A stretch of DNA of 64,000 bases from Pseudomonas paralcaligenes (GTDB taxonomy: Bacteria; Pseudomonadota; Gammaproteobacteria; Pseudomonadales; Pseudomonadaceae). Each line of letters starts with the position of its first letter. The stretch's first letter is position 1. Under the pieces are notes generated by a model, which searched no databases, was not told where the DNA came from, and saw only the letters and a program-made list of their open reading frames with translations. This document shows positions 1 to 64,000 of the stretch, one piece after another. Position numbers and translations under genes: made by a program. The stretch lies in assembly GCF_019655855.1 (NCBI RefSeq), contig NZ_BPFX01000019.1, positions 62,001 to 126,000 on the forward strand, in the 5' to 3' direction.

Positions 1-2057
1 TGGTCCTGCAGGAACAGGTTGAAGCCGGTGGCGTTGCCCAGCTCCATCACCGCCGGCGGGGCGAAGGCGAACACCATGGCGTCGCGGAAGCTGAAGAAGT
101 GCTGCTGCGCGCGGTGCGCCAGGGCAGCCACGCCGTTCTCCTCGCCAGGGCGGTCCCCCCAGGGCTTGAGCATGATGAAGGCCATGCCCGAACTCTGGCC
201 GCGGCCGGCGAAGTTGAAACCGGTGACGGTGAACACCGACTTGACCGTGCTGGCCTCGTCCTCGAGCAGGTACTGGCGCATGTCGTCGACCACCGCCTGG
301 GTGCGCTCGGCGCTGGAGCCGGCCGGGGTCTGCACCTGGGCGAACAGCACGCCCTGGTCTTCCTCGGGGAGGAAGGCGGTGGGGATGCGGGTGAACATCC
401 AGATCATGATGCCGACGATCACCAGGTACAGCAGCAGGTACGGTGCCTTGCGCTTGAGCATGCCGCCCACACCGCGCTGGTAGGCGTTGCTGCCACGGTC
501 GAAGACGCGGTTGAACCAGCCGAAGAAGCCGCGCTTGGCCTCGTGGTGGTCGCCGTCGATGGGCTTGAGCAGGGTGGCGCACAGCGCGGGAGTGAAGATC
601 AGCGCCACCAGCACCGACAGGCTCATGGCCGAGACGATGGTGATGGAGAACTGCCGGTAGATCACCCCGGTGGAGCCGCCGAAGAAGGCCATCGGCAGGA
701 ACACCGCCGACAGCACCAGGGCGATGCCGATCAGGGCGCCCTGGATCTGCCCCATGGACTTGCGCGTCGCCTCCCTGGGCGACAACCCATCCTCGCGCAT
801 CACCCGTTCGACGTTCTCCACCACCACGATGGCGTCGTCCACCAGCAGGCCGATGGCCAGCACCATGGCGAACATGGTCAGAGTATTGATCGAGAAGCCG
901 AAGGCCGACAGCACGCCGAAGGTGCCGAGCAGCACCACCGGCACCGCCAGGGTGGGGATGATGGTCGCCCGCAGGTTCTGCAGGAACAGGAACATCACCA
1001 GGAACACCAGCACGATGGCCTCGAACAGGGTGTGCACCACCCCCTCGATGGAGGCCGAGATCACCGGAGTGGTGTCGTAGGGGAAGACCACTTCCATGCC
1101 CGCCGGGAAGAACGGCTCCAGGTTGGCGATGGTCTCGCGCACCGCCTTGGCGGTGTCGAGGGCGTTGGCACCGGTGGCCAGCTTGATCGCCAGGCCGGAG
1201 GCCGGCATGCCGTTGTACTGGGCGTTGATCGCGTAGTTCTCGCCGCCCAGCTCGACCTTGGCCACGTCGCCCAGGCGCACCTGGGAACCGTCGCGGTTGA
1301 CCTTGAGCAGGATGTTGCGGAATTCCTCCGGCGTCTGCAGACGGGTCTTGCCGATGATGGTGGCGTTGAGCTGGTTGCCCGGCGCGGCAGGTAGGCCGCC
1401 GAACTGGCCGGAGGAAATCTGCACGTTCTGCGCCTGAATGGCGCTGCGCACGTCCACCGGGGTCAGCTGGAAGTTGTTCAGCTTGGCCGGGTCGAGCCAG
1501 ATGCGCATGGCGTACTGGGCGCCGAACACCTGGAAGTCGCCCACACCCTTGGTCCGCGAGATCGGGTCCTGCAGGTTGGAGACGATGTAGTTGGACAGGT
1601 CCTCGCGGGTCATGCTGCCGTCGCGGGAGACCACGCCGATCACCAGCAGGAAGTTGCGCACCGACTTGGTCACGCGGATGCCCTGCTGCTGGACCTCCTG
1701 CGGCAACAGCGGGGTGGCGAGCTGCAGCTTGTTCTGCACCTGGACCTGGGCGATGTCGGGGTTGACCCCCTGCTCGAAGGTCACGGTGATTTCCATGCTG
1801 CCGTCGGAGTTGCTCGACGAACTGACATAGCGCAGGCCGTCGATGCCGTTGAGCTGCTGCTCGATCACCTGCACCACGGTGTCCTGCACGGTCTGCGCCG
1901 AGGCGCCCGGGTAGGACACCTGGATGCCGACGGCCGGCGGCGCGATGCTCGGGTACTGGTTGATGGGCAGCTTGAGGATGGACAAGCCGCCGGCCAGCAT
2001 GATCACCAGGGCGATCACCCAGGCGAAGATGGGCCTGTCGATGAAGAACTTCGACAT
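1..2057 (-). CDS. ttgB: RND efflux pump inner-membrane transporter, MexB/TtgB type (3' part outside window)
   Basis: Proton-driven tripartite efflux pump subunit of the inner membrane, HAE1 branch of the RND family. Translation from the ATG at 2057 begins [20 protein letters not shown], the typical first transmembrane helix of MexB/AcrB/TtgB. About 685 codons are present of the roughly 1,045 usual for the family. The central TM4 region near residues 395-410 shows the paired acidic residues in [14 protein letters not shown] that carry protons. The start lies 10 nt after the stop of the adaptor gene, with AGGAG in between, so the two are co-transcribed. The C-terminal third and any outer-membrane partner (oprM/ttgC) lie beyond position 1. 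Substrate range cannot be read from sequence; multidrug and solvent export is typical of close relatives. Confidence 0.93.
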
Positions 2058-2067
2058 CGTTCGCTCC

Positions 2068-3210
2068 TTAGCGGCTCTGGACCAGGTCGTCCGACTTCGG
2101 CTTGTCGCCGGCGACGTTGGTGGCTTCTTCAGGGATCACTTCGTCGCCCGGCTTGATGAACTGCAGACCCTCGGTGATCAGCTTGTCACCCGGTTTCAGG
2201 CCCTCGCTCACCAGCCAGCGGTTGCCAGCGGTGCGCTCGGCCTGCAGCTTGCGCAGCTCCACCTTGTTGCCTTCGCCCACCACCAGCGCGGTGGCCTGGC
2301 CCTTCGGGTCGCGGGTCACGCCCTGCTGCGGGGCGAGGATGGCCTGCTGGTTGACCGCCGAGCCGAGCTGGGCGTGGACGAACATGCCCGGCAGCAGCAG
2401 GTGGTCGGGGTTGGGGAACACCGCGCGCAGGGTCACCGAACCGGTGCCCTCGTCCACCGAGACCTCGGAGAACTCCAGGGTACCCTCGTGGGCGTAGGCG
2501 CTGCCGTCCTCCAGGGTCAGCTTGACCTTGGCGGCGTTCTCGCCGGCCTTCTGCAGCTTGCCGCTCTCCAAGTCGCGGCGCAGGCGCAGCAGGTCCTTGG
2601 TGGCCTGGGTCACGTCCACGTAGATCGGGTCGAGCTGCTGGATGGTGGCCAGCGCCGTGCTCTGGCCGTTGTTGACCAGCGCGCCCTCGGTGACAGCGGA
2701 ACGGCCGACGCGGCCGGAAATCGGTGCCAGCACCTTGGTATAGCGCAGGTCGATGCGCGCCCTTTCCAGCGCCGCCTCGGCCTGCAGACGCGCGGCATGG
2801 GCCTCGTCATAGGCCTGCTTGCTCACCGCCTGGTCGCTGACCAGGTCCTTGTAGCGCTCGGCCAGCGACTGGGTCGAGGCCAGGGTGGCCTGGGCGCTCT
2901 TGTAGCTCGCCTGATAGACGGAGGGGTCGATCTGGTACAGCTGCTGCCCGACCTTGACCTCGGAGCCCTCGGCGAACAGGCGCTTCTGGATGATGCCGTC
3001 GACCTGCGGACGCACCTCGGCGATGCGGTAGGCGCTGGTGCGCCCCGGCAGCTCGGTGGTCAGGGTGTACGGCTGGGCCTGCAGGGTGACGACGCCCACC
3101 CTGGGCGTTTCCGCGGCGGGCGGCGGGGCGCTTTCCTGGCAGCCGGTAAGCACCAACGTAGCCAGAGCGACGGCGGAAACCATAGCTGTGAAGGCTGGCT
3201 TCTTCTGCAT
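2068..3210 (-). CDS. ttgA: RND efflux periplasmic adaptor lipoprotein, MexA/TtgA type
   Basis: Membrane-fusion protein linking the inner-membrane RND pump to an outer-membrane channel. A 380-residue product is predicted from the ATG at 3210. An ATG five codons upstream is also open, but the chosen start has a GAGGTC ribosome site 7 nt away and gives the MQ.KPA opening usual in MexA/TtgA. Residues 1-24 form a lipoprotein signal ending in the lipobox LTGC, so the mature protein is lipid-anchored in the periplasm. Lipoyl/hairpin segments follow ([20 protein letters not shown], then [18 protein letters not shown]) and the beta-barrel region includes [19 protein letters not shown]. Similarity by eye is closest to TtgA of P. 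putida. It is first in the operon, divergent from a TetR gene, with the operator between them. Confidence 0.93.
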
Positions 3211-3285
3211 CTGAATCGACCTCATGTCATGGAGACGGCTCGGTCGGGAGAAGACCGGGCGCGGGGAAGGAATAACGTTTAGCTG

Positions 3286-3324
3286 GCTAACAAATATACT
3301 TACATACTAGAATATTTGTAAATG
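3286..3324. promoter_or_regulatory. TtgR-like operator in the divergent efflux/repressor intergenic region
   Basis: An AT-rich island in GC-rich DNA holds an inverted repeat, ACAAATAT at 3290-3297 and ATATTTGT at 3312-3319. Read on the minus strand the segment contains ATTTACAAA and ATGTAAGTATATT. From memory these closely match the P. putida TtgR operator overlapping the ttgABC promoter. It sits between the adaptor start (3210) and the TetR start (3374), where such an operator would control both directions. Binding is inferred, not shown. Confidence 0.7.
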
Positions 3325-3373
3325 AGCGAACCCCATCGCATTCGTAACTTTTCTCGATCTTTACTCAGACGCC

Positions 3374-4009
3374 ATGGCCAGACGCACCAAAGAGGAAGCC
3401 GAAGAAACCCGCCAGCGCATACTCGACGCCGCCGAACACCTGTTCCATGAGCGCGGCGTCTCGCGCACCTCGCTGGCCGACATCGCCAGCGGCGCGGGGG
3501 TGACCCGCGGCGCCATCTACTGGCACTTCCAGAACAAGGTCGACCTGTTCCAGGCCATGCTCGAGCGCCTGCATCTGCCGCTGGAGGAACTGGCCCAGGC
3601 CAGCGAACGCGAGGACGAGCCCAACCCCCTCGGGCACACCCGCGAACTGCTGGTGCGCCTGCTGCGCAACGTCGAACTGGACCCGCAGAGCCGGCGCATC
3701 CAGGAGATACTGCAACACAAGTGCGAGTACACCGACGATCTCGGCGACCTGCGGCAGAAGATGCAGGCGCTGCACCTCGAATGCGACGAGCGTATCGAGA
3801 AATCCTTACGCAACGCGGTCAGCAAGGGCCAGTTGCCCGCCGAGCTGGACTGCCGCCGCGCCACCCTCTGCCTGCACGGCTACATCCACGGCCTGCAGGC
3901 CAACTGGCTGCTGGCCTCGGGCGGGGATTCGATGGCCGAGCAGGCGCCGATGCTGGTCGACGCCCTGCTCGACATGCTGCGCTGCAGCCACGCCCTACGC
4001 CGCGCCTGA
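3374..4009 (+). CDS. ttgR: TetR-family repressor of the efflux operon (TtgR/AcrR type)
   Basis: One-component transcriptional repressor of 211 residues, normal TetR length. Residues 1-60 form the DNA-binding domain: MARRTKEEAEETRQRILDAA followed by the helix-turn-helix TSLADIASGAGVTRGAIYWH. This is the signature of the TtgR/AcrR/MtrR subgroup. The C-terminal ligand-binding helices include HKCEYTDDLGDLRQKMQAL, comparable to the HKCEFTDD segment of TtgR. The gene is divergent from the efflux operon across a 163-nt gap containing the operator-like palindrome, so repression relieved by pump substrates is the expected mechanism. Its 3' end overlaps the convergent downstream gene by 15 nt. Confidence 0.88.
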   Translation: MARRTKEEAEETRQRILDAAEHLFHERGVSRTSLADIASGAGVTRGAIYWHFQNKVDLFQAMLERLHLPLEELAQASEREDEPNPLGHTRELLVRLLRNVELDPQSRRIQEILQHKCEYTDDLGDLRQKMQALHLECDERIEKSLRNAVSKGQLPAELDCRRATLCLHGYIHGLQANWLLASGGDSMAEQAPMLVDALLDMLRCSHALRRA

Positions 4010-4384
4010 GCCGCGCCGCAACAGCCAGAACGTCAGCCCGGCCGAGACGCCCTCGAACAGCATCGCGTACAAGTTGAAGGTCTGCTGCGCGCCGCCGTCG
4101 AGCCCCAGGCCGCCCAGGCGGGCGATCAGCAGACTGGCGTAGAGCAGCACCAGCAGCATCAGCGCGGGGCGCAGCAGGTCGGCGCGCAGCAGCGCCAGCA
4201 CCAGCCACACCGCCAGGCCCAGCTGCAGGCCGCCGTAGTAGGCGCGGACATCGGTGACGGCGGCCGGCGCCATCAGCAGCATGCCGCTGAGGTTGGCCAT
4301 CTCCTGCGGACGGATGAAGTAGGCCAGGCCGAAACCGGCCAGTAGCAGGGCCTGGACGGCCAACAGGATGCGAGCGGGCAGCAT
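3995..4384 (-). CDS. Small four-helix membrane protein (DUF4345-like)
   Basis: A 129-residue, strongly hydrophobic protein with about four predicted transmembrane segments: LLAVQALLLAGFGLAYFIRP, AYYGGLQLGLAVWLVLALL, LMLLVLLYASLLIARLGGLG, and a C-terminal segment ending in basic residues. The GLAYFIRP... AYYGGLQLGLAVW pattern is that of DUF4345-type proteins, whose function is unknown. The start is taken at the ATG at 4384 because GAGGA precedes it; an upstream in-frame ATG (4426) lacks a comparable site. Its end overlaps the end of the convergent tetR gene. No operon partner. Confidence 0.7.
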   Translation of the reverse strand: MLPARILLAVQALLLAGFGLAYFIRPQEMANLSGMLLMAPAAVTDVRAYYGGLQLGLAVWLVLALLRADLLRPALMLLVLLYASLLIARLGGLGLDGGAQQTFNLYAMLFEGVSAGLTFWLLRRGSGAA

Positions 4385-4512
4385 CGGCGTTCTCCTCGGA
4401 GGGTGTCCCGCGAGCATAGGACGCATCGTCGCAGGCGGAAACAGTCACGATGTGGGACTGTCGAAGCGGCAGCGCTATCCTGCCGCCCATCCACTCCGCC
4501 GAGGAATCCGCC

Positions 4513-4944
4513 ATGCGTCTCCTGCCTCTCGCCGCCCTCCTGTTCGCTACCGCCAGCCAGGCCGCCGAGCCCATCACCATGGACGTCCACCGCGACGTCA
4601 ACTGCGGCTGCTGCAAGGCCTGGATCAGCCACCTGGAAGAGAACGGCATCAAGGTCAACGACCACGTCGAGGACGACATGAGCGCGGTCAAGCAGCGCCT
4701 CGGCGTGCCGCCGCGCCTGGCCTCCTGCCACACCGGCGTGATCGACGGCAAGTTCGTCGAGGGCCACGTGCCGGCCCGCGACATCCTCGCCCTGCAAGGC
4801 CGTCCCGACCTGCTCGGCGCCGCCGTGCCGGGCATGCCCCACGGCTCGCCGGGCATGGAGACCGGCACGCAGCACGCCTACCAGGTGATCGGCCTGGACC
4901 GGGACGGCAAGGAGCAGGTGCTGGCCGACTATCCCGCCGAGTGA
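4513..4944 (+). CDS. Exported DUF411 metal-binding protein
   Basis: A 143-residue protein with a short signal peptide (MRLLPLAALLFATASQAA, cleavage expected after AQA-type residues). The mature domain opens with VHRDVNCGCCKAWISHLEEN; the CGCC motif and following helix are diagnostic of the DUF411 family. Members are periplasmic and often lie beside copper or metal resistance genes, suggesting metal binding, but no other metal gene is next to it here. Conserved features later in the protein include LASCHTGVIDGKFVEGHVPA and PGMPHGSPGMETG. GAGGA lies 9 nt before the ATG. Function beyond metal-binding resemblance is not known. Confidence 0.85.
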   Translation: MRLLPLAALLFATASQAAEPITMDVHRDVNCGCCKAWISHLEENGIKVNDHVEDDMSAVKQRLGVPPRLASCHTGVIDGKFVEGHVPARDILALQGRPDLLGAAVPGMPHGSPGMETGTQHAYQVIGLDRDGKEQVLADYPAE

Positions 4945-5012
4945 TCGCGGACTGGCGCGCTCCCGCCGAGACGGCGACACTATCACTCCCGACAGACTGA
5001 AGGAGCGCGGCC

Positions 5013-5885
5013 ATGCGCTGGGAAAGAGGAAGACGCAGCGACAACGTGGTGGACGCCCGTGGCCGCAGCGGCGGCATGCGCTTCGGCGGCGGCAAGGGCC
5101 TGAGCCTGGGCGGCATCGCCATCGTGGTGGTGGTCGGTCTGCTGATGGGCCAGGACCCGCTGACCATCCTCGGCAACGTGGTCAACCAGGGCATGCAGCA
5201 GGGCGCCCCGGTGCAGGAACAGAGCGCCCCGGCGGCCAACGACCAGCAGAGCGAGTTCGTGCGCGCCGTGCTGGGCGACACCGAGGACACCTGGCGCGCT
5301 CTGTTCCAGGCCTCCGGCAAGCAGTATCAGGACCCCAAGCTCGTGCTGTTCAGCGGTGGCGTGCGCTCGGCCTGCGGCTTCGCCGACGCCGCGGTCGGTC
5401 CCTTCTACTGCCCCGGCGACCGCCAGGTCTACCTCGACCTGTCGTTCTTCCGCGAGATGGAGACCCGCTTCTCCGCCGCCGGCGACTTCGCCCAGGCCTA
5501 CGTGATCGCTCATGAGGTCGGCCACCACGTGCAGACCCTGCTCGGCGTCTCGGCCAAGGTCAACGCGGCGCGCCAGCGCGGCCAGCGGCTGGAAGGCGAC
5601 AACGGCCTGCTGGTACGCCAGGAGCTGCAGGCGGACTGCCTGGCCGGCGTCTGGGCGCACCATGCCCAGCAGCGCCTGGACTGGCTGGAGCCGGGCGACC
5701 TGGAAGAGGCGCTGAACGCCGCCAACGCCATCGGCGACGACCGCCTGCAGAAGCAGTCCCGCGGCACCGTGGTGCCGGACTCCTTCACCCACGGCACCTC
5801 GGCGCAGCGCATGCGCTGGTTCAAGACCGGCTTCGAGAGCGGCCAGCCGGGGCGCTGCGACACCTTCGCCGCGGCCAAGCTGTAG
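5013..5885 (+). CDS. ypfJ: Neutral zinc metallopeptidase, YpfJ family
   Basis: A 290-residue predicted membrane-anchored zinc protease. The N-terminus MRWERGRRSDNVVDARG is the usual opening of YpfJ proteins, followed by one transmembrane segment (GLSLGGIAIVVVVGLLMGQD, about residues 30-50). The zinc-binding HExxH is in AHEVGHHVQTLLG with the first histidine at residue 167. The downstream ELQADCLAGVWAHH provides the third ligand region (an acidic residue). PFYCPGDRQVYLDL, typical of the family, precedes the active site. Length matches the family. Substrates are unknown. AAGGAG precedes the start; the gene stands alone, 68 nt after the DUF411 gene and convergent with the AraC gene. Confidence 0.9.
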   Translation: MRWERGRRSDNVVDARGRSGGMRFGGGKGLSLGGIAIVVVVGLLMGQDPLTILGNVVNQGMQQGAPVQEQSAPAANDQQSEFVRAVLGDTEDTWRALFQASGKQYQDPKLVLFSGGVRSACGFADAAVGPFYCPGDRQVYLDLSFFREMETRFSAAGDFAQAYVIAHEVGHHVQTLLGVSAKVNAARQRGQRLEGDNGLLVRQELQADCLAGVWAHHAQQRLDWLEPGDLEEALNAANAIGDDRLQKQSRGTVVPDSFTHGTSAQRMRWFKTGFESGQPGRCDTFAAAKL

Positions 5886-5888
5886 GTT

Positions 5889-6905
5889 TCACCCGCCCTG
5901 CGGGGTTTGCCGGTAGGCCCTGGGCGACACGCCGAACCAGCCCTTGAACGCCTTGTAGAAGGCGCTCGGTTCGGCGAAGCCCAGTTCGCGGCTGAGCAGC
6001 TCCACCCGGCAGTCCGCCTGGCGCAGGCGGCGCAGCGCATGCTCGCGGCGCACCTCAGCGAGCAGTCCGGAGAAGCTGCAGCCCTCGGTGCGCAGGTGGC
6101 GATGCAGGGTCTGCCGGCTGATCCCCAGGCGCCGCGCCACCGCCTCCACGGAAAACGCGCCGTCGATCAGGCCCAGTTCGATCAGTTGCAGCACCTGCTG
6201 GCGCAGGCTGTGGCGGCTCGGCAGCTGCGCCTGCATGTCGCTGACGCGCTGCTGCAACAGGCTCTTGAGGTAGTCGTTGCCGCCGATCAGGGGTCGCTGC
6301 AGGTCGGCGGCGGCCATCTCGATGTAGTCCAGCGGCTCGCCGAAACGCACCGGGCAACCGAGCACCCGGCGGTAGCTGGCCTGCGCGGCCAGTGGCGCAT
6401 GGCGAAACCCCACCCGCAACGGCAACAGGCGCACGCCACTCATCTGCCGGCCCCAGCACAGCGCCGAACTCAGGCTGTATTCGCAGGCCGGGGGATGATC
6501 GGCCAGCGGCGCGGTGAACAGGAAAGCGATGCGCACCCGCTCCGCCTCGCGCTCCACCCGCAGGTTCTCGCATTCGCTCATCACCGGGCTGTGTCGGCTG
6601 AACAGGTCCAGCGCCTCGCCGATGGTGGCGCTCATGGCCGCCAGGTTGGCCACCGGGCCTCGTGTCCCCAGGCCACGCCGCTGGCCGAGCAGCAGGCCGA
6701 TATCGGCCGGCGCGCCACGCTCGGCCGCCAGTTGCCACAGGCGCAGCAGCCAGGCCACCGGGATGCGCGCCTCCAGGGTCAGCGGCCGTTCCGGCGCCAG
6801 GCCCAGCCCGGCGAGATCGGCCGGCTCCGCCAGTTGCAGCTGGCGCAGGCTCTGGTACAGGTCGAGCAATAATGAGGCCGTGGCGCTCGGGGCGTGATCC
6901 AGCAT
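5889..6905 (-). CDS. AraC-family transcriptional regulator with arabinose-binding-type N-terminal domain
   Basis: A 338-residue regulator. Residues about 15-205 form the Arabinose_bd-like sensor domain seen in OruR/ArgR-type Pseudomonas regulators (RIPVAWLLRLWQLAAERGAP, RGLGTRGPVANLAAMSATIG). The last 100 residues carry two helix-turn-helix motifs: SVEAVARRLGISRQTLHRHL and ELLSRELGFAEPSAFYKAFK, ending in the AraC hallmark FGVSPRAYR. Start chosen at the ATG at 6905, which has AAGGGAC upstream; an earlier in-frame ATG (6956) gives a poorer fit. It is divergent from the acyl-CoA synthetase gene over a 153-nt gap, so control of that gene in response to a lipid-related effector is a reasonable guess. 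Confidence 0.88.
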   Translation of the reverse strand: MLDHAPSATASLLLDLYQSLRQLQLAEPADLAGLGLAPERPLTLEARIPVAWLLRLWQLAAERGAPADIGLLLGQRRGLGTRGPVANLAAMSATIGEALDLFSRHSPVMSECENLRVEREAERVRIAFLFTAPLADHPPACEYSLSSALCWGRQMSGVRLLPLRVGFRHAPLAAQASYRRVLGCPVRFGEPLDYIEMAAADLQRPLIGGNDYLKSLLQQRVSDMQAQLPSRHSLRQQVLQLIELGLIDGAFSVEAVARRLGISRQTLHRHLRTEGCSFSGLLAEVRREHALRRLRQADCRVELLSRELGFAEPSAFYKAFKGWFGVSPRAYRQTPQGG

Positions 6906-7058
6906 GATCGGCAGGTCCCTTTCCGGCAGCGGAGGTGGCCGATTGTGCGTCGCCACTGAGACGAGTTGCCAGTCCCTTGCGACCTGAGGCTATCAACAGG
7001 CCGGCGTCGCCTTGCGTAGATTGCGGGCCAATAACAACAACAGCGCAGGAAACTCCCC

Positions 7059-8888
7059 ATGAATCCGTCCGCCGTCCTCACCTTGCCACGCCTGCTGTCC
7101 CGGCTGCCCTACCTGCTCTCCGGCCTGCCCGGCATCGTCCATGGCCTGCGCCTCGCCAGCCGCGCCCGCGGCAATGCCGTCGGCGGCCTGGCCGAATGCG
7201 TGGAACAGGCCGCCCGTGGCAACCCCGAGGGCATCGCCCTGATCCAGGGCGACGAGCGGCTGACCTACCGGGAGTTCGACCAGTGGGCCAACCGCCTGGC
7301 CCACCGCCTGCGCGCCGACGGACTGGCCCAGGGCGACTGCGCCGTACTGATGCTGGAGAACCGCCTGGAGCTGCTGGCCTGCGTTGTCGCCTGCGCCAAG
7401 CTCGGCGTGGTCGCCGCGCTGGTCAACGGCAGCCAGCGCGGCCAGGTGCTGGCCCACAGCATCAACCTGGTGAAGCCGCGCATCGCCCTGGTCGGCGAGG
7501 AACTGCGGGAAGCCTTCGACGAGGTGCGCGAGCAGTTGTACCTGCCAGCGGACGCCGGCTACTACTTCGCCGACCAGCCCACCTGGCGCGATCCGGGCCA
7601 GGCCCCGGCCGGCTGGCACCACCCGGCCGCCGAACTGGCCGCACAGCCGGATACGGCGCCGGCGCTGGCACGCCCGGTACAGGCCGAAGACCCTTGCTTC
7701 TACATCTACACCTCCGGCACCACCGGCCTGCCCAAGGCCGTGGTGTTCAACCACGGGCGTTTCCTCAAGGGCTACGGCATCTTCGGCCACGGCGCCGTGC
7801 GCCTCGGCCGCGACGACCGCCTGTACTGCAGCCTGCCCTTCTACCACGCCACCGCCATGGTGGTGTGCTGGGGCTCGGCGCTGTCCGGCCAGGCGGCGCT
7901 GATCATGGTGCGGCGCTTCAGCGCCAGCCGCTTCCTCGACGAAGTACGACAGCATGGCGCCACCGCCTTCGGCTACGTCGGCGAACTGTGCCGCTACCTG
8001 CTGGAACGCCCGGCCAGCCCCGACGACGCCGACAACCCGCTGCGCATCATGGTCGGCAACGGCATGCGTCCGGCCATCTGGAGCGCCTTCAAGCAGCGCT
8101 TCGGCATTCGCCAGGTGGTCGAGTTCTACGCCTCCAGCGAGGGCAACATCGGCTTCACCAACCTGCTCAACCTGGACCACACCGTGGGCTTCACCCCCTA
8201 CCCCTACGCCATCGTCCGCTACGACCGCGACAGCGAGGCGCCACTGCGCGATGCCCATGGCCACCTGCAACGGGTGAAGCCCGGCGAGGCCGGCCTGCTG
8301 ATCGGCGAGATCACCGAGAAGACGCCCTTCCACGGCTACACCGACCCGGCCAAGACCGAGAGCTGCATCCTGCGCGACGTGTTCCGGCCGGGCGACGCCT
8401 GGTTCAACACCGGCGACCTGATGCTGCACCAGGGCTGGCGCCACGCCCAGTTCGTCGACCGCCTGGGCGACACCTTCCGCTGGAAGGGCGAGAACGTTTC
8501 CACCACCGAGGTGGAGGCGGTGCTGGACGGCATCGACGGAGTCGGCGAGGCGGTGGTCTACGGCGTGGAGATCGCCGGCACCAACGGCCGCGCCGGCATG
8601 GCCTGCATCCGCCTGGACCGTGCCCCGGCTGACTTCGACTTCCGCCGCCTGCTCGCCGAACTGCGCCGCGAGCTGCCGCACTACGCGGTGCCGCTGTTCC
8701 TGCGCCTGAGCGAGAAGATGGAGACCACCGGCACCTTCAAGCACAAGAAGGCGCCGCTCAAGGAACAGGGCTTCGATCCGGCCCGCTGCGCCGACCCGCT
8801 GTACGCCTGGCTGCCCGGCACGGACAGCTACGTGCCGGTGGATGGCGTGCTGCACGCGGCCATCCAGGGCGGGGCCTATCGCTACTGA
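7059..8888 (+). CDS. Long-chain acyl-CoA synthetase, FATP/FadD6-like
   Basis: A 609-residue AMP-forming enzyme that activates fatty acids (or other carboxylic acids) to CoA thioesters. The ATP/AMP signature YIYTSGTTGLPKAVV begins near residue 214. The second motif FYASSEGNIGF and the adenylate-binding NTGDLMLHQGW and DRLGDTFRWKGENVSTTEVE are intact, as is the C-terminal catalytic lysine region ETTGTFKHKK. The N-terminal hydrophobic stretch and overall pattern resemble FATP-type very-long-chain synthetases more than classical FadD. Aminoacyl- or peptide-carrier domains are absent. The divergent AraC gene is the likely regulator. The 3' end overlaps the convergent HAD gene by 7 nt. Confidence 0.9.
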   Translation: MNPSAVLTLPRLLSRLPYLLSGLPGIVHGLRLASRARGNAVGGLAECVEQAARGNPEGIALIQGDERLTYREFDQWANRLAHRLRADGLAQGDCAVLMLENRLELLACVVACAKLGVVAALVNGSQRGQVLAHSINLVKPRIALVGEELREAFDEVREQLYLPADAGYYFADQPTWRDPGQAPAGWHHPAAELAAQPDTAPALARPVQAEDPCFYIYTSGTTGLPKAVVFNHGRFLKGYGIFGHGAVRLGRDDRLYCSLPFYHATAMVVCWGSALSGQAALIMVRRFSASRFLDEVRQHGATAFGYVGELCRYLLERPASPDDADNPLRIMVGNGMRPAIWSAFKQRFGIRQVVEFYASSEGNIGFTNLLNLDHTVGFTPYPYAIVRYDRDSEAPLRDAHGHLQRVKPGEAGLLIGEITEKTPFHGYTDPAKTESCILRDVFRPGDAWFNTGDLMLHQGWRHAQFVDRLGDTFRWKGENVSTTEVEAVLDGIDGVGEAVVYGVEIAGTNGRAGMACIRLDRAPADFDFRRLLAELRRELPHYAVPLFLRLSEKMETTGTFKHKKAPLKEQGFDPARCADPLYAWLPGTDSYVPVDGVLHAAIQGGAYRY

Positions 8889-9490
8889 AGCTGGTCGAGC
8901 AGCGCCCGGCAGTCCGGAGCGAAGCCGTCGGCCAGCTCCGGCCAGGGGTTCTCCGGCAGGTTGACCAGCACCCCGTGAGCGCCGGCGGCGCGGGCACAGT
9001 CCAGGTCGAAGCGGTAGTCGCCGACCATCACCAGCGCGTCGGGCGCCACGGCCCAGCGCTGCGCCAGGTGCAGCAGGCCGGCCGGGTCCGGCTTGGGCGG
9101 CGCCTCGCCGCGACCGACCACGTCGGCGCTGTCGAAGCAGTCGCCGAGGCCGATCGCGGCCAGGGTCAGCAGGGCCAGTTCATGGGCGTTTCGGGTGAGG
9201 ATGCCGAGCCGGCAGCCGCGCTCGTGCAGCCCGCGCACCAGCGCCACCGCGCCGGGCGCCGCCACCGAGCCGATCGCCAGTTCGCGCTCGTGCTCCAGCA
9301 GCCAGGCGTGCTTGGCAGCCGCCTCGTCCGCGGGCAACGCGGCCAGGTGATGGAGGATGTCTTCCTCCTGGGGAATGCCCAGCGCCCGCTTGATGGCCGG
9401 GAAGTCGTGGACGGCCACGGTCAGGGTGCCGTCCATGTCGAATACCCAGTGGCGCCGGTGGCGCAGGGCGGGCGAGACCCGCGCCGTCAC
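8882..9490 (-). CDS. HAD-superfamily phosphatase (subfamily IA)
   Basis: A 202-residue hydrolase. Motif I is HWVFDMDGTLT with nucleophile and acid/base aspartates. Motif II threonine is in GILTRNAHE, and motif III/IV are KPDPAGLL and MVGDYRFDLDCARAAG. The cap between motif I and II is helical, as in phosphoglycolate-phosphatase-like enzymes. The start is the GTG at 9490, which overlaps the TGA of tesB in GTGA, implying translational coupling; no ATG lies in the first codons. It is last in the four-gene minus-strand operon starting at 12511. Substrate unknown: phosphoglycolate, sugar phosphates and nucleotides are all handled by relatives. Confidence 0.85.
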   Translation of the reverse strand: MTARVSPALRHRRHWVFDMDGTLTVAVHDFPAIKRALGIPQEEDILHHLAALPADEAAAKHAWLLEHERELAIGSVAAPGAVALVRGLHERGCRLGILTRNAHELALLTLAAIGLGDCFDSADVVGRGEAPPKPDPAGLLHLAQRWAVAPDALVMVGDYRFDLDCARAAGAHGVLVNLPENPWPELADGFAPDCRALLDQLQ

Positions 9491-10356
9491 TTCCAGTCCT
9501 CGCGCTGGCGGATCAAGCCCTCCTGGCAGGACGACGCCACCAGCCGGCCGTCGCGGCTGAAGATGCTGGCGCGGGCGAAGCCGCGGGCATTGCCGGCCCA
9601 GGGGCTGTCCATGGCGTACAGCAGCCAGTCGTCCATGCGCAGGTCGCCGTGGAACCACAGGGCATGGTCGAGGCTGGCCACCTGCATGAACTTCTGGAAC
9701 ACCGACACGCCGTGGGGCAGCAGCGAGGTGGTCAACAGGTTGAAGTCGCTGGCATAGGCCAGCAGCAGCTTGTGCAGCTGCGGCTCGGCCGGCAGCTCGC
9801 CAGCGGCGCGGAACCACACGTACTTGACCGGCTCGGCGGGCTCCGGGGCGAAGGGGTTGATGCGCGTCACCGGGCGGATCTCGATGGGCTTCTCGCTGAC
9901 CATCCGCTCGCGCATGCGCTCGGGGATCAGGTGCGCCACCTGGCGTGCGTTGTCGGTCTCCGAGGGCAGGTCCTCGGGGCCCGGCACGTCCGGCATCTGC
10001 AACTGGTGGTGGAAGCCTTCCTCGTCGGCCTGGAACGAGGCGGAGCAGAAAAAGATCGGCTGGCCCTTCTGGATCGCCGTGACACGGCGGGTACTGAAAC
10101 TGCCGCCGTCGCGCACCCGGTCGACGCTGTACACCACCGGCAGGCTGGCGTCGCCGGGACGCAGGAAGTAGCCATGCAGCGAGTGCACATGGCGCGCCTC
10201 CTCCACCGTCTGGCAGGCGGCGGACACGCTCTGGCCGAGCACCTGGCCGCCGAACAGCTGGCGGAAGCCCAGGTCCTGGCTGCGCCCGCGGAACAGGTTT
10301 TCCTCGATCGGTTCCATGCTCAACAGGGCTACCAGATCATCCAGCACTTGGCTCAT
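9487..10356 (-). CDS. tesB: Acyl-CoA thioesterase II
   Basis: A 289-residue double-hotdog thioesterase hydrolysing acyl-CoA to free acid and CoA. N-terminal features NLFRGRSQDLGFRQLFGGQV and the HSLHGYFLRPGD segment are characteristic of TesB. The second hotdog contains LDHALWFHGDLRMDDWLLY, where the catalytic aspartate of E. coli TesB resides, followed by ARGFARASIFSRDGRLVASS. Length equals that of E. coli TesB (286). It is 3 nt downstream of the SagB-like gene and overlaps the HAD gene at its stop, so it belongs to the same transcript. Orthologues usually act on medium- to long-chain acyl-CoA. Confidence 0.95.
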   Translation of the reverse strand: MSQVLDDLVALLSMEPIEENLFRGRSQDLGFRQLFGGQVLGQSVSAACQTVEEARHVHSLHGYFLRPGDASLPVVYSVDRVRDGGSFSTRRVTAIQKGQPIFFCSASFQADEEGFHHQLQMPDVPGPEDLPSETDNARQVAHLIPERMRERMVSEKPIEIRPVTRINPFAPEPAEPVKYVWFRAAGELPAEPQLHKLLLAYASDFNLLTTSLLPHGVSVFQKFMQVASLDHALWFHGDLRMDDWLLYAMDSPWAGNARGFARASIFSRDGRLVASSCQEGLIRQREDWK

Positions 10357-10359
10357 TCG

Positions 10360-11967
10360 TCACTCCTCGGGCGGCACACGCAATTCGTCATAGGCCGGCG
10401 CGCTGGACAGGCGCTCGTCCCATACCGCGCGACCGATGGTGAAATGGTAAAGGCTTTGCCAGCGGCTGTCGGCCAGTTCCAGCAATTCGTGCACCTGATC
10501 GTCGAAGAAGCAGCCGATGCCGGTGCCCGACAGCCCCGCCGCCTCGGCCTCCAGGTACAGCAACTGGCCGATCTGCCCGCACTCCCAGTAAAGCCGCGGG
10601 TAGCGCCAGGCACCCTCGTCCAGCGCCGCGTCGAAACGCGCCAGCATGGCCAGGGCGACGCAGCCGTCGCTGGCGATGTCCTGGCCGCAGGCGAGGAAAC
10701 CGGCCAGCCCGCGGGCATCGCCCTCCAGCAGGCGGTACAGCGGCAGCTCGGGATGCGCGTGCTGCCAGGTGAAGTCCGCACGCAGGCCATCCGGCTGAGG
10801 ATGGCCATCGCAACGGGCCAGCCAGTAGAGCCCGGGCTCCAGGCCCTGGACCCGATGGACGAACAGCAGCAGATCGACCCGTGGCGGCTCGCCGGTCACC
10901 GCGAAGGGCACCGGCGAGTTCGCAGGCAGCAGACGTTGCATCCAGGCGAACAGCAGCCCGGCCTGGATGCCGGTACGACCGTCGAAGGCCTGGGCGCTGC
11001 GCCGCCGGTGCAGGATCGGGCGCAGCGGCAGACCGGGGTTTGCATCCTCGTTCCGGCCGGCATGCGCCTGCCAGTCACAAAGGGGCAATGCGGGAGCGCG
11101 ACACAGTGCGTGCACCCGGGCCAGCTCCGGCCAGTCACGGTACTGGCGCGACAGGCGATTGGGCGCGCTGCTCAGCTCCAGTGCCGCCAGACCGAGCAGC
11201 AATGCCTCCGGCAGAACGGGCTCCCGCGCCTGTACGGGGCCGACCCACAATAGGCAGTCACCCTGCTCGGCCTCGTGGAAACCCTGGCGATCCAGCCCCA
11301 GCAGCCCATCCAGGCGCGCCTCGGCCACCCCACGCAGCAGTCGCACCTGCCAGCCCTGCACGGCAGCGGCGATGGCCAGGCAGGCCAGGGCATGGCCCAG
11401 GTCGTGCTGGCAGTAGCGGTAGGCGCGCTCGCCGTACTTCCAGGCCTCGCGCCAGGGAATGCTGGCCAGGCCGAGCAGAAAGCCGCCGGCCGGCAAGGCG
11501 GCGGCCAACTGCCCGCCCAGCACCGGCGGCAGCTCGGCGCGCACCTCCAGGGCGTGGGCGTCTGGCGCATAGTGCGCCAGCAGCCCCTGCCCCTCGACCG
11601 CGCCAGGCGGCAACAGCAGATAGGACTCGGTCGGATGCAGGTTGCCGGACGACGGATTGACCCGCAGCGCCCAGCGATTGCCGCCGGCCTCCTTCCAGGC
11701 GGACAGCGCCAGGCTGTCGTACAGCAGCTGCGAGAGGCTGGCGCGGCTCACGGGTCGCGGCTCGCCCATGGGGCCGGCGAAGGGTGCGTCATATCCCGGC
11801 GTCTCTTCCAGCGGGCGCTGCCACAGCTCGACCAGGCGGCTGCCGGCATAGCGACGGAACGGCGCCGGCTGGATCGCCCAGTCCAACTGGCCGGGGCCGG
11901 GCGCGTAGGCCTCCGGCCGATGCTTGCTCAGCGCGTGGTAGGCACGTACCTGCCGCTCAGCGTCCAT
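10360..11967 (-). CDS. SagB/ThcOx-like tandem nitroreductase-fold dehydrogenase
   Basis: A 535-residue protein with two nitroreductase-like halves. The first (about 60-290) has LYDSLALSAWKEAGG and the SagB-type VNPSSGNLHPTESYLL motif. The second (about 315-530) starts with PLRPILHRRRSAQAFDG and ends AEAAGLSGTGIGCFFDDQVH. SagB/ThcOx enzymes are FMN-dependent oxidases, best known for azoline-to-azole conversion in thiazole/oxazole-modified peptides. No YcaO cyclodehydratase, precursor peptide or transporter is nearby, so a peptide-natural-product role is not supported here. It overlaps the upstream GNAT gene by 11 nt and is 3 nt from tesB, so it is part of one operon. Reaction unknown; flavin-dependent redox chemistry is the safest statement. 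Confidence 0.8.
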   Translation of the reverse strand: MDAERQVRAYHALSKHRPEAYAPGPGQLDWAIQPAPFRRYAGSRLVELWQRPLEETPGYDAPFAGPMGEPRPVSRASLSQLLYDSLALSAWKEAGGNRWALRVNPSSGNLHPTESYLLLPPGAVEGQGLLAHYAPDAHALEVRAELPPVLGGQLAAALPAGGFLLGLASIPWREAWKYGERAYRYCQHDLGHALACLAIAAAVQGWQVRLLRGVAEARLDGLLGLDRQGFHEAEQGDCLLWVGPVQAREPVLPEALLLGLAALELSSAPNRLSRQYRDWPELARVHALCRAPALPLCDWQAHAGRNEDANPGLPLRPILHRRRSAQAFDGRTGIQAGLLFAWMQRLLPANSPVPFAVTGEPPRVDLLLFVHRVQGLEPGLYWLARCDGHPQPDGLRADFTWQHAHPELPLYRLLEGDARGLAGFLACGQDIASDGCVALAMLARFDAALDEGAWRYPRLYWECGQIGQLLYLEAEAAGLSGTGIGCFFDDQVHELLELADSRWQSLYHFTIGRAVWDERLSSAPAYDELRVPPEE

Positions 11968-12511
11968 GCCAGTCCTCCCGGCCCAGCCGGTAGAGCAGGT
12001 GCGGGCGCAGCGGATGACCCGCCGGCAGGCCCGGATGCTCGAAGTCGTCGGCGGGATCGCGGCGCATGCCGAGGCGCTCCATCAGCCCCCAGGAGCGCCG
12101 GTTGGCCGGCACGGTGAAGGACACTACCTGCGCCAGCTCCAATTCGTCGAACGCGAAGTCCAGAGAGCGCCGCGCCGCCTCCAGGGCATGGCCCTGGCCC
12201 CAGAAGGGCCGGGCCAAGCGCCAGCCGATCTCCACCGCCGGCACGAAGGGCGCGTCGAAGCCGACCCGCGCCAGGCCGGTAAAACCGACGAAGGCACCGT
12301 CCTCGCGACGCTCCAGGCACCAAAAGGTGAAGACGTGTTCGGCCTGGTGCGCCTGCAGCCGCCGCAGCAGATCGGCGCTGCCGGCGCGGTCCAGTGGCGC
12401 GGGGAAATGCGCCATCACCTCGGGGTCGGCGCACAGCGCGGCCAGGGCATCGAGATCGTCGTCGCGCCAGGGCCGCAGGGTCAGGCGCTCGCTGGTCAGG
12501 GTGGTGGTCAT
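11957..12511 (-). CDS. GNAT N-acetyltransferase, RimJ/RimL type
   Basis: A 184-residue GNAT-fold protein. The N-terminal strand LTSERLTLRPWRDDDLDALA is the RimL-like opening. The acetyl-CoA-binding region is about GQGHALEAARRSLDFAFDEL (near residues 108-127), followed by VSFTVPANRRSWGLMERLGM, the conserved back strand and helix of this group. It is first in the minus-strand operon and overlaps the SagB-like gene by 11 nt. The start lies only 31 nt from the divergent histone-deacetylase-like gene, so their promoters must overlap. Acceptor substrate unknown: protein N-termini, aminoglycoside-like or small-molecule amines are all possible. Confidence 0.85.
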   Translation of the reverse strand: MTTTLTSERLTLRPWRDDDLDALAALCADPEVMAHFPAPLDRAGSADLLRRLQAHQAEHVFTFWCLERREDGAFVGFTGLARVGFDAPFVPAVEIGWRLARPFWGQGHALEAARRSLDFAFDELELAQVVSFTVPANRRSWGLMERLGMRRDPADDFEHPGLPAGHPLRPHLLYRLGREDWHGR

Positions 12512-12542
12512 ATACTGGGCTCGCCTTCATGAGTGACGCATT

Positions 12543-13460
12543 ATGCTGCCGCTGGTCTACCACGACGACTACAGCCCGCCCTTTCCGGCCAACCACCGCT
12601 TCCCCATGGAGAAGTTCCGCCTGCTGCGCGACCACCTGGTGGACAGCGGCCTGGTGCGCGACGCCGAGCTGCATCGCCCCGAGCCCTGCCCGCCGGACAT
12701 CCTCGCCCTGGCCCACTGCCCGGACTACATCGAGCGCTTCGCCGGCGGCGAACTGGCCCACGAGGAACAACGCCGGCTCGGCCTGCCCTGGAGTCCCGCG
12801 CTGGCCCGGCGCACCGTGCGCGCGGTGGGCGGCTCGCTGCTGGCCGCCGAGCTGGCGCTTGAGCACGGCATCGCCTGCCACCTGGCCGGCGGCACCCATC
12901 ACGCCCACTACGACCAGGCCTCCGGCTTCTGCATCTTCAACGACCTGGCGGTGGTCGCCCGCTACCTGCTGGAAAGCGGCCGCGCCGGCCGGGTGCTGAT
13001 CTACGACTGCGACGTGCACCAGGGCGACGGCACCGCGCGCCTGCTGGAAAACGTGCCAGACGCCATCACCGTGTCGCTGCACTGCGAGAAGAACTTCCCG
13101 GCGCGCAAGGCCAGGAGCGACTGGGACATCGGCCTGCCCATCGGCATGGGCGACGCCGACTACCTCAAGGTGGTGAACGACAGCCTCGGCTACCTGCTGG
13201 CCCTCTACCAGCCGGACATCGTGCTGTACGACGGCGGCGTGGACGTGCACCGGGACGACACCCTCGGCTACCTGCAGCTGACCGACGCCGGCATCGCCGC
13301 CCGCGACGAGACGGTGTTCGGCCACTGCCTGGAACGCGACATCCCGGTGGTCGGCCTGATCGGCGGCGGCTACGACAAGGACCGCGCCCTGCTCGCCCGC
13401 CGCCACGGCATCCTCCACCACAGCGCCGCGCGGGTGTGGCGCGCGGCGGGGCTGCGTTAG
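12543..13460 (+). CDS. Histone-deacetylase-superfamily hydrolase
   Basis: A 305-residue zinc-dependent deacetylase/amidohydrolase of the arginase-deacetylase fold. Catalytic features are complete: the paired histidines in LAGGTHHAHYDQASGFCIFN, the zinc ligands in YDCDVHQGDGTA and YDGGVDVHRDDTLG, and the GLIGGGYDKD glycine-rich loop. Bacterial relatives deacetylate polyamines or other small amides, or are of unknown substrate. Length suits the small single-domain bacterial class. It is divergent from the GNAT gene 31 nt away, a pairing that could mean opposing acetylation and deacetylation, but this is only suggestive. The stop overlaps the stop of the convergent aminotransferase gene (TTAG, 13457-13460). 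Confidence 0.88.
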   Translation: MLPLVYHDDYSPPFPANHRFPMEKFRLLRDHLVDSGLVRDAELHRPEPCPPDILALAHCPDYIERFAGGELAHEEQRRLGLPWSPALARRTVRAVGGSLLAAELALEHGIACHLAGGTHHAHYDQASGFCIFNDLAVVARYLLESGRAGRVLIYDCDVHQGDGTARLLENVPDAITVSLHCEKNFPARKARSDWDIGLPIGMGDADYLKVVNDSLGYLLALYQPDIVLYDGGVDVHRDDTLGYLQLTDAGIAARDETVFGHCLERDIPVVGLIGGGYDKDRALLARRHGILHHSAARVWRAAGLR

Positions 13461-14590
13461 CCGGCCAGGACCTTATCCAGCGCCTGTTCGAACGTGGCCA
13501 CGGTGCGCTCCACATTGCCCAGCTTGTCCAGGCCGAACAGGCCGAGGCGGAAGGTCTGGAAGTCCGCCGGCTCGTCGCACTGCAGCGGCACCCCGGCAGC
13601 GATCTGCAGGCCCTGGGCGGCGAACTTGCTGCCGTTCTTGATCTGCGCATCGTCGGTGTAGCAGACCACCACGCCGGGCGCCTCGAAGCCCGGCGCCGCG
13701 ACGCTCCTGAAGCCCCTGGCGGCCAGCAGTTCGCGCACGCGCCGGCCCAGCTCGCGCTGCTGCTGGTCGAGCGTGGCGAAGCCTTTGGTCTCGGCCTCCT
13801 TCATCGCGTCGCGGAAGCGCGCCAGGGCGTCGCTGGGCATGGTCGCGTGATAGGCGTGGCCACCCTGCTCGTAGGCCTGCATGATCTGCAGCCACTTCTT
13901 CAGGTCGCAGGCGAAGCTGCTGCTCTGGGTCGCCTCGACGCGCGCCCGGGCGGCCTCGCCGAGCATCACCAGTGCGCAGCAGGGCGAGGCGCTCCAGCCC
14001 TTCTGCGGCGCGCTGATCAGCACATCGACGCCGCTGGCCTGCATGTCCACCCAGAGGGTGCCGGAGGCGATGCAGTCGAGCACGAACAGGCCACCCACCG
14101 CATGCACGGCATCGGCCACGGCGCGCAGGTAGTCGTCGGGCAGAATCATCCCCGACGAGGTCTCCACATGCGGCGCGAACACCACCTGCGGCCGCTCCGC
14201 GGCGATGGTCGCCAGCACCTCGTCCAGCGGCGCCGGCGCATAGGCCGCCTGGCTGCCCTCGGCGACCGGGCGCGCCTTGAGCACGATGGATTCGGCGGGG
14301 ATCTGGCCCATCTCGAAGATCTGCGTCCAGCGGTAGCTGAACCAGCCGTTGCGCAGCACCAGGGTCTTCTGCCCGGTGGCCAGCTGGCGCGCCACCGCCT
14401 CCATGCCGAACGTGCCGCTGCCGGGCACCACGGCCACGGCATGGGCGTTGTAGACCTGTTTCAGGGTGCTGGAAATGTCGCGCATCACGCCCTGGAAGGA
14501 CTGCGACATGTGGTTCAGGGAACGGTCGGTGTAGACCACCGAATATTCGAGCAGACCCTCGGGATCGACACTGGGATAGAGGCCGGACAT
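13457..14590 (-). CDS. Class V PLP-dependent aminotransferase (alanine-glyoxylate / serine-pyruvate type)
   Basis: A 377-residue fold-type I aminotransferase. The PLP-binding lysine is K197 in LISAPQKGWSASPCCALVML, preceded by the aspartate that holds the cofactor ring in LFVLDCIASG. The GSGTFGMEA segment near residue 57 binds the phosphate. These place it with alanine-glyoxylate, serine-glyoxylate and 2-aminoethylphosphonate aminotransferases. No phosphonate or glyoxylate genes are adjacent to narrow this. The start at 14590 is the first ATG giving the family N-terminus; longer upstream reading is not conserved in character. Convergent with the deacetylase-like gene. Confidence 0.85.
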   Translation of the reverse strand: MSGLYPSVDPEGLLEYSVVYTDRSLNHMSQSFQGVMRDISSTLKQVYNAHAVAVVPGSGTFGMEAVARQLATGQKTLVLRNGWFSYRWTQIFEMGQIPAESIVLKARPVAEGSQAAYAPAPLDEVLATIAAERPQVVFAPHVETSSGMILPDDYLRAVADAVHAVGGLFVLDCIASGTLWVDMQASGVDVLISAPQKGWSASPCCALVMLGEAARARVEATQSSSFACDLKKWLQIMQAYEQGGHAYHATMPSDALARFRDAMKEAETKGFATLDQQQRELGRRVRELLAARGFRSVAAPGFEAPGVVVCYTDDAQIKNGSKFAAQGLQIAAGVPLQCDEPADFQTFRLGLFGLDKLGNVERTVATFEQALDKVLAG

Positions 14591-14707
14591 GGCACGTGCT
14601 CTCGACTGGGATGATGCCCAGACCCTGCCCGAAGCCCGGGCAGATGACAAGGCCGGCGACCGGAGCCTCGGGTAGAATGTCGCCTTTCCATCGCCCCCCG
14701 CGCCGCC

Positions 14708-15946
14708 ATGACCGACTCCCCCTCTCACTCCGTTCCCCACGTCGCCGTCATCGGCGGCGGCCCCGCCGGGCTGATGGCCGCCGAAGTGCTGGCGGCGGGC
14801 GGCGCACGGGTCGAGCTGTTCGACGCCATGCCCTCGGTCGGACGCAAGTTCCTGCTGGCCGGGGTCGGCGGCATGAACATCACCCATTCCGAGGCGAAGG
14901 CGCCGTTCCTGTCGCGCTACCGCGAGCGCGAAGGCGAGATCGCCGCGCTGCTCGCAGGCTTCGACGCCGAGAACTTGCGCGCCTGGATTCACGGCCTGGG
15001 CATCGACACCTTCGTCGGCACCTCGGGCCGGGTGTTTCCCACCGACATGAAAGCCGCGCCGCTGCTGCGCGCCTGGCTCCGGCGCCTGCGCGAGGCCGGC
15101 GTGGCGATCCACACCCGCAGCCGCTGGCTGGGCTGGGATGAGGCCGGCGCGCTGCGCATCGCCACCGCCGAGGGCGAGCGGCTGGTCGCGGCCGACGCCT
15201 GCGTGCTGGCCCTCGGCGGCGGCAGCTGGGCCCGGCTCGGCTCGGACGGCGCCTGGGCGCCGCTGCTGCAGGCGCGCGGCGTGGAGGTTTCACCACTGCG
15301 CCCGGCCAACTGCGGCTTCGAGGTGGCCGGCTGGAGCGAGCACCTGTGCGACAAGTTCGCTGGCGCGCCGCTGAAGAACGTCACCCTGGCTCTGGACGGA
15401 GAAGCACCGCGCCGCGGCGAGTTCGTGCTGACCGAGCACGGAGTGGAGGGCAGCCTGGTCTACGCCCTGTCCGCGGCCATCCGCCAGCGCATCGAGCACG
15501 ACGGACGCGCCCTGGTGCGCCTGGACCTGCAGCCGGACCGCACGCTGGAGAAGATCGAGGCGCTGCTGAGCAAGCCACGCGGCTCGGCCTCGATGGCCAA
15601 GCACCTGCACCGCCAGCTCGGCCTGGATGGCGCCAAGGCCGCGCTGCTGCGCGAGCTGAGCCACACCGAAGACTTCACCGACATGAGCCGCCTGGCGCGG
15701 GCGATCAAGGCGATGCCGATAGAACTGCTGCGCACCCGCCCGCTGGACGAGGCGATATCCAGCGCCGGCGGCGTGACCTTCGCGGCGCTCGACGAACGCC
15801 TGATGCTGCGCGCCCTGCCTGGCACCTTCTGCGCCGGCGAGATGCTCGACTGGGAAGCCCCCACCGGCGGCTACCTGCTCACCGCCTGCTTCGCCAGCGG
15901 CAGGGCCGCCGGGCTGGGCGCGCTGCAGTGGCTGCGCCAGCGCTGA
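14708..15946 (+). CDS. FAD/NAD(P)-binding flavoprotein, HI0933/TIGR03862 type
   Basis: A 412-residue flavoprotein. The N-terminal dinucleotide-binding fold is VAVIGGGPAGLMAAEVLAAG with the acidic end of strand two in VELFDAMPSVGRK. The family signature LLAGVGGMNITHSE follows. The GTSGRVFPTDMKAAP motif, ACVLALGGGSWARLG and the C-terminal FAD-contacting region FCAGEMLDWEAPTGGYLLT are all present. The HI0933/YhiN family is widespread and conserved but its reaction is not established. The gene is monocistronic on the plus strand and ends 70 nt before the restriction locus, so it marks the left flank of that island. Confidence 0.88.
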   Translation: MTDSPSHSVPHVAVIGGGPAGLMAAEVLAAGGARVELFDAMPSVGRKFLLAGVGGMNITHSEAKAPFLSRYREREGEIAALLAGFDAENLRAWIHGLGIDTFVGTSGRVFPTDMKAAPLLRAWLRRLREAGVAIHTRSRWLGWDEAGALRIATAEGERLVAADACVLALGGGSWARLGSDGAWAPLLQARGVEVSPLRPANCGFEVAGWSEHLCDKFAGAPLKNVTLALDGEAPRRGEFVLTEHGVEGSLVYALSAAIRQRIEHDGRALVRLDLQPDRTLEKIEALLSKPRGSASMAKHLHRQLGLDGAKAALLRELSHTEDFTDMSRLARAIKAMPIELLRTRPLDEAISSAGGVTFAALDERLMLRALPGTFCAGEMLDWEAPTGGYLLTACFASGRAAGLGALQWLRQR

Positions 15947-16016
15947 GTGAGACGCCTGTCACAGCGCTCCGCCCCTCTGATAAAGTCCACGGCGATCCCC
16001 AGGGAAGCAGAACGCC

Positions 16017-18386
16017 ATGGATAAGAAGTCGCTCTCCGAACGAGATATCTGCAGCAAGTACATCGCCCCGGCGATCCAACGTGCCGGTTGGGACATGCAC
16101 AAGCAGGTGCTGGAAGAATTCGGATTTACCGCCGGCCGCATCATGGTGCGCGGCAAACTGCACAGCCGTGGCGAGCGCAAACGCGCCGACTACATCCTCA
16201 GCTACCAGAAGAATCTGCCCATAGCCGTGATCGAGGCGAAGGACAACAAGCACTCCGTCGGCTCCGGAATGCAGCAGGCCCTGAGCTATGCCGAGGCACT
16301 GGATGTGCCATTCGTGTTCTCCAGCAACGGTGACGGTTTCCTGTTCCACGACCGTACGCGCACCGGCGCGCAGACCGAAACCAAACTCAGCCTCGACCAG
16401 TTCCCAAGCCCTGACGAGCTTTGGCAGCGCTACTGCCAATGGAAAGGCCTGGACGATCAGGCGCAGAAACGGATAGAAGCCCCTTACTACGACGACGGCT
16501 CCGGGCGCATGCCGCGCTACTACCAGATGAACGCCATCAACCGCACCGTCGAGGCCGTCGCGCGCGGGCAGGACCGCGTGCTGCTGGTCATGGCCACCGG
16601 CACCGGCAAGACCTACACCGCCTTCCAGATCATCTGGCGGCTGTGGAAGTCGAAACAGAAGAAACGCATCCTCTTTCTCGCCGACCGCAACATCCTGGTC
16701 GACCAGACCAAAAACAACGACTTCAAGCCTTTCGGCCAGGCGATGACCAAGATCGCCAAGCGCCAGATCGACACCGCCTACGAGATCTATCTGTCGCTCT
16801 ACCAGGCGGTGACCGGCGCCGAAGAAGAAAAGAACATCTACAAACAGTTCTCCCCGGACTTCTTCGATCTGATCGTGATCGACGAATGCCACCGTGGCAG
16901 CGCCGCCGAAGACTCCGCCTGGCGTGAAATCCTCGACTACTTCACCAACGCCACCCATGTCGGCCTTACCGCCACACCGAAGGAAACCAAGGAGGTTTCC
17001 AGCATCACCTACTTCGGCGAGCCGGTGTACAGCTACACCCTCAAGCAAGGCATCGAAGACGGTTTCCTCGCGCCTTACAAGGTAGTGCGCATCGACTTCG
17101 ACAAAGACCTGCAAGGCTGGCGTCCGCCCAAAGGGATGCTCGACAAGAACGGCGAGCTGATTGAAGACCGTATCTACAACCTCAAGGACATGGACCGCAC
17201 TCTGGTCATCGAGGCGCGCACCCAACTGGTGGCGCAGAAGGTCAGCGAGCTCCTCAAGGCCACCGATCCCTACCAGAAGACCATCGTCTTCTGCGACGAC
17301 ATCGACCACGCCGAGCGCATGCGCCAGGCCCTGGTCAACCTCAACCCCGAGCGCGTGGCCGAGAACCGTAAGTACGTCATGCGTATCACCGGCGATGACC
17401 AGGAAGGCAAGGCTGAGCTGGACAACTTCATCAACCCGGAGACGCGCTATCCGGTCATCGCTACCACCAGCAAGCTGATGACCACCGGCGTCGATGCCCA
17501 GACCTGCAAGCTGATCGTGCTCGACCAGCACATCAAGTCGATGACCGAGTTCAAGCAGATCATCGGCCGCGGCACCCGCATCAACGAGGACTTCGGCAAG
17601 TACTGGTTCACCATCATGGACTTCAAGAAGGCTACCGAGCTGTTCGCTGACCCCGCCTTCGACGGTGACCCCGTGGTGATTTACGAGCCAGGTTCTGGCG
17701 AGCCCCCTGTTCCGCCCGATGAGCCTGAAGGTGGCAACACGGAGCAGCCTGGCAGTGGCGAAGAGGGTCCCACCACTACCGCGGGACCTGGCGAAGGAGG
17801 AGGAGGAAAACCGCGAATCAAATATGTTGTCGCCGGAGTACCGGTTTATGTCATCGCCGAGCGCGTGCAGTACTACGGCCCCGACGGCAAGCTGATCACC
17901 GAGTCGCTGCACGACTACACCCGCGCCTGCGTACACAAGCAATTCGCCTCGCTGGATGACTTCCTCCGTCGCTGGAGCGATGCCGAGCAGAAGAAAGCCA
18001 TCATCGATGAGATGGCCGTTCAGGGAGTGATGTGGGAAGCCTTGGCCGAGGAAGTTGCAGCCAAGCGCGGCCAGCCCCTCGACCCCTTCGACCTGATCTG
18101 CCACGTCGCCTTCGATCAGCCGCCACTCACCCGCAAAGAGCGCGCCGAGCAGGTGAAGAAACGCAACTACTTCGCCAAATACTCTGGCGCCGCTCGCCAA
18201 GTGCTGGAGGCGCTGCTCGACAAGTACGCCGATACCGGCATCGAGAGCATCGAGGACATGCAGATTCTCAAGATCGACCCCTTCAGCCAGATCGGTGCGC
18301 CCCTCGAACTGGTCAAGGCATTCGGCGGCAAGCCTGGGTACCAACAAGCCATTCACGAGTTGGAAGATCAGCTCTACAGCGCCTGA
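16017..18386 (+). CDS. hsdR: Type I restriction enzyme R subunit (endonuclease/translocase)
   Basis: A 789-residue motor-nuclease of an EcoAI/EcoEI-like (type IB) system. The N-terminal nuclease domain has D58 in KRADYIL and E73/K75 in AVIEAKD, the PD-(D/E)xK core. SF2 helicase motifs follow: Walker [13 protein letters not shown] near residue 190, the DECH box VIDECHRG near 288, motif [11 protein letters not shown], and motif [19 protein letters not shown] glycine/proline/acid-rich linker at about residues 560-605 separates the motor from the C-terminal domain that docks on the methyltransferase. Length is typical. It is first in the hsd locus; 78 nt separate it from the inserted regulator gene. 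Codons end in A/T somewhat more often than in neighbouring core genes, consistent with transfer. Confidence 0.95.
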
Positions 18387-18426
18387 CCGGCGAGCGTTGA
18401 CAGCAGGCTGGTCCGCCTACCAGACT

Positions 18427-18450
18427 GTCCTCTGTCCATAGACAGTGGAC
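18427..18450. promoter_or_regulatory. 24-bp palindrome upstream of the wHTH gene (operator candidate)
   Basis: Half-sites GTCC-t-CTGTC and GACAG-t-GGAC flank CATA, giving nine complementary pairs and one mismatched pair. The element lies between the hsdR stop and the start at 18465, about 15 nt upstream of the start codon and just before the GGAGAAG ribosome site. No T-run follows, so a terminator is unlikely. Its position fits an operator for autoregulation by the winged-helix protein encoded immediately downstream. Confidence 0.5.
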
Positions 18451-18464
18451 GGAGAAGACATTTC

Positions 18465-19025
18465 ATGATGAAAGGCCAAGACATCCTGCTGCTGCTCAAG
18501 CTCGCCAGCCTGGAAAACCAGCAGCACTCGGCTGAGCAGGCAGCGGAGCACTTCTCCATGCGCGCGCTGGAGCAGTCCACCGGCATCAGCAAGTCCGAGG
18601 TCAGCAATGCGCTCAACCGCTGCATTGCCGCTGGGCTGGCCAAGCTGGAGCGGGGCAGCGGCATACCGCGTACCAATACCCGCGCCCTCAACGAATTTCT
18701 CGGCCATGGCCTGAAGTACGTCTTCCCGGTGCGCCCCGGCCCCATCGTGCGCGGCCTGGCCACAGCACACGCCGCTCCAGCGCTGACTGGCAAACTATTG
18801 TCCGGCGGCGAGCATATTCCGGTCTGGGAAGATGCTTTGGGCTGCGACATGGGCCAGGCGGTCGAGCCGCTGTTCAAGAGCGTGCCCAGCGCGGCCCGCC
18901 AGGACGAAGGCCTCTACGCCATGCTCGCCCTGGTCGACGCCATTCGCCTGGGCAACGAACGCGAGGCCAGCCTGGCCAGAGAGCTGTTGGAGCAACAGCT
19001 GCGAGGCCCAGCCAATGGCCGCTGA
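18465..19025 (+). CDS. Winged-helix DNA-binding protein, putative antitoxin of an AbiE-like pair
   Basis: A 186-residue protein of no named family that I recognise. Residues about 8-70 look like a winged helix: ILLLLKLASLENQQ, then ALEQSTGISKSEVSNALNRC as the helix-turn-helix and AGLAKLERGSG as the wing. The remainder, including FLGHGLKYVFPVRPGP and DEGLYAMLALVDAIRLGNER, is helical and may form a partner-binding domain. The gene lies inside the hsd locus, preceded by a palindrome, and overlaps the nucleotidyltransferase gene by 11 nt. That arrangement (wHTH first, nucleotidyltransferase second, overlapping) is that of AbiEi/AbiEii toxin-antitoxin pairs. Antitoxin and autorepressor roles are inferred. 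The start could also be the ATG one codon later. Confidence 0.7.
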   Translation: MMKGQDILLLLKLASLENQQHSAEQAAEHFSMRALEQSTGISKSEVSNALNRCIAAGLAKLERGSGIPRTNTRALNEFLGHGLKYVFPVRPGPIVRGLATAHAAPALTGKLLSGGEHIPVWEDALGCDMGQAVEPLFKSVPSAARQDEGLYAMLALVDAIRLGNEREASLARELLEQQLRGPANGR

Positions 19026-19740
19026 ATGGCGCGTGCAGGAGCAGATGCTACAGACCGTGGCCGATGCCCTGGGTCCGGAGCTGCTGCGCCAGGTCGCCTT
19101 TGTCGGTGGCTGCACCACCGCGCTGCTGCTCACCGATGCCTTTGCCCGCGAGGCGGTGCGCTTTACCGAAGATGTCGACGTGATCGTCCATGTGCTCGGC
19201 TATGACAAATGGCAACGCTTGCTCACCGAGCTACGCGAACGTGGTTTTAGGGAGTCGCCCGAGGACGAAGTTATCTGCCGCATGCGCCTACCCAACGCGC
19301 TGACCGGCCGCGAGCTGATCGTCGACTTCATGCCTGACGACGAAGACATCCTCAACTTCACCAACCGCTGGTATCGGGATGCCCTGCAAAGCGCAGCCGA
19401 TCATGCTCTGCCCTCCGGCACTCTAATCCGTGTCGTCACGTCCGGCTACTTCCTCGCCACCAAGCTGGAGGCCTATCGCGGCCGTGGCCGCAATGACCCG
19501 CTGGCCAGCCGCGATATCGAAGACATCCTCGCCGTAGTGGACGGCCGCGCCAGCCTGCACGCCGAACTGGCCCAGGCCTCACACGACCTGCGCGACTACA
19601 TCGCCCAGGCCATCACCGCGTTGCTCGCCCACCGCGACTTCGCCTACGCCGTGCAATCCGCCGCCCGCCAGCAGCAGGCACGGGAAGAACTCATTTTTCA
19701 GCGCCTGGAGGCCCTCGCCGTGCCTCCGGCCCAGCAGTAA
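19015..19740 (+). CDS. Nucleotidyltransferase, AbiEii-like putative toxin
   Basis: A 241-residue DNA polymerase-beta-type nucleotidyltransferase. The glycine pair G31-G32 in VAFVGGCTTALLL and the acidic pair D53/D55 in RFTEDVDVIVHV form the catalytic signature; a third acidic residue is probably in ELIVDFMPDD. The fold and the later GYFLATKLEAYRGRGRNDPL-ASRDIEDI segment, a KLxAxxxR...KDxxD-type motif, match the AbiEii/AbiGii toxin superfamily. Relatives such as MenT add nucleotides to tRNA. The ATG at 19015 overlaps the upstream gene by 11 nt, and hsdM starts 11 nt after the stop, so the pair is fully embedded in the hsd transcript. Toxicity has not been shown; a housekeeping role in phage defence regulation is also possible. 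Confidence 0.75.
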   Translation: MAAEWRVQEQMLQTVADALGPELLRQVAFVGGCTTALLLTDAFAREAVRFTEDVDVIVHVLGYDKWQRLLTELRERGFRESPEDEVICRMRLPNALTGRELIVDFMPDDEDILNFTNRWYRDALQSAADHALPSGTLIRVVTSGYFLATKLEAYRGRGRNDPLASRDIEDILAVVDGRASLHAELAQASHDLRDYIAQAITALLAHRDFAYAVQSAARQQQAREELIFQRLEALAVPPAQQ

Positions 19741-19751
19741 CGGAAACCACC

Positions 19752-21221
19752 ATGTCGATCAGCTCAACCATCAAATCCATCCAGGACATCATGCGCAAGG
19801 ACGTCGGCGTCGACGGCGACGCCCAGCGTATCGGCCAGCTCGTGTGGATGCTGTTCCTCAAGATCTTCGACGACCGCGAGCAGGAATGGGAGCTGATGGA
19901 CGACAACTACAAGTCGCCCATCCCCAGCAGCTGCCGCTGGCGCACCTGGGCCGCCGACCCGGAAGGCATGACCGGCGAAACGTTGAAGGACTTCATCGAC
20001 AACAACCTGTTCCCGCAGCTGCAGAACCTCCACGAATACAGCACCACCCCGGCCGCCTTCGTGGTGCGCGCCGTGTTCGAGGACGCCTACAACTACATGA
20101 AGTCCGGCCAGTTGCTGCGTCAGGTGGTCAACAAGATTCAGGAGGGCGTTGACTTCAACAAGGCCCAGGAGCGCCACGCCTTCGGCGACATGTACGAACA
20201 GCTGCTGCGCGACCTGCAGAGCGCCGGCAACGCCGGCGAGTTCTACACCCCGCGCCCGGTCACCGAATTCATGGTGCGCATGGTCGATCCGAAATTGCAT
20301 GAGAAGGTCATGGACCCGGCCTGTGGCACCGGCGGTTTCCTCACCTGCAGCATCGAGCACAAGCGCAGCCGCTATGTGAAAACCGCTGAGGACGAACGCC
20401 TGCTGCAGGCCAGCATCTTCGGCGTGGAGAAAAAGCCGCTGCCGCACCTGCTGGCCACCACCAACATGATCCTGCATGGCATCGAAGTGCCCAGCCAGAT
20501 CAAGCACGACAACACCCTGAGCCGCCCGCTGATCAGCTGGGGGCCGGGCGAGCGGGTCGACTGCATCGTCGCCAACCCACCGTTCGGCGGCATGGAAGAA
20601 GACGGCATCGAAACCAACTTCCCCGCCGCCTTCCGCACCCGCGAGACCGCCGACCTGTTCCTGGTGCTGATCATGCACCTGCTGAAAGACGGCGGCCGCG
20701 CCGCCGTGGTACTGCCCGATGGCTTCCTGTTTGGCGAAGGCATCAAGAGTCGCATCAAGGAAAAACTGCTGACTGAGTGCAACCTGCACACCATCGTTCG
20801 CCTGCCTAATGGCGTGTTCAACCCCTACACCGGCATCAAGACCAACCTGCTGTTCTTCACCAAGGGCACGCCAACCAAACAGGTGTGGTTCTACGAGCAC
20901 CAGTACCCGGCCGGCTACAAGAGCTACTCCAAGACCAAGCCCATGCGCATCGAGGAGTTCGCCGTCGAGCAGGCCTGGTGGGGCAGCGAGGCCGATGGCT
21001 TTGCCGCACGGGTGGAAAACGAATTCGCCTGGAAAGTCGGCCTGGACGAGCTGCAGACGCGCAACTGGAACCTCGACTGCAAGAATCCGCATATCGGCGA
21101 ACAGATCAGCCATGACCCGGACGAGCTGCTGCGCGATTACGCCCAGCTGCAAGGCGACATTAGCGAGCTGCGCGACCAGCTCAAGGCCGTGCTGGCCGAA
21201 GCCCTGGAGCGCCAGGTATGA
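19752..21221 (+). CDS. hsdM: Type I restriction-modification DNA methyltransferase subunit
   Basis: A 489-residue N6-adenine methyltransferase. The S-adenosylmethionine motif I is VMDPACGTGGFLTCSIEH near residue 186 and the catalytic motif IV is ANPPFGG near residue 273, so the enzyme looks active. The helical HsdM N-terminal domain (about 1-150) includes DVGVDGDAQRIGQLVWMLFL. GDMYEQLLRDLQSAGNAGEF and YTPRPVTEFMVRM are typical of the family. The C-terminal ends in a helical LQGDISELRDQLKAVLAEAL segment that contacts HsdS. The stop overlaps the hsdS start in ATGA (21218-21221), which couples their translation at the usual M:S stoichiometric locus. Confidence 0.96.
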   Translation: MSISSTIKSIQDIMRKDVGVDGDAQRIGQLVWMLFLKIFDDREQEWELMDDNYKSPIPSSCRWRTWAADPEGMTGETLKDFIDNNLFPQLQNLHEYSTTPAAFVVRAVFEDAYNYMKSGQLLRQVVNKIQEGVDFNKAQERHAFGDMYEQLLRDLQSAGNAGEFYTPRPVTEFMVRMVDPKLHEKVMDPACGTGGFLTCSIEHKRSRYVKTAEDERLLQASIFGVEKKPLPHLLATTNMILHGIEVPSQIKHDNTLSRPLISWGPGERVDCIVANPPFGGMEEDGIETNFPAAFRTRETADLFLVLIMHLLKDGGRAAVVLPDGFLFGEGIKSRIKEKLLTECNLHTIVRLPNGVFNPYTGIKTNLLFFTKGTPTKQVWFYEHQYPAGYKSYSKTKPMRIEEFAVEQAWWGSEADGFAARVENEFAWKVGLDELQTRNWNLDCKNPHIGEQISHDPDELLRDYAQLQGDISELRDQLKAVLAEALERQV

Positions 21222-23557
21222 CGACGCCCAATAGATCCCCTCTCCCTCCGGGAGAGGGCCAGGGTGAGGGCCACAACCTGCTCACCACGCATCTGCCGCT
21301 GCTGGCCGGTGCGCCCAATGGCATAAAAAAGCTGCGCGAGCTGATTCTGGAGCTGGCAGTGCGCGGCAAGTTGGTGCCGCAAGATCCGACTGATGAGCCG
21401 GCCAGTGAGCAGCTTAAGCGGATTGTTGAGGAAAAGGCGCGACTGGTGGCCGAGGGCAAGATCAAAAAGCAGAAGCCGCTGACTGAAAGAGATGACGAAG
21501 CTCCAGCATTTGAGCTTCCAGCAGGATGGGCATGGGCTCGGCTATCTGATGTTGTAAATGTCCTTAATGGTCGGGCCTACAAGAAAGAAGAGCTGCTCGA
21601 CGCTGGAACGCCCGTTCTTCGGGTTGGTAACTTGTTCACATCCAATCATTGGTACTACTCAAATCTGACGCTTGAAGAGGATAAGTACTGCAATCCTGGC
21701 GATTTGCTATTTGCATGGTCTGCCTCCTTTGGGCCCTTCATCTGGCAGGGTGAGCGCTCGATTTACCACTACCACATCTGGAAGCTCGACTTTTACGCTC
21801 AAGGTCAGCTCAGCAAGCATTACCTATACAACTTCTTGCTAGAGCAAACGCAAGAGATCAAGGCCGCAGGGCATGGCGTCTCCATGGTTCACATGACCAA
21901 AGAGAAAATGGAAAAGCTGGCAGTCCCTGTGCCTCCTCTTGCCGAGCAACACCGCGTCGTCACCAAAGTTGATGAGCTGATGGCCCTGTGCGACCGGCTG
22001 GAAGCCCGGCAGGCCAATGCCGAAAGCGCCCACGCCCAACTGGTGCAGGCGCTGCTCGACAGTCTGACCCAAGCCAGCGACGCCACCGACTTCGCCACCA
22101 GTTGGCAGCGCCTAGCCGAGCACTTCCACACCCTGTTCACCAACGAATCCCGCATCGATACCCTCAAGCAAACCCTGCTGCAACTGGCTGTGATGGGCAA
22201 ACTGGTGCCGCAAGCCCCCAACGATGAGCCTGCCAGTGAACTGCTTAAACGCATTGCCGAGGAAAAAGCGCGGCTGGCGGCGGAAGGGAAAATCAAAAAG
22301 CAGAAGCGACTACGCGAAGTAGGTGAAGAAGAACAGCTGTTCGACTTGCCCAAAGGATGGGTGTGGTCGCGATTTGGTGACATCTGCGCAATCCAAGGCG
22401 AGTTGGTTCGGCCAGAAGACTTCCCCGATCTGCGCCAAGTTGCACCAGATTGCATTGAGAAGGGTACCGGGCGACTTACCGAGAGTCGTACGGTGAAAGA
22501 ATCCGGGGTCAAAGGTCCAAACAGCAGATTCTATTCTGGGCAAATTGTTTACTCGAAGATCCGCCCCTCTCTGTCGAAAGCCGTTTTAGTTGATTTTGAC
22601 GGACTCTGTAGTGCGGACATGTATCCGCTGGATGCTTTCATCGACTCTCAGTTTCTTCTGAAAGAAATACTCTCCGAGGTGTTTCTTGAGCAAGTCAGGG
22701 TTGCGGAAAATCGAATAAAAATGCCCAAACTCAATCAGGAAAGTCTTACTGGATTTGTACTGCCTATACCCCCAATCACCGAGCAACATCGCATCGTCGC
22801 CAAAGTCGATCAACTGATGGCTCTCTGCGACCAACTCAAAGCCCGCCTTGGCCAGGCCCGCCAGGTGCATGAGCATCTGGCCAGTGCCCTGGTCGAGAAC
22901 GCGCTAAGCGCTGATCGCCAACAGACACCCGCAATTACGGATCGCAAAGCCGCACGCACCCTGCTCGCCGCCGAAATCACTCATCAACTGCATGGCCTGA
23001 GGACATTCGGCCAGCGAAAGCTGCAGAAGGTGATTCACCTGGCCGAACATGCGGCCCAGCTCGCGGCTATCCAGGGCAGCTACCTGCGCGATGCCGCCGG
23101 CCCCCATGATCGCCAGCTGATGGATCAGGTCGAAGGCGGACTGCACAACCATCAGTGGTATGAGCGCATCGATCGCGACACCGTTGGCCATGCCTATCGT
23201 CCGCTGCCTGCGGCGGGTCAGCATCGGCCAGAGTACGAAAACACCTGGTCGACTACCGAGCGCGCCACCATCCGGCAGGTGATCGACCTGATGCGCGGCT
23301 GGGACACGGATCGCTGCGAGCGGGTGGTGACACTATATGCCGCCTGGAACGACTTTCTGCTGGAAGGCAAAAGCGTGACCGACGAGATGTTGGTGCATGA
23401 GGTGATGTACAGCTGGAACGACACCAAGCTGCGCTTTACCGAGGCCCAGTGGCTCACCGAACTCTGTGAAATGAAGAAGCAGAAGCTGCTGATTCCTACT
23501 GGTTTCGGTAAGCGTACCCAAGGCGGCATGCCGACCCTGACTGGCCTCCTGCACTAA
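21218..23557 (+). CDS. hsdS: Type I restriction-modification specificity subunit with C-terminal extension
   Basis: A 779-residue specificity subunit, long for the family (usually 400-600). Two target-recognition domains lie at roughly 95-250 and 370-530. They are separated and followed by near-identical conserved helices: GKLVPQ.P.DEPASE with EEKARL near residues 49-85 and again near 325-362, and the spacers EQHR(V/I)V and KVD.LMALCD near 245 and 525. The start is fixed by the ATGA overlap with hsdM. Residues 7-18 (SPLPPGEGQGEG) are encoded by a REP palindrome. From about residue 573 on there is an extra domain (RTLLAAEITHQLHG, RKLQKVIHLAEHAAQL, YLRDAAGPHDRQL, TLYAAWNDFL, IPTGFGKRTQGG). I associate it with some long HsdS proteins; it faintly recalls Panacea/SocA-type domains. 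Its role is unknown. Confidence 0.93.
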   Translation: MTTPNRSPLPPGEGQGEGHNLLTTHLPLLAGAPNGIKKLRELILELAVRGKLVPQDPTDEPASEQLKRIVEEKARLVAEGKIKKQKPLTERDDEAPAFELPAGWAWARLSDVVNVLNGRAYKKEELLDAGTPVLRVGNLFTSNHWYYSNLTLEEDKYCNPGDLLFAWSASFGPFIWQGERSIYHYHIWKLDFYAQGQLSKHYLYNFLLEQTQEIKAAGHGVSMVHMTKEKMEKLAVPVPPLAEQHRVVTKVDELMALCDRLEARQANAESAHAQLVQALLDSLTQASDATDFATSWQRLAEHFHTLFTNESRIDTLKQTLLQLAVMGKLVPQAPNDEPASELLKRIAEEKARLAAEGKIKKQKRLREVGEEEQLFDLPKGWVWSRFGDICAIQGELVRPEDFPDLRQVAPDCIEKGTGRLTESRTVKESGVKGPNSRFYSGQIVYSKIRPSLSKAVLVDFDGLCSADMYPLDAFIDSQFLLKEILSEVFLEQVRVAENRIKMPKLNQESLTGFVLPIPPITEQHRIVAKVDQLMALCDQLKARLGQARQVHEHLASALVENALSADRQQTPAITDRKAARTLLAAEITHQLHGLRTFGQRKLQKVIHLAEHAAQLAAIQGSYLRDAAGPHDRQLMDQVEGGLHNHQWYERIDRDTVGHAYRPLPAAGQHRPEYENTWSTTERATIRQVIDLMRGWDTDRCERVVTLYAAWNDFLLEGKSVTDEMLVHEVMYSWNDTKLRFTEAQWLTELCEMKKQKLLIPTGFGKRTQGGMPTLTGLLH
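21237..21270 (+). repeat. REP-like palindrome inside the hsdS coding sequence
   Basis: The perfect inverted repeat CCCTCTCCC-tcc-GGGAGAGGG (21238-21258) followed by CCAGGGTGAGGG is the sequence pattern of a common dispersed intergenic palindrome. It lies 20 nt after the hsdS start codon and is read in frame as SPLPPGEGQGEG. As RNA it would form a strong hairpin just inside the coding region. Confidence 0.85.
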
Positions 23558-23570
23558 GAGCCAGCTCCCG

Positions 23571-23670
23571 CCATAGCCCTGCGCGGTCAAAGCCACTCAG
23601 CCCGCTCGGGAGAGGGCTGGGGCGCCCCACGCAGGGTATGGGCTCTAGGCAACGACTAGTTTGAGTGGCT
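23571..23670. repeat. Interleaved inverted repeats after hsdS
   Basis: Two arm pairs are interleaved. CCATAGCCCTGCG (23571-23583) pairs imperfectly with CGCAGGGTATGGG (23630-23642). AGCCACTCA (23591-23599) pairs with TGAGTGGCT (23662-23670). A partial copy of the REP-like palindrome (CTCGGGAGAGGGCTGGGGCG) lies between. The order A-B-A'-B' would give a pseudoknot-like RNA rather than a simple terminator. It may be just decayed REP DNA. Confidence 0.4.
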
Positions 23671-23678
23671 GGCAAACA

Positions 23679-23716
23679 CCCTCATCCCCGGCCCTTCTCC
23701 CGGAGGGAGAAGGGGG
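23679..23716. repeat. REP-like palindrome downstream of hsdS
   Basis: CCCTCATCCCCGGCCC followed by CTTCTCCC-GGA-GGGAGAAGG is the same family as the element inside hsdS, in the intergenic gap (23558-23749) between the convergent hsdS and transglutaminase genes. The gap contains no gene. Confidence 0.75.
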
Positions 23717-23749
23717 ACAAGGCCGAGCGGCTGGACGGTTCGGAGCCCC

Positions 23750-24664
23750 TCATCCCACCGCCGGCAACGGCTCCTCTAGCGGCGTCACCGTCACCCGCAC
23801 GTCCGGATCATGGCTACCGCCGCCGAGGATCACCCCGCGCAGCGGTGACACGTCGGCGAAGTCGCGGCCCCAGCCGAGGGTGATGTGTTCCAGCGCCGGC
23901 AGCAGGTTGTTGGTGGGGTCGAAGTCCACCCAGCCCTGGCGCGGGCAGTACACCGCGACCCAGGCATGCGAGGCGTCGGCGCCGATCAGCCGGGGCTGGC
24001 CGGGCGGCGGCCGGGTCAGCAGGTAGCCGCTGACGTAGCGCGCCGCCAGCCCCCGGGAACGCAGGCAGGCGAGCATCAGGTGGGCGAAGTCCTGGCAGAC
24101 GCCGCGGCGCTCCTCCAGCACCTGCAACAGTGGGGTCGCCACCTGGGTGGCGGCGGCGTCGAAGGTGAATTCCTCGAAGATCCTGCGCATCAGCGCCCGC
24201 ACCGCCAGCAGCAGCGGGCGGCCCGGCGCGAAGCAGTCGGCGGCATAGTCGACGAACACGCCCTTGAGGTTCACGTAGGGCGACTGGAAGCGGTAGCGCG
24301 CGGCCTCCAGCAGCCCGGCGGACAGCGGCTGGCCGCTGTAGCCGAGAGCCGCCACCACGTCCTCCCAGGGGGGTGAGTCCTCCAGTTGCAGGCCGTCGCG
24401 GGCCAGCACTTCCACACGCAGGCTGGCGACCACCCGCAGCTCGTCGTGGGGGCGTTCGAAGGCCAGGCGGGTGAGCGGGTTGCCGAAGGTGTCCAGGCCG
24501 TCCTGGCGCCGGGTCGGCTGCGGGGTGATGGTCAGGTGGCGCTCCTGGCAGAGCTGCCGCTCGCAGTCGCGCGGCCACAGGTGGGCCAGCTGCTGGGCCA
24601 GGGAGACCGGCGCCGAGTAGCGGTAGTGGGTGTCGTGGAGGACCTGGTAGAGGGCACGCTTCAT
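23750..24664 (-). CDS. Transglutaminase-like cysteine hydrolase with bacterial transglutaminase N-terminal domain
   Basis: A 304-residue transglutaminase-fold protein. The N-terminal beta domain opens with YQVLHDTHYRYSAPVSLAQQ and contains LTITPQPTRRQDGLDTFGN. The catalytic core has the nucleophilic cysteine in EERRGVCQDFAHLMLACLR, the histidine in ASHAWVAVYCP and the aspartate in WVDFDPTNN. Such proteins act on peptides or proteins as proteases or acyltransferases rather than as eukaryotic cross-linkers. The start overlaps the stop of the ATP-grasp/alpha-E gene in ATGA (24661-24664), so the two are coupled. A second, larger transglutaminase is in the same cluster. The stop lies close to a REP-like element. 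Confidence 0.88.
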   Translation of the reverse strand: MKRALYQVLHDTHYRYSAPVSLAQQLAHLWPRDCERQLCQERHLTITPQPTRRQDGLDTFGNPLTRLAFERPHDELRVVASLRVEVLARDGLQLEDSPPWEDVVAALGYSGQPLSAGLLEAARYRFQSPYVNLKGVFVDYAADCFAPGRPLLLAVRALMRRIFEEFTFDAAATQVATPLLQVLEERRGVCQDFAHLMLACLRSRGLAARYVSGYLLTRPPPGQPRLIGADASHAWVAVYCPRQGWVDFDPTNNLLPALEHITLGWGRDFADVSPLRGVILGGGSHDPDVRVTVTPLEEPLPAVG

Positions 24665-27159
24665 GACGAGAGTGTCCCCCGGCTGGCGTCCACGTGCACG
24701 AAGAAGCGCAGGGCCAGCTGGTCCGAGACCTCGCCGGAGGCCTCGACGATCTGCAGCAGCAGGTCGGCCAGGCCGCCGAGCACGGCGCGCACGCCGGAGG
24801 CGCCGAACAGCGGGTTCTCCAGGCTGCCCAGGCGGAACCCGGCGAGCTTGTCGCCCAGCTCGGCCAGCGCGCCGCCGGCGACGAAGCCGAAGTTCTCCTC
24901 CAGCCGCTCCAGGGAGCGCAGCAGTTGGCGCAGCTGGAACAGCACGGCGTGCGGGTTCTGCTCGTCGAGCAGGAGCAGGTCGAGCACCGGGATCAGCTGG
25001 GCGCTGGCCAGGTAGCGGGTGCGGTAGGTGATGCTGCTGTTGCCCAGTTCCAGCAGCCACTCCAGCGCGGACTGGTCGTGGGCGGCGTGGCCGCGGAGGA
25101 AGCCGGCGATGCTCTCGCAGAGGAACTGCAGGCGCTCGATGCTGCGGCCGATCATGAGGAAGCGCCAGCCGTCGTCGCGGGTCATGTCGTCGAGGGCGAA
25201 GCCGGCCAGGGCTGCCAACGACATCAGCAGGCGGTTGAGGAAGTCCAGCAGGTCGCCGAAGTCGGCGCCCTCGCGCTCCAGGCCCTGGGCCTCGCGCTGC
25301 AGCTCGACCAGCGCCTGCCAGTTGGCGCGGGACAGCTTGCCGCGCACGCTGCCAGCCGACCACTGCAGGCGCTGCAGGCCGGCGCGCAGGCTGGCCGGCC
25401 AGTCGGCGCCGAGCATGGCCTCGAACAGGCGCTGCTCCAGGGTGCCACTGGCGGCGTCCGGCAGCAGGCCGAGGCCCTCGCCCAGGACCAGCGCGGCCTG
25501 CAGGGCCTGCGGGTCGTCATCGTCGTCGACATAGCGCGACAGCATGATGCGCAGCAGCCGCGCGCTGTCCTCGCAGCGTTCGCCGTAGCGGCCGAACCAG
25601 AACAGATTTTCCACCACCCGCGACGGCAGGAAGGGGTCGCTGCGCACCAGATCGGCCACGCCGAGCGGGCGCAGCCACTGCCAGGGCTCGCCGCCCGGGT
25701 GGCGCTCGCCAAGCACCCAGGTGTCCTTGCTCGCCCCGCCGCGCTGCATCGAGATCACCTCGGCGTCGGCATCGGCGGCCACCCGGGTCAGGCCGCCAGG
25801 CAGCACCCGGTAGCCGTCGGCGCTGGCCACGGCGAACACGCGCATGCCGATGGCGCGCGGCACCACGCCGCCCTCCTCGGCCAGCCATACCGGCGCCTGG
25901 GACAGCTGGGCGCGGGCCTGTGCCACGTAGGCGTAGGGGCGTGCCCGGATGCGTTCGGCCAGGGCCGCGCGCTGGGCCTCGTCGAGGTCGCGGCCGAATT
26001 GGGCGACGAAGCTCTGCGACGGGAAGCTCGGCCGCACCAGCAGCTCGTCGAGCTTGTCCAGCGCCTCGCCCAGCACCGGCTCTTCGCCGCACCACCAACT
26101 GGCGATGGACGGCAGTAGCAGCTCCTCGTCCAGCAGCCGCTCGGCGATGGCGGGCAGGAAGCCGGGCAGCCCCGGCGACTCCAGCACGCCACTGCCCAGG
26201 GCGTTGGCCACCAGCACGTTGCCCTGGCGCACCGCTTCGAGCAGGCCGGGCACGCCGAGGGCGGAGTCGGTGCGCAGCTCCAGCGGGTCGCAGTAGTCGT
26301 CGTCCAGGCGGCGCAGCACAGCGTGGACCCGGCGCAGGCCGGCCAGGGTCTTGAGGTAGAGGCAGGCGTCGCGCACGGTCAGGTCGCTGCCTTCCACCAG
26401 AGGATAGCCGAGCTGGCGCGCCAGGTAGAGGTGCTCGAAATAGCTCTCGTTGAAACGCCCCGGGGTCAGCACCACCACCAGCGGCGTCTCGCCGTCGGCC
26501 GGCGCCTGGCGCGCCAGGGTGTCCTGCAGGGTGCGGAAGAAGCCGGCCAGGTACTGCACGCGCAGGTCGCGGTACAGCTCAGGGAAGGCGCGCGAGAGGA
26601 TCTGCCGGTTCTCCAGGGCGTAGCCGGCGCCGGAGGGCGCCTGGGTGCGGTCGGCGGTGACCCACCAGCGGCCGTCCGGCGCCCGCGCCAGGTCCACCGC
26701 GTACAGGTGCAGGTAGGTGCCGCCCGGCGGCCGCACGCCCTGGCAGGGCCAGAGGAAGTTGTCGTGGCCGAACACCAGCTCGGTGGGCAGCAGGCCCTCG
26801 GCGAGCAGTTGCTGCGGGCCGTAGAGGTCCGCCAGCACGGCGTCAAGCAGGCTGGCGCGCTGGGCCACGCCGGCGGCGATCTGCTGCCACTCGTCGGCGG
26901 GGATCAGGTTGGGCAGCAGGTCCAGTTCCCAGGGGCGGTCGGCGCCGTCCGGCGCGGCGTAGGCGTTGTAGGTCACGCCGTTTTCCTGGATCTGCCGCTC
27001 CAGCAGGGCCTGGCGCTGCTGCAGCTGGGCCGGGGTGCTGCGCTGCAGCTGGTCGAACAGGCGGCGCCAGTGCGGGCGCACCTGGCCACGGGCGTCGAGC
27101 AGTTCCTGGTAGGCCGCGCCGGAGCGCGGGTAATCGGCAAGCAGGTCAGGCATGGACAT
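24661..27159 (-). CDS. Fused circularly permuted ATP-grasp and alpha-E domain protein
   Basis: An 832-residue protein combining two modules often encoded by separate genes. Residues about 1-470 form the circularly permuted ATP-grasp (DUF404/DUF407): WELDLLPNLIPADEWQQI, VDLARAPDGRWWVTADRTQA, VLTPGRFNESYFEHLYLARQ, EGSDLTVRDACLYLKTLAG. Residues about 510-830 form the helical alpha-E domain (DUF403): VVENLFWFGRYGERCEDSAR, MLSRYVDDDDDPQAL, NSSITYRTRYLASAQ. ATP-grasp members are predicted to ligate amino acids or peptides; the alpha-E domain has no defined activity. The start is one of two ATGs (27159 or 27153). Coupled to the transglutaminase gene downstream and 79 nt from the DUF2126 gene upstream. 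Comparative genomics predicts a peptide-forming or protein-modifying pathway for this gene set. Confidence 0.88.
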   Translation of the reverse strand: MSMPDLLADYPRSGAAYQELLDARGQVRPHWRRLFDQLQRSTPAQLQQRQALLERQIQENGVTYNAYAAPDGADRPWELDLLPNLIPADEWQQIAAGVAQRASLLDAVLADLYGPQQLLAEGLLPTELVFGHDNFLWPCQGVRPPGGTYLHLYAVDLARAPDGRWWVTADRTQAPSGAGYALENRQILSRAFPELYRDLRVQYLAGFFRTLQDTLARQAPADGETPLVVVLTPGRFNESYFEHLYLARQLGYPLVEGSDLTVRDACLYLKTLAGLRRVHAVLRRLDDDYCDPLELRTDSALGVPGLLEAVRQGNVLVANALGSGVLESPGLPGFLPAIAERLLDEELLLPSIASWWCGEEPVLGEALDKLDELLVRPSFPSQSFVAQFGRDLDEAQRAALAERIRARPYAYVAQARAQLSQAPVWLAEEGGVVPRAIGMRVFAVASADGYRVLPGGLTRVAADADAEVISMQRGGASKDTWVLGERHPGGEPWQWLRPLGVADLVRSDPFLPSRVVENLFWFGRYGERCEDSARLLRIMLSRYVDDDDDPQALQAALVLGEGLGLLPDAASGTLEQRLFEAMLGADWPASLRAGLQRLQWSAGSVRGKLSRANWQALVELQREAQGLEREGADFGDLLDFLNRLLMSLAALAGFALDDMTRDDGWRFLMIGRSIERLQFLCESIAGFLRGHAAHDQSALEWLLELGNSSITYRTRYLASAQLIPVLDLLLLDEQNPHAVLFQLRQLLRSLERLEENFGFVAGGALAELGDKLAGFRLGSLENPLFGASGVRAVLGGLADLLLQIVEASGEVSDQLALRFFVHVDASRGTLSS

Positions 27160-27192
27160 CTCGGCAGTGTTAACGCGGTGCCTCTCCCTCAG

Positions 27193-27236
27193 CCCCCTCA
27201 TCCGCCCTTCGGGCACCTTCTCCCGGCGGGAGAAGG
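27193..27236. repeat. REP-like palindrome between DUF2126 and ATP-grasp genes
   Basis: CCCCCTCATCCGCCCTTCGG is followed by CACCTTCTCCC-GGC-GGGAGAAGG, the same palindrome family as at 21237 and 23679. It fills the 79-nt gap inside the minus-strand transglutaminase operon, where it may affect mRNA stability between the cistrons. Confidence 0.7.
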
Positions 27237-27238
27237 AT

Positions 27239-30200
27239 TCAGGAGCGGCGCAGGTCCAGGGTCATGGGCAGTTCATTATTGTTGATCGGTTCGGCCACCG
27301 TGCGTTCACCCGGGCTGTGCCCGTGGCGGAAGAAGCGCGCCATGCGCCGGCTCTCGGCGGCGTAGGCGTTGACCGGCAGCGCCTCGAAATTGCGCCCGCC
27401 GGGATGGGCCACGTGGTACTGGCAGCCGCCGAGGGAGCGCTGCATCCAGGTGTCCACCAGGTCGAACACCAGCGGCGCGTGCACGCCGATGGTCGGCTGC
27501 AGGCAGCTGGCTGGCTGCCAGGCGCGGTAGCGCACGCCGCCGACGAATTCGCCGACCCTGCCGGCGGGCCGCAACGGCACCGGCACGCCGTTGCAGGTGA
27601 GCAGGTAGCGATCCGGCGCCAGGCCGTTCAGCTTCACCTGCACCCGCTCCAAGGACGAGTCCACATAACGCACGGTGCCGCCGACGGCGCCCTCCTCACC
27701 CAGCACGTGCCAGGGCTCCAGGGCCTGGCGCAGTTCCAGGTCGATGCCCTTGACGGCGTAGTCGCCCAGGCGCGGGAAGCGGAATTCCAGGTGCGGGGCA
27801 AACCATTCGGCGCGCAGCGGGTAGCCGGCGGCGTTGAGTTCCTGGATGACGTCGGCGAAGTCCTGCTCGACGAAGTGCGGCAGCAGGAAGCGGTCGTGCA
27901 GCTCGGTGCCCCAGCGCGCCAGCTTCGCCGGGCGGTACGGCTCGTTCCAGAAACGCGCGACCAGGGCGCGCAGCAGCAGTTGCTGGACCAGGCTCATGCG
28001 CGCGTGCGGCGGCATCTCGAAGGCGCGCAGTTCGAGCAGGCCGAGGCGGCCGCTGGCCGAGTCCGGCGAGTACAGCTTGTCGATGCAGAACTCGGCGCGG
28101 TGGGTGTTGCCGGTGACGTCCACCAGCAGGTTGCGCAGCAGGCGGTCGACCAGCCAGGGCGGGCACTCGCGGCCCGGCTCGGGCATCTGCGCGAAGGCGA
28201 TCTCCAGCTCGTAGAGGGCGTCGTTGCGCGCCTCGTCCACCCGCGGCGCCTGGGAGGTCGGGCCGATGAACAGGCCGCTGAACAGGTAGGACAGCGACGG
28301 GTGGTTGTGCCAGTAGCTGATCAGGCTGCGCAGCAGGTCCGGGCGGCGCAGGAAGGGCGACTCGGCCGGCGTGGCACCGCCGAGGACGAAGTGGTTGCCG
28401 CCGCCGGTGCCGGTGTGGCGGCCGTCGAGCATGAACTTCTCGCTGCTCAGGCGGCAGTGGCGCGCCGCCTCGTAGAGGAATTCGGTGCGCTCGACCAGTT
28501 CGTCCCAGGTGGCGGCCGGGTGGATGTTGACCTCGATCACGCCGGGGTCCGGGGTGACGCGGAAGTGGGTCAGGCGCGGGTCCTGCGGCGGCTCGTAGCC
28601 CTCCAGCAGCACCGGGCAGCGCAGCTCGCGGGCGGTGGCCTCGATGGCGGCGACCAGCTCCAGGTAGTCGTCCAGCCGCTGCAACGGCGGCATGAACAGG
28701 TACAGGCGGCCGTCGCGCGGTTCGGCGCACAGCGCAGTGCGGACCACGCCGGCAGCCGATTCGAACAGGCCCGGCGCCTGCAGCCCCTCACCCTCCGCCG
28801 GCGGCTTGCGCCCGGCCGGGTGCAGCGGCATGCGCAGCTGCTGGACGATGCTCTGCCGGCTGGGCAGCGGCGGGAACGGCTGGTGCGGGTCCTGCGGCGC
28901 GACGTAGGGGTAGTCCAGCTCGCCGACCCAGGGTTGCGAGTCCAGCGGCAGGCGGTAACCCAGCGGCGAGTCGCCGGGGATCAGCCGGCAGTGTTCGTCG
29001 CGCAGGAACCAGGGCCCGGTCAGCCAGGCGTCGTCGCCGGCGCTGCGCATCAGCGGCAGGACGTGGCCGACCACTTCGCCCAGGCCGCGGCAGAACACCT
29101 TGCGCAGGCGCTCGCGCTCCAGCGGGTCGGCCAGGCGCGCGTCGCCCGGGGTGACGTTGGCCGGCAGGCGGCGTTCGCGCCACAGGTAGTAGAGCCAGTC
29201 CTCGTAGGCCGGGAACACGTGTTCGGCCTCCAGCCCCAGGTGCCCGGCCAGGGTGGCGAGGAAGCGCCCGGCCAGGCGCGCATCGGCGCCGTAATAGCGG
29301 GTCTCGTCGGCGTACAGCGCCGGGTCCTGCCAGATCGGCTCGCCGTCCTTGCGCCAGAAGCAGTTGAGCGACCAGCGCGGCAGCTGCTCGCCGGGGTACC
29401 ACTTGCCCTGGCCGAAGTGCACCAGGGCCTGCGGCGCGTAGTGAGCGCGCAGGCGGTGGAACAGCTCGGCGGCCAGGCGGCGCTTGTTCGGGCCGAGGGC
29501 GGCGGTGTTCCACTCGGCGTCGTCCGGGTAGTCGATGGCGACGAAGGTCGGCTCGCCGCCCATGGTCAGGTGCACGTCGCCGTAGGCCAGCTCGGCGTCC
29601 ACCTGGCGACCGAGGCCGAGGATCTCCTGCCACTGCTCCTCGCCATAGGGCATGGTCACACGAGGCGCTTCCCAGATGCGCTCGATGCGCATGTCGTGCT
29701 CGAACTCGCACTCGCACTCGTCGAGCACCCCGGAAATCGGCGCCGCGGCGGAGGGCTCGGGGCTGCACGCCAGCGGCACGTGGCCCTCACCGGCGAACAG
29801 GCCGCTGGTGGGGTCGAGGCCGACCCAGCCGGCGCCGGGCAGGTACACCTCGCACCAGGCGTGCAGGTCGGTGAAGTCCTGCTCGGCGCCGCTGGGGCCG
29901 TCGAGGGATTTGACGTCGGCGGTGAGCTGGATCAGGTAGCCGGAGACGAAGCGCGCGGCCAGGCCCAGGTGGCGCAGCAGCTGCACCAGCAGCCAGGCCG
30001 AGTCGCGGCAGGAGCCGGAGGCCAGTTGCAGGGTCTCCTCCGGCGTCTGCACGCCCGGCTCCAGGCGGATCAGGTAGCGGATGTCCTGGGACAGGCGCTG
30101 GTTCAGCGCGACCAGGAAGTCGACACTGGGCGTCGGCGTGCGGTCGATGCCGGCCAGGTACTCGGCGAACAGCGGCCCGCAGGCGGCCGTCACCAGGTAG

Positions 30201-30547
30201 GGCGCCAGCTCGCGCTGCTCGCCGCCGGTGTAGGCGAAGGGAATCTTCTCGGCGTGCTCTTCGAGGAAGAAGTCGAAGGGGTTGAACACCGCCATCTCGG
30301 CGACCAGGTCGACGGTGACCTTGAGCCGCTCGGTCTTCTCCGAGAACACCAGGCGCGCCAGGTAGTTGCCCTGGGGGTCCTGCTGCCAGTTGACGAAGTG
30401 CTCGCCCGGCTCCACCTGCAGCGCATAGGAGAGGATGCGCGTGCGGCTGTGGGGCGCCGGGCGCAGGCGGACGACCTGCGGGCCCAGGTTGATCGGGCGG
30501 TCGTAGCGGTAGTGCGTGACGTGCTGCAGTGCGACATGGATCGACAC
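27239..30547 (-). CDS. Transglutaminase-DUF2126 (glutamine-synthetase-like amidoligase) fusion protein
   Basis: A 1,102-residue two-part enzyme. The N-terminal transglutaminase N domain opens [20 protein letters not shown]. The core has its cysteine in [18 protein letters not shown], histidine in [14 protein letters not shown] and aspartate in GLDPTSGLF (about residues 170-270). From about residue 330 the DUF2126 domain follows: [59 protein letters not shown], and [23 protein letters not shown]2126 has been predicted to be an amidoligase of the COOH-NH2 ligase/glutamine synthetase type. The start is the GTG at 30547, with AGGAGG 6 nt upstream, rather than in-frame ATGs farther 5' that lack such a site. 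It heads the operon containing the ATP-grasp/alpha-E and small transglutaminase genes. Confidence 0.9.
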
Positions 30548-30681
30548 GGCGTGCCTCCTGCGAGCCAGGGCGATAACCGGCAGGGGCAAGAGTTGTGCCA
30601 TTGCCATTGACTCGGATCAACGAGGCCTCGGCGACAGCGGGCAAGATCGGCAGCAAAAAACAACGAGGGGAGCAGGAGCGC

Positions 30682-31086
30682 ATGACCTTCATGCCGTGGA
30701 CGCAAGCGCTTGAGGTGGGGATAGCGGAGATCGATGAACAGCATCGCTGGCTGGTGGACCAGACCAACGACCTGCACGAGGCGCTGAGGGCCGGGGCCTC
30801 GCGCGAGCAGGTCGGCGCGCTGCTGGAGGGGCTGATGGACTATGTGATGAACCACTTTATCGTCGAGGAAAACCTGTTCGTCCGCCTCGGCTACCCCGAG
30901 GCCGAGGCCCACCAGGCCCAGCACAACCTGTTCAGCGGCCAGGTGATGACCCTGCTCGCGCGCCACGAGGAGGGCGAGGCGGTCGGCCCCGATGCCCTCG
31001 AACTGCTCAAGGACTGGCTGGTGCACCACATCCTGAAGGTGGACAAGGCCTACGTGGCGCATTTCCGCGACCACGGCCTGGGCTGA
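30682..31086 (+). CDS. Bacteriohemerythrin
   Basis: A 134-residue oxygen-binding di-iron protein. All expected ligands are visible: H21 in IDEQHRWL, H58 and E62 in NHFIVEEN, H77 and H81 in AEAHQAQHNLF, and the H...D pair in VHHILKVDKAY near 113-121. The N-terminal MTFMPWTQALEVGIAEIDEQ is the usual opening. No fused signalling domain is present, so oxygen storage, transport or sensing as a free cytosolic protein is likely. The start is set by AGGAG 5 nt before the ATG at 30682; an upstream in-frame ATG at 30595 overlaps the divergent gene's leader and is unlikely. Confidence 0.92.
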   Translation: MTFMPWTQALEVGIAEIDEQHRWLVDQTNDLHEALRAGASREQVGALLEGLMDYVMNHFIVEENLFVRLGYPEAEAHQAQHNLFSGQVMTLLARHEEGEAVGPDALELLKDWLVHHILKVDKAYVAHFRDHGLG

Positions 31087-31274
31087 GAAGGCGCACCAGA
31101 AGGGTGCGCGACACGCCCCTGGCAGGCTTCAGCGCGGTGCAAGCGGCGTCTGCCTGGAGGGTGTCCGCCTACACCACACCGAGATTGAGCTTCGCCTCCC
31201 GAATCGGTCGAGCCGATTCGCCTATGATCCAGCCCGCCCCGGCGGGGATCGAGGGAATGACGCGAGGAACCGGA

Positions 31275-31778
31275 GTGAAGACGCCATTGGAACTGGCACT
31301 GGAACAGCTGCATCAGGGCCACGTCGACCCATGCGGGGAGGCCAGCCTGACGCCTCTCGGCGCCATGCGTCTGTGGGCCGGCCTGTTCGCCGCCACCTTC
31401 TTCGGGATATTTCTCTGCGCGGTGATCGCCATCGTCTGCGCGCTCACGCTGCTGGTCCCGGCGCTACCCGTGGCGGAACAGCCGCTGGCGCAGTTCTTCG
31501 GGCTGATGCTGCTCGTCGGTGTCTACAGCCTGGGCAACATCCTGCTCATCCAGGGATTGCCGGGAGCGCGTCTCGTGCACAACCTGCTGTTCGTGGCCCT
31601 GCTGCTCGGCCCGCTAGCGGTCCAAACGCAGGGCCTGCAGGGCGGGCTGGCGCTCACGAGCATCGGCGCAGGCCTCGCCGGACTGCTGCTGAGCAACAGC
31701 AAGCGCTATCGGGCCATGCAGGCGCTGCACGGGCTGATGCGCCAGCTGCGCCGCCGATACCGCCCGGGGCGAGGCTGA
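31275..31778 (+). CDS. Membrane protein of unknown function
   Basis: A 167-residue protein I do not recognise. It begins with an amphipathic cytosolic helix (VKTPLELALEQLHQGHVDP), then about four hydrophobic segments including LFAATFFGIFLCAVIAIVCA, FFGLMLLVGVYSLGNILLIQ and LLFVALLLGPLAVQTQGL. It ends in a basic tail (MRQLRRRYRPGRG), suggesting a cytosolic C-terminus. The start is the GTG at 31275 with AGGA 6 nt upstream; an ATG at 31257 is in frame but its ribosome site is only 1 nt away. No gene neighbour points to a function; the convergent gene is YgiQ. Confidence 0.65.
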   Translation: MKTPLELALEQLHQGHVDPCGEASLTPLGAMRLWAGLFAATFFGIFLCAVIAIVCALTLLVPALPVAEQPLAQFFGLMLLVGVYSLGNILLIQGLPGARLVHNLLFVALLLGPLAVQTQGLQGGLALTSIGAGLAGLLLSNSKRYRAMQALHGLMRQLRRRYRPGRG

Positions 31779-31787
31779 GCCCTTCCC

Positions 31788-34076
<2,289 letters not shown>

Positions 34077-34172
34077 ATTTTTTGATCAGGCGGACGCTCA
34101 CGGGGCGCGGAATATAGCACAAAAAATATACAGAATCCGACCAGCGCGCTCGGGCGTATCCTGCTGCCGGTT

Positions 34173-34202
34173 TGTGATCACGATCACTTCCATGGCTATA
34201 CT
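34173..34202 (+). promoter_or_regulatory. CRP/Vfr-like site and -10 element upstream of the diguanylate cyclase gene
   Basis: TGTGA-TCACGA-TCACT at 34173-34188 matches the CRP/Vfr consensus TGTGA-N6-TCACA at nine of ten positions. TATACT at 34197-34202 would be a -10 box, which places the site over the expected -35 region. This geometry suggests repression rather than classical activation. The rest of the 34077-34252 gap shows nothing else clear. Confidence 0.4.
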
Positions 34203-34252
34203 CCCGGCCAATTGCCCACGCCATTCAGAACCCGGTTCAAGGAGTCCACCCG

Positions 34253-36166
34253 GTGCGATGCCCTCTCGCGCATGCGCTGCTGCTGATGCTGTGCCTGAGC
34301 CTGCTCGGCGGGCGGCTGCAGGCCGCGCCCATACAGCTTCAGGCCGACAGCAGCGGACAGGAGCTGAACGGGCATATCGCCCTGCTGGAAGACGCCGGTG
34401 GCGAGCTGGGCATCGAGGACATGGCCGACCCGGCCGTGCAGGCGCGCTTCCGGCCAGCCGACGGCCGCGCCAGCGTCGGCCAGAACGCCAACCCCTGGTG
34501 GATCAGGATCGAACTGCAGCAGGCGGCCACCGCGCCGGCGCAGTGGTGGCTGGAAATCGGCGCGGTGACCCCGCTCGACCTGCAGCTGTATGTGCCCGAC
34601 GGCCAGGGCGGCTGGAGCCTGCGCCAGTCCGGCGAGCGGGTGAGTTTCGCCGAAGGCCGCGACCACGACTACCGGCGCGCGGTGCTGCGCCTGCCGGAAC
34701 TGGGCGAGACGCCGCAGACCTTCTACCTGCGCAGCTACGATCCGGCCGGCAACTCCTTCCCGCTCAAGGTCTGGCAGCTGGACGCGCTGGACCACCTGGC
34801 CAACCATGAGAACCTCGGCCTGGGCCTGATCTACGGCATCATCGCCGCTCTGCTGCTGTACAACCTGTTCATCTTCCTCACCCTGCGCGACTCCGCCTAC
34901 TTCTGGTACGTGCTGACCACCGCCGGCGCCCTGCTGCTGATCGTCAGCATGAGCGGCCACGGCTTCCAGTACCTGTGGCCGGGCGCGCCCGTGCCGTTCT
35001 GGCTGGACCGCATCACCCTGCCCTCGCTATGGGGCTTCTGCGCCTGCCGCTTCACCCAGACCCTGCTGCAGACCCGCGTCCACGTGCGCTGGGCGCACCA
35101 CCTGCTGAGCTTCGCCTGCGCCTGCTACGTGATCGCGGTGGTCCTCGACGGCTTCGGCCAGCGCGGCACCGCCGCCTGGCTGATCGCCCTGCTGTCGCTG
35201 ACCAGCATCCCCGCCGCCCTCGGCTCGGCGATGATCCGCTGGCGCCAGGGCTACTTCCCCGCCCTGCTCTACCTGTTCGGCTACGGCCTGATCCTCGGCA
35301 GCATCAGCCTGGCGCTGATGCGCTCCACCGGACTGGTCCAGCCGGCCACCTGGAACGCCTACGTGTTCCCCCTGGCGGTGGCCGCCGAAACCATCCTGTT
35401 CTCCTTCGCCCTGGCCTACCGCATCCAGACCCTCAAGCAGGAAAAGGCCGAGGCCATGTTGCAGGCCGATCGCGAGAAGACCGCGCGCCTGGCGCAGATG
35501 CAGGCCAGCGCCGACGAGCTGCAGGAAGCCGTGCGCCTGCGCACCGCCGAGCTGGCCCTGGCCAACCAGCAGCTGAGCGAACGCGAGGAGCGCCTGCAGC
35601 ACGCCGCCTTCCACGACCCGCTGACCGAGCTGCCCAACCGCCGCTACCTGATAGAACGCGCCGAGATGGCGCTGGCCGACGCCCAGCGCCGCGAAGAATC
35701 GGTGGCCCTGATGCTGGTGGACCTGGACCACTTCAAACCGATCAACGACCGCTATGGCCACGACGCCGGCGACCTGATGCTGCGCACCATCGGCCAGCGC
35801 CTGCGCGAGCACATGCGCGCCAACGACATGGTGGCGCGCCTCGGCGGCGACGAATTCGCGGTGCTGGTAGGCGGCGCCGACGCCCGCCAGCATGTCGAGG
35901 AAGTCGCCACCCGCCTGCTCGCGGAGCTGTCGCGACCGGTGATGTACGGCGCCAACCGCCTGGCGGTCACCATCAGCATCGGCGCAGCCTTCTATCCGCA
36001 GCACGCGCTGCAGTTCGCCGGCCTCTACAAATCCGCCGACGAGGCGATGTACCGGGCCAAGCAGAAGGGGCGCTCCGGCTTCGTTCTGCAGGGCGAAGGC
36101 GGCGAGCTAAGCCTGGAAGAATGCCTGGCGCTGGACGTGCTCAAGGTGCCCAGCGGACTGAGCTAG
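34253..36166 (+). CDS. 7TMR-DISM membrane sensor diguanylate cyclase
   Basis: A 637-residue enzyme that makes cyclic di-GMP from two GTP. A signal peptide is followed by a periplasmic 7TMR-DISMED2 sensor domain (about 25-170). Seven transmembrane helices follow (about 185-390; first GLIYGIIAALLLYNLFIFLT), then a coiled coil (about 390-440), and the GGDEF domain opening FHDPLTELPNRRYLIERAE. The catalytic motif RLGGDEFAVLV is intact, and RAND five residues before it is a complete inhibitory I-site (RxxD), so product feedback is expected. The start is GTG with AAGGAG 8 nt upstream. The periplasmic ligand is unknown; carbohydrate binding is suspected for DISMED2 domains. Confidence 0.93.
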   Translation: MRCPLAHALLLMLCLSLLGGRLQAAPIQLQADSSGQELNGHIALLEDAGGELGIEDMADPAVQARFRPADGRASVGQNANPWWIRIELQQAATAPAQWWLEIGAVTPLDLQLYVPDGQGGWSLRQSGERVSFAEGRDHDYRRAVLRLPELGETPQTFYLRSYDPAGNSFPLKVWQLDALDHLANHENLGLGLIYGIIAALLLYNLFIFLTLRDSAYFWYVLTTAGALLLIVSMSGHGFQYLWPGAPVPFWLDRITLPSLWGFCACRFTQTLLQTRVHVRWAHHLLSFACACYVIAVVLDGFGQRGTAAWLIALLSLTSIPAALGSAMIRWRQGYFPALLYLFGYGLILGSISLALMRSTGLVQPATWNAYVFPLAVAAETILFSFALAYRIQTLKQEKAEAMLQADREKTARLAQMQASADELQEAVRLRTAELALANQQLSEREERLQHAAFHDPLTELPNRRYLIERAEMALADAQRREESVALMLVDLDHFKPINDRYGHDAGDLMLRTIGQRLREHMRANDMVARLGGDEFAVLVGGADARQHVEEVATRLLAELSRPVMYGANRLAVTISIGAAFYPQHALQFAGLYKSADEAMYRAKQKGRSGFVLQGEGGELSLEECLALDVLKVPSGLS

Positions 36167-36224
36167 AACAGGCTTTCCTACACGAACGAACCCGTAGGAT
36201 GCGCCATGCGCAACGACGCCAGGC

Positions 36225-37301
36225 TCAGGTGTGGTAGCGACGCGGCACCCGCGCGGTGACCTTGGTCAGCAGCTCGTAGCCGATGGTGCCGGCGGCCCGC
36301 GCCACCTCGTCCACCGGCAGGTTGGCGCCCCACAGCTCCACCGCGTCGCCGACGGCGGCCCCGGGCAGGTCGGTGAGGTCCACCATCAGCATGTCCATCG
36401 ACACCCGCCCGGCCAGCGGCACGCGGCGGCCGCCGATCCACACCGGCGTGCCGGCCGGCGCCTGGCGCGGGTAGCCGTCGGCATAGCCGCAGCTCACGGT
36501 GCCGATGCGCGACGGCCGCGTGGCGACCCAGTCGGCGCCGTAGCCGATGCTCTCCCCGGCAGGCACCTGGCGCACCGCGATCAGCTGGGCGCCGAGCGTC
36601 ATGGCTGGTTTCAGGCCCAGCTCGGCGGCGCTCAGGTCGACCAGGGGCGTGGCGCCATAGAGCATGATGCCGGGCCGCAGCCAGTCCATGTGCGCAGCCG
36701 GAATCGCCACCACGGCCGCCGAGTTGGCCAGGCTGCGCTGGTCGAAATCCAGGTCGAGCAGCTCGAGGAAACGCTCCAGCTGCAGCTCGGTCATCGAGTG
36801 GCCGCGCTCGTCGGCGCAAGCGAAGTGGCTGATCAGGTTCAACTCGGCGACCTGGGCGGCGCCGCGCAGGCGGGGGAACAGCTCGCGGATCGCCTCGGCG
36901 GAGAAGCCCAGGCGATGCATGCCGGAGTCCAGCTTGAGCCAGACGTTCAGCGGCCGCGGCAGATCGGCGGCGAGCAGCGCCTCGACCTGCTCCGGCCCCT
37001 GCAGCACCAGGTCCAGCCCCAGGTGCGCCGCCATCGGCAGCTCGTCGGCCGAGAAGCAGCCCTCCAGCAGCAGGATGCGCGCCTCAGCGTGCATGGCGCG
37101 CACCTCGGCGGCCTCCTCCAGGCTGGCCACGGCGAAGCCGTCGGCCTCGTCGTGGAGCACGCTGACCACCTCACGCGCGCCATGCCCATAGGCGTTGGCC
37201 TTGACCACGGCGAACGCCTGGCGCCCGGGCGCGCAGCGCCTGGCGAGCCGGTAGTTGTGGACGATGGCGGCCAGATCGATGGTGGCGACGAGAGGGCGCA
37301 T
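36225..37301 (-). CDS. alr: Alanine racemase
   Basis: A 358-residue fold-type III PLP enzyme interconverting L- and D-alanine for peptidoglycan. The PLP lysine is K34 in AFAVVKANAYGHGAREV. The second catalytic base is the tyrosine in ESIGYGADWVATRPSRI. RPGIMLYGATPL and the C-terminal SMDMLMVDLTDLP domain are typical. It follows dnaB on the same strand, as recalled for alr in P. aeruginosa; a hairpin between them (37323-37352) suggests it can be transcribed separately. Confidence 0.96.
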   Translation of the reverse strand: MRPLVATIDLAAIVHNYRLARRCAPGRQAFAVVKANAYGHGAREVVSVLHDEADGFAVASLEEAAEVRAMHAEARILLLEGCFSADELPMAAHLGLDLVLQGPEQVEALLAADLPRPLNVWLKLDSGMHRLGFSAEAIRELFPRLRGAAQVAELNLISHFACADERGHSMTELQLERFLELLDLDFDQRSLANSAAVVAIPAAHMDWLRPGIMLYGATPLVDLSAAELGLKPAMTLGAQLIAVRQVPAGESIGYGADWVATRPSRIGTVSCGYADGYPRQAPAGTPVWIGGRRVPLAGRVSMDMLMVDLTDLPGAAVGDAVELWGANLPVDEVARAAGTIGYELLTKVTARVPRRYHT

Positions 37302-37322
37302 GGCGGGCTTCCGGAAACGAAA

Positions 37323-37352
37323 CGGGCGCCCATCTTAACCGCTGGGCGCCCG
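37323..37352 (-). terminator. Hairpin after dnaB
   Basis: CGGGCGCCCA (37323-37332) is complementary to TGGGCGCCCG (37343-37352) with a 10-nt loop. On the minus strand it is followed by TTTCGTTTC, a weak U-rich tract. It lies between the dnaB stop and the alr start. Confidence 0.55.
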
Positions 37353-37381
37353 CTTTCATTGATCCGGCAGGGGTATGACGA

Positions 37382-38776
37382 TCATTCGTCCTCGAACTGG
37401 TAGGTCCCCGGCGCCAGATTGTCGAAGCGCGTGTACTTGCCGATGAAGGCCAGGCGGCAGGTGCCGATGGGACCGTTACGCTGCTTGCCGATGATGATCT
37501 CGGCCACGCCCTTGAACTCGGTCTCCGGGTGGTACACCTCGTCGCGGTAGACGAACATGATGATGTCGGCGTCCTGCTCGATCGCACCGGATTCGCGCAG
37601 GTCGGAGTTGACCGGGCGCTTGTTGGGGCGCTGCTCCAGGGAGCGGTTGAGCTGCGACAGGGCGATCACCGGGCAGTTGAATTCCTTGGCCAGGGCCTTG
37701 AGCGAGCGCGAGATCTCGGAAATCTCGTTGGTGCGGTTGTCGCCGCTGGAGCCCGGGATGCGCATCAGCTGCAGGTAGTCGACCATGATCATGCCGATAT
37801 CGCCATGCTCGCGCGCCAGGCGACGGGCGCGGGCGCGCATCTCGGTCGGCGAGATGCCGGCGGTGTCGTCGATGAACAGCTTGCGCTCGTTGAGCAGGTT
37901 GACCGCCGAGGTCAGGCGCGGCCAGTCGTCGTCGTCCAGCTTGCCGGAGCGCACCTTGGTCTGGTCGATGCGGCCGAGCGACGAGAGCATACGCATCACG
38001 ATCGAGTCGCTGGGCATCTCCAGGGAAAACACCAAGATCACCTTGTCGGAGCGCAGCACCGCGTTCTCCACCAGGTTCATGGCGAAGGTGGTCTTGCCCA
38101 TGGACGGACGGCCGGCGACGATCACCAGGTCGGCCGGCTGCAGGCCGCTGGTCATGCCGTCCAGGTCGGTGAAGCCGGTGGAGATGCCGGTCAGGCCCTC
38201 GTTGGTATTGAACAGCTCGTCGATGCGGTCGATGGTCCTGACCAGGATATCGTTGATCCCCACCGGCCCGCCGGCCTTGGGCCGCGCCTCGGCGATCTGG
38301 AAGATCTGCCGCTCGGCCTCGTCGAGCACCTCCACCGCGCTCTTGCCCTGGGGCGCGTAGGCCATGTCGGCGATATCGTTGCTGATGCCGATCAGCTGCC
38401 GCAGGGTGGCGCGCTCGCGAATGATCTGCGCATAGGCCTTGATGTTGGCCACCGAGGGCGTGTTCTTGGCCAGTTCGCCGAGGTAGCCCAGGCCGCCGAC
38501 CTGGCTCAGGTGGCCTTCCTTGTCCAGCTGCTCGGACAGGGTCACCACGTCGAACGGCGAGTTGCGCTCGGCCAGGGTGAAGATGGCGCGGAAGATCAGG
38601 CGGTGGTCATGCCGGTAGAAATCGCCATCGGACACCGCGTCGGAGACCCGCTCCCAGGCGTTGTTGTCGAGCATCAGGCCGCCCAGCACGGCCTGTTCGG
38701 CCTCGATGGAATGCGGCGGCACCTTGAGGGCGGCGGTTTCCAGGTCGTACTGCTGGGGGACGCTGATATCGTTCAT
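37382..38776 (-). CDS. dnaB: Replicative DNA helicase DnaB
   Basis: A 464-residue hexameric helicase of the replication fork. The N-terminal helical domain has PPHSIEAEQAVLGGLMLDN. The RecA-like domain has Walker A VAGRPSMGKTTFAMNLVEN, Walker B IGMIMVDYLQLMRI and the H4 segment VIALSQLNRSLEQRPNKRPV. The arginine finger region ESGAIEQDADIIMFVYRDEV follows. No intein is present and length is normal. It lies downstream of rplI on the same strand, a conserved order in gamma-proteobacteria, separated from it by a terminator-like hairpin. Confidence 0.98.
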   Translation of the reverse strand: MNDISVPQQYDLETAALKVPPHSIEAEQAVLGGLMLDNNAWERVSDAVSDGDFYRHDHRLIFRAIFTLAERNSPFDVVTLSEQLDKEGHLSQVGGLGYLGELAKNTPSVANIKAYAQIIRERATLRQLIGISNDIADMAYAPQGKSAVEVLDEAERQIFQIAEARPKAGGPVGINDILVRTIDRIDELFNTNEGLTGISTGFTDLDGMTSGLQPADLVIVAGRPSMGKTTFAMNLVENAVLRSDKVILVFSLEMPSDSIVMRMLSSLGRIDQTKVRSGKLDDDDWPRLTSAVNLLNERKLFIDDTAGISPTEMRARARRLAREHGDIGMIMVDYLQLMRIPGSSGDNRTNEISEISRSLKALAKEFNCPVIALSQLNRSLEQRPNKRPVNSDLRESGAIEQDADIIMFVYRDEVYHPETEFKGVAEIIIGKQRNGPIGTCRLAFIGKYTRFDNLAPGTYQFEDE

Positions 38777-38836
38777 GGCAACTCGGATTCCACTGCGCAG
38801 AGCCCTTGGGCAAGCCGCGCGGCTTGGCCAAGGGTT

Positions 38837-38878
38837 CTAAAAAACAACGGGCACGCACCGCAAAGCGATGAGTGCCCG
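38837..38878 (-). terminator. Intrinsic terminator after rplI
   Basis: CGGGCAC (38848-38854) pairs with GTGCCCG (38872-38878). On the minus strand the hairpin is followed by TTGTTTTTTAG. It lies between rplI and dnaB and should end the ribosomal protein transcript. Confidence 0.7.
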
Positions 38879-38926
38879 ATTGTCTGCAGGCCCGCACCTT
38901 CGTGCAAGGCCCGCGGGTCGCTCGCC

Positions 38927-39373
38927 TTAGGCGGCTACCACGATCACCTTGACGGTGGCTTCCACGTCGGAGTGCAGGTGCACAGCAACGTCGAACTCGC
39001 CGACCTGGCGGATGGTACCGTTCGGCAGACGCACTTCGGCCTTCGACACTTCCACGCCAGAGGCGGTCAGAGCTTCGGCGATGTCGTGAGTACCGATGGA
39101 ACCGAACAGCTTGCCTTCGTCACCGGCCACGGCAGTGATGGTGACTTCCAGCTCGGCCAGTTGGGCAGCGCGAGATTCGGCGGAAGCCTTCTTCTCGGCA
39201 GCGGCTTTTTCCAGCTCGGCGCGGCGAGCTTCGAACGCAGCAACGTTCTCGGCGGTAGCGGCGGTAGCCTTGCCCTGCGGCAGCAGGTAGTTGCGGCCGT
39301 AACCGGATTTGACGTTGACCTTGTCGCCCAGGTTGCCCAGGTTGGCGATTTTTTCCAGCAGGATAACTTCCAT
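38927..39373 (-). CDS. rplI: 50S ribosomal protein L9
   Basis: A 148-residue large-subunit protein. The N-terminal rRNA-binding domain has the L9 signature [21 protein letters not shown] long lysine/alanine/glutamate connecting helix (about 42-75) follows, and the C-terminal domain ends [19 protein letters not shown]. Length is standard. Codons are strongly biased to highly expressed forms. It is last in the rpsF-rpsR-(DUF2232-like)-rplI cluster. Confidence 0.98.
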
Positions 39374-39394
39374 TTGGGTCTTACCTCTTAACTT

Positions 39395-40288
39395 TTAACC
39401 TTCACCGTCCGCGGGGCCTGCGCCATCGTTGCGCGCTCGGCGACCGCGAAAATCCATCAGACTGTCGATGATGGCCAGGGCCACCAGTAACGGATAAACC
39501 AGCTGCATGAACAGCAGCAGCGACACATACAGCCCCACCAGCCAGAACCGCGCCAGACGCCCTTCGGCGGCCAGGCCATGCAGCAGGGCCACCCCGGCAA
39601 ACGCCAGCGGCACGCTGCACAGCGGCGTCAGCATGGCCATCTCCAGGCCCAGATTCGGCGCCAGGAACATGACCGCCAACAGCCCGAAGGCCAGTGCCGG
39701 CGGCAGCCGCAAGGCGCGAAAATCGCGCCCGAAGCCGCCGGGGTTGTACAGTGCCGCCTGCCAGTACCGCCCAAGCATCAGGCAGAGCAGGCTGACGGCC
39801 TGCAGCAACGCCGCCATCAATCCGGTGAGCACGGGGACGATCAGTGCCTCCAGGCGGGTCCGCTCCTCTACCGACATCTGCTGGTAGACCCCATCGAGCA
39901 TCTGCGGCATGAGCTTGTACAGCTAACCCGCCAGAGCGGCGATGGGTTCACGGAACACCGCACCCAGAACCACGCCATACACCAGGCCGACGGGAATGCT
40001 CAGCAGCACCACCCGACTCCAGGCGTGGCCGGCGCGCAACAACAGCGCCAGCCCCAGCGAACCGAGCAGCACCAGCAGGGTGCGCGGCTCGCCGAAATGC
40101 CACCAGCCCAGGGCCGGCAGCAACGCCCAGGCGAGGATGCCAACGGCATCTCTCGGCCCCCGCCGCAGCAGCACCAGGCAGCTGGCGGCGGCACTCAACC
40201 AGAACAACAGCGGCACCGCCGCCGAACCGACCACCACGAGGGTGGCCTGCATGCGGCCGCGCATGATGAATTCAGCCATGGCGCGCAT
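39395..40288 (-). pseudogene. DUF2232-like membrane protein gene interrupted by an in-frame amber codon
   Basis: One continuous reading frame of 297 codons is broken by TAG at 39923-39925 (codon 122). The first part (40288-39926) encodes 121 residues starting MRAMAEFIMRGRMQATLVVV and ending AVFREPIAALAG. The same frame continues past the stop as LYKLMPQMLDGVYQQMSVEE and on to 39395. Both halves are rich in transmembrane helices (for example LLAVMFLAPNLGLEMAMLT, FWLVGLYVSLLLFMQLVYP). A single gene of about 290 residues with this content lies between rpsR and rplI in Pseudomonas as I recall it. The downstream half has an ATG at 39910 and could be translated alone. Explanations are nonsense mutation, readthrough, a split gene, or a sequencing error; GAG to TAG would be one base. 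Confidence 0.75.
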
Positions 40289-40325
40289 GCGGTTTATCCC
40301 TTACTACGAAATCGACGGTCCGCTA

Positions 40326-40556
40326 TCAACGGCCGTGGCTGTCGGTGTAGGGCAGCAGGGCCAGGTAGCGGGCGCGCTTGATAGCGACGGCCAGCTGACG
40401 CTGGTACTTGGCCTTGGTACCGGTGATACGGCTGGGAACGATCTTGCCGGTTTCGGAGATGTAGGCCTTCAGGGTGTTGAGATCCTTGAAGTCGATCTCT
40501 TTCACGCCTTCGGCGGTGAAACGGCAGAATTTACGACGACGGAAGAAACGTGCCAT
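40326..40556 (-). CDS. rpsR: 30S ribosomal protein S18
   Basis: A 76-residue small-subunit protein, with the signature [20 protein letters not shown] and [20 protein letters not shown]. It forms a heterodimer with S6 on the 30S platform and, with S6, can bind the rpsF leader. It lies 28 nt downstream of rpsF on the same strand. The highly basic ends ([24 protein letters not shown]) are normal. Confidence 0.98.
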
Positions 40557-40584
40557 GAATGTGGCTCCTCAATAGATCCGTGGA

Positions 40585-40998
40585 TTACTCGTCAGCGTTG
40601 TCGCTGTTGTCACCGTCTTCGCCTTCGGCGGATTCGGTTTCAACGCGCTCACGGCGCTCGCGGCGCTCGCTGCGGTTTTCTTCGGCCTTGAGCATCTCGG
40701 ACTGGCCGGTAACGGCTTCGTCGCGGCGGATGATCAGGTTACGGATCACGGCATCGTTGTAGCGGAAGTTGTCTTCCAGCTCGGCCAGGGCCTTGCCGCT
40801 GCACTCGACGTTCAGCATCACGTAGTGAGCCTTGTGAACGTTGTTGATGGCGTAGGCCAGCTGGCGACGACCCCAGTCTTCCAGACGGTGGATTTTGCCG
40901 CCGTCTTCTTCGATCAGCTTGGTGTAACGCTCGACCATGCCGCCGACTTGCTCGCTCTGGTCCGGGTGAACCAGGAAGATGATTTCGTAATGACGCAT
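40585..40998 (-). CDS. rpsF: 30S ribosomal protein S6
   Basis: A 137-residue protein beginning [20 protein letters not shown], followed by [20 protein letters not shown] and [20 protein letters not shown], all S6 signatures. The C-terminal tail is a charged region ([20 protein letters not shown]), comparable to the acidic tail that RimK extends with glutamates in other bacteria. GGAG lies 7 nt before the ATG. A leader hairpin resembling the S6:S18 binding motif precedes it. Confidence 0.98.
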
Positions 40999-41019
40999 GA
41001 ATGCTCCTTACGGGTTGCA

Positions 41020-41044
41020 GCCTGCCAACGGAACGTGGTCAGGC
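41020..41044 (-). promoter_or_regulatory. Candidate S6:S18 autoregulatory RNA hairpin in the rpsF leader
   Basis: Transcribed from the minus strand this gives GCCTG-a-CCA-CGTTCCGT-TGG-CAGGC: an outer 5-bp stem, a bulged A, an inner 3-bp stem and an apical loop containing CCG. A bulged hairpin with a CCG loop just upstream of rpsF is the known S6:S18-binding leader motif that represses translation. It lies 21 nt before the rpsF start codon. Confidence 0.6.
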
Positions 41045-41166
41045 AAGGAGTGAATGACTCGTTGATCTTGCCGAAGCGAAGGCGCGCAAGCGCCTGCCGT
41101 CGCGGCAAGGGGCGACATTCTAGAGAAGCCCCCTGCCGCGCGCAAGGCGAACTGGCGATTATTTGA

Positions 41167-41919
41167 TCAGGCCTTGCCGGCCACGCGACGCTGGCGCACC
41201 GCCTCGAACAGGCAGACTCCCGTGGCGACCGACACATTGAGGCTGCTGACGCTGCCTCCCATGGGCAGCTTCACCAGATAGTCGCAGTGTTCGCGGGTCA
41301 GGCGGCGCATGCCCTTGCCCTCGGCGCCCATGACCAGCACGGTGGGGCCGGTCATGTCCAGCTGGTACAGCTCCTGGTCGACCTCGCCGGCGGTGCCGAC
41401 GATCCACAGGCCCTTCTTCTGCAGCTTTTCCAGCGTGCGCGCCAGGTTGGTCACCGCCACCAGCGGGATCACCTCGGCGGCGCCGCAGGCCACCTTGCGC
41501 ACGGTGGCGTTGAGGGTCGCGGACTTGTCCTTGGGCACGATCACCGCCTGGGCACCGGCGGCGTCGGCGGTGCGCAGGCAGGCGCCGAGGTTGTGCGGGT
41601 CGGTCACCCCGTCCAGCACCAGCAGCAGGGCGGGACCCTCGCCACGCTCGAGCAGCTCGTCGAGCATGTTCTCGCCCCACACCTGGCTCGGACTGACCTC
41701 GGCCACCACGCCCTGGTGCACGCCCTCGGCCCACTCGTCCAGCTCCTGGCGATCCTTGTGCCCGACCGCCACGCGATGCTGGCCGGCCAGCGCCAGCAGG
41801 GCCTGCACCCGCGGATCATGCCGGCTCTCGGCCAGCCACAGCTGCTTGACCCGCTTGGGATGATGACGCAGCAACGCTTCGACGGCGTGGACGCCGTAGA
41901 CCTTTTCCAGCTGGCTCAT
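41167..41919 (-). CDS. rlmB: 23S rRNA (guanosine-2'-O-)-methyltransferase RlmB
   Basis: A 250-residue SpoU-family enzyme that methylates the ribose of G2251 in 23S rRNA. The N-terminal substrate-binding domain begins KVYGVHAVEALLRHHPKRVK. SPOUT motif 1 is DPHNLGACLRTADAAGAQAV, motif 2 LVMGAEGKGMRRLTREHCD, motif 3 LPMGGSVSSLNVSVATGVCL, forming the trefoil knot that binds SAM. Length matches E. coli (243). The start overlaps the rnr stop in ATGA (41916-41919), so translation is coupled, the usual rnr-rlmB arrangement. Confidence 0.97.
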   Translation of the reverse strand: MSQLEKVYGVHAVEALLRHHPKRVKQLWLAESRHDPRVQALLALAGQHRVAVGHKDRQELDEWAEGVHQGVVAEVSPSQVWGENMLDELLERGEGPALLLVLDGVTDPHNLGACLRTADAAGAQAVIVPKDKSATLNATVRKVACGAAEVIPLVAVTNLARTLEKLQKKGLWIVGTAGEVDQELYQLDMTGPTVLVMGAEGKGMRRLTREHCDYLVKLPMGGSVSSLNVSVATGVCLFEAVRQRRVAGKA

Positions 41920-44432
41920 TGCTTCGCCTTGCGCTTGCTCGGCCGACTTGCCGACGGAGCACCGCCCGCCTTGGGCGCGCCCTTGCGATGGCCGGAAGCC
42001 TTACCGGAGCCGCCCTTGGCCGCGGGCGCCTTGCCGCCGCCCTTCTTGGCGCCGTCGAGCAGAGCCTTCTTCACATCACGGCTCTTCTGCACATCGGTGT
42101 TGCCGGGCCCCGGGGTCTTGGCCGCCGGCTTGCGACGCGACTCGCCGGCACGGCCACGGCCCGCCGGCGCCTTGTCGGCCCGCCCTTCGCTCAGCTCGAA
42201 CTCGATCTTGCGCTCGTCCAGATCGACGCGCATGACCTTCACTTCCACGCTGTCGCCCAGGCGGAAGCTGCGCCCACTGCGCTCGCCGGCCAGGCGATGA
42301 TGCACGGGGTCGAAGTGGTAGTAGTCGCCCGGCAGCGCCGTGACGTGGACCAGGCCCTCGACATAGATGTCACGCAGCTCGACGAAGATGCCGAAGCCGG
42401 TCACCGCGGTGATCACGCCCTCGAAGGTCTCGCCGACGCGGTCCTGCATGAACTCGCACTTGAGCCAGTTGACCACGTCGCGGGTAGCCTCGTCGGCGCG
42501 CCGCTCGGTCATCGAGCACTGCTCGCCAAGCTTCTCCAGCGCCGCCTCGTCGTACGGGTAGATGCGCGCCTTGGGCATGCTCGCCGCACCGGCGCGCTGT
42601 ACGTGCTTGGTCTCGCGCTTGGAGCGGATCACGCTGCGGATGGCACGGTGCACCAGCAGGTCCGGGTAACGCCGGATCGGCGAGGTGAAGTGGGTGTAGG
42701 CCTCGTAGTTCAGGCCGAAGTGGCCGTTGTTGTCGGCGCTGTACACGGCCTGGCTCAGAGAGCGCAGCATCACGGTCTGGATCAGGTGGAAGTCCGGACG
42801 ATCCTGAATGCTGGCCAGCAGCTTCTGGTAGTCCTTCGGCGTCGGCCCCTGCTTGCCCTTGTGCAGGGCCAACCCCAGCTCACCGAGGAAGGCCTTGAGC
42901 TTCTCGACCCGCTCGGCCGGAGGACCGTCGTGCACCCGGTACAGCGAGGGCATCGAGTGGTCGAGCATGAAGCGCGCAGTGGCCACGTTGGCCGCCAGCA
43001 TGCATTCCTCGATCAGCTTGTGCGCGTCATTGCGCTGGGTCGGACGGATCTCGGCGATCTTGCGGCCGGCACCGAAGACGATGCGGGTTTCCTGGGTCTC
43101 GAAGTCGATGGCGCCGCGCTCGTGACGAGCGGCCAGCAGCACCTTGTACAGCGAATAGAGTTCCTTGAGGTGCGGCAGGACCGCCTTGTACTCGTCGCGC
43201 AGGGCCTTGCCCTCGCTGCTCTTGGGCTGCTCCAGCATGTAGCTGACCTTGTTGTAGGTCAGGCGCGCATGGGAGTGGATCACCGCCTCGTAGAACTGGT
43301 AGTCGACCAGCTCACCGGACTTGGACATGCTCATCTCGCAGACCATGGCCAGGCGGTCGACCTGCGGGTTCAGCGAGCACAGACCGTTGGACAGCTCTTC
43401 CGGCAGCATCGGCACCACGCGCTCGGGGAAGTACACCGAGTTGCCGCGCTTCTCCGCCTCGGCATCCAGCGCGGAGCCGACCTTGACGTAGTGCGATACG
43501 TCGGCGATCGCCACGTAGAGCTTCCAGCCGCCGGAGAACAGCTTCCAGCGGCCGCTGTTCTTCTCGCAGTAGACGGCGTCGTCGAAGTCGCGGGCGTCCT
43601 CGCCGTCGATGGTGACGAACGGCAGGTGACGCAGGTCGACGCGATTCTCCTTGTCTCTCTCCTCGACTTCGGACTTGAGCTTGCGCGCTTCCTTGACCAC
43701 CGCCTCGGGCCAGGCATGGGGAATGTCGTAGCTGCGCAGAGCCACGTCGATCTCCATGCCCGGCGCCATGTAGTTGCCGATCACTTCGACGATGTCGCCC
43801 TGGGGCTGGAAGCGCGACGTGGGCCAGTGGGTGATCTTGATCTCGACGAACTGACCGACCCTGGCACCGCTCGTGCGGCCCGGGGTGACCAGCACTTCCT
43901 GCTGGATCTTCGGATTGTCGGCCTCGACGAAGCCGATGCCGGCCTCCTCGAAATAGCGGCCCACGATGGTCTCGTGGGCGCGCGCGATGACCTCGACGAT
44001 GGCGCCTTCGCGGCGACCACGGCGATCGAGACCGGAGACGCGGGCAAGCACGCGGTCGCCGTCGAACACCAGGCGCATCTGCGCCGGGCTGAGGAACAGA
44101 TCGTCGCTGCCGTCGTCCGGCACCATGAAGCCGAAGCCGTCGCGGTGGCCGCTGATGCGGCCGCGGATCAGGTCGAGCTTGTCCACCGGCGCGTAGGTGC
44201 CGCGACGGGTATAGATAAGCTGGCCGTCGCGCTCCATGGCACGTAGGCGGCGACGCAGCGCTTCGAGCTGCTCGTCGGTGGTCAGGCCGAACTCGGCCAC
44301 CAGCTCTTCACGGGCGGCGGGAGAGCCGCGCTCGGACAGGTGCTGGAGGATCAGCTCGCGGCTAGGGATGGGGTTTTCGTATTTTTCCGCCTCACGGGCG
44401 GCCTCGGGATCGAGGGATTGCCAATCGGCCAT
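41916..44432 (-). CDS. rnr: Ribonuclease R
   Basis: An 838-residue 3'-5' exoribonuclease of the RNase II family that degrades structured RNA. An N-terminal winged helix (LIFQHLSERGSPA-type region near 28-70) is followed by two cold-shock domains. The RNB catalytic domain has the aspartates in FVTIDGEDARDFDDAVYCEK (about 275-290), and conserved YFPERVVPMLPEELSNGLCS and HFTSPIRRYPDLLVHRAI. An S1 domain (ITAVTGFGIFVELRDIYVEG) follows. The C-terminal tail of about 100 residues is lysine-rich and low-complexity, as in Pseudomonas RNase R. Start at the ATG at 44432. Confidence 0.97.
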   Translation of the reverse strand: MADWQSLDPEAAREAEKYENPIPSRELILQHLSERGSPAAREELVAEFGLTTDEQLEALRRRLRAMERDGQLIYTRRGTYAPVDKLDLIRGRISGHRDGFGFMVPDDGSDDLFLSPAQMRLVFDGDRVLARVSGLDRRGRREGAIVEVIARAHETIVGRYFEEAGIGFVEADNPKIQQEVLVTPGRTSGARVGQFVEIKITHWPTSRFQPQGDIVEVIGNYMAPGMEIDVALRSYDIPHAWPEAVVKEARKLKSEVEERDKENRVDLRHLPFVTIDGEDARDFDDAVYCEKNSGRWKLFSGGWKLYVAIADVSHYVKVGSALDAEAEKRGNSVYFPERVVPMLPEELSNGLCSLNPQVDRLAMVCEMSMSKSGELVDYQFYEAVIHSHARLTYNKVSYMLEQPKSSEGKALRDEYKAVLPHLKELYSLYKVLLAARHERGAIDFETQETRIVFGAGRKIAEIRPTQRNDAHKLIEECMLAANVATARFMLDHSMPSLYRVHDGPPAERVEKLKAFLGELGLALHKGKQGPTPKDYQKLLASIQDRPDFHLIQTVMLRSLSQAVYSADNNGHFGLNYEAYTHFTSPIRRYPDLLVHRAIRSVIRSKRETKHVQRAGAASMPKARIYPYDEAALEKLGEQCSMTERRADEATRDVVNWLKCEFMQDRVGETFEGVITAVTGFGIFVELRDIYVEGLVHVTALPGDYYHFDPVHHRLAGERSGRSFRLGDSVEVKVMRVDLDERKIEFELSEGRADKAPAGRGRAGESRRKPAAKTPGPGNTDVQKSRDVKKALLDGAKKGGGKAPAAKGGSGKASGHRKGAPKAGGAPSASRPSKRKAKQ

Positions 44433-44535
44433 TAAGTGAAATCACCTTTACGCATATATAGATGGTGTGCCATGCCCCTATTGAAGCGCGAAACGGCATC
44501 GGGGGTCAGCACAATAATTTTTTCGCCGTCAGGGG

Positions 44536-44564
44536 TTTACAAGCAAAAACGGGCTCCGTATAGT
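44536..44564 (+). promoter_or_regulatory. Sigma-70 promoter of the tRNA-Leu pair
   Basis: TTTACA (44536-44541), a 17-nt spacer and TATAGT (44559-44564), followed by a GC-rich discriminator TCGCGCC. The strong match and the discriminator typical of stable RNA genes place transcription start near 44571, about 58 nt before the first tRNA. Confidence 0.7.
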
Positions 44565-44628
44565 TCGCGCCCACAACGTTGCTGAGACGTTGTAACACGG
44601 AAGCGACTGAGTAATCATAGTTTCCCGT

Positions 44629-44715
44629 GCCCAGGTGGCGGAATTGGTAGACGCACTAGGTTCAGGTCCTAGCGGTGGCAACACCGTGGAAGTTCGAGTC
44701 TTCTCCTGGGCACCA
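44629..44715 (+). tRNA. tRNA-Leu(CAG), first copy
   Basis: An 87-nt type II tRNA with a long variable arm. The acceptor stem GCCCAGG pairs with CCTGGGC (44705-44711), followed by A and encoded CCA. The anticodon stem CTAGG/CCTAG encloses loop TTCAGGT, giving anticodon CAG for the CUG codon, the dominant leucine codon in this genome. The TTCGAGT T-loop is intact. Confidence 0.97.
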
Positions 44716-44723
44716 CTCTTCAG

Positions 44724-44754
44724 AAACCGAGCCAAAAGCTCGGTTTCGCTTTTA
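44724..44754 (+). terminator. Hairpin between the two tRNA-Leu genes
   Basis: AAACCGAGC-caaaa-GCTCGGTTT followed by CGCTTTTAA. It resembles the stronger terminator after the second tRNA and may be a processing site or partial terminator in the tRNA transcript. Confidence 0.5.
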
Positions 44755-44822
44755 ACGGAGCAGCCTCCGTACCGCCGAAAGCGGTGAAGCTGCAAAAAGT
44801 CGGCGAGCGATCGTCGCAATGT

Positions 44823-44909
44823 GCCCAGGTGGCGGAATTGGTAGACGCACTAGGTTCAGGTCCTAGCGGTGGCAACACCGTGGAAGTTCGAGTCTTCTCC
44901 TGGGCACCA
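44823..44909 (+). tRNA. tRNA-Leu(CAG), second copy
   Basis: An 87-nt tRNA identical in sequence to the first copy, 194 nt downstream start to start. It has the same acceptor stem, anticodon CAG and encoded CCA. Conservation of flanking ACCACTCTTCA on both copies indicates tandem duplication of a unit larger than the tRNA. Confidence 0.97.
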
Positions 44910-44920
44910 CTCTTCAAGAA

Positions 44921-44947
44921 AAAACCGAGCTAAGGCTCGGTTTTTTC
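44921..44947 (+). terminator. Intrinsic terminator after the tRNA-Leu pair
   Basis: AAAACCGAGC-taag-GCTCGGTTTTTTCG: a 6-bp GC-rich stem flanked by A and T runs. It ends the tRNA transcript 12 nt after the second CCA. Confidence 0.85.
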
Positions 44948-44972
44948 GTTTCTGATTGCTGAAAACCTCGCT

Positions 44973-45025
44973 GTGGGAGCGGCCTTGGCCACGATGGAGC
45001 GCATCGCGGCCAAGGCCGCTCCCAC
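44973..45025. repeat. Pseudomonas REP palindrome
   Basis: GTGGGAGCGGCCTTGGCC (44973-44990) and its exact complement GGCCAAGGCCGCTCCCAC (45008-45025) with a 17-nt loop. The GTGGGAGCGGCC arm is the typical dispersed REP/BIME of Pseudomonas. It lies between the convergent tRNA operon and the chemoreceptor gene and may also act as a transcription end. Confidence 0.85.
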
Positions 45026-45037
45026 TAGCGAATAGCG

Positions 45038-46972
45038 TCAGACCTTGAACTGGGCGAAGCTCGCTCGCAGTTGAGCCACCAGCCCATCCACCACCCTGCC
45101 GCTGGCCGCCGTCTCGCCGACCGCCTGGGCCGCGCGCTGGGCCTCGCTGTGAATCACCTCGACCCGCCCGCGCACTGCCGAGGCTCCGTCGGCCTGGTGG
45201 GCGGCCGAACGGGTGGCGGTGTCGATGGCGCCATGCACCTCGTCCACCGACGCCTGCACCGATTGCTGCAGACGCGCACTGTCGCGCAGTGCCTGCAGCC
45301 CCTCGGTCGCCTGGCCGCCGGCCTGGCCGATCACCGCCACCGCCTCGCGCGCGCCCTGCTGCAGGGCCGTGATATGCGCCTGGATATCGCCGGTGGACTG
45401 CTGGGTCTTGCTGGCCAGGGCGCGCACCTCATCGGCCACGACCGCGAAGCCGCGGCCGCTCTCCCCGGCTCGCGCCGCCTCGATGGCCGCATTCAGGGCC
45501 AGCAGGTTGGTCTGTTCGGCGATGGACTGGATCACCGTCAGCACCACCTCGATCTGTTCGCTCTGCTTGGCCAGCTTCTCGATCACCGCCGAGCCGCTAT
45601 CGACCCGCGCCACCAGCGCCTCGATCAGACTGCCCACCCTGGCGGCGATGGCCGCGTTCTCATGGGCCGCCTGGCGGATCGCCGCAACCCTCTGCTGGGC
45701 ATCGTGCATGGCCCGGCTCTCGGCCTGGGCCGCCGCCGCCATCTCCTCCAGCGCCTGCAGGCTGCCAGCCACCTCGTCGCGCTGGCGCCCCGCTGCGGCT
45801 TCCGCCGCCGCGCTGCGCTGGGCCAGACTGCGGATTTCCTCGCCGGTACGCTGAGCCACCTCCCCGGCCTCCCGGATGATGGGCTGCAGCTTGGCGATGA
45901 ACTGGTTGACCGCGTCGGCCATCTCGCCGACTTCGTCGTCGCTGTCCAGCTGCACCCGGCGGGTCAGGTCACCCTCGCCGGCGGCCAGGTCCTTGAGCGC
46001 CGCGATCAGCAACTGCAGGCGACTGACCACACGCCAGCCCAGCACCAGAGCCACCACGGCCAGGGTCAGCAGGCCGACCACCAGCAAACCCGAGGCGATG
46101 CGCCAGCGCAGGCTGTCGGCAGCCTGCTGCACGGTCTCGCTGCCGTTGCGCGCCATGTCGGCGGTGGCCTGTTCGGCCAGTTGCAGACGCTGCTGCAGGG
46201 CCTGGGTACTGTCCTGGGCGGCGCCGGTCAGGCTCTTGTCGACCAGCTCGCCCGCACTGCCGACCAGGGTCGCGAAGCGGGTGTCCAGCGCGGTCAGCTC
46301 CTGCTCCACGCCATCCAGCGACATGCCCAGCTGGACCTTGCCGATGGACGCCCCCATCGGATTGATGTCCGCCTCGATCATGTGCACCTTGGCATCGCGC
46401 GAAGCGGCATCGATCAGCTTGGCCAGCGCGGTGTCCCCCTGCCCCGCCTCCACCAGCTCGCGCACCCGCGGGCTGCTGCGGTTGAAGTTGCGGGTCAGGC
46501 GCTGGCCCTGGGCGTCGTAGAACACGGCGAAGAGCACGGCCGGGTCGCGCTGGACGATACGGGTCAGCGCGGTCAGGGCCGGCGTGTCGTTGTCCCAGAT
46601 GGCCTTGGGCGCCACGCCGGCGAGCAACTGGGCCATGGAGTTGCCGGACTGCTTGAGGTTTTCCTCCAGCACCTGGCGCAACTGCGCCTGTTCGTCCTTG
46701 AGCTGGCCGGAGAGGCCACCCGAGAGGCGCTCGCGGGTATTGGTGGAGAGCGCCGCCAGACCGGCGCGCATCTCTTCCTCCGCGCTGCCCAGTTCGTCGG
46801 CCAGGCGCTGGCTCTCCCCGCCCAGGCGCAGGGTCAGGTCGTTGACCAGGCCGTCGACCGTGGCGCGCGTCAGCCATACCGCGAGGCCGACCTGCGCCAG
46901 CATGGCCAGCACCAGGGCGATGAAGACAGGGCGCAGCAACCGGCTGCGCAACAGCGAGAACAGAACGGACAC
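45038..46972 (-). CDS. Methyl-accepting chemotaxis protein
   Basis: A 644-residue chemoreceptor. TM1 is about residues 13-33 ([19 protein letters not shown]), the periplasmic helical/sensor region about 35-305, TM2 about 308-328 ([18 protein letters not shown]). A HAMP domain follows ([20 protein letters not shown]), then the cytoplasmic coiled coil with the invariant hairpin tip [20 protein letters not shown]. The long tip region shows it signals to CheA/CheW. The start is the GTG at 46972 with AAGGAG 7 nt upstream. The periplasmic part contains [20 protein letters not shown], suggestive of a dCache/sCache-like or double-helical fold; ligand unknown. Confidence 0.92.
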
Positions 46973-47068
46973 AGCGAAACTCCTTCCGGTCGTGGACGAC
47001 CTATGCCAGCGCATCGGCCGTATTCGGCAAAGCTGTAGCTAAGCAAGGTATAGGCCAAATGCCAGCAT

Positions 47069-47098
47069 AAAAAAAAGCCCCGCACGAGCGGGGCTTTC
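47069..47098 (-). terminator. Intrinsic terminator after tolC
   Basis: GCCCCGC-acga-GCGGGGC (47077-47094). On the minus strand the stem is followed by eight T residues. It separates tolC from the chemoreceptor gene downstream on the same strand. Confidence 0.85.
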
Positions 47099-47111
47099 TT
47101 CGATTGGCGAC

Positions 47112-48551
47112 TCAGTAGTCCGAGTTGCCCCTGAGCTGGGCTTCCGCGGCCTTGGCCAGGTCCGGCGGCAGGAAGTCCTTGTCCGGGTCGTAGTCCGGTT
47201 TGAGGAAGCCGGACAGGGCCTCCAGATCGGACGGCGCCAGGGTGCCGGCCGCCTGCTTCAGGCGCAGGTTGTTGAGGATGTAGTCGTAGCGGGCGTTGTT
47301 GTAGTTGCGTACCGCAGCGTACAGCTGACGCTGGGCGTCGAGCACGTCGACGATGTTGCGAGTGCCGACCTGATAGCCGATCTCGGTGGCCTCCAGGGCG
47401 CTCTGGTTGGAGATGATCGACTGCCGGCGCGCCTGCACGGTTTCCACGTCGGTGTTCACCGCGCGGTGCAGGTTGCGGGTGTTCTCCACCACCTGGCGGC
47501 GCAGGCTCTCGCGCTCCTGCTCGCCCTGGTTCAGGCGATGATAGGCCTCGCGCACCTGGGAGCTGGTCAGGCCGCCGCTGTAGATCGGGATGTTCAGTTG
47601 CAGGCCGATGCTGGTCTGCTCCGCATCGCCGTCGTAGATCGACGTCGCACCGTTGTTGGTGAAGCCGAGGGAGTCGTTGTCGCCCTTCTGGTACTGCGCA
47701 ACGGCGTCCAGGGTCGGCGCATGGCCGGCCTTGCGCTGGCGCAGGGTTTCCTCGGCGGCATCCACCGCGTAGTTGCTGGCCTGCAGGTTGAGGTTCTGCT
47801 GGGCGGCGGTATCCACCCAGGCCTTGGCGTCGTTCGGCGTCGGCACCAGCACCGGCAGGGTGTGCAGGATGCCTTCGATGGAGCCGTAATCGCGGTTGGT
47901 CAGGGTGACCAGCGCCTGGAAGGCGTCATCCACGGAGCGCTGGGCGAGAATCCGGTTGGCCCTGGCGGTGTCGTGACCGGCCTGTGCCTCGAGCACGTCG
48001 GTCTTGTCCGACAGGCCCACGTCGAAGCGCTCGTTGGCCTGGTCCAGCTGGCGCTTGAACGCCGCCTCCTCGGCCTTGGTCGAAGCCAGAGTGTCCTGGG
48101 CACGCAGCACCGCGAAGTAGGTTTCGGCGCTCTGCAGGATCAGGTTCTGCTCGGTGGCCGAGAGCTGCAGGGCATATTGCTGGTCGGTGGCCTTGGCCGC
48201 CTGGAACTGGTACCAGCGATCGGCCCGGAACAGGGGCTGGCTGAGGCTGGCGCGGTAGGACAGGCCGCTGCGCGAAGCGCTGACGTTGCCCGCCCGGGTA
48301 TCGACGTCGGTGTCGGTGTTCATCGCATCGGCGCCCGCCGACAGGTTCGGCAACAGGCCGGCGCGGGCCTGGGGCACCACTTCGCTGATCGCCGCGTAGT
48401 TGGCGCGGGCGGCAGCGAGGTCGGCGTTGTTCTTCACCGCCTCGGTATAGACGGTGACCAGATCGGTCTTGCTTGCCAGGGGAGCGTCTTCCGCCCAGGC
48501 CATTCCGGTGGCAGCAGCTACTGCGAGCGCCAGAGAGAGTCTGCGTAGCAT
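47112..48551 (-). CDS. tolC: TolC-family outer-membrane channel protein
   Basis: A 479-residue outer-membrane efflux/secretion channel. Residues 1-20 (LSLALAVAAATGMAWAEDAP) are a signal peptide. Two TolC repeats follow: the first has SYRASLSQPLFRADRWYQFQ and AETYFAVLRAQDTLASTKAE; the second has IGLQLNIPIYSGGLTSSQVR and EIGYQVGTRNIVDVLDAQRQ, the canonical TolC segments. Length and features match E. coli TolC (493) more than OprM. It is divergent from thiC; the same pairing is recalled from P. aeruginosa. It probably serves type I secretion or several pumps. Confidence 0.94.
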   Translation of the reverse strand: MLRRLSLALAVAAATGMAWAEDAPLASKTDLVTVYTEAVKNNADLAAARANYAAISEVVPQARAGLLPNLSAGADAMNTDTDVDTRAGNVSASRSGLSYRASLSQPLFRADRWYQFQAAKATDQQYALQLSATEQNLILQSAETYFAVLRAQDTLASTKAEEAAFKRQLDQANERFDVGLSDKTDVLEAQAGHDTARANRILAQRSVDDAFQALVTLTNRDYGSIEGILHTLPVLVPTPNDAKAWVDTAAQQNLNLQASNYAVDAAEETLRQRKAGHAPTLDAVAQYQKGDNDSLGFTNNGATSIYDGDAEQTSIGLQLNIPIYSGGLTSSQVREAYHRLNQGEQERESLRRQVVENTRNLHRAVNTDVETVQARRQSIISNQSALEATEIGYQVGTRNIVDVLDAQRQLYAAVRNYNNARYDYILNNLRLKQAAGTLAPSDLEALSGFLKPDYDPDKDFLPPDLAKAAEAQLRGNSDY

Positions 48552-48716
48552 GATCAGTCCTAGGATGCGTTGGGTAACCGGGCAAGGCTAAAGTGGGCAC
48601 GGAAAACGGTCAAGGAGCCGGCAGATCGGTTGGCGACATGCTTTGTTTCCCGCTCGCAACAATCAGAATCGAATCACCCGAATAGTTGCGCCTGACAACG
48701 AAATCACCCCCTCGAA
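48552..48716. other. tolC-thiC divergent intergenic region (upstream part)
   Basis: The gap between the divergent starts is 391 nt. The first 165 nt hold the tolC promoter region; no convincing promoter boxes or palindromes were picked out by eye, and no gene of plausible codon use is present. The rest is the thiC promoter, the TPP riboswitch and the thiC ribosome site. Confidence 0.5.
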
Positions 48717-48745
48717 TTGTTGTCTCCATCGACCTTGATTAGACT
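48717..48745 (+). promoter_or_regulatory. Promoter of thiC
   Basis: TTGTTG (48717-48722), 17-nt spacer, TAGACT (48740-48745). The predicted transcript start near 48752 falls just before the first base of the TPP riboswitch, which supports the assignment. Confidence 0.6.
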
Positions 48746-48755
48746 GCTGGCAGTT

Positions 48756-50826
<2,071 letters not shown>

Positions 50827-50834
50827 AACCCGTC

Positions 50835-50869
50835 TTCCGCTCCCCTTGGCACGGCACAGGGGAGCGGAA
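50835..50869 (+). terminator. Hairpin after thiC
   Basis: TTCCGCTCCCC (50835-50845) pairs exactly with GGGGAGCGGAA (50859-50869) over a 13-nt loop. No T-run follows, so it could be a factor-assisted end or an mRNA-stabilising structure between the convergent thiC and opgB-like genes. Confidence 0.5.
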
Positions 50870-50898
50870 CCTTCGCACCACGAGCTAGAAGAGAAGCA

Positions 50899-53184
50899 TC
50901 AGCGCTGCAGCGCCCCAAGCTCCTGCCCGCAGCGCCCCAGCAATTCGCAGGGCCTGACCAGCTGATGCCCGGACAGGCTGAAGAAGCGGTGGAGAACCGT
51001 TTCCCTCTCCCCGCTCAGCTCCACCAGCCAGCGCCCCTCCTGTCGATCGAAGATCCCCATGTAGGGCTGGCGGAACTGCAGTGTGGAGATGACTTCGCTA
51101 CCCAGCTCCAGCCCCAGCTTTTCCAGCAGACCGCGGTCCTCGCACAGGGCCGAATCCGCCGAGACGACCAGCTTGTAGCGCCCGGACACTGTCACGGTCG
51201 GCTCTTCGACCGTATCGGCACAGGTGTCGTAACGGGTCGCCGCCAGGAATTCGCCTTCGGCACTGAGATCGTAGACGGTCAGCCCTCGCCCCGGGACGGC
51301 CTGCTCCTGGCCGCGGATCACCTTGCTCGGATGGGGAAAGCCGCCGGACAGGACCTGCAGCTGGTCCCGCATGGCGACATGCCACGCGGGGCCATTCCAC
51401 ACTTCCCGCCGGCGCAGGTGCTGGGGCTCGGTCGGCACCACGGTCTGGAGCAGGTCCTCTTGGGAAAACGGTATGTTCCACACCCCTTTCTTCCCATAAA
51501 GCATGCAGTAGCCGTCCCCGGGACGCCCCTGGACCTCGCAGAGATCCACATACAGGTAGTAGCGCTCGGGCGGCAGGCTCATGAAGCTCCCCAGCGGATT
51601 GTTCAGGTAGAACTCGCGAATCCGCCCCCCGTCCTCCAGTGACACCAGCAGGGGCAGCGTGGTCGTCTCTTCGCCAATGCGAAGCTGATCGCCTTCCACC
51701 GTGACGCCCTGATCGATCGAGGGGGCCAGCCAGAGCCCCCGAGCGAAGGACATGTAGCCTCCCAGCGGGTCTTTCCGCGCATGGGCCAGGGACAGACCAT
51801 CATCGGCTTCGCCTCTCAGGAGAGAACGCCCAAATCCTAACGCGGGGTCATCCAGCCCAAGGATATCGAGAGTCGTCGCACCTGCATCCAGGGTGCTCCC
51901 CTTGGCGTCCACGACTCGCGGCGGCTGCTCGGGATCGAAGACGAGAAGCAGATTCTTGCGGGGCTCACCATTGCCCCGCAGCAAAGCCTGCGCATCATTG
52001 ACCATCGCCAGGTGATCCGACGCCAGCACCACGACCGTATCGGCGCCCCACGGACTGCGCCTTATCTTGTCGACGAAGTTGCCCAGCAGATGATCGGCAC
52101 AGTGGACCGCCTGCAGCATGGGCAGGTCGCTGTGCGCATAACGCAGGCCGGAGCAGTTGGCCGACATGTGTCCGGACGGATGATGGGTATCGAGGGTCAA
52201 CAACGACAGAAGGAACGGCGTGGAATCGGAACTCAACGCCTCATAGGCCTTGTAGGCATGGTCGAGCAGGACATCGTCCTTGACGCCCCAGGCGGACATG
52301 TCCTCTGCCGCCAGTTCCGGCAGCGCGGAGAAATATTCGAGACCGACGACCTTGTCAAAACCATGCTGCGTCAGGAAACCGTGCTTGCCGGCGAATGACG
52401 AGTCAGCACCACCATAGAACGCGGCCCGGTAGCCCTGCCCGACAAGAAAGTCGCCCAGGCAGGTTGCCCCCGAAAGGAAGCTGGAACGTCCCGCCATCGT
52501 GTTCCCCTGGCTGACCGGCATGCTCAGGGGGACGCCGCACTGGGAGCTGACCATGCCCGCGATGGTCCAGCCGGTGCCGGGCAACTGAGCAATGCCGGAG
52601 AAGTCCAGAGCCTCCGAGCTCAGGCGCTTGATGTTCGGCATCAGTTCCGGAAAGCGTGCCTCGTCCAGATAGGTGCGCTCCAGACTCTCGGCATAGATAT
52701 AAACCACATTGCGCGGCCGCTTCAGGGTCCCCGCAGGCATTCGATATTCCTGCGCCTTATCCTCGACACTCCCCGCCAGGGAGCCGTACTCCTTCATCAG
52801 CGAATACAAGCTCCCGGGGCCCGGCGCCAGCCACAGCGACAGGCCATAGGCCACGACGAACAAGGACGAAGGCACGAAACCCCATGCCCTACGCCACAGA
52901 GGCAAGGTCAACGCGATCAGTACGGCCGCCAGAGACGTGCAGACGATCAGCAGCTCCGGGAGGTACTCGGAATAACCGGCCCCCTTCACACCGGTCTGGA
53001 GGTGGTAGAGCACCGACAGGTCGAAGCCACTGTCGGTAAAACGATTCGCCCCCCACCAGGCTCCTGCGACCAAGAGAAAGAGTGCGACCAGAATGCTCTT
53101 GGGCCACAGCGGCCGACGACTGAATATCAACAGCAGTAGCAGTGCGAGGGAGAGAACGACGTTGATCAGTACTGGATAACTCAT
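50899..53184 (-). CDS. opgB: OpgB/MdoB-like phosphoglycerol transferase I
   Basis: A 761-residue membrane-anchored alkaline-phosphatase-superfamily enzyme, almost the length of E. coli OpgB (763). Four hydrophobic segments lie in residues 1-130. The periplasmic sulfatase-like domain starts NVVYIYAESLERTYLDEARF and has the catalytic threonine region QLPGTGWTIAGMVSSQCGVP. Metal ligands appear in TLDTHHPSGHM and VVVLASDHLAMVNDA. These blocks match OpgB closely. The family moves phosphoglycerol from phosphatidylglycerol to periplasmic glucans. The C-terminal 220 residues are beta-rich. No opgG/opgH is present, so the acceptor may instead be made by the neighbouring cluster, of which this is the last gene. 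The start is 49 nt after the lipoprotein gene. Confidence 0.85.
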   Translation of the reverse strand: MSYPVLINVVLSLALLLLLIFSRRPLWPKSILVALFLLVAGAWWGANRFTDSGFDLSVLYHLQTGVKGAGYSEYLPELLIVCTSLAAVLIALTLPLWRRAWGFVPSSLFVVAYGLSLWLAPGPGSLYSLMKEYGSLAGSVEDKAQEYRMPAGTLKRPRNVVYIYAESLERTYLDEARFPELMPNIKRLSSEALDFSGIAQLPGTGWTIAGMVSSQCGVPLSMPVSQGNTMAGRSSFLSGATCLGDFLVGQGYRAAFYGGADSSFAGKHGFLTQHGFDKVVGLEYFSALPELAAEDMSAWGVKDDVLLDHAYKAYEALSSDSTPFLLSLLTLDTHHPSGHMSANCSGLRYAHSDLPMLQAVHCADHLLGNFVDKIRRSPWGADTVVVLASDHLAMVNDAQALLRGNGEPRKNLLLVFDPEQPPRVVDAKGSTLDAGATTLDILGLDDPALGFGRSLLRGEADDGLSLAHARKDPLGGYMSFARGLWLAPSIDQGVTVEGDQLRIGEETTTLPLLVSLEDGGRIREFYLNNPLGSFMSLPPERYYLYVDLCEVQGRPGDGYCMLYGKKGVWNIPFSQEDLLQTVVPTEPQHLRRREVWNGPAWHVAMRDQLQVLSGGFPHPSKVIRGQEQAVPGRGLTVYDLSAEGEFLAATRYDTCADTVEEPTVTVSGRYKLVVSADSALCEDRGLLEKLGLELGSEVISTLQFRQPYMGIFDRQEGRWLVELSGERETVLHRFFSLSGHQLVRPCELLGRCGQELGALQR

Positions 53185-53233
53185 TGGGGATAATTGCTAG
53201 AAAGCTCTCGGATCAGAAAAACACATGCCCCGT

Positions 53234-55495
53234 TTACAGGAGCGCGAGAAGGACGTGATCGAGACGCACATCCGACGGGGACTGGAAACGAATCATCAGA
53301 TGCTTCGGCGCCTTCTCTGGAAGGACCAGTTCCAGCTCCACGCCGGCAATCCCCGAGCGCAGCGTACCGATATCGGTAGCAGACGCGAGAACCTGCAACT
53401 CCTTGCCATCGGCGTCGGTACCGATCACCTCGACGCTAGTCTCCGCGGCCACTTGCTCGAACCCCATCACCAGCAGATGGCGACGCCCGCCTTCCAGGCC
53501 GATCTCGGGGGAAAGCAGGGTTGCCACGCCCTTCTCGTTCGGGGAAACCCACAGCACCCTTCTCTCGCCTTTCAGCTGGGTATCGGCGAGCAACTGCCAG
53601 CCCTCGCTACCGACTGCGGAGCGCAGGCCGAACGGCCACAGCTTCGCGGAGCGGGGCAGCCCTGCCCGGGCCAGAGCGAAGTCCTTGAAGGCCACTTCCG
53701 CCGGCGTGTTGCGCCAGGAGGTGAAGGAAGTGAACCCCGGCTGTCCCTCGTAGATGCCATTGGAACCGTTCCAGGCCATGGGCGAGACGAAGCGGGCATT
53801 GCTGTTGAACACCTGCAGCATGGAAAGGTAGGAGTCGCCGTAGCCTGCCAGCCTGGTGGGCTCTAGGAAGTCGGAAGCGCTGTATTCGGAGATACCCCAG
53901 TCCAGATCGAAATCCTGGATGGTGCCGAACAGGGTCCGGCCATTCTCCATGGCGATGTCGTTGCGAGCGCTGCGACCGTACAAGATGGCTCCCAGGTGCC
54001 CATACGAGGGCTTGGCGCCTTCTATGCTGACGCCGGCCGTGTCGTAGTTCTTGACCGGGCTTTCCACGAAGATCGGCAGAGGATCGGCCTTGCCCTGGGG
54101 AGCCATGAAGCCCTGGGAGGTGAAGATCTTCGACGGATCGATCCCCGCCTCGGCCACCCATTGCGACATGTCGTCGTGATGCCTGTGCACCAGGTGGCGC
54201 CGGAACTGCTCCCACACGCCGAACCAGGGATTGCGCCAGAACCAGCGTCCCGGGGTCGGCGGCACCACCTCGTCCCAACTCTTGAAATGCTCGCCGGCCA
54301 GCTCGTTGACCTCATCGAGCGTCAGCAAATGGCTGCGAGCCAGCCCCGCCAGCGGCTGCCCCGGCGCATACGGACCGCTCGCAGTCAGCCATTCGCGGAA
54401 CTGGCGCAATGTGCCCGGGTTGTAGTCGAACCATTCCTCGCCCGAGAAGAACGGATTGATATAGACGTCCGGGTCCAGGTTGATCCCGATGAACAGGTGA
54501 GGATTCTCGCGCGCGAACTCGGCAACCACGGCAGCCGAAGCCTGCAGGTTGCGCTTCTTGTAGGCATGCACTGTCGTGGCGTAGTAGTTAAACGTCAGCG
54601 AGTTGGCCAGCTCCGGCGACTCCTCGGAGCCTGGCAGGTTCTTCAGATAGTCGTCCGGGTACGCCTCACCCTTGGCGGTCCACTGCACGTTGACCTTGTC
54701 CTCCTCGAGGTAGTCGTTCAGATCCCAGTCGGGCGCGCTGGCGCGCGCATCGGCCCAGACGCCGCCGTTGAGGGTCAGCAGCAGCGGAACCTGGTATTGC
54801 TTGGACAGGTCGAGGACACGGCGCAAGGAGTCCTCGGCGATGACCTTGCCATCCTGCTCCGTCGAGGTATCGAAATCCGGATCGAACACCCAGTCACCGG
54901 CACGTCCCTTGGTCGTGCGCATGTACAGCACCGGCACACGCACCCCGAACTTGATCGTATCGCTCTGGAAGGCGGCGTACTCGGCGGCGAAATCCTTTAG
55001 TTGCGCGTCATCCGCACCGCTGGTTCCGACCGCCAGATGGAACACATCCTCTTTCCACTGAGGGTAGCGCTGGACCAGCTCCCTCCATGGCGACGGCGGA
55101 GCGGCCAGGACATTCAGACGCGCCAGCTGAGTACGGTTCCCCTGGCGGTCCAGGGTACGAACCTCAACGACGTCGTTGCCCTCCAGTAGATTGGAAATAT
55201 CCCCCTCGAACTGGAACCCCGAGCGAGCCGTTTCGCTCAGGTCCGGCCTGGCCGCGACCACATCGGCCCTTTCGATGCCGGTGCTAGCCAGAAACACATG
55301 CTGGTCGTTGACCACGACCTCCACCGACTGCAGACCATCGGGATCGACCGCCCAACCGTTGAGAAAGATGTAGCCGTCGGCGAATTTACCGTCGACCGGG
55401 TTATCGACGTAACCCACGGCAGCGACATCTGGCTGCCCCTCCGAACAACCGGACATGACCAGGGAGAGCGCAAGGAACAGCAGAGTCTTTTTCAT
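53234..55495 (-). CDS. Large lipoprotein with Ig-like N-terminal and putative barrel domain, function unknown
   Basis: A 753-residue lipoprotein. The signal peptide MKKTLLFLALSLVMSGC ends in a lipobox with the lipidated cysteine at 17. Residues about 25-135 look like an Ig-like/beta-sandwich module (GYIFLNGWAVDPDGLQSVEV). A central region, about 140-620, has the alternating pattern of a TIM-barrel glycoside-hydrolase-like domain: DVFHLAVGTSGADDAQLKDF, VPLLLTLNGGVWADA, FIGINLDPDVYINPFFSGEE, IFTSQGFMAPQGKADPLPIF, DLDWGISEYSASDF. The C-terminal part is beta-rich. No family name was recognised and catalytic acids cannot be assigned. It lies in the middle of the envelope gene cluster, which suggests it processes or binds the product. 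The start at 55495 gives the lipobox the correct distance. Confidence 0.75.
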   Translation of the reverse strand: MKKTLLFLALSLVMSGCSEGQPDVAAVGYVDNPVDGKFADGYIFLNGWAVDPDGLQSVEVVVNDQHVFLASTGIERADVVAARPDLSETARSGFQFEGDISNLLEGNDVVEVRTLDRQGNRTQLARLNVLAAPPSPWRELVQRYPQWKEDVFHLAVGTSGADDAQLKDFAAEYAAFQSDTIKFGVRVPVLYMRTTKGRAGDWVFDPDFDTSTEQDGKVIAEDSLRRVLDLSKQYQVPLLLTLNGGVWADARASAPDWDLNDYLEEDKVNVQWTAKGEAYPDDYLKNLPGSEESPELANSLTFNYYATTVHAYKKRNLQASAAVVAEFARENPHLFIGINLDPDVYINPFFSGEEWFDYNPGTLRQFREWLTASGPYAPGQPLAGLARSHLLTLDEVNELAGEHFKSWDEVVPPTPGRWFWRNPWFGVWEQFRRHLVHRHHDDMSQWVAEAGIDPSKIFTSQGFMAPQGKADPLPIFVESPVKNYDTAGVSIEGAKPSYGHLGAILYGRSARNDIAMENGRTLFGTIQDFDLDWGISEYSASDFLEPTRLAGYGDSYLSMLQVFNSNARFVSPMAWNGSNGIYEGQPGFTSFTSWRNTPAEVAFKDFALARAGLPRSAKLWPFGLRSAVGSEGWQLLADTQLKGERRVLWVSPNEKGVATLLSPEIGLEGGRRHLLVMGFEQVAAETSVEVIGTDADGKELQVLASATDIGTLRSGIAGVELELVLPEKAPKHLMIRFQSPSDVRLDHVLLALL

Positions 55496-55580
55496 CACCA
55501 GCTTCTTAAAAACGAATCGAATATTCAGCCCCACGCACTGCATGGGGCCGATGGCAAAGTCATACAAACGGAGCCGAGGC

Positions 55581-57248
55581 CTACGACCCAGGCTGCAGCA
55601 GGCAAGCGGGTTGCAGGCCTGCGATCTTCACCGGTACGACGCCCTCCTTCAGGTATCCGACGAAGCCGGCATACCGCGCATCGCGCCCATACACCTTGCG
55701 CAGATCGCTACGCCGCTTTCCGCTCAGCGCATACCCGGCGACCTGCCCCTGCTCGTCGAGCAGAAGAACCTGCGCAGGCACCTCCCCCCCGTCATCCAGC
55801 AACCAGCCCTCCACGCGCTGCCAACCATCGGCCAGCACCACGGTCTGCTCGATCTGGCCCCGACAGGTCGCGGAAGGAGAATCGGGCAAAGGTTTGCCCA
55901 GCAATTGGCCGGCCCCTTCGATCAGAGGATGGGCGAAGGCCGAAATATGCCGTCTCTTGGCCGTGGCGGAAACATTCTTCAGAACGGGCTGGAAGAAATA
56001 GATACGAGAGAAATACTCCTCGTCGTTCGCCCCGACCTGCAAGGCCAATGCCGTCACCATGCGCTCGAAGGTCTGCGGATGGGGTCGACGGGCATCCCAC
56101 TGCCCCTTCGCCAACAGCAGCGGCACCAGGACGAACAGCCACACCCACCGCCGCGAGAACATGGTGGCGCCATAGCGATGGGCAGCCAGCAGCAGGAGCG
56201 CACACCACGCCAGCAGCTGTGGCGTCAGGTAACGGCTCGTCAGCGCTTGCACCGCGCCGTATTCGAGCCGCCCGGATGCGGTGCCCACCACGGTCCCGCC
56301 GATGTACAGGAGAAAGGTCAGCAACACCCATGGCCAAGGGGAAGACGAGCGCTCACGCCAGGCCAGCCAGGCGAACCACGCCGACCCCAGGATCAGGGCG
56401 GCACCGGCAACCTTGGGAACGGTCAGCGGCAGCCCCTTCACCAGGAAGAACCACGGGCCGCCAAGATAGACCAGCACATACGAAATCAGGTCCCACGGTC
56501 GTTGCAGCAACGCGCTCGACAGAGACACATGGTTGGGCGGGTAGACGAAGTCATGGAAATAGACCCCATAGGTGAGCCCGCCCAGCGCCGCCAGCACCAT
56601 CACCCGCAGCCAGCCCTGGCGCAACAGTGCAGCGAGCACTGCCATCAACGGCAACGCCAGGACGCCATTGGCCATGGTGACGCTGCTCAACACACCCAGC
56701 AGAGCGGCCAGGCAGAAATACCACCATCCGTGGGCACCCTGCGCCCTCGTCAGCACGATGAAGGCCAGCAGCGGCACCAGATAGGCGGAAAAGAACTGGC
56801 TCTGGAAGGCCCAGGTGAAGTTGCTTTGCTGAAGCCAGGAAAAGCACAGCACGGCCAGCAAGCCCAGAAGCACATGGCGCTGGTACGCCTCGGGCACCAG
56901 CTTGCGGGCAATGAAGGCGAACACCAGGAAATTCGCCAGCGCGAACAGCACATTGAGCGTGAACAGGAAAACCAGCGACGCATCGAAAACATGCACGTCG
57001 ACCCAGAACAGCGCCTTCGCCAGGACCAGACGGTGCTCGTTATGCAGCTCCCAGAACACCTTCCAGCCTTCGCCCGCGTCCATGCGGAAGACGGCCATGA
57101 GATAGCCGTTCCACATGTCCCAATAAGGCACGGGCGTATAGTTGACCCATGTTCCGTAAATGCTCATTGCAGCAAAGAACAGGCCAAAGAACGCGAAGAA
57201 GCCCGAGATCCAGCGGCCGCGCGCGCCAGGCAACTGTGTAGCAGTCAT
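55581..57248 (-). CDS. Polytopic membrane protein, GT-C glycosyltransferase-like
   Basis: A 555-residue protein with about 11 transmembrane segments in residues 15-410 and a C-terminal periplasmic-type domain (residues 430-555). The first external loop carries PVPYWDMWNGYLMAVFRMDA and ELHNEHRLVLAKALFWVDV. An aspartate in the first loop plus an HNEHR motif is typical of GT-C-fold polyprenyl-phosphate-sugar-dependent transferases and related uncharacterised families. The start is the ATG at 57248 with GAGGAAC upstream. The 178-nt gap (57249-57426) to the preceding membrane gene contains no convincing gene. The C-terminal domain has VVLADGWQRVEGWLLDDGGE and ARYAGFVGYL, a small beta-domain. Substrate unknown. 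Confidence 0.7.
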   Translation of the reverse strand: MTATQLPGARGRWISGFFAFFGLFFAAMSIYGTWVNYTPVPYWDMWNGYLMAVFRMDAGEGWKVFWELHNEHRLVLAKALFWVDVHVFDASLVFLFTLNVLFALANFLVFAFIARKLVPEAYQRHVLLGLLAVLCFSWLQQSNFTWAFQSQFFSAYLVPLLAFIVLTRAQGAHGWWYFCLAALLGVLSSVTMANGVLALPLMAVLAALLRQGWLRVMVLAALGGLTYGVYFHDFVYPPNHVSLSSALLQRPWDLISYVLVYLGGPWFFLVKGLPLTVPKVAGAALILGSAWFAWLAWRERSSSPWPWVLLTFLLYIGGTVVGTASGRLEYGAVQALTSRYLTPQLLAWCALLLLAAHRYGATMFSRRWVWLFVLVPLLLAKGQWDARRPHPQTFERMVTALALQVGANDEEYFSRIYFFQPVLKNVSATAKRRHISAFAHPLIEGAGQLLGKPLPDSPSATCRGQIEQTVVLADGWQRVEGWLLDDGGEVPAQVLLLDEQGQVAGYALSGKRRSDLRKVYGRDARYAGFVGYLKEGVVPVKIAGLQPACLLQPGS

Positions 57249-57426
57249 CAAAGCAGTTCCTCGCCAGCGTGAAGGGTACGAGGAAGATCAGGAGAGAAAA
57301 CATTCTTGTGCATAAGCCATCCATGCGATGAGTCAACCGACGCCTGGCAAGGCGATAGGTCATTGAAAGCGTATTGTCCCGGAACCATAAGCAAATAAGC
57401 CACCACACCGTCTGCAACGGGCCAAA

Positions 57427-58878
57427 TCAGGCCCTCCGGGCCCAACCACTTGCCATCAGCCAGAACCACCAGACGGCGGCCACTACCTGAAAAGTCAGCC
57501 CCACGCCAAAGATCACCGCGTGCTTCGACATCTCGATATAGCCATCGCCAAAGACCGATGAAAACAACGCATACAGGCTGGCGAACGCCCCCAGGGAAAG
57601 AACGGCCAGCGGCGCTTTGCCAGCAGATATCCCGTCGCGGTCACGGAAGCTCCTGAGCAGAATCAGAAATGCCAGCCCGCCGCCCAGCAAGCCCAGGCAG
57701 GTCAAGCCGACATAAAGACGAGGCGGCAATCCCGACAGCCAGGTACTCAGGGACATCGTGCGCACCAGCTCAAGCTTGCTCTGGGCTGCTTCTGCATCCC
57801 CAGGCTCTATGACGCCCAGATAATCGGGATACAGAGGCTTGGCCCCCAACGTTATGCGGTACATGGGAACCAATAGTGTTCTCGGCTGCGAGACAAACAG
57901 GGCGAGCAACTTCATGCGGCTGACCTGTGCCACGGCGGGGCATGGCCTGTGGCCTTCCTTGCTGAGCCAGCTGCTGCCGATCTCCGCCAGGCACTCATCC
58001 GGTAGACCGAGCAGACGCAGCGCCGCTGGCTTGTCTACAGCCGCAGGCAGGACCGCCCCGAAGAACGTATTGGTCTTGTTGGCCTGATCGATCGTGCGCA
58101 TCAGCTCGGTGGACGAAGGGTTCATGAGGTTGAACGCAAAAAGCAGCCCCCCGCCAAGACCGGCGTACAACAGCGCCACGCGGCCTATGCGCCATCGCAA
58201 CCAGACAACCAGAGCGAACAGACATGACAACACCACTGCCATTGGCGCGTATTGCTGCTTGCTCATGCCCAACCATATGAGTGCGAACACCGACAGGCCC
58301 AGCAATCCAAGACCAGGGCGCTCACCTAACGCCAGCAGGCAGACTCCGGTCGAAAGCGCCAGGAACGTGGCGACCACTACCGAGAACTCCATGTAGAGCG
58401 TGTTGGCATAGGCCAGATAGGCCCAGTCGGTGAACAGCACGGCAAAAATGACGCACAGCGGCAACCGTAGACGCCCCGCATACGTTAACAACAGCACTGT
58501 GCCGATGCAGAGAAACCCCAGCTTCCAGATGGCGACCTGCCAGAAGGCAAGTATCTCGCCGGGCTCGTGAAACAGCGTGGCGAGCCAGGGGAATACGTTA
58601 TCGACAGAGCGCATGCAGACATCAGATCGAACATCGCCATCGAACTGTAGAAAACGGGAGGGGAACAGGTAGTTGCCGTGGGTCTTGTCCACGCCGTCTA
58701 TGAACTGCCAAAGCCCCGTGCAAGACGACTGGCGCAGAAAGTCGTAGCTGTTGGCATAGCCAATGAAAGGCAGCAGCAACACCTGCCAGGCCACATAGGC
58801 GACCACCAGCCCGAATATCAGCAGCGCAACGCTATCGGCACAGGACCAGAGAAGCGGGCGCCCGAAAATAGATTTCAT
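57427..58878 (-). CDS. Polytopic membrane protein, possibly GT-C-like, function unknown
   Basis: A 483-residue protein with about 11 hydrophobic segments, including LLIFGLVVAYVAWQVLLLPF, LGFLCIGTVLLLTYAGRL, VVVATFLALSTGVCLLAL and LYVGLTCLGLLGGGLAFLIL. Its first large loop (FIGYANSYDFLRQSSCTGLW to LFHEPGEILAFWQVAIWKLG) and a second loop with two or more cysteines would face the periplasm. The start ATG at 58878 overlaps the acyltransferase stop in ATGA, so the two proteins are translationally coupled. The architecture resembles the next gene's product but shared motifs are not obvious by eye. A lipid-linked sugar transferase or flippase-like role is inferred from context only. Confidence 0.7.
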   Translation of the reverse strand: MKSIFGRPLLWSCADSVALLIFGLVVAYVAWQVLLLPFIGYANSYDFLRQSSCTGLWQFIDGVDKTHGNYLFPSRFLQFDGDVRSDVCMRSVDNVFPWLATLFHEPGEILAFWQVAIWKLGFLCIGTVLLLTYAGRLRLPLCVIFAVLFTDWAYLAYANTLYMEFSVVVATFLALSTGVCLLALGERPGLGLLGLSVFALIWLGMSKQQYAPMAVVLSCLFALVVWLRWRIGRVALLYAGLGGGLLFAFNLMNPSSTELMRTIDQANKTNTFFGAVLPAAVDKPAALRLLGLPDECLAEIGSSWLSKEGHRPCPAVAQVSRMKLLALFVSQPRTLLVPMYRITLGAKPLYPDYLGVIEPGDAEAAQSKLELVRTMSLSTWLSGLPPRLYVGLTCLGLLGGGLAFLILLRSFRDRDGISAGKAPLAVLSLGAFASLYALFSSVFGDGYIEMSKHAVIFGVGLTFQVVAAVWWFWLMASGWARRA

Positions 58879-59807
58879 TGCCGCCCACACTCCGGAAAAA
58901 AGCCGGAGACCCAAGGCCACACATGCCAGGCTTCGGGATGCGAATCGAGAGCGACCTGCAGATGGTCGGCCAGGCGCTGCGCCAGCGTCTGTGCATCGAG
59001 GCCCATGACCGGCCCCTCAAGCCGCATATGGCGATGCCCGTCGCGAGGGTCGATCACGATCGTATAGATCAGCACAGGGACACCAGCCTCGGACGCCATG
59101 CCGATGGCACCCGCGGGAAGACGAGCATCTCGCCCCAGCAAACGCACGGGCAGGCTCGACTGGCCCGGCTGCAGAGGTGCATCCGGCATGACCATAACCG
59201 CACGCCCCTCTGCCAAAAGGCGTCTGCGCATCCGTTCGATGCTACCGCCGACGGCTATGGTGGGAGCTCCGCTCAGGCGGGCCACCTGGGCAATGCGACG
59301 ACGCCCCATCCAGCCCACGAACTTCTCTCCCCAGGGAGCAACCTTGGGCGGCGGAGCATGCAGCCATGCAATGGGATAACCATGGTCGCGAAAAAAACGA
59401 AGCGCCCAGAAACCCTGCCCATAGTGAAAGGTCACCAGCATAGGAGCTGACAACTCGCTCGGCGCGGGTAACGCATCCCCCGACACATGCAGATAGCGCT
59501 TCATCCAGGATCTGCCGTACTTGAGCGTCAGGAAGAAGTCGGCGATATCCGTCAATCGGTGCAAGGCTATCAGCCGCTCCGAGTGCGGCCCCGAAGCTCC
59601 TCTCCACATCACCAGCGAGCCCAGGGCACTCTCCTGTTCTCTACCCTGGAACAGTGAATAACGGGTAAGGAAACGCAAACCGCGAAACGCCAATGGCCAA
59701 GGCAACAGGAAGACCAGAATCGCCACACAGACGACTTCCAGAGCGGCCTTGAATTCGCGCCCCAAACCGCTCCACGAAATAGACAAACGAACCTCACGCT
59801 CCAACAT
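58875..59807 (-). CDS. LpxL/HtrB-like lysophospholipid acyltransferase-family protein
   Basis: A 310-residue protein with an N-terminal hydrophobic anchor (ALEVVCVAILVFLLPWPLAF). The acyltransferase block is MLVTFHYGQGFWALRFFRDH with H128. Classical members have HxxxxD/E, but here the fifth residue after the histidine is phenylalanine (HYGQGF), so the acid of the dyad is missing or displaced. Later blocks fit the family: RAVMVMPDAPLQPGQSSLPV and PEAWHVWPWVSGFFPE, comparable with the HPEQW...W ending of LpxL. The start at 59807 gives the shortest good N-terminus. It is first in the envelope cluster and overlaps the next gene. Likely modifies a lipid or a glycolipid; catalytic competence is uncertain. 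Confidence 0.75.
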   Translation of the reverse strand: MLEREVRLSISWSGLGREFKAALEVVCVAILVFLLPWPLAFRGLRFLTRYSLFQGREQESALGSLVMWRGASGPHSERLIALHRLTDIADFFLTLKYGRSWMKRYLHVSGDALPAPSELSAPMLVTFHYGQGFWALRFFRDHGYPIAWLHAPPPKVAPWGEKFVGWMGRRRIAQVARLSGAPTIAVGGSIERMRRRLLAEGRAVMVMPDAPLQPGQSSLPVRLLGRDARLPAGAIGMASEAGVPVLIYTIVIDPRDGHRHMRLEGPVMGLDAQTLAQRLADHLQVALDSHPEAWHVWPWVSGFFPECGRQ

Positions 59808-59877
59808 GCAATACAGGTATTGGCTCAGGGATGGGTAAAATCCAGGAAAGCATCCTTTCTTCCATGAGCATTCGATT

Positions 59878-60519
59878 GTGCGAATTATCCATCGACTGGC
59901 CGCCCACTGCCTAGGCTTGCTGCTGGCGACGCAGGGCAATGCCGCCTCGACTATCCCCTATGCACAGCTTTCCTCCGGGCACAACAGCACCATCAGCGGA
60001 GGTTCTGGAACGCTGATGCCGGATGATGCAACGGGGCAGCGCCTGGAGTTCGAGTTCGAGTCCGCCGACTACTTCAGCCCCGAAAACATCGGCCACTTGA
60101 CGATCGGTATTCGCGGCGAATCCATCGCTGTCGGCGGGAGAGGCATTGTCATGGGCAATCTCACCCAATATGGCTTTCCCGGTGGCCGCTGCCAGCAGAC
60201 CAACCAGAACAATGTCGCAGCCATAGAGTCCTACTGGCCTGACAATAACTGCGTATATGGAGGAGAGACCCAATCCGCTCAACTACGGAACGGCGAACGC
60301 TACAAGGTCCGGGTGGAGTCCCTCAGAAACGGACTGATCCGCTACTACCTATACCTGAGGGAAGATGAAGATTGGAGCCTGATCACCAGCGCGGGGGTTC
60401 ACGACGACTTCAACGATAAAGTGCAGGCGAATCTGGCTGGCTGGTGGATAGCCGAAGTATTCGGCACTCACCAGTGGAAAGTGGACTTCTATAACATCCG
60501 GCAAAGCGACATCTACTAA
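59878..60519 (+). CDS. Small exported protein of unknown function
   Basis: A 213-residue protein with a signal peptide (HRLAAHCLGLLLATQGNAAS, cleavage after GNA). The mature part is beta-rich with few charges: QLSSGHNSTISGGSGTLMPD, LEFEFESADYFSPENIGHLT, RYKVRVESLRNGLIRYYLYL, and HQWKVDFYNIRQSDIY. The pattern recalls concanavalin-like jelly rolls, but no family was recognised. Only two cysteines are in the mature chain. The start is GTG at 59878; a nearby ATG (59864) is out of frame. Divergent from the acyltransferase gene by 70 nt. Codons contain more A/T than neighbouring core genes. Confidence 0.6.
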   Translation: MRIIHRLAAHCLGLLLATQGNAASTIPYAQLSSGHNSTISGGSGTLMPDDATGQRLEFEFESADYFSPENIGHLTIGIRGESIAVGGRGIVMGNLTQYGFPGGRCQQTNQNNVAAIESYWPDNNCVYGGETQSAQLRNGERYKVRVESLRNGLIRYYLYLREDEDWSLITSAGVHDDFNDKVQANLAGWWIAEVFGTHQWKVDFYNIRQSDIY

Positions 60520-60594
60520 TCAGCTGCCCGCGCCAATATAGACCAAGCTACACAGGACACAGCCTCTGCAGGTGACGCTGAGCTATTTAAAGCG

Positions 60595-60633
60595 CAAAAA
60601 AAGCGCACAAAACACTTATCGTGTCTTGTGCGC
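60595..60633 (-). terminator. Intrinsic terminator after the parvulin gene
   Basis: GCGCACAA-a-ACAC-ttatc-GTGT-c-TTGTGCGC (60603-60633). On the minus strand the hairpin is followed by seven T residues. It ends the parvulin transcript and faces the exported-protein gene. Confidence 0.8.
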
Positions 60634-60699
60634 CAACCCTACAATTCGTCGCTCAAGAGACCGGTGGCCTATGGGATCAAAGAACTCCAGCTCGCCGAA

Positions 60700-61590
60700 T
60701 TACGGCTGACTACTCTTGAACAGTTGCTCCACCGCCTGAGTATCGGTCTTGATGCTCTTGGAAGAGGTGACACTCTCTATTTTCTTTTTCCTTGCATCTG
60801 CCGCAAATTGTGCATCCAGCGCCTGAATAAGCGCAGGCTTGACTTCTTCGAAGGTTTTGATCCCCTCTTTCTTGCGATCGACCAAGCGAATGATGTGGTA
60901 GCCAAACGGACTTTGCACCGGCGCAGAGATGTCCCCTGGCGCCTTCAGGGCAAACGCAGCATCAGCGAAAGGCTTAACCATTTTATCGCGAGTGAAGAAG
61001 CCCAGATCACCGCCTGCAGCGCCGCTTGAGGTATCGTCCGACTTTTCCTTCGCCAGATCAGCGAAAGATGCTCCGGCCAATAGCTCCTTATGCAGCTTCT
61101 CCGCCAATTGCTTCGCCTCCTCAGCAGTCCGCTTATCGCCACTGGCGATGAGGATATGCTCGGCCCGTATTTGTTCGGGTACTCGGTAGCTCTCCTTGTT
61201 GGCGAGGTAGCGCTCCTTGGCGAGCGTCTCAAAATCAGGCCTTTTCACCTCTTTACCCAGGCGGTCCAGATAAAGGTTGGCGATGGTCCTGTCCTGCTCG
61301 TACTGGAGCCGCTGACGAGTAGCGGCATCTTGGCCAATTCCCTTGGCAGCAGCCTCAGCCGCCAGTTGGCGGATAAGATAGTAGTTAGCAAGAAACTCAC
61401 GATACTTCTGCTCGTTACCCAGCAACTCCACTTTCTGACTATCGTTCAGCGCACCGTCAATGAGTAACCGGTACTCATCTGCTGTGATATTTACATTCTC
61501 GCCACGAATCAGAACACTAGAGCTATCCGCCAATGTAACTGCCGGAAAGACGACAATAGCCAGAAGTGAAAGTACAGACCGCTTTAACAT
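60700..61590 (-). CDS. Periplasmic peptidyl-prolyl isomerase, parvulin (PpiC/PrsA type)
   Basis: A 296-residue exported foldase. Residues 1-21 (MLKRSVLSLLAIVVFPAVTL) are a signal peptide. An N-terminal helical chaperone domain (SurA_N/PpiC-N like, about 30-140) leads to the parvulin domain: QIRAEHILIASGDKRTAEEA, AGASFADLAKEKSDDTSSGA, GGDLGFFTRDKMVKPFADAA and QSPFGYHIIRLVDRKKEGIK. All core features are present. It lies beside two genes for exported proteins on the same strand and could assist their folding. The start and a leader of 115 nt separate it from the frameshifted gene upstream. Confidence 0.9.
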   Translation of the reverse strand: MLKRSVLSLLAIVVFPAVTLADSSSVLIRGENVNITADEYRLLIDGALNDSQKVELLGNEQKYREFLANYYLIRQLAAEAAAKGIGQDAATRQRLQYEQDRTIANLYLDRLGKEVKRPDFETLAKERYLANKESYRVPEQIRAEHILIASGDKRTAEEAKQLAEKLHKELLAGASFADLAKEKSDDTSSGAAGGDLGFFTRDKMVKPFADAAFALKAPGDISAPVQSPFGYHIIRLVDRKKEGIKTFEEVKPALIQALDAQFAADARKKKIESVTSSKSIKTDTQAVEQLFKSSQP

Positions 61591-61652
61591 GAAAAACCTC
61601 TGAGCAGAATTCAGTAAATGAAGCAGAAATTAATGCACAGCAAATGAATACC

Positions 61653-61688
61653 TGAAAACAACATGGGCGCCCCATAAAGAGGCGCCCA
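61653..61688 (-). terminator. Terminator-like hairpin after the frameshifted secreted protein gene
   Basis: GGGCGCC (61665-61671) pairs with GGCGCCC (61681-61687). On the minus strand a T-rich stretch ATGTTGTTTTC follows. It separates the upstream gene from the parvulin gene. Confidence 0.65.
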
Positions 61689-61705
61689 CTCACGACAGCA
61701 ATGAA

Positions 61706-62358
61706 TTACTGGCTAGGAGCATTGCTCACTTTGAAGGCGCAAACCCTACCCGACGAACAACTGCTGGCGCTGGTTGCCGGATCGATATGAGCCACGTTGA
61801 TATATACCGTACCCGTGGTTGGAAGTTTGCAGTACTTGGCGCGCTTGGTCGGAGGCGAACTTTCATGCGTCCAGTTCAGGTTAACTTCTGCACCATATTC
61901 GCTTATGCAGTAACCCAAGCTGCTGGAGAAGTCCCCGGGAGTTTGAGAGAGCGAGATAACCCTATTATAAACAAGGTTTGTCGCACCATTGATACTACTC
62001 AGCTTGCCGAACTTATTGGCGTTGTTGGCCAAGCTCTCCACAGTGACTGGATATGCCACATAAGCAGAGCCAGTCACTGACTTCAGAACCTGGGTGAAGG
62101 AGCCCCAGAAAATATCGTTAGCCGTGGTAGCATTGGCGTCGGCGTCGGCGTCGGCGTCGGCGTCACCCCCAGCGCACAATCATCATTGGTAATATTAACA
62201 CCCGCAAGAGCCAAGGCTCCGTTTGCCTGGACGGTGGCACTTGTATAGGTCCCACATACGACGTCATCTATCTTGAGCTCGCTGGCTACGGCAGCAGCGC
62301 TACCGGCAGCGAGATATACGACGGATACGCCCAACAGCGGCTTGATTACTCTCATCAT
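61706..62358 (-). pseudogene. Secreted protein gene with an apparent frameshift at a G5 tract
   Basis: Two open segments in adjacent frames make one gene. The 5' segment (from 62358) encodes a signal peptide (IKPLLGVSVVYLAAGSAAAV) and ELKIDDVVCGTYTSATVQAN. At 62166-62170 there are five G (minus strand). In the starting frame the protein continues PTPTPTPTP and soon stops. Shifting by -1 at the G tract gives GGDADADADADANATTANDI and then a long coherent stretch to the stop at 61706 (FWGSFTQVLKS, SSSLGYCISEYGAEVNLNW, SSCSSGRVCAFKVSNAPSQ). One extra G would restore 217 codons. Possibilities are an error in a homopolymer, mutation, phase variation or programmed -1 slippage. Function unknown; multiple cysteines suggest an exported disulfide-bonded protein. 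Confidence 0.65.
62135..62164. repeat. Hexanucleotide tandem repeat, five GGCGTC units
   Basis: Five perfect copies directly beside the G5 tract in the secreted protein gene. Read on the minus strand in the restored frame it encodes alternating Asp-Ala. Change in copy number would lengthen or shorten the linker without changing frame. Confidence 0.9.
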
Positions 62359-62527
62359 TCCCACCTTTATAGCAATAGAAGAGGCGCCCGCACTCAGTGT
62401 CGAGGCATCACCCTTCGGATAATACCGGATTTTCGAACCGAAAAACCCCATAAGGAAAAAATCCCGGAACCAATGTGAAGCAGAACAGTCCGCCCGTCGG
62501 ATCAACAGCGTTCAGGGATAGAAAGCA

Positions 62528-62560
62528 TAAAAAAAGGGAGGTCATTACGACCTCCCCTTT
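62528..62560 (-). terminator. Intrinsic terminator after the 465-residue exported protein gene
   Basis: GGGAGGTC-attac-GACCTCCC (62536-62556). On the minus strand the stem is followed by a run of T residues. It lies 26 nt after the stop codon. The gap 62359-62585 holds this and the leader of the next gene. Confidence 0.85.
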
Positions 62561-62585
62561 TGTTACCGCAGGTACTAGCTAGTGC

Positions 62586-63983
62586 TTAGTTATCCACTAC
62601 TTGAGTGGTAGCTTTGTGCACCCATGCGCCAGCGTAGTTGGACAGCAAGCCGCCAACGTCGCCATTCTGGATGGCGGTCATGGCGAAACCGATTACCGGC
62701 AGACCGGAAACGGTAACATCATCACCTACGATCTCGTTAGCGCTGCTTGCCAGCAGACCAACACGCGCCCAACCAGCTTCATGCTGCTTCACGTCGATAT
62801 CGCGACGGACGAAGCCAGCACCACCGAGGAGATTGCTCGCGATGCCAGTGGTATTGCTGAAGCCAACAACGTTGGTTTCGTAGCACAGAGCAACGCCTTC
62901 AGCCTCAGGCTGCGGCGAGAAGTCATCGCTTGCTACGAAGCCCGGCAGCTCTTCACGATCCCAGTAGTCGATAGTGACAGGCTCGCAAGCCTCGGAGATC
63001 AGAGAGCTCCACACTTGGGTGAACGGAGCAGTAGCCGGAGCAGGCTGGTTGACGTAGTGACGCTTAGTCGGGAAGGTAACAACCCAGTCGGTTTCAGCGT
63101 TCAGACCGGCGCCAACGGCATAGTCGTTGGAGATGCTGGTCTTGGACAGAACGGCACTGACAGCGTTGATACCACTTACGCCGAAGGTGCTGGTCTGGCC
63201 GCTCGGGAAGGCAGCAAACGGGTCAGCCTGAACCAGGCTGGGCAGAGTGTCGCCCGGCTTGGCATGCAGCTGAACGCCATCTACGAAGTCAGCCAGAGCA
63301 ACGGCATCAAAGCCGATCTCGGTACCAGCTTCAACATTCACGACGTTGGCAGAGCCGTAGAGACCACCGGTCGGCGGAGCCAGCTGCGCCTGAGTGGCGA
63401 AGTTAGCGGACTGCCAAGCAGCACTGGAACCAGTGAAGGTGCTGGTCACGAGACCGCAGTTAGCAGGCTTGCCGTCGGCACCATGCTTGATGGCTGCCGC
63501 GAGTGCAGCACCGTTCGCGGACGGGCTGGTGGCGTTGATAACGCCCATCTCGATGACTTCCAGGTGACCAACACGAGTACGCGCCGGACCTTTCACGGAG
63601 TCGGCCGCGAACACGATGTCACGGAACTCAACGCCAGTGGAGGTAATGGTACCCACGGTGCAGGAAGTGTCGAAGGTCTTCAGCTTGGCGCCATTGGCAG
63701 TACGCTCAACGATGCCGGTCCATACGTCTTCCGGGGACAGGTACAGGTTGAAGTCGAGGACTTCCTGAGAGTTCATGCCCTCAACGAAACGGACTTTGAC
63801 AGCCTTGGTCTCGTTGGTGGTGTTGGTTACGTGGATAGCGGTGTAGTTGCCGTTATCAGCGGTGTATACCGGATACAACAGAACCTGACCCAGACCATTC
63901 GGGTCTACGTTCACTGCGTGAGCAGATGCGGCGGCACCCAGGGTAGCGGCCAATGCAACGGCTTTTGCCAAAGACGTTTTCAT
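62586..63983 (-). CDS. Exported protein of unknown function, probably abundant
   Basis: A 465-residue protein with a clean Sec signal peptide (SLAKAVALAATLGAAASAHA, cleavage before VNVDP). The mature part is rich in Thr, Asn, Gly, Ala and Val with beta-strand character. It starts VNVDPNGLGQVLLYPVYTAD, followed by GNYTAIHVTNTTNETKAVKV and FVEGMNSQEVLDFNLYLSPE. I recall similar GLGQVLLYP...V.NTT openings in hypothetical secreted proteins of Pseudomonas and marine gamma-proteobacteria, but know no function. A good ribosome site (AAGGAA), a strong terminator and stereotyped codons suggest high expression. No PEP-CTERM, LPxTG or C-terminal autotransporter sign was seen. The start lies 17 nt from the window edge, so the promoter is outside. 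Confidence 0.75.
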   Translation of the reverse strand: MKTSLAKAVALAATLGAAASAHAVNVDPNGLGQVLLYPVYTADNGNYTAIHVTNTTNETKAVKVRFVEGMNSQEVLDFNLYLSPEDVWTGIVERTANGAKLKTFDTSCTVGTITSTGVEFRDIVFAADSVKGPARTRVGHLEVIEMGVINATSPSANGAALAAAIKHGADGKPANCGLVTSTFTGSSAAWQSANFATQAQLAPPTGGLYGSANVVNVEAGTEIGFDAVALADFVDGVQLHAKPGDTLPSLVQADPFAAFPSGQTSTFGVSGINAVSAVLSKTSISNDYAVGAGLNAETDWVVTFPTKRHYVNQPAPATAPFTQVWSSLISEACEPVTIDYWDREELPGFVASDDFSPQPEAEGVALCYETNVVGFSNTTGIASNLLGGAGFVRRDIDVKQHEAGWARVGLLASSANEIVGDDVTVSGLPVIGFAMTAIQNGDVGGLLSNYAGAWVHKATTQVVDN

Positions 63984-64000
63984 TTTGCAGGGATTCCTTT

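Follow-up and report, generated by a model that had tools for sequence, protein, structure and literature searches.

A predicted PDC-M21 toxin–antitoxin-like cassette in the hsdR–hsdM slot of a Pseudomonas type I restriction–modification locus

A gene pair embedded between hsdR and hsdM

The window, as we call the whole 64,000-nt stretch of Pseudomonas paralcaligenes DNA analysed here, contains a type I restriction–modification locus whose five genes all lie on the + strand. The first, hsdR (16017..18386), encodes a type I restriction subunit of the EcoAI/FtnUII type (NCBIfam EcoAI/FtnUII-type subunit R, 1229 bits), and the last two, hsdM (19752..21221) and hsdS (21218..23557), encode the modification methyltransferase and the specificity subunit. 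Between them lie a winged-helix gene, A (PDC-M21A; 18465..19025, 186 aa), the predicted autorepressor and antitoxin, and B (PDC-M21B; 19015..19740, 241 aa), a MenT/AbiEii-like nucleotidyltransferase gene encoding the predicted toxin. A preliminary description of this DNA had reported an 11-nt overlap of A and B and close hsd flanks, and both are borne out by the reading frames (18465-19025 and 19015-19740, with hsdR ending 78 nt upstream of A and hsdM starting 11 nt past the stop of B); the gene start that it placed at 18427 is wrong, that position being the first base of a 24-bp operator. The pairing of A with B is not a chance arrangement, because both proteins match dedicated PADLOC models and the hsdR–pair–hsdM order recurs in five other loci (L001-L004 and L006).

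In the closest of these loci (L001-L004), hsdS (21218-23557) shows 43-56% identity, compared with 88-96% for hsdR, hsdM and the pair; specificity appears to be swapped at hsdS while the A–B pair stays with hsdR and hsdM. The hsdM match of L006 ends after 57 residues, 702 bases short of the contig end, and gives way to unrelated sequence (L006:10719-10889 on), as if interrupted by an insertion.

Over most of their lengths, A matches PADLOC PDC-M21A (E 1e-73) and B matches PDC-M21B (E 4e-97; the sole PDC-M21B match in the genome), so the pair is already catalogued as a candidate system. The PDC sets trace back to the ‘guilt-by-embedding’ study of Payne et al. (bioRxiv 2024), to which parts of PMC12255303, PMC12137116 and PMC12988326 refer. 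No characterisation was found under this name, and ‘PDC-M21’ occurs in no paper of the literature searched. The interpretation given in the preliminary description is supported in part. The pair has the two-gene order of AbiE, winged helix followed by nucleotidyltransferase. Scanned against Pfam with a limit of E 1, A returned only MarR_2, HTH_36 and GntR, with no match to AbiEi, and B falls just under the cut-off for AbiEii (PF08843; 22.2 bits, cut-off 22.5), a family matched at E 0.01 by 49 of the 69 members of our alignment A1. Apart from its resemblance to MarR-type winged-helix proteins, A has a C-terminal domain with no clear solved relative among the matches seen.

The fold of B is well supported. 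A structural comparison, of the kind that the preliminary description had proposed, placed MenT1 at the top of the solved folds, followed by MenT3, and the protein has a DUF1814/MenT nucleotidyltransferase fold with intact motifs. Its catalytic residues are as originally read (GG at 31-32, D53/D55), and none of them varies among the 69 sequences of alignment A1 or in 130/130 sequences of a larger set; the invariant residues comprise G31, G32, T51, D53, D55, D104, K150, D167 and D170.

A conserved operator upstream of A

An automatic promoter scan of 15800-23800 returned no consensus promoter, and a repeat search reported no inverted repeat in 18380-18480. When ten upstream regions, hsd-embedded as well as hsd-free, were aligned, the top-conserved block was TGTCC..TGTCC..GGACAGTGGACG, immediately 5' of A. 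The 24-bp operator of the window (18427..18450, without strand), a predicted winged-helix binding site, has four half-sites, GTCC-N3-GTCC-N2-AGAC-N3-GGAC, and agrees with the consensus, GTCC-N3-GTCC-N2-GGAC-N3-GGAC, at 15/16 positions; L005, L007, L008, L010, L012, L014, L016, L017 and L019 agree at 16/16. Upstream of it on the + strand lie TTGACA (18397..18402) and, after a spacer of 18 and directly 5' of the operator, the weak CAGACT (18421..18426), which we read as −35-like and −10-like elements. The TTGACA box is common, in identical form, to seven of the ten aligned regions (the window, L001-L005 and L019).

The half-site letters vary by clade (GTCC, GTTC and ATTC) and the spacing is constant; a changing sequence on a fixed layout would be the trace expected of a regulator evolving together with its site. 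An architecture score that is free of the consensus, devised after the GTCC sites had been seen and then used on all clades, reached at least 14/16 in 102 of 164 distinct regions upstream of A, against a background of 16 in 4046 windows of 200 bases drawn from other parts of the longer loci among the 80 of GTDB. A chance palindrome was rejected on this background count, against which stood the two negative scans above and the chance expectation given below. The operator is absent from the other 62 of the 164 regions, including the P. fluorescens-group copies. The operator itself is well supported as a conserved site, which is what a footprint shows, as distinct from the identity of the protein that binds it; that A binds 18427-18450 and represses its own promoter is what we strongly infer. 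The P. fluorescens-group copies (L024-L036, L038 and L050), for their part, mostly share one chromosomal neighbourhood with no hsd matches and no 24-bp operator.

At up to three mismatches, the pattern has one match in the window, where 0.44 would be expected by chance. Across the whole genome, at up to two mismatches, it has 3 forward and 2 reverse matches, compared with 7 and 7 for a reversed-pattern control; because the control matches more often than the pattern, these were treated as noise and only sites with no mismatch were used. The window's genome has just two such sites, the window's operator and one in a second hsd locus. The latter, a perfect M21-type operator outside the window (L257:7761-7784; G000 contig C9:83760-83783), lies 5' of an Abi_2 gene and hsdM, and the A protein of the window could act on it in trans.

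The cassette replaced the hsdR–hsdM spacer

HsdM relatives at E 1e-100 were found in 31 of 298 Pseudomonas genomes, and 30 of these EcoAI-type loci were examined. Between hsdR and hsdM, 23 of them have a spacer of 34-195 nt, 4 the A–B pair and 2 an HNH-type gene (identified as HNH_2 by Pfam for L228 and by likeness for L233), and 1 has no hsdR upstream. Relative to close module-free slots, similarity to the window stops at about 18367-18377, near the hsdR stop, and restarts at about 19750-19752 (19744 for L237), which indicates that the cassette replaced the spacer. TACAAT or TAGAAT lies 39-43 nt 5' of hsdM in 18 of the 23 module-free spacers, as opposed to 114 of 4600 shuffled spacers; this promoter-like hexamer is missing from L230 and from the four most distant spacers (L250-L253). 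In the window, hsdM and hsdS appear to have lost the element and now follow 11 nt behind B. With the native element lost, both genes would depend on the promoter and operator of the module, unless read-through from hsdR, from which they could be expressed, suffices. The DNA switch of the module probably now also controls the neighbouring hsdM–hsdS.

Modules in a second type I family and in BREX

Modules consisting of A, B and a third gene, C, also lie between hsdR and hsdM of another type I family (G046, G055, G182, G186 and G418), whose hsdR encodes about 1180 aa; in G186 just the last 246 residues of that protein matched, near the contig start. A single clade for the B proteins of both hsd families is rejected by the AU test (p 0.00026, for groups that were chosen once the first tree had been seen), which makes two or more separate fillings of the slot probable. 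Slot contents among 9 of 89 Pseudomonas genomes with the second HsdM are an M21 A–B–C module in two, Abi_2 in two, an ATPase-like ORF with a second ORF in one, an ORF of 500-503 aa in two and 285-293 nt, nearly empty, in two; this interchangeable cargo is seen in L267-L272 and L257, and that of L269 and L271 we label Schlafen/AlbA-like. In both type I families the slot is a dock for cargo, apparently entered independently.

The Abi_2 gene in the slot of the window's genome was confirmed by Pfam, and both Abi_2 loci retain a 16/16 M21 operator shortly 3' of hsdR. The other Abi_2 genome, G042, has no A match at E 1e-6, so the operator there is either a relic or serves another protein. Beyond restriction–modification, A–B–C lies directly 5' of pglX, with brxC before it, in five BREX loci (L012, L016, L076, L165 and L167; three other ORFs separate brxC from A in L012), with gene families assigned by search for L016, and the pair follows brxL in L073. 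In L159, a short ORF after an open A–B pair (L159:8706-8993) fuses the start of a PP2C-like gene to a piece of HsdM and looks like a deletion remnant of an A–B–C–hsdM locus.

Phosphatase-like genes of two folds follow B

To 157 distinct full-length B loci, not counting the window, a minimum of 900 nt of downstream sequence was applied, which excluded 13 and left 144. Directly after B, 57 of these loci have a PP2C-like ORF, 13 a calcineurin-like ORF and 8 a methyltransferase (L001-L004, L188, L204, L205 and L216); in others the next ORF is unclassified (22), SbcD-like (2), NERD (1) or an HsdR-like helicase (1), and 40 have none by our rule. The rule undercounts: by tblastn, L025 also has a PP2C-like match and L198 a calcineurin-like match. 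A position always before a methyltransferase was rejected as a general rule on these numbers (8/144 directly after B). C followed by a methyltransferase occurs in nine loci (L012, L016, L155-L158, L160, L165 and L167), plus L076, in which B is split in two frames.

The name ‘PP2C-like’ for PDC-M21C is our own, based on motifs: the genes match the PDC-M21C models, no Pfam family was matched at E 0.01 by those of L030, L016 and L172, and the C model also matches genes in 5/14 control genomes, including B. subtilis. They overlap B by 4 nt in 39 of the 57 cases, and the 13 calcineurin-like phosphoesterase genes start −11 to +15 nt from B. Conserved in the PP2C-like proteins are N16 and D18 (56 of 57), D35, D115, D187 and D214 (all 57) and D215 (55), and in all 13 calcineurin-like proteins D8, H10, D39, N67, H68, H185, H235 and H237, residues that we presume to be metal ligands. 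The tree places all 11 of its calcineurin-like loci, together with Legionella and relatives, in one 18-row branch (support 94/63). C is missing at the window locus, where hsdM comes 11 nt after B; the window's genome has three distant C-model matches, the best at 48.8 bits, compared with 195.6 bits for the L030 gene that adjoins A and B.

PstP is a phosphatase of the PP2C family, and D80 is the first catalytic Asp of MenT3. T51 of B, invariant in 130/130 sequences, lies two residues before the first catalytic Asp, and it is by this spacing that we equate it with the MenT phosphoacceptor. According to parts of two reports, T39 of MenT1 precedes D41 by two residues (PMC11375011) and MenT3 is dephosphorylated in vitro by the housekeeping phosphatase PstP (PMC11541572). 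The occurrence of two unrelated phosphatase folds beside the same nucleotidyltransferase suggests that there is a phosphate to be removed. Given T51 and the coupled phosphatase-like genes in about half of the relatives, phospho-control of B is likely.

Distribution of the pair and its linkage to hsd genes

With weak and partial matches counted, B is present in 46/298 genomes of Pseudomonas, 20/244 of the order, 41/369 of the class and 33/398 of the phylum. Plasmids carry it in 113 of 72,556 records, all at less than 60% identity, and no match was found in 50,697 phage records. A lies upstream of B in 156 of the 157 distinct full-length loci, the exception (L061) starting at a contig edge. As for co-occurrence with hsd genes, a count that the preliminary description had called for, 5 of 80 GTDB loci (the best 80 of 150) have the pair between hsdR and hsdM, and in 69 of these 80 nothing in the flanks examined matches the Hsd proteins of the window, so that most copies sit away from hsd; among the 30 of 51 Pseudomonas B matches that were examined, 4 belong to the window's hsd type and 4 to the second. 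The pair precedes hsdR in L041, where B is in two pieces, and divergent hsd genes lie nearby in L063. In L005, an open pair nested within the hsd clade stands next to a NERD gene, with no hsd match in its flanks.

Orphan asymmetry, in which the toxin never occurs without the antitoxin, was uninformative, A being found in 47/298 and B in 46/298 Pseudomonas genomes. A stands alone in G221 (a 78% complete genome), it accompanies a partial or broken B in G167 and G259, both genes are partial in G164, and in G182 A is split over two frames and B is open. The B match is in pieces with A open in L019, L041 and L076, the last possibly a sequencing error.

A probable self-contained cassette and rival readings

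We consider it probable, on genomic grounds, that the window carries a self-contained, toxin–antitoxin-like PDC-M21 defence cassette docked in the hsdR–hsdM slot, in which A represses, B arrests growth and hsdM–hsdS are co-controlled. A would shut its own promoter by occupying the operator and would restrain B, probably as MenA restrains MenT, by binding it and provoking autophosphorylation of T51, a step proposed by analogy because no clear solved relative of A's C-terminal domain turned up among the matches seen. Once released, B would, judging from its fold and active site, arrest growth by transferring nucleotides to a target that is most likely the 3' end of tRNAs. In many relatives, a translationally coupled phosphatase would strip the phosphate from T51; with C missing from the window's locus, reactivation of B would have to use a housekeeping phosphatase or follow from the loss of A. 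Because the cassette replaced the spacer, transcription of hsdM–hsdS, and not of hsdR, would be at least partly under A; were A depleted or inhibited during infection, the levels of B, HsdM and HsdS would rise in concert. Support declines roughly in the order of B as toxin, A as antitoxin, phospho-control and hsdM–hsdS control. The split A beside an open B in G182 is mild evidence that A is not strictly required.

The observations could also be read as passive cargo, the spacer being a tolerated landing site and the module having no functional link to restriction or modification. The HNH-type genes and short spacers that occupy most of the 30 EcoAI-type slots, the varied cargo of the second restriction–modification family and the many pair copies that are not beside hsd all fit this reading, which we regard as unlikely but worth serious attention; against it, the module did not land beside a promoter-like spacer but replaced it, ending 11 nt from hsdM, and both BREX and another type I family likewise have modules 5' of a methyltransferase gene. 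Somewhat more doubtful is that B is no toxin but a regulatory or signalling nucleotidyltransferase that modifies a protein, for example, or produces a nucleotide signal, A being simply a repressor. Against this, MenT1 and then MenT3 lead the solved folds, the T-x-D-x-D motif fits, and a constant linkage to a repressor is typical of toxin–antitoxin pairs. The preliminary description had tied toxin control to the restriction–modification locus in the manner of PrrC, an anticodon nuclease found in hsd loci; Hsd proteins would then silence the toxin, and anti-restriction or loss of hsd would free it. The position within an hsd operon and the PrrC precedent speak for such a guard, but the pair has its own operator, most copies have no hsd neighbours (69 of the best 80 of 150 loci) and the open L005 pair persists without hsd inside the hsd clade, so we set the guard aside as very improbable.

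Relations to known systems

The pair of the window matches the A and B components of PDC-M21 in PADLOC, with C absent, and we regard it as a variant of a catalogued candidate and not as a new kind of system. MenAT of M. tuberculosis (MenT1, MenT3) shares with it the fold of B, the intact motifs and, by spacing, the Thr phosphoacceptor position; it differs in that A combines a MarR-type winged helix with a domain of no clear solved relative, and about half of the M21 relatives have a coupled phosphatase-like gene. With AbiE (AbiEi/AbiEii, type IV), the module has in common a winged-helix autorepressor, here a predicted one, followed by a nucleotidyltransferase, but A has no AbiEi Pfam match, B lies just under the AbiEii cut-off and the operator has four half-sites in 24 bp, whereas AbiEi binds inverted repeats in two 23-bp elements 3 bp apart (PMC3985639, in part). 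A comparable arrangement is RptR–DarTG2 of E. coli, described in part of PMC12255303, in which a toxin–antitoxin pair lies inside a type I operon, DarTG2 between hsdS and hsdR, and a separate 9-kDa repressor, RptR, governs the restriction–modification genes through TAGCTA sites; in the window, the pair's own repressor A would take the part of RptR. PrrC resembles B as a candidate suicide effector within a type I locus, but it belongs to another protein family, and M21 regulation is self-contained and M21 is not confined to hsd loci.

A broader reading, tentative and on balance unlikely, is that PDC-M21 represents a MenT-like toxin system with a phospho-switch, in which the repressor assumes control over how modification enzymes are expressed, with one repressor coordinating several defence loci in trans and phosphatases of two folds resetting the toxin, and that the window type has dispensed with them. 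Modules would then repeatedly land 5' of EcoAI-type hsdM, of the second hsdM family and of BREX pglX; in the EcoAI type at least, they would displace the promoter-like spacer native to the slot and so bring the methyltransferase under the 24-bp operator. We regard as new the 24-bp operator, the replaced spacer, the two-family cargo dock and the coupled phosphatases with T51; the operator, replaced spacer and phosphatase pairing appear in no paper found by our literature search, which covered work other than the Payne et al. preprint. How MenT/AbiEii-type toxins are reactivated after phosphorylation could be answered by tractable genetics in M21 operons, with their built-in phosphatase-like genes of two folds. 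RptR has raised the question of who regulates embedded restriction–modification and BREX genes, and the conserved operator offers an immediate test of it. Interchangeable cargo with a retained operator suggests that embedding can rewire a defence operon and not just store genes.

Elsewhere in the window, a predicted tRNA-Pro (29454-29527) lies inside a long opposite-strand ORF, so the call may be false. Solo M21 copies of two clades (L005, L019, L083 and L085) are followed by closely related NERD-domain genes, which show 85-93% identity to the L005 gene, and a NERD-domain gene of that kind also ends the other hsd locus in this genome (L257:2386-3156).
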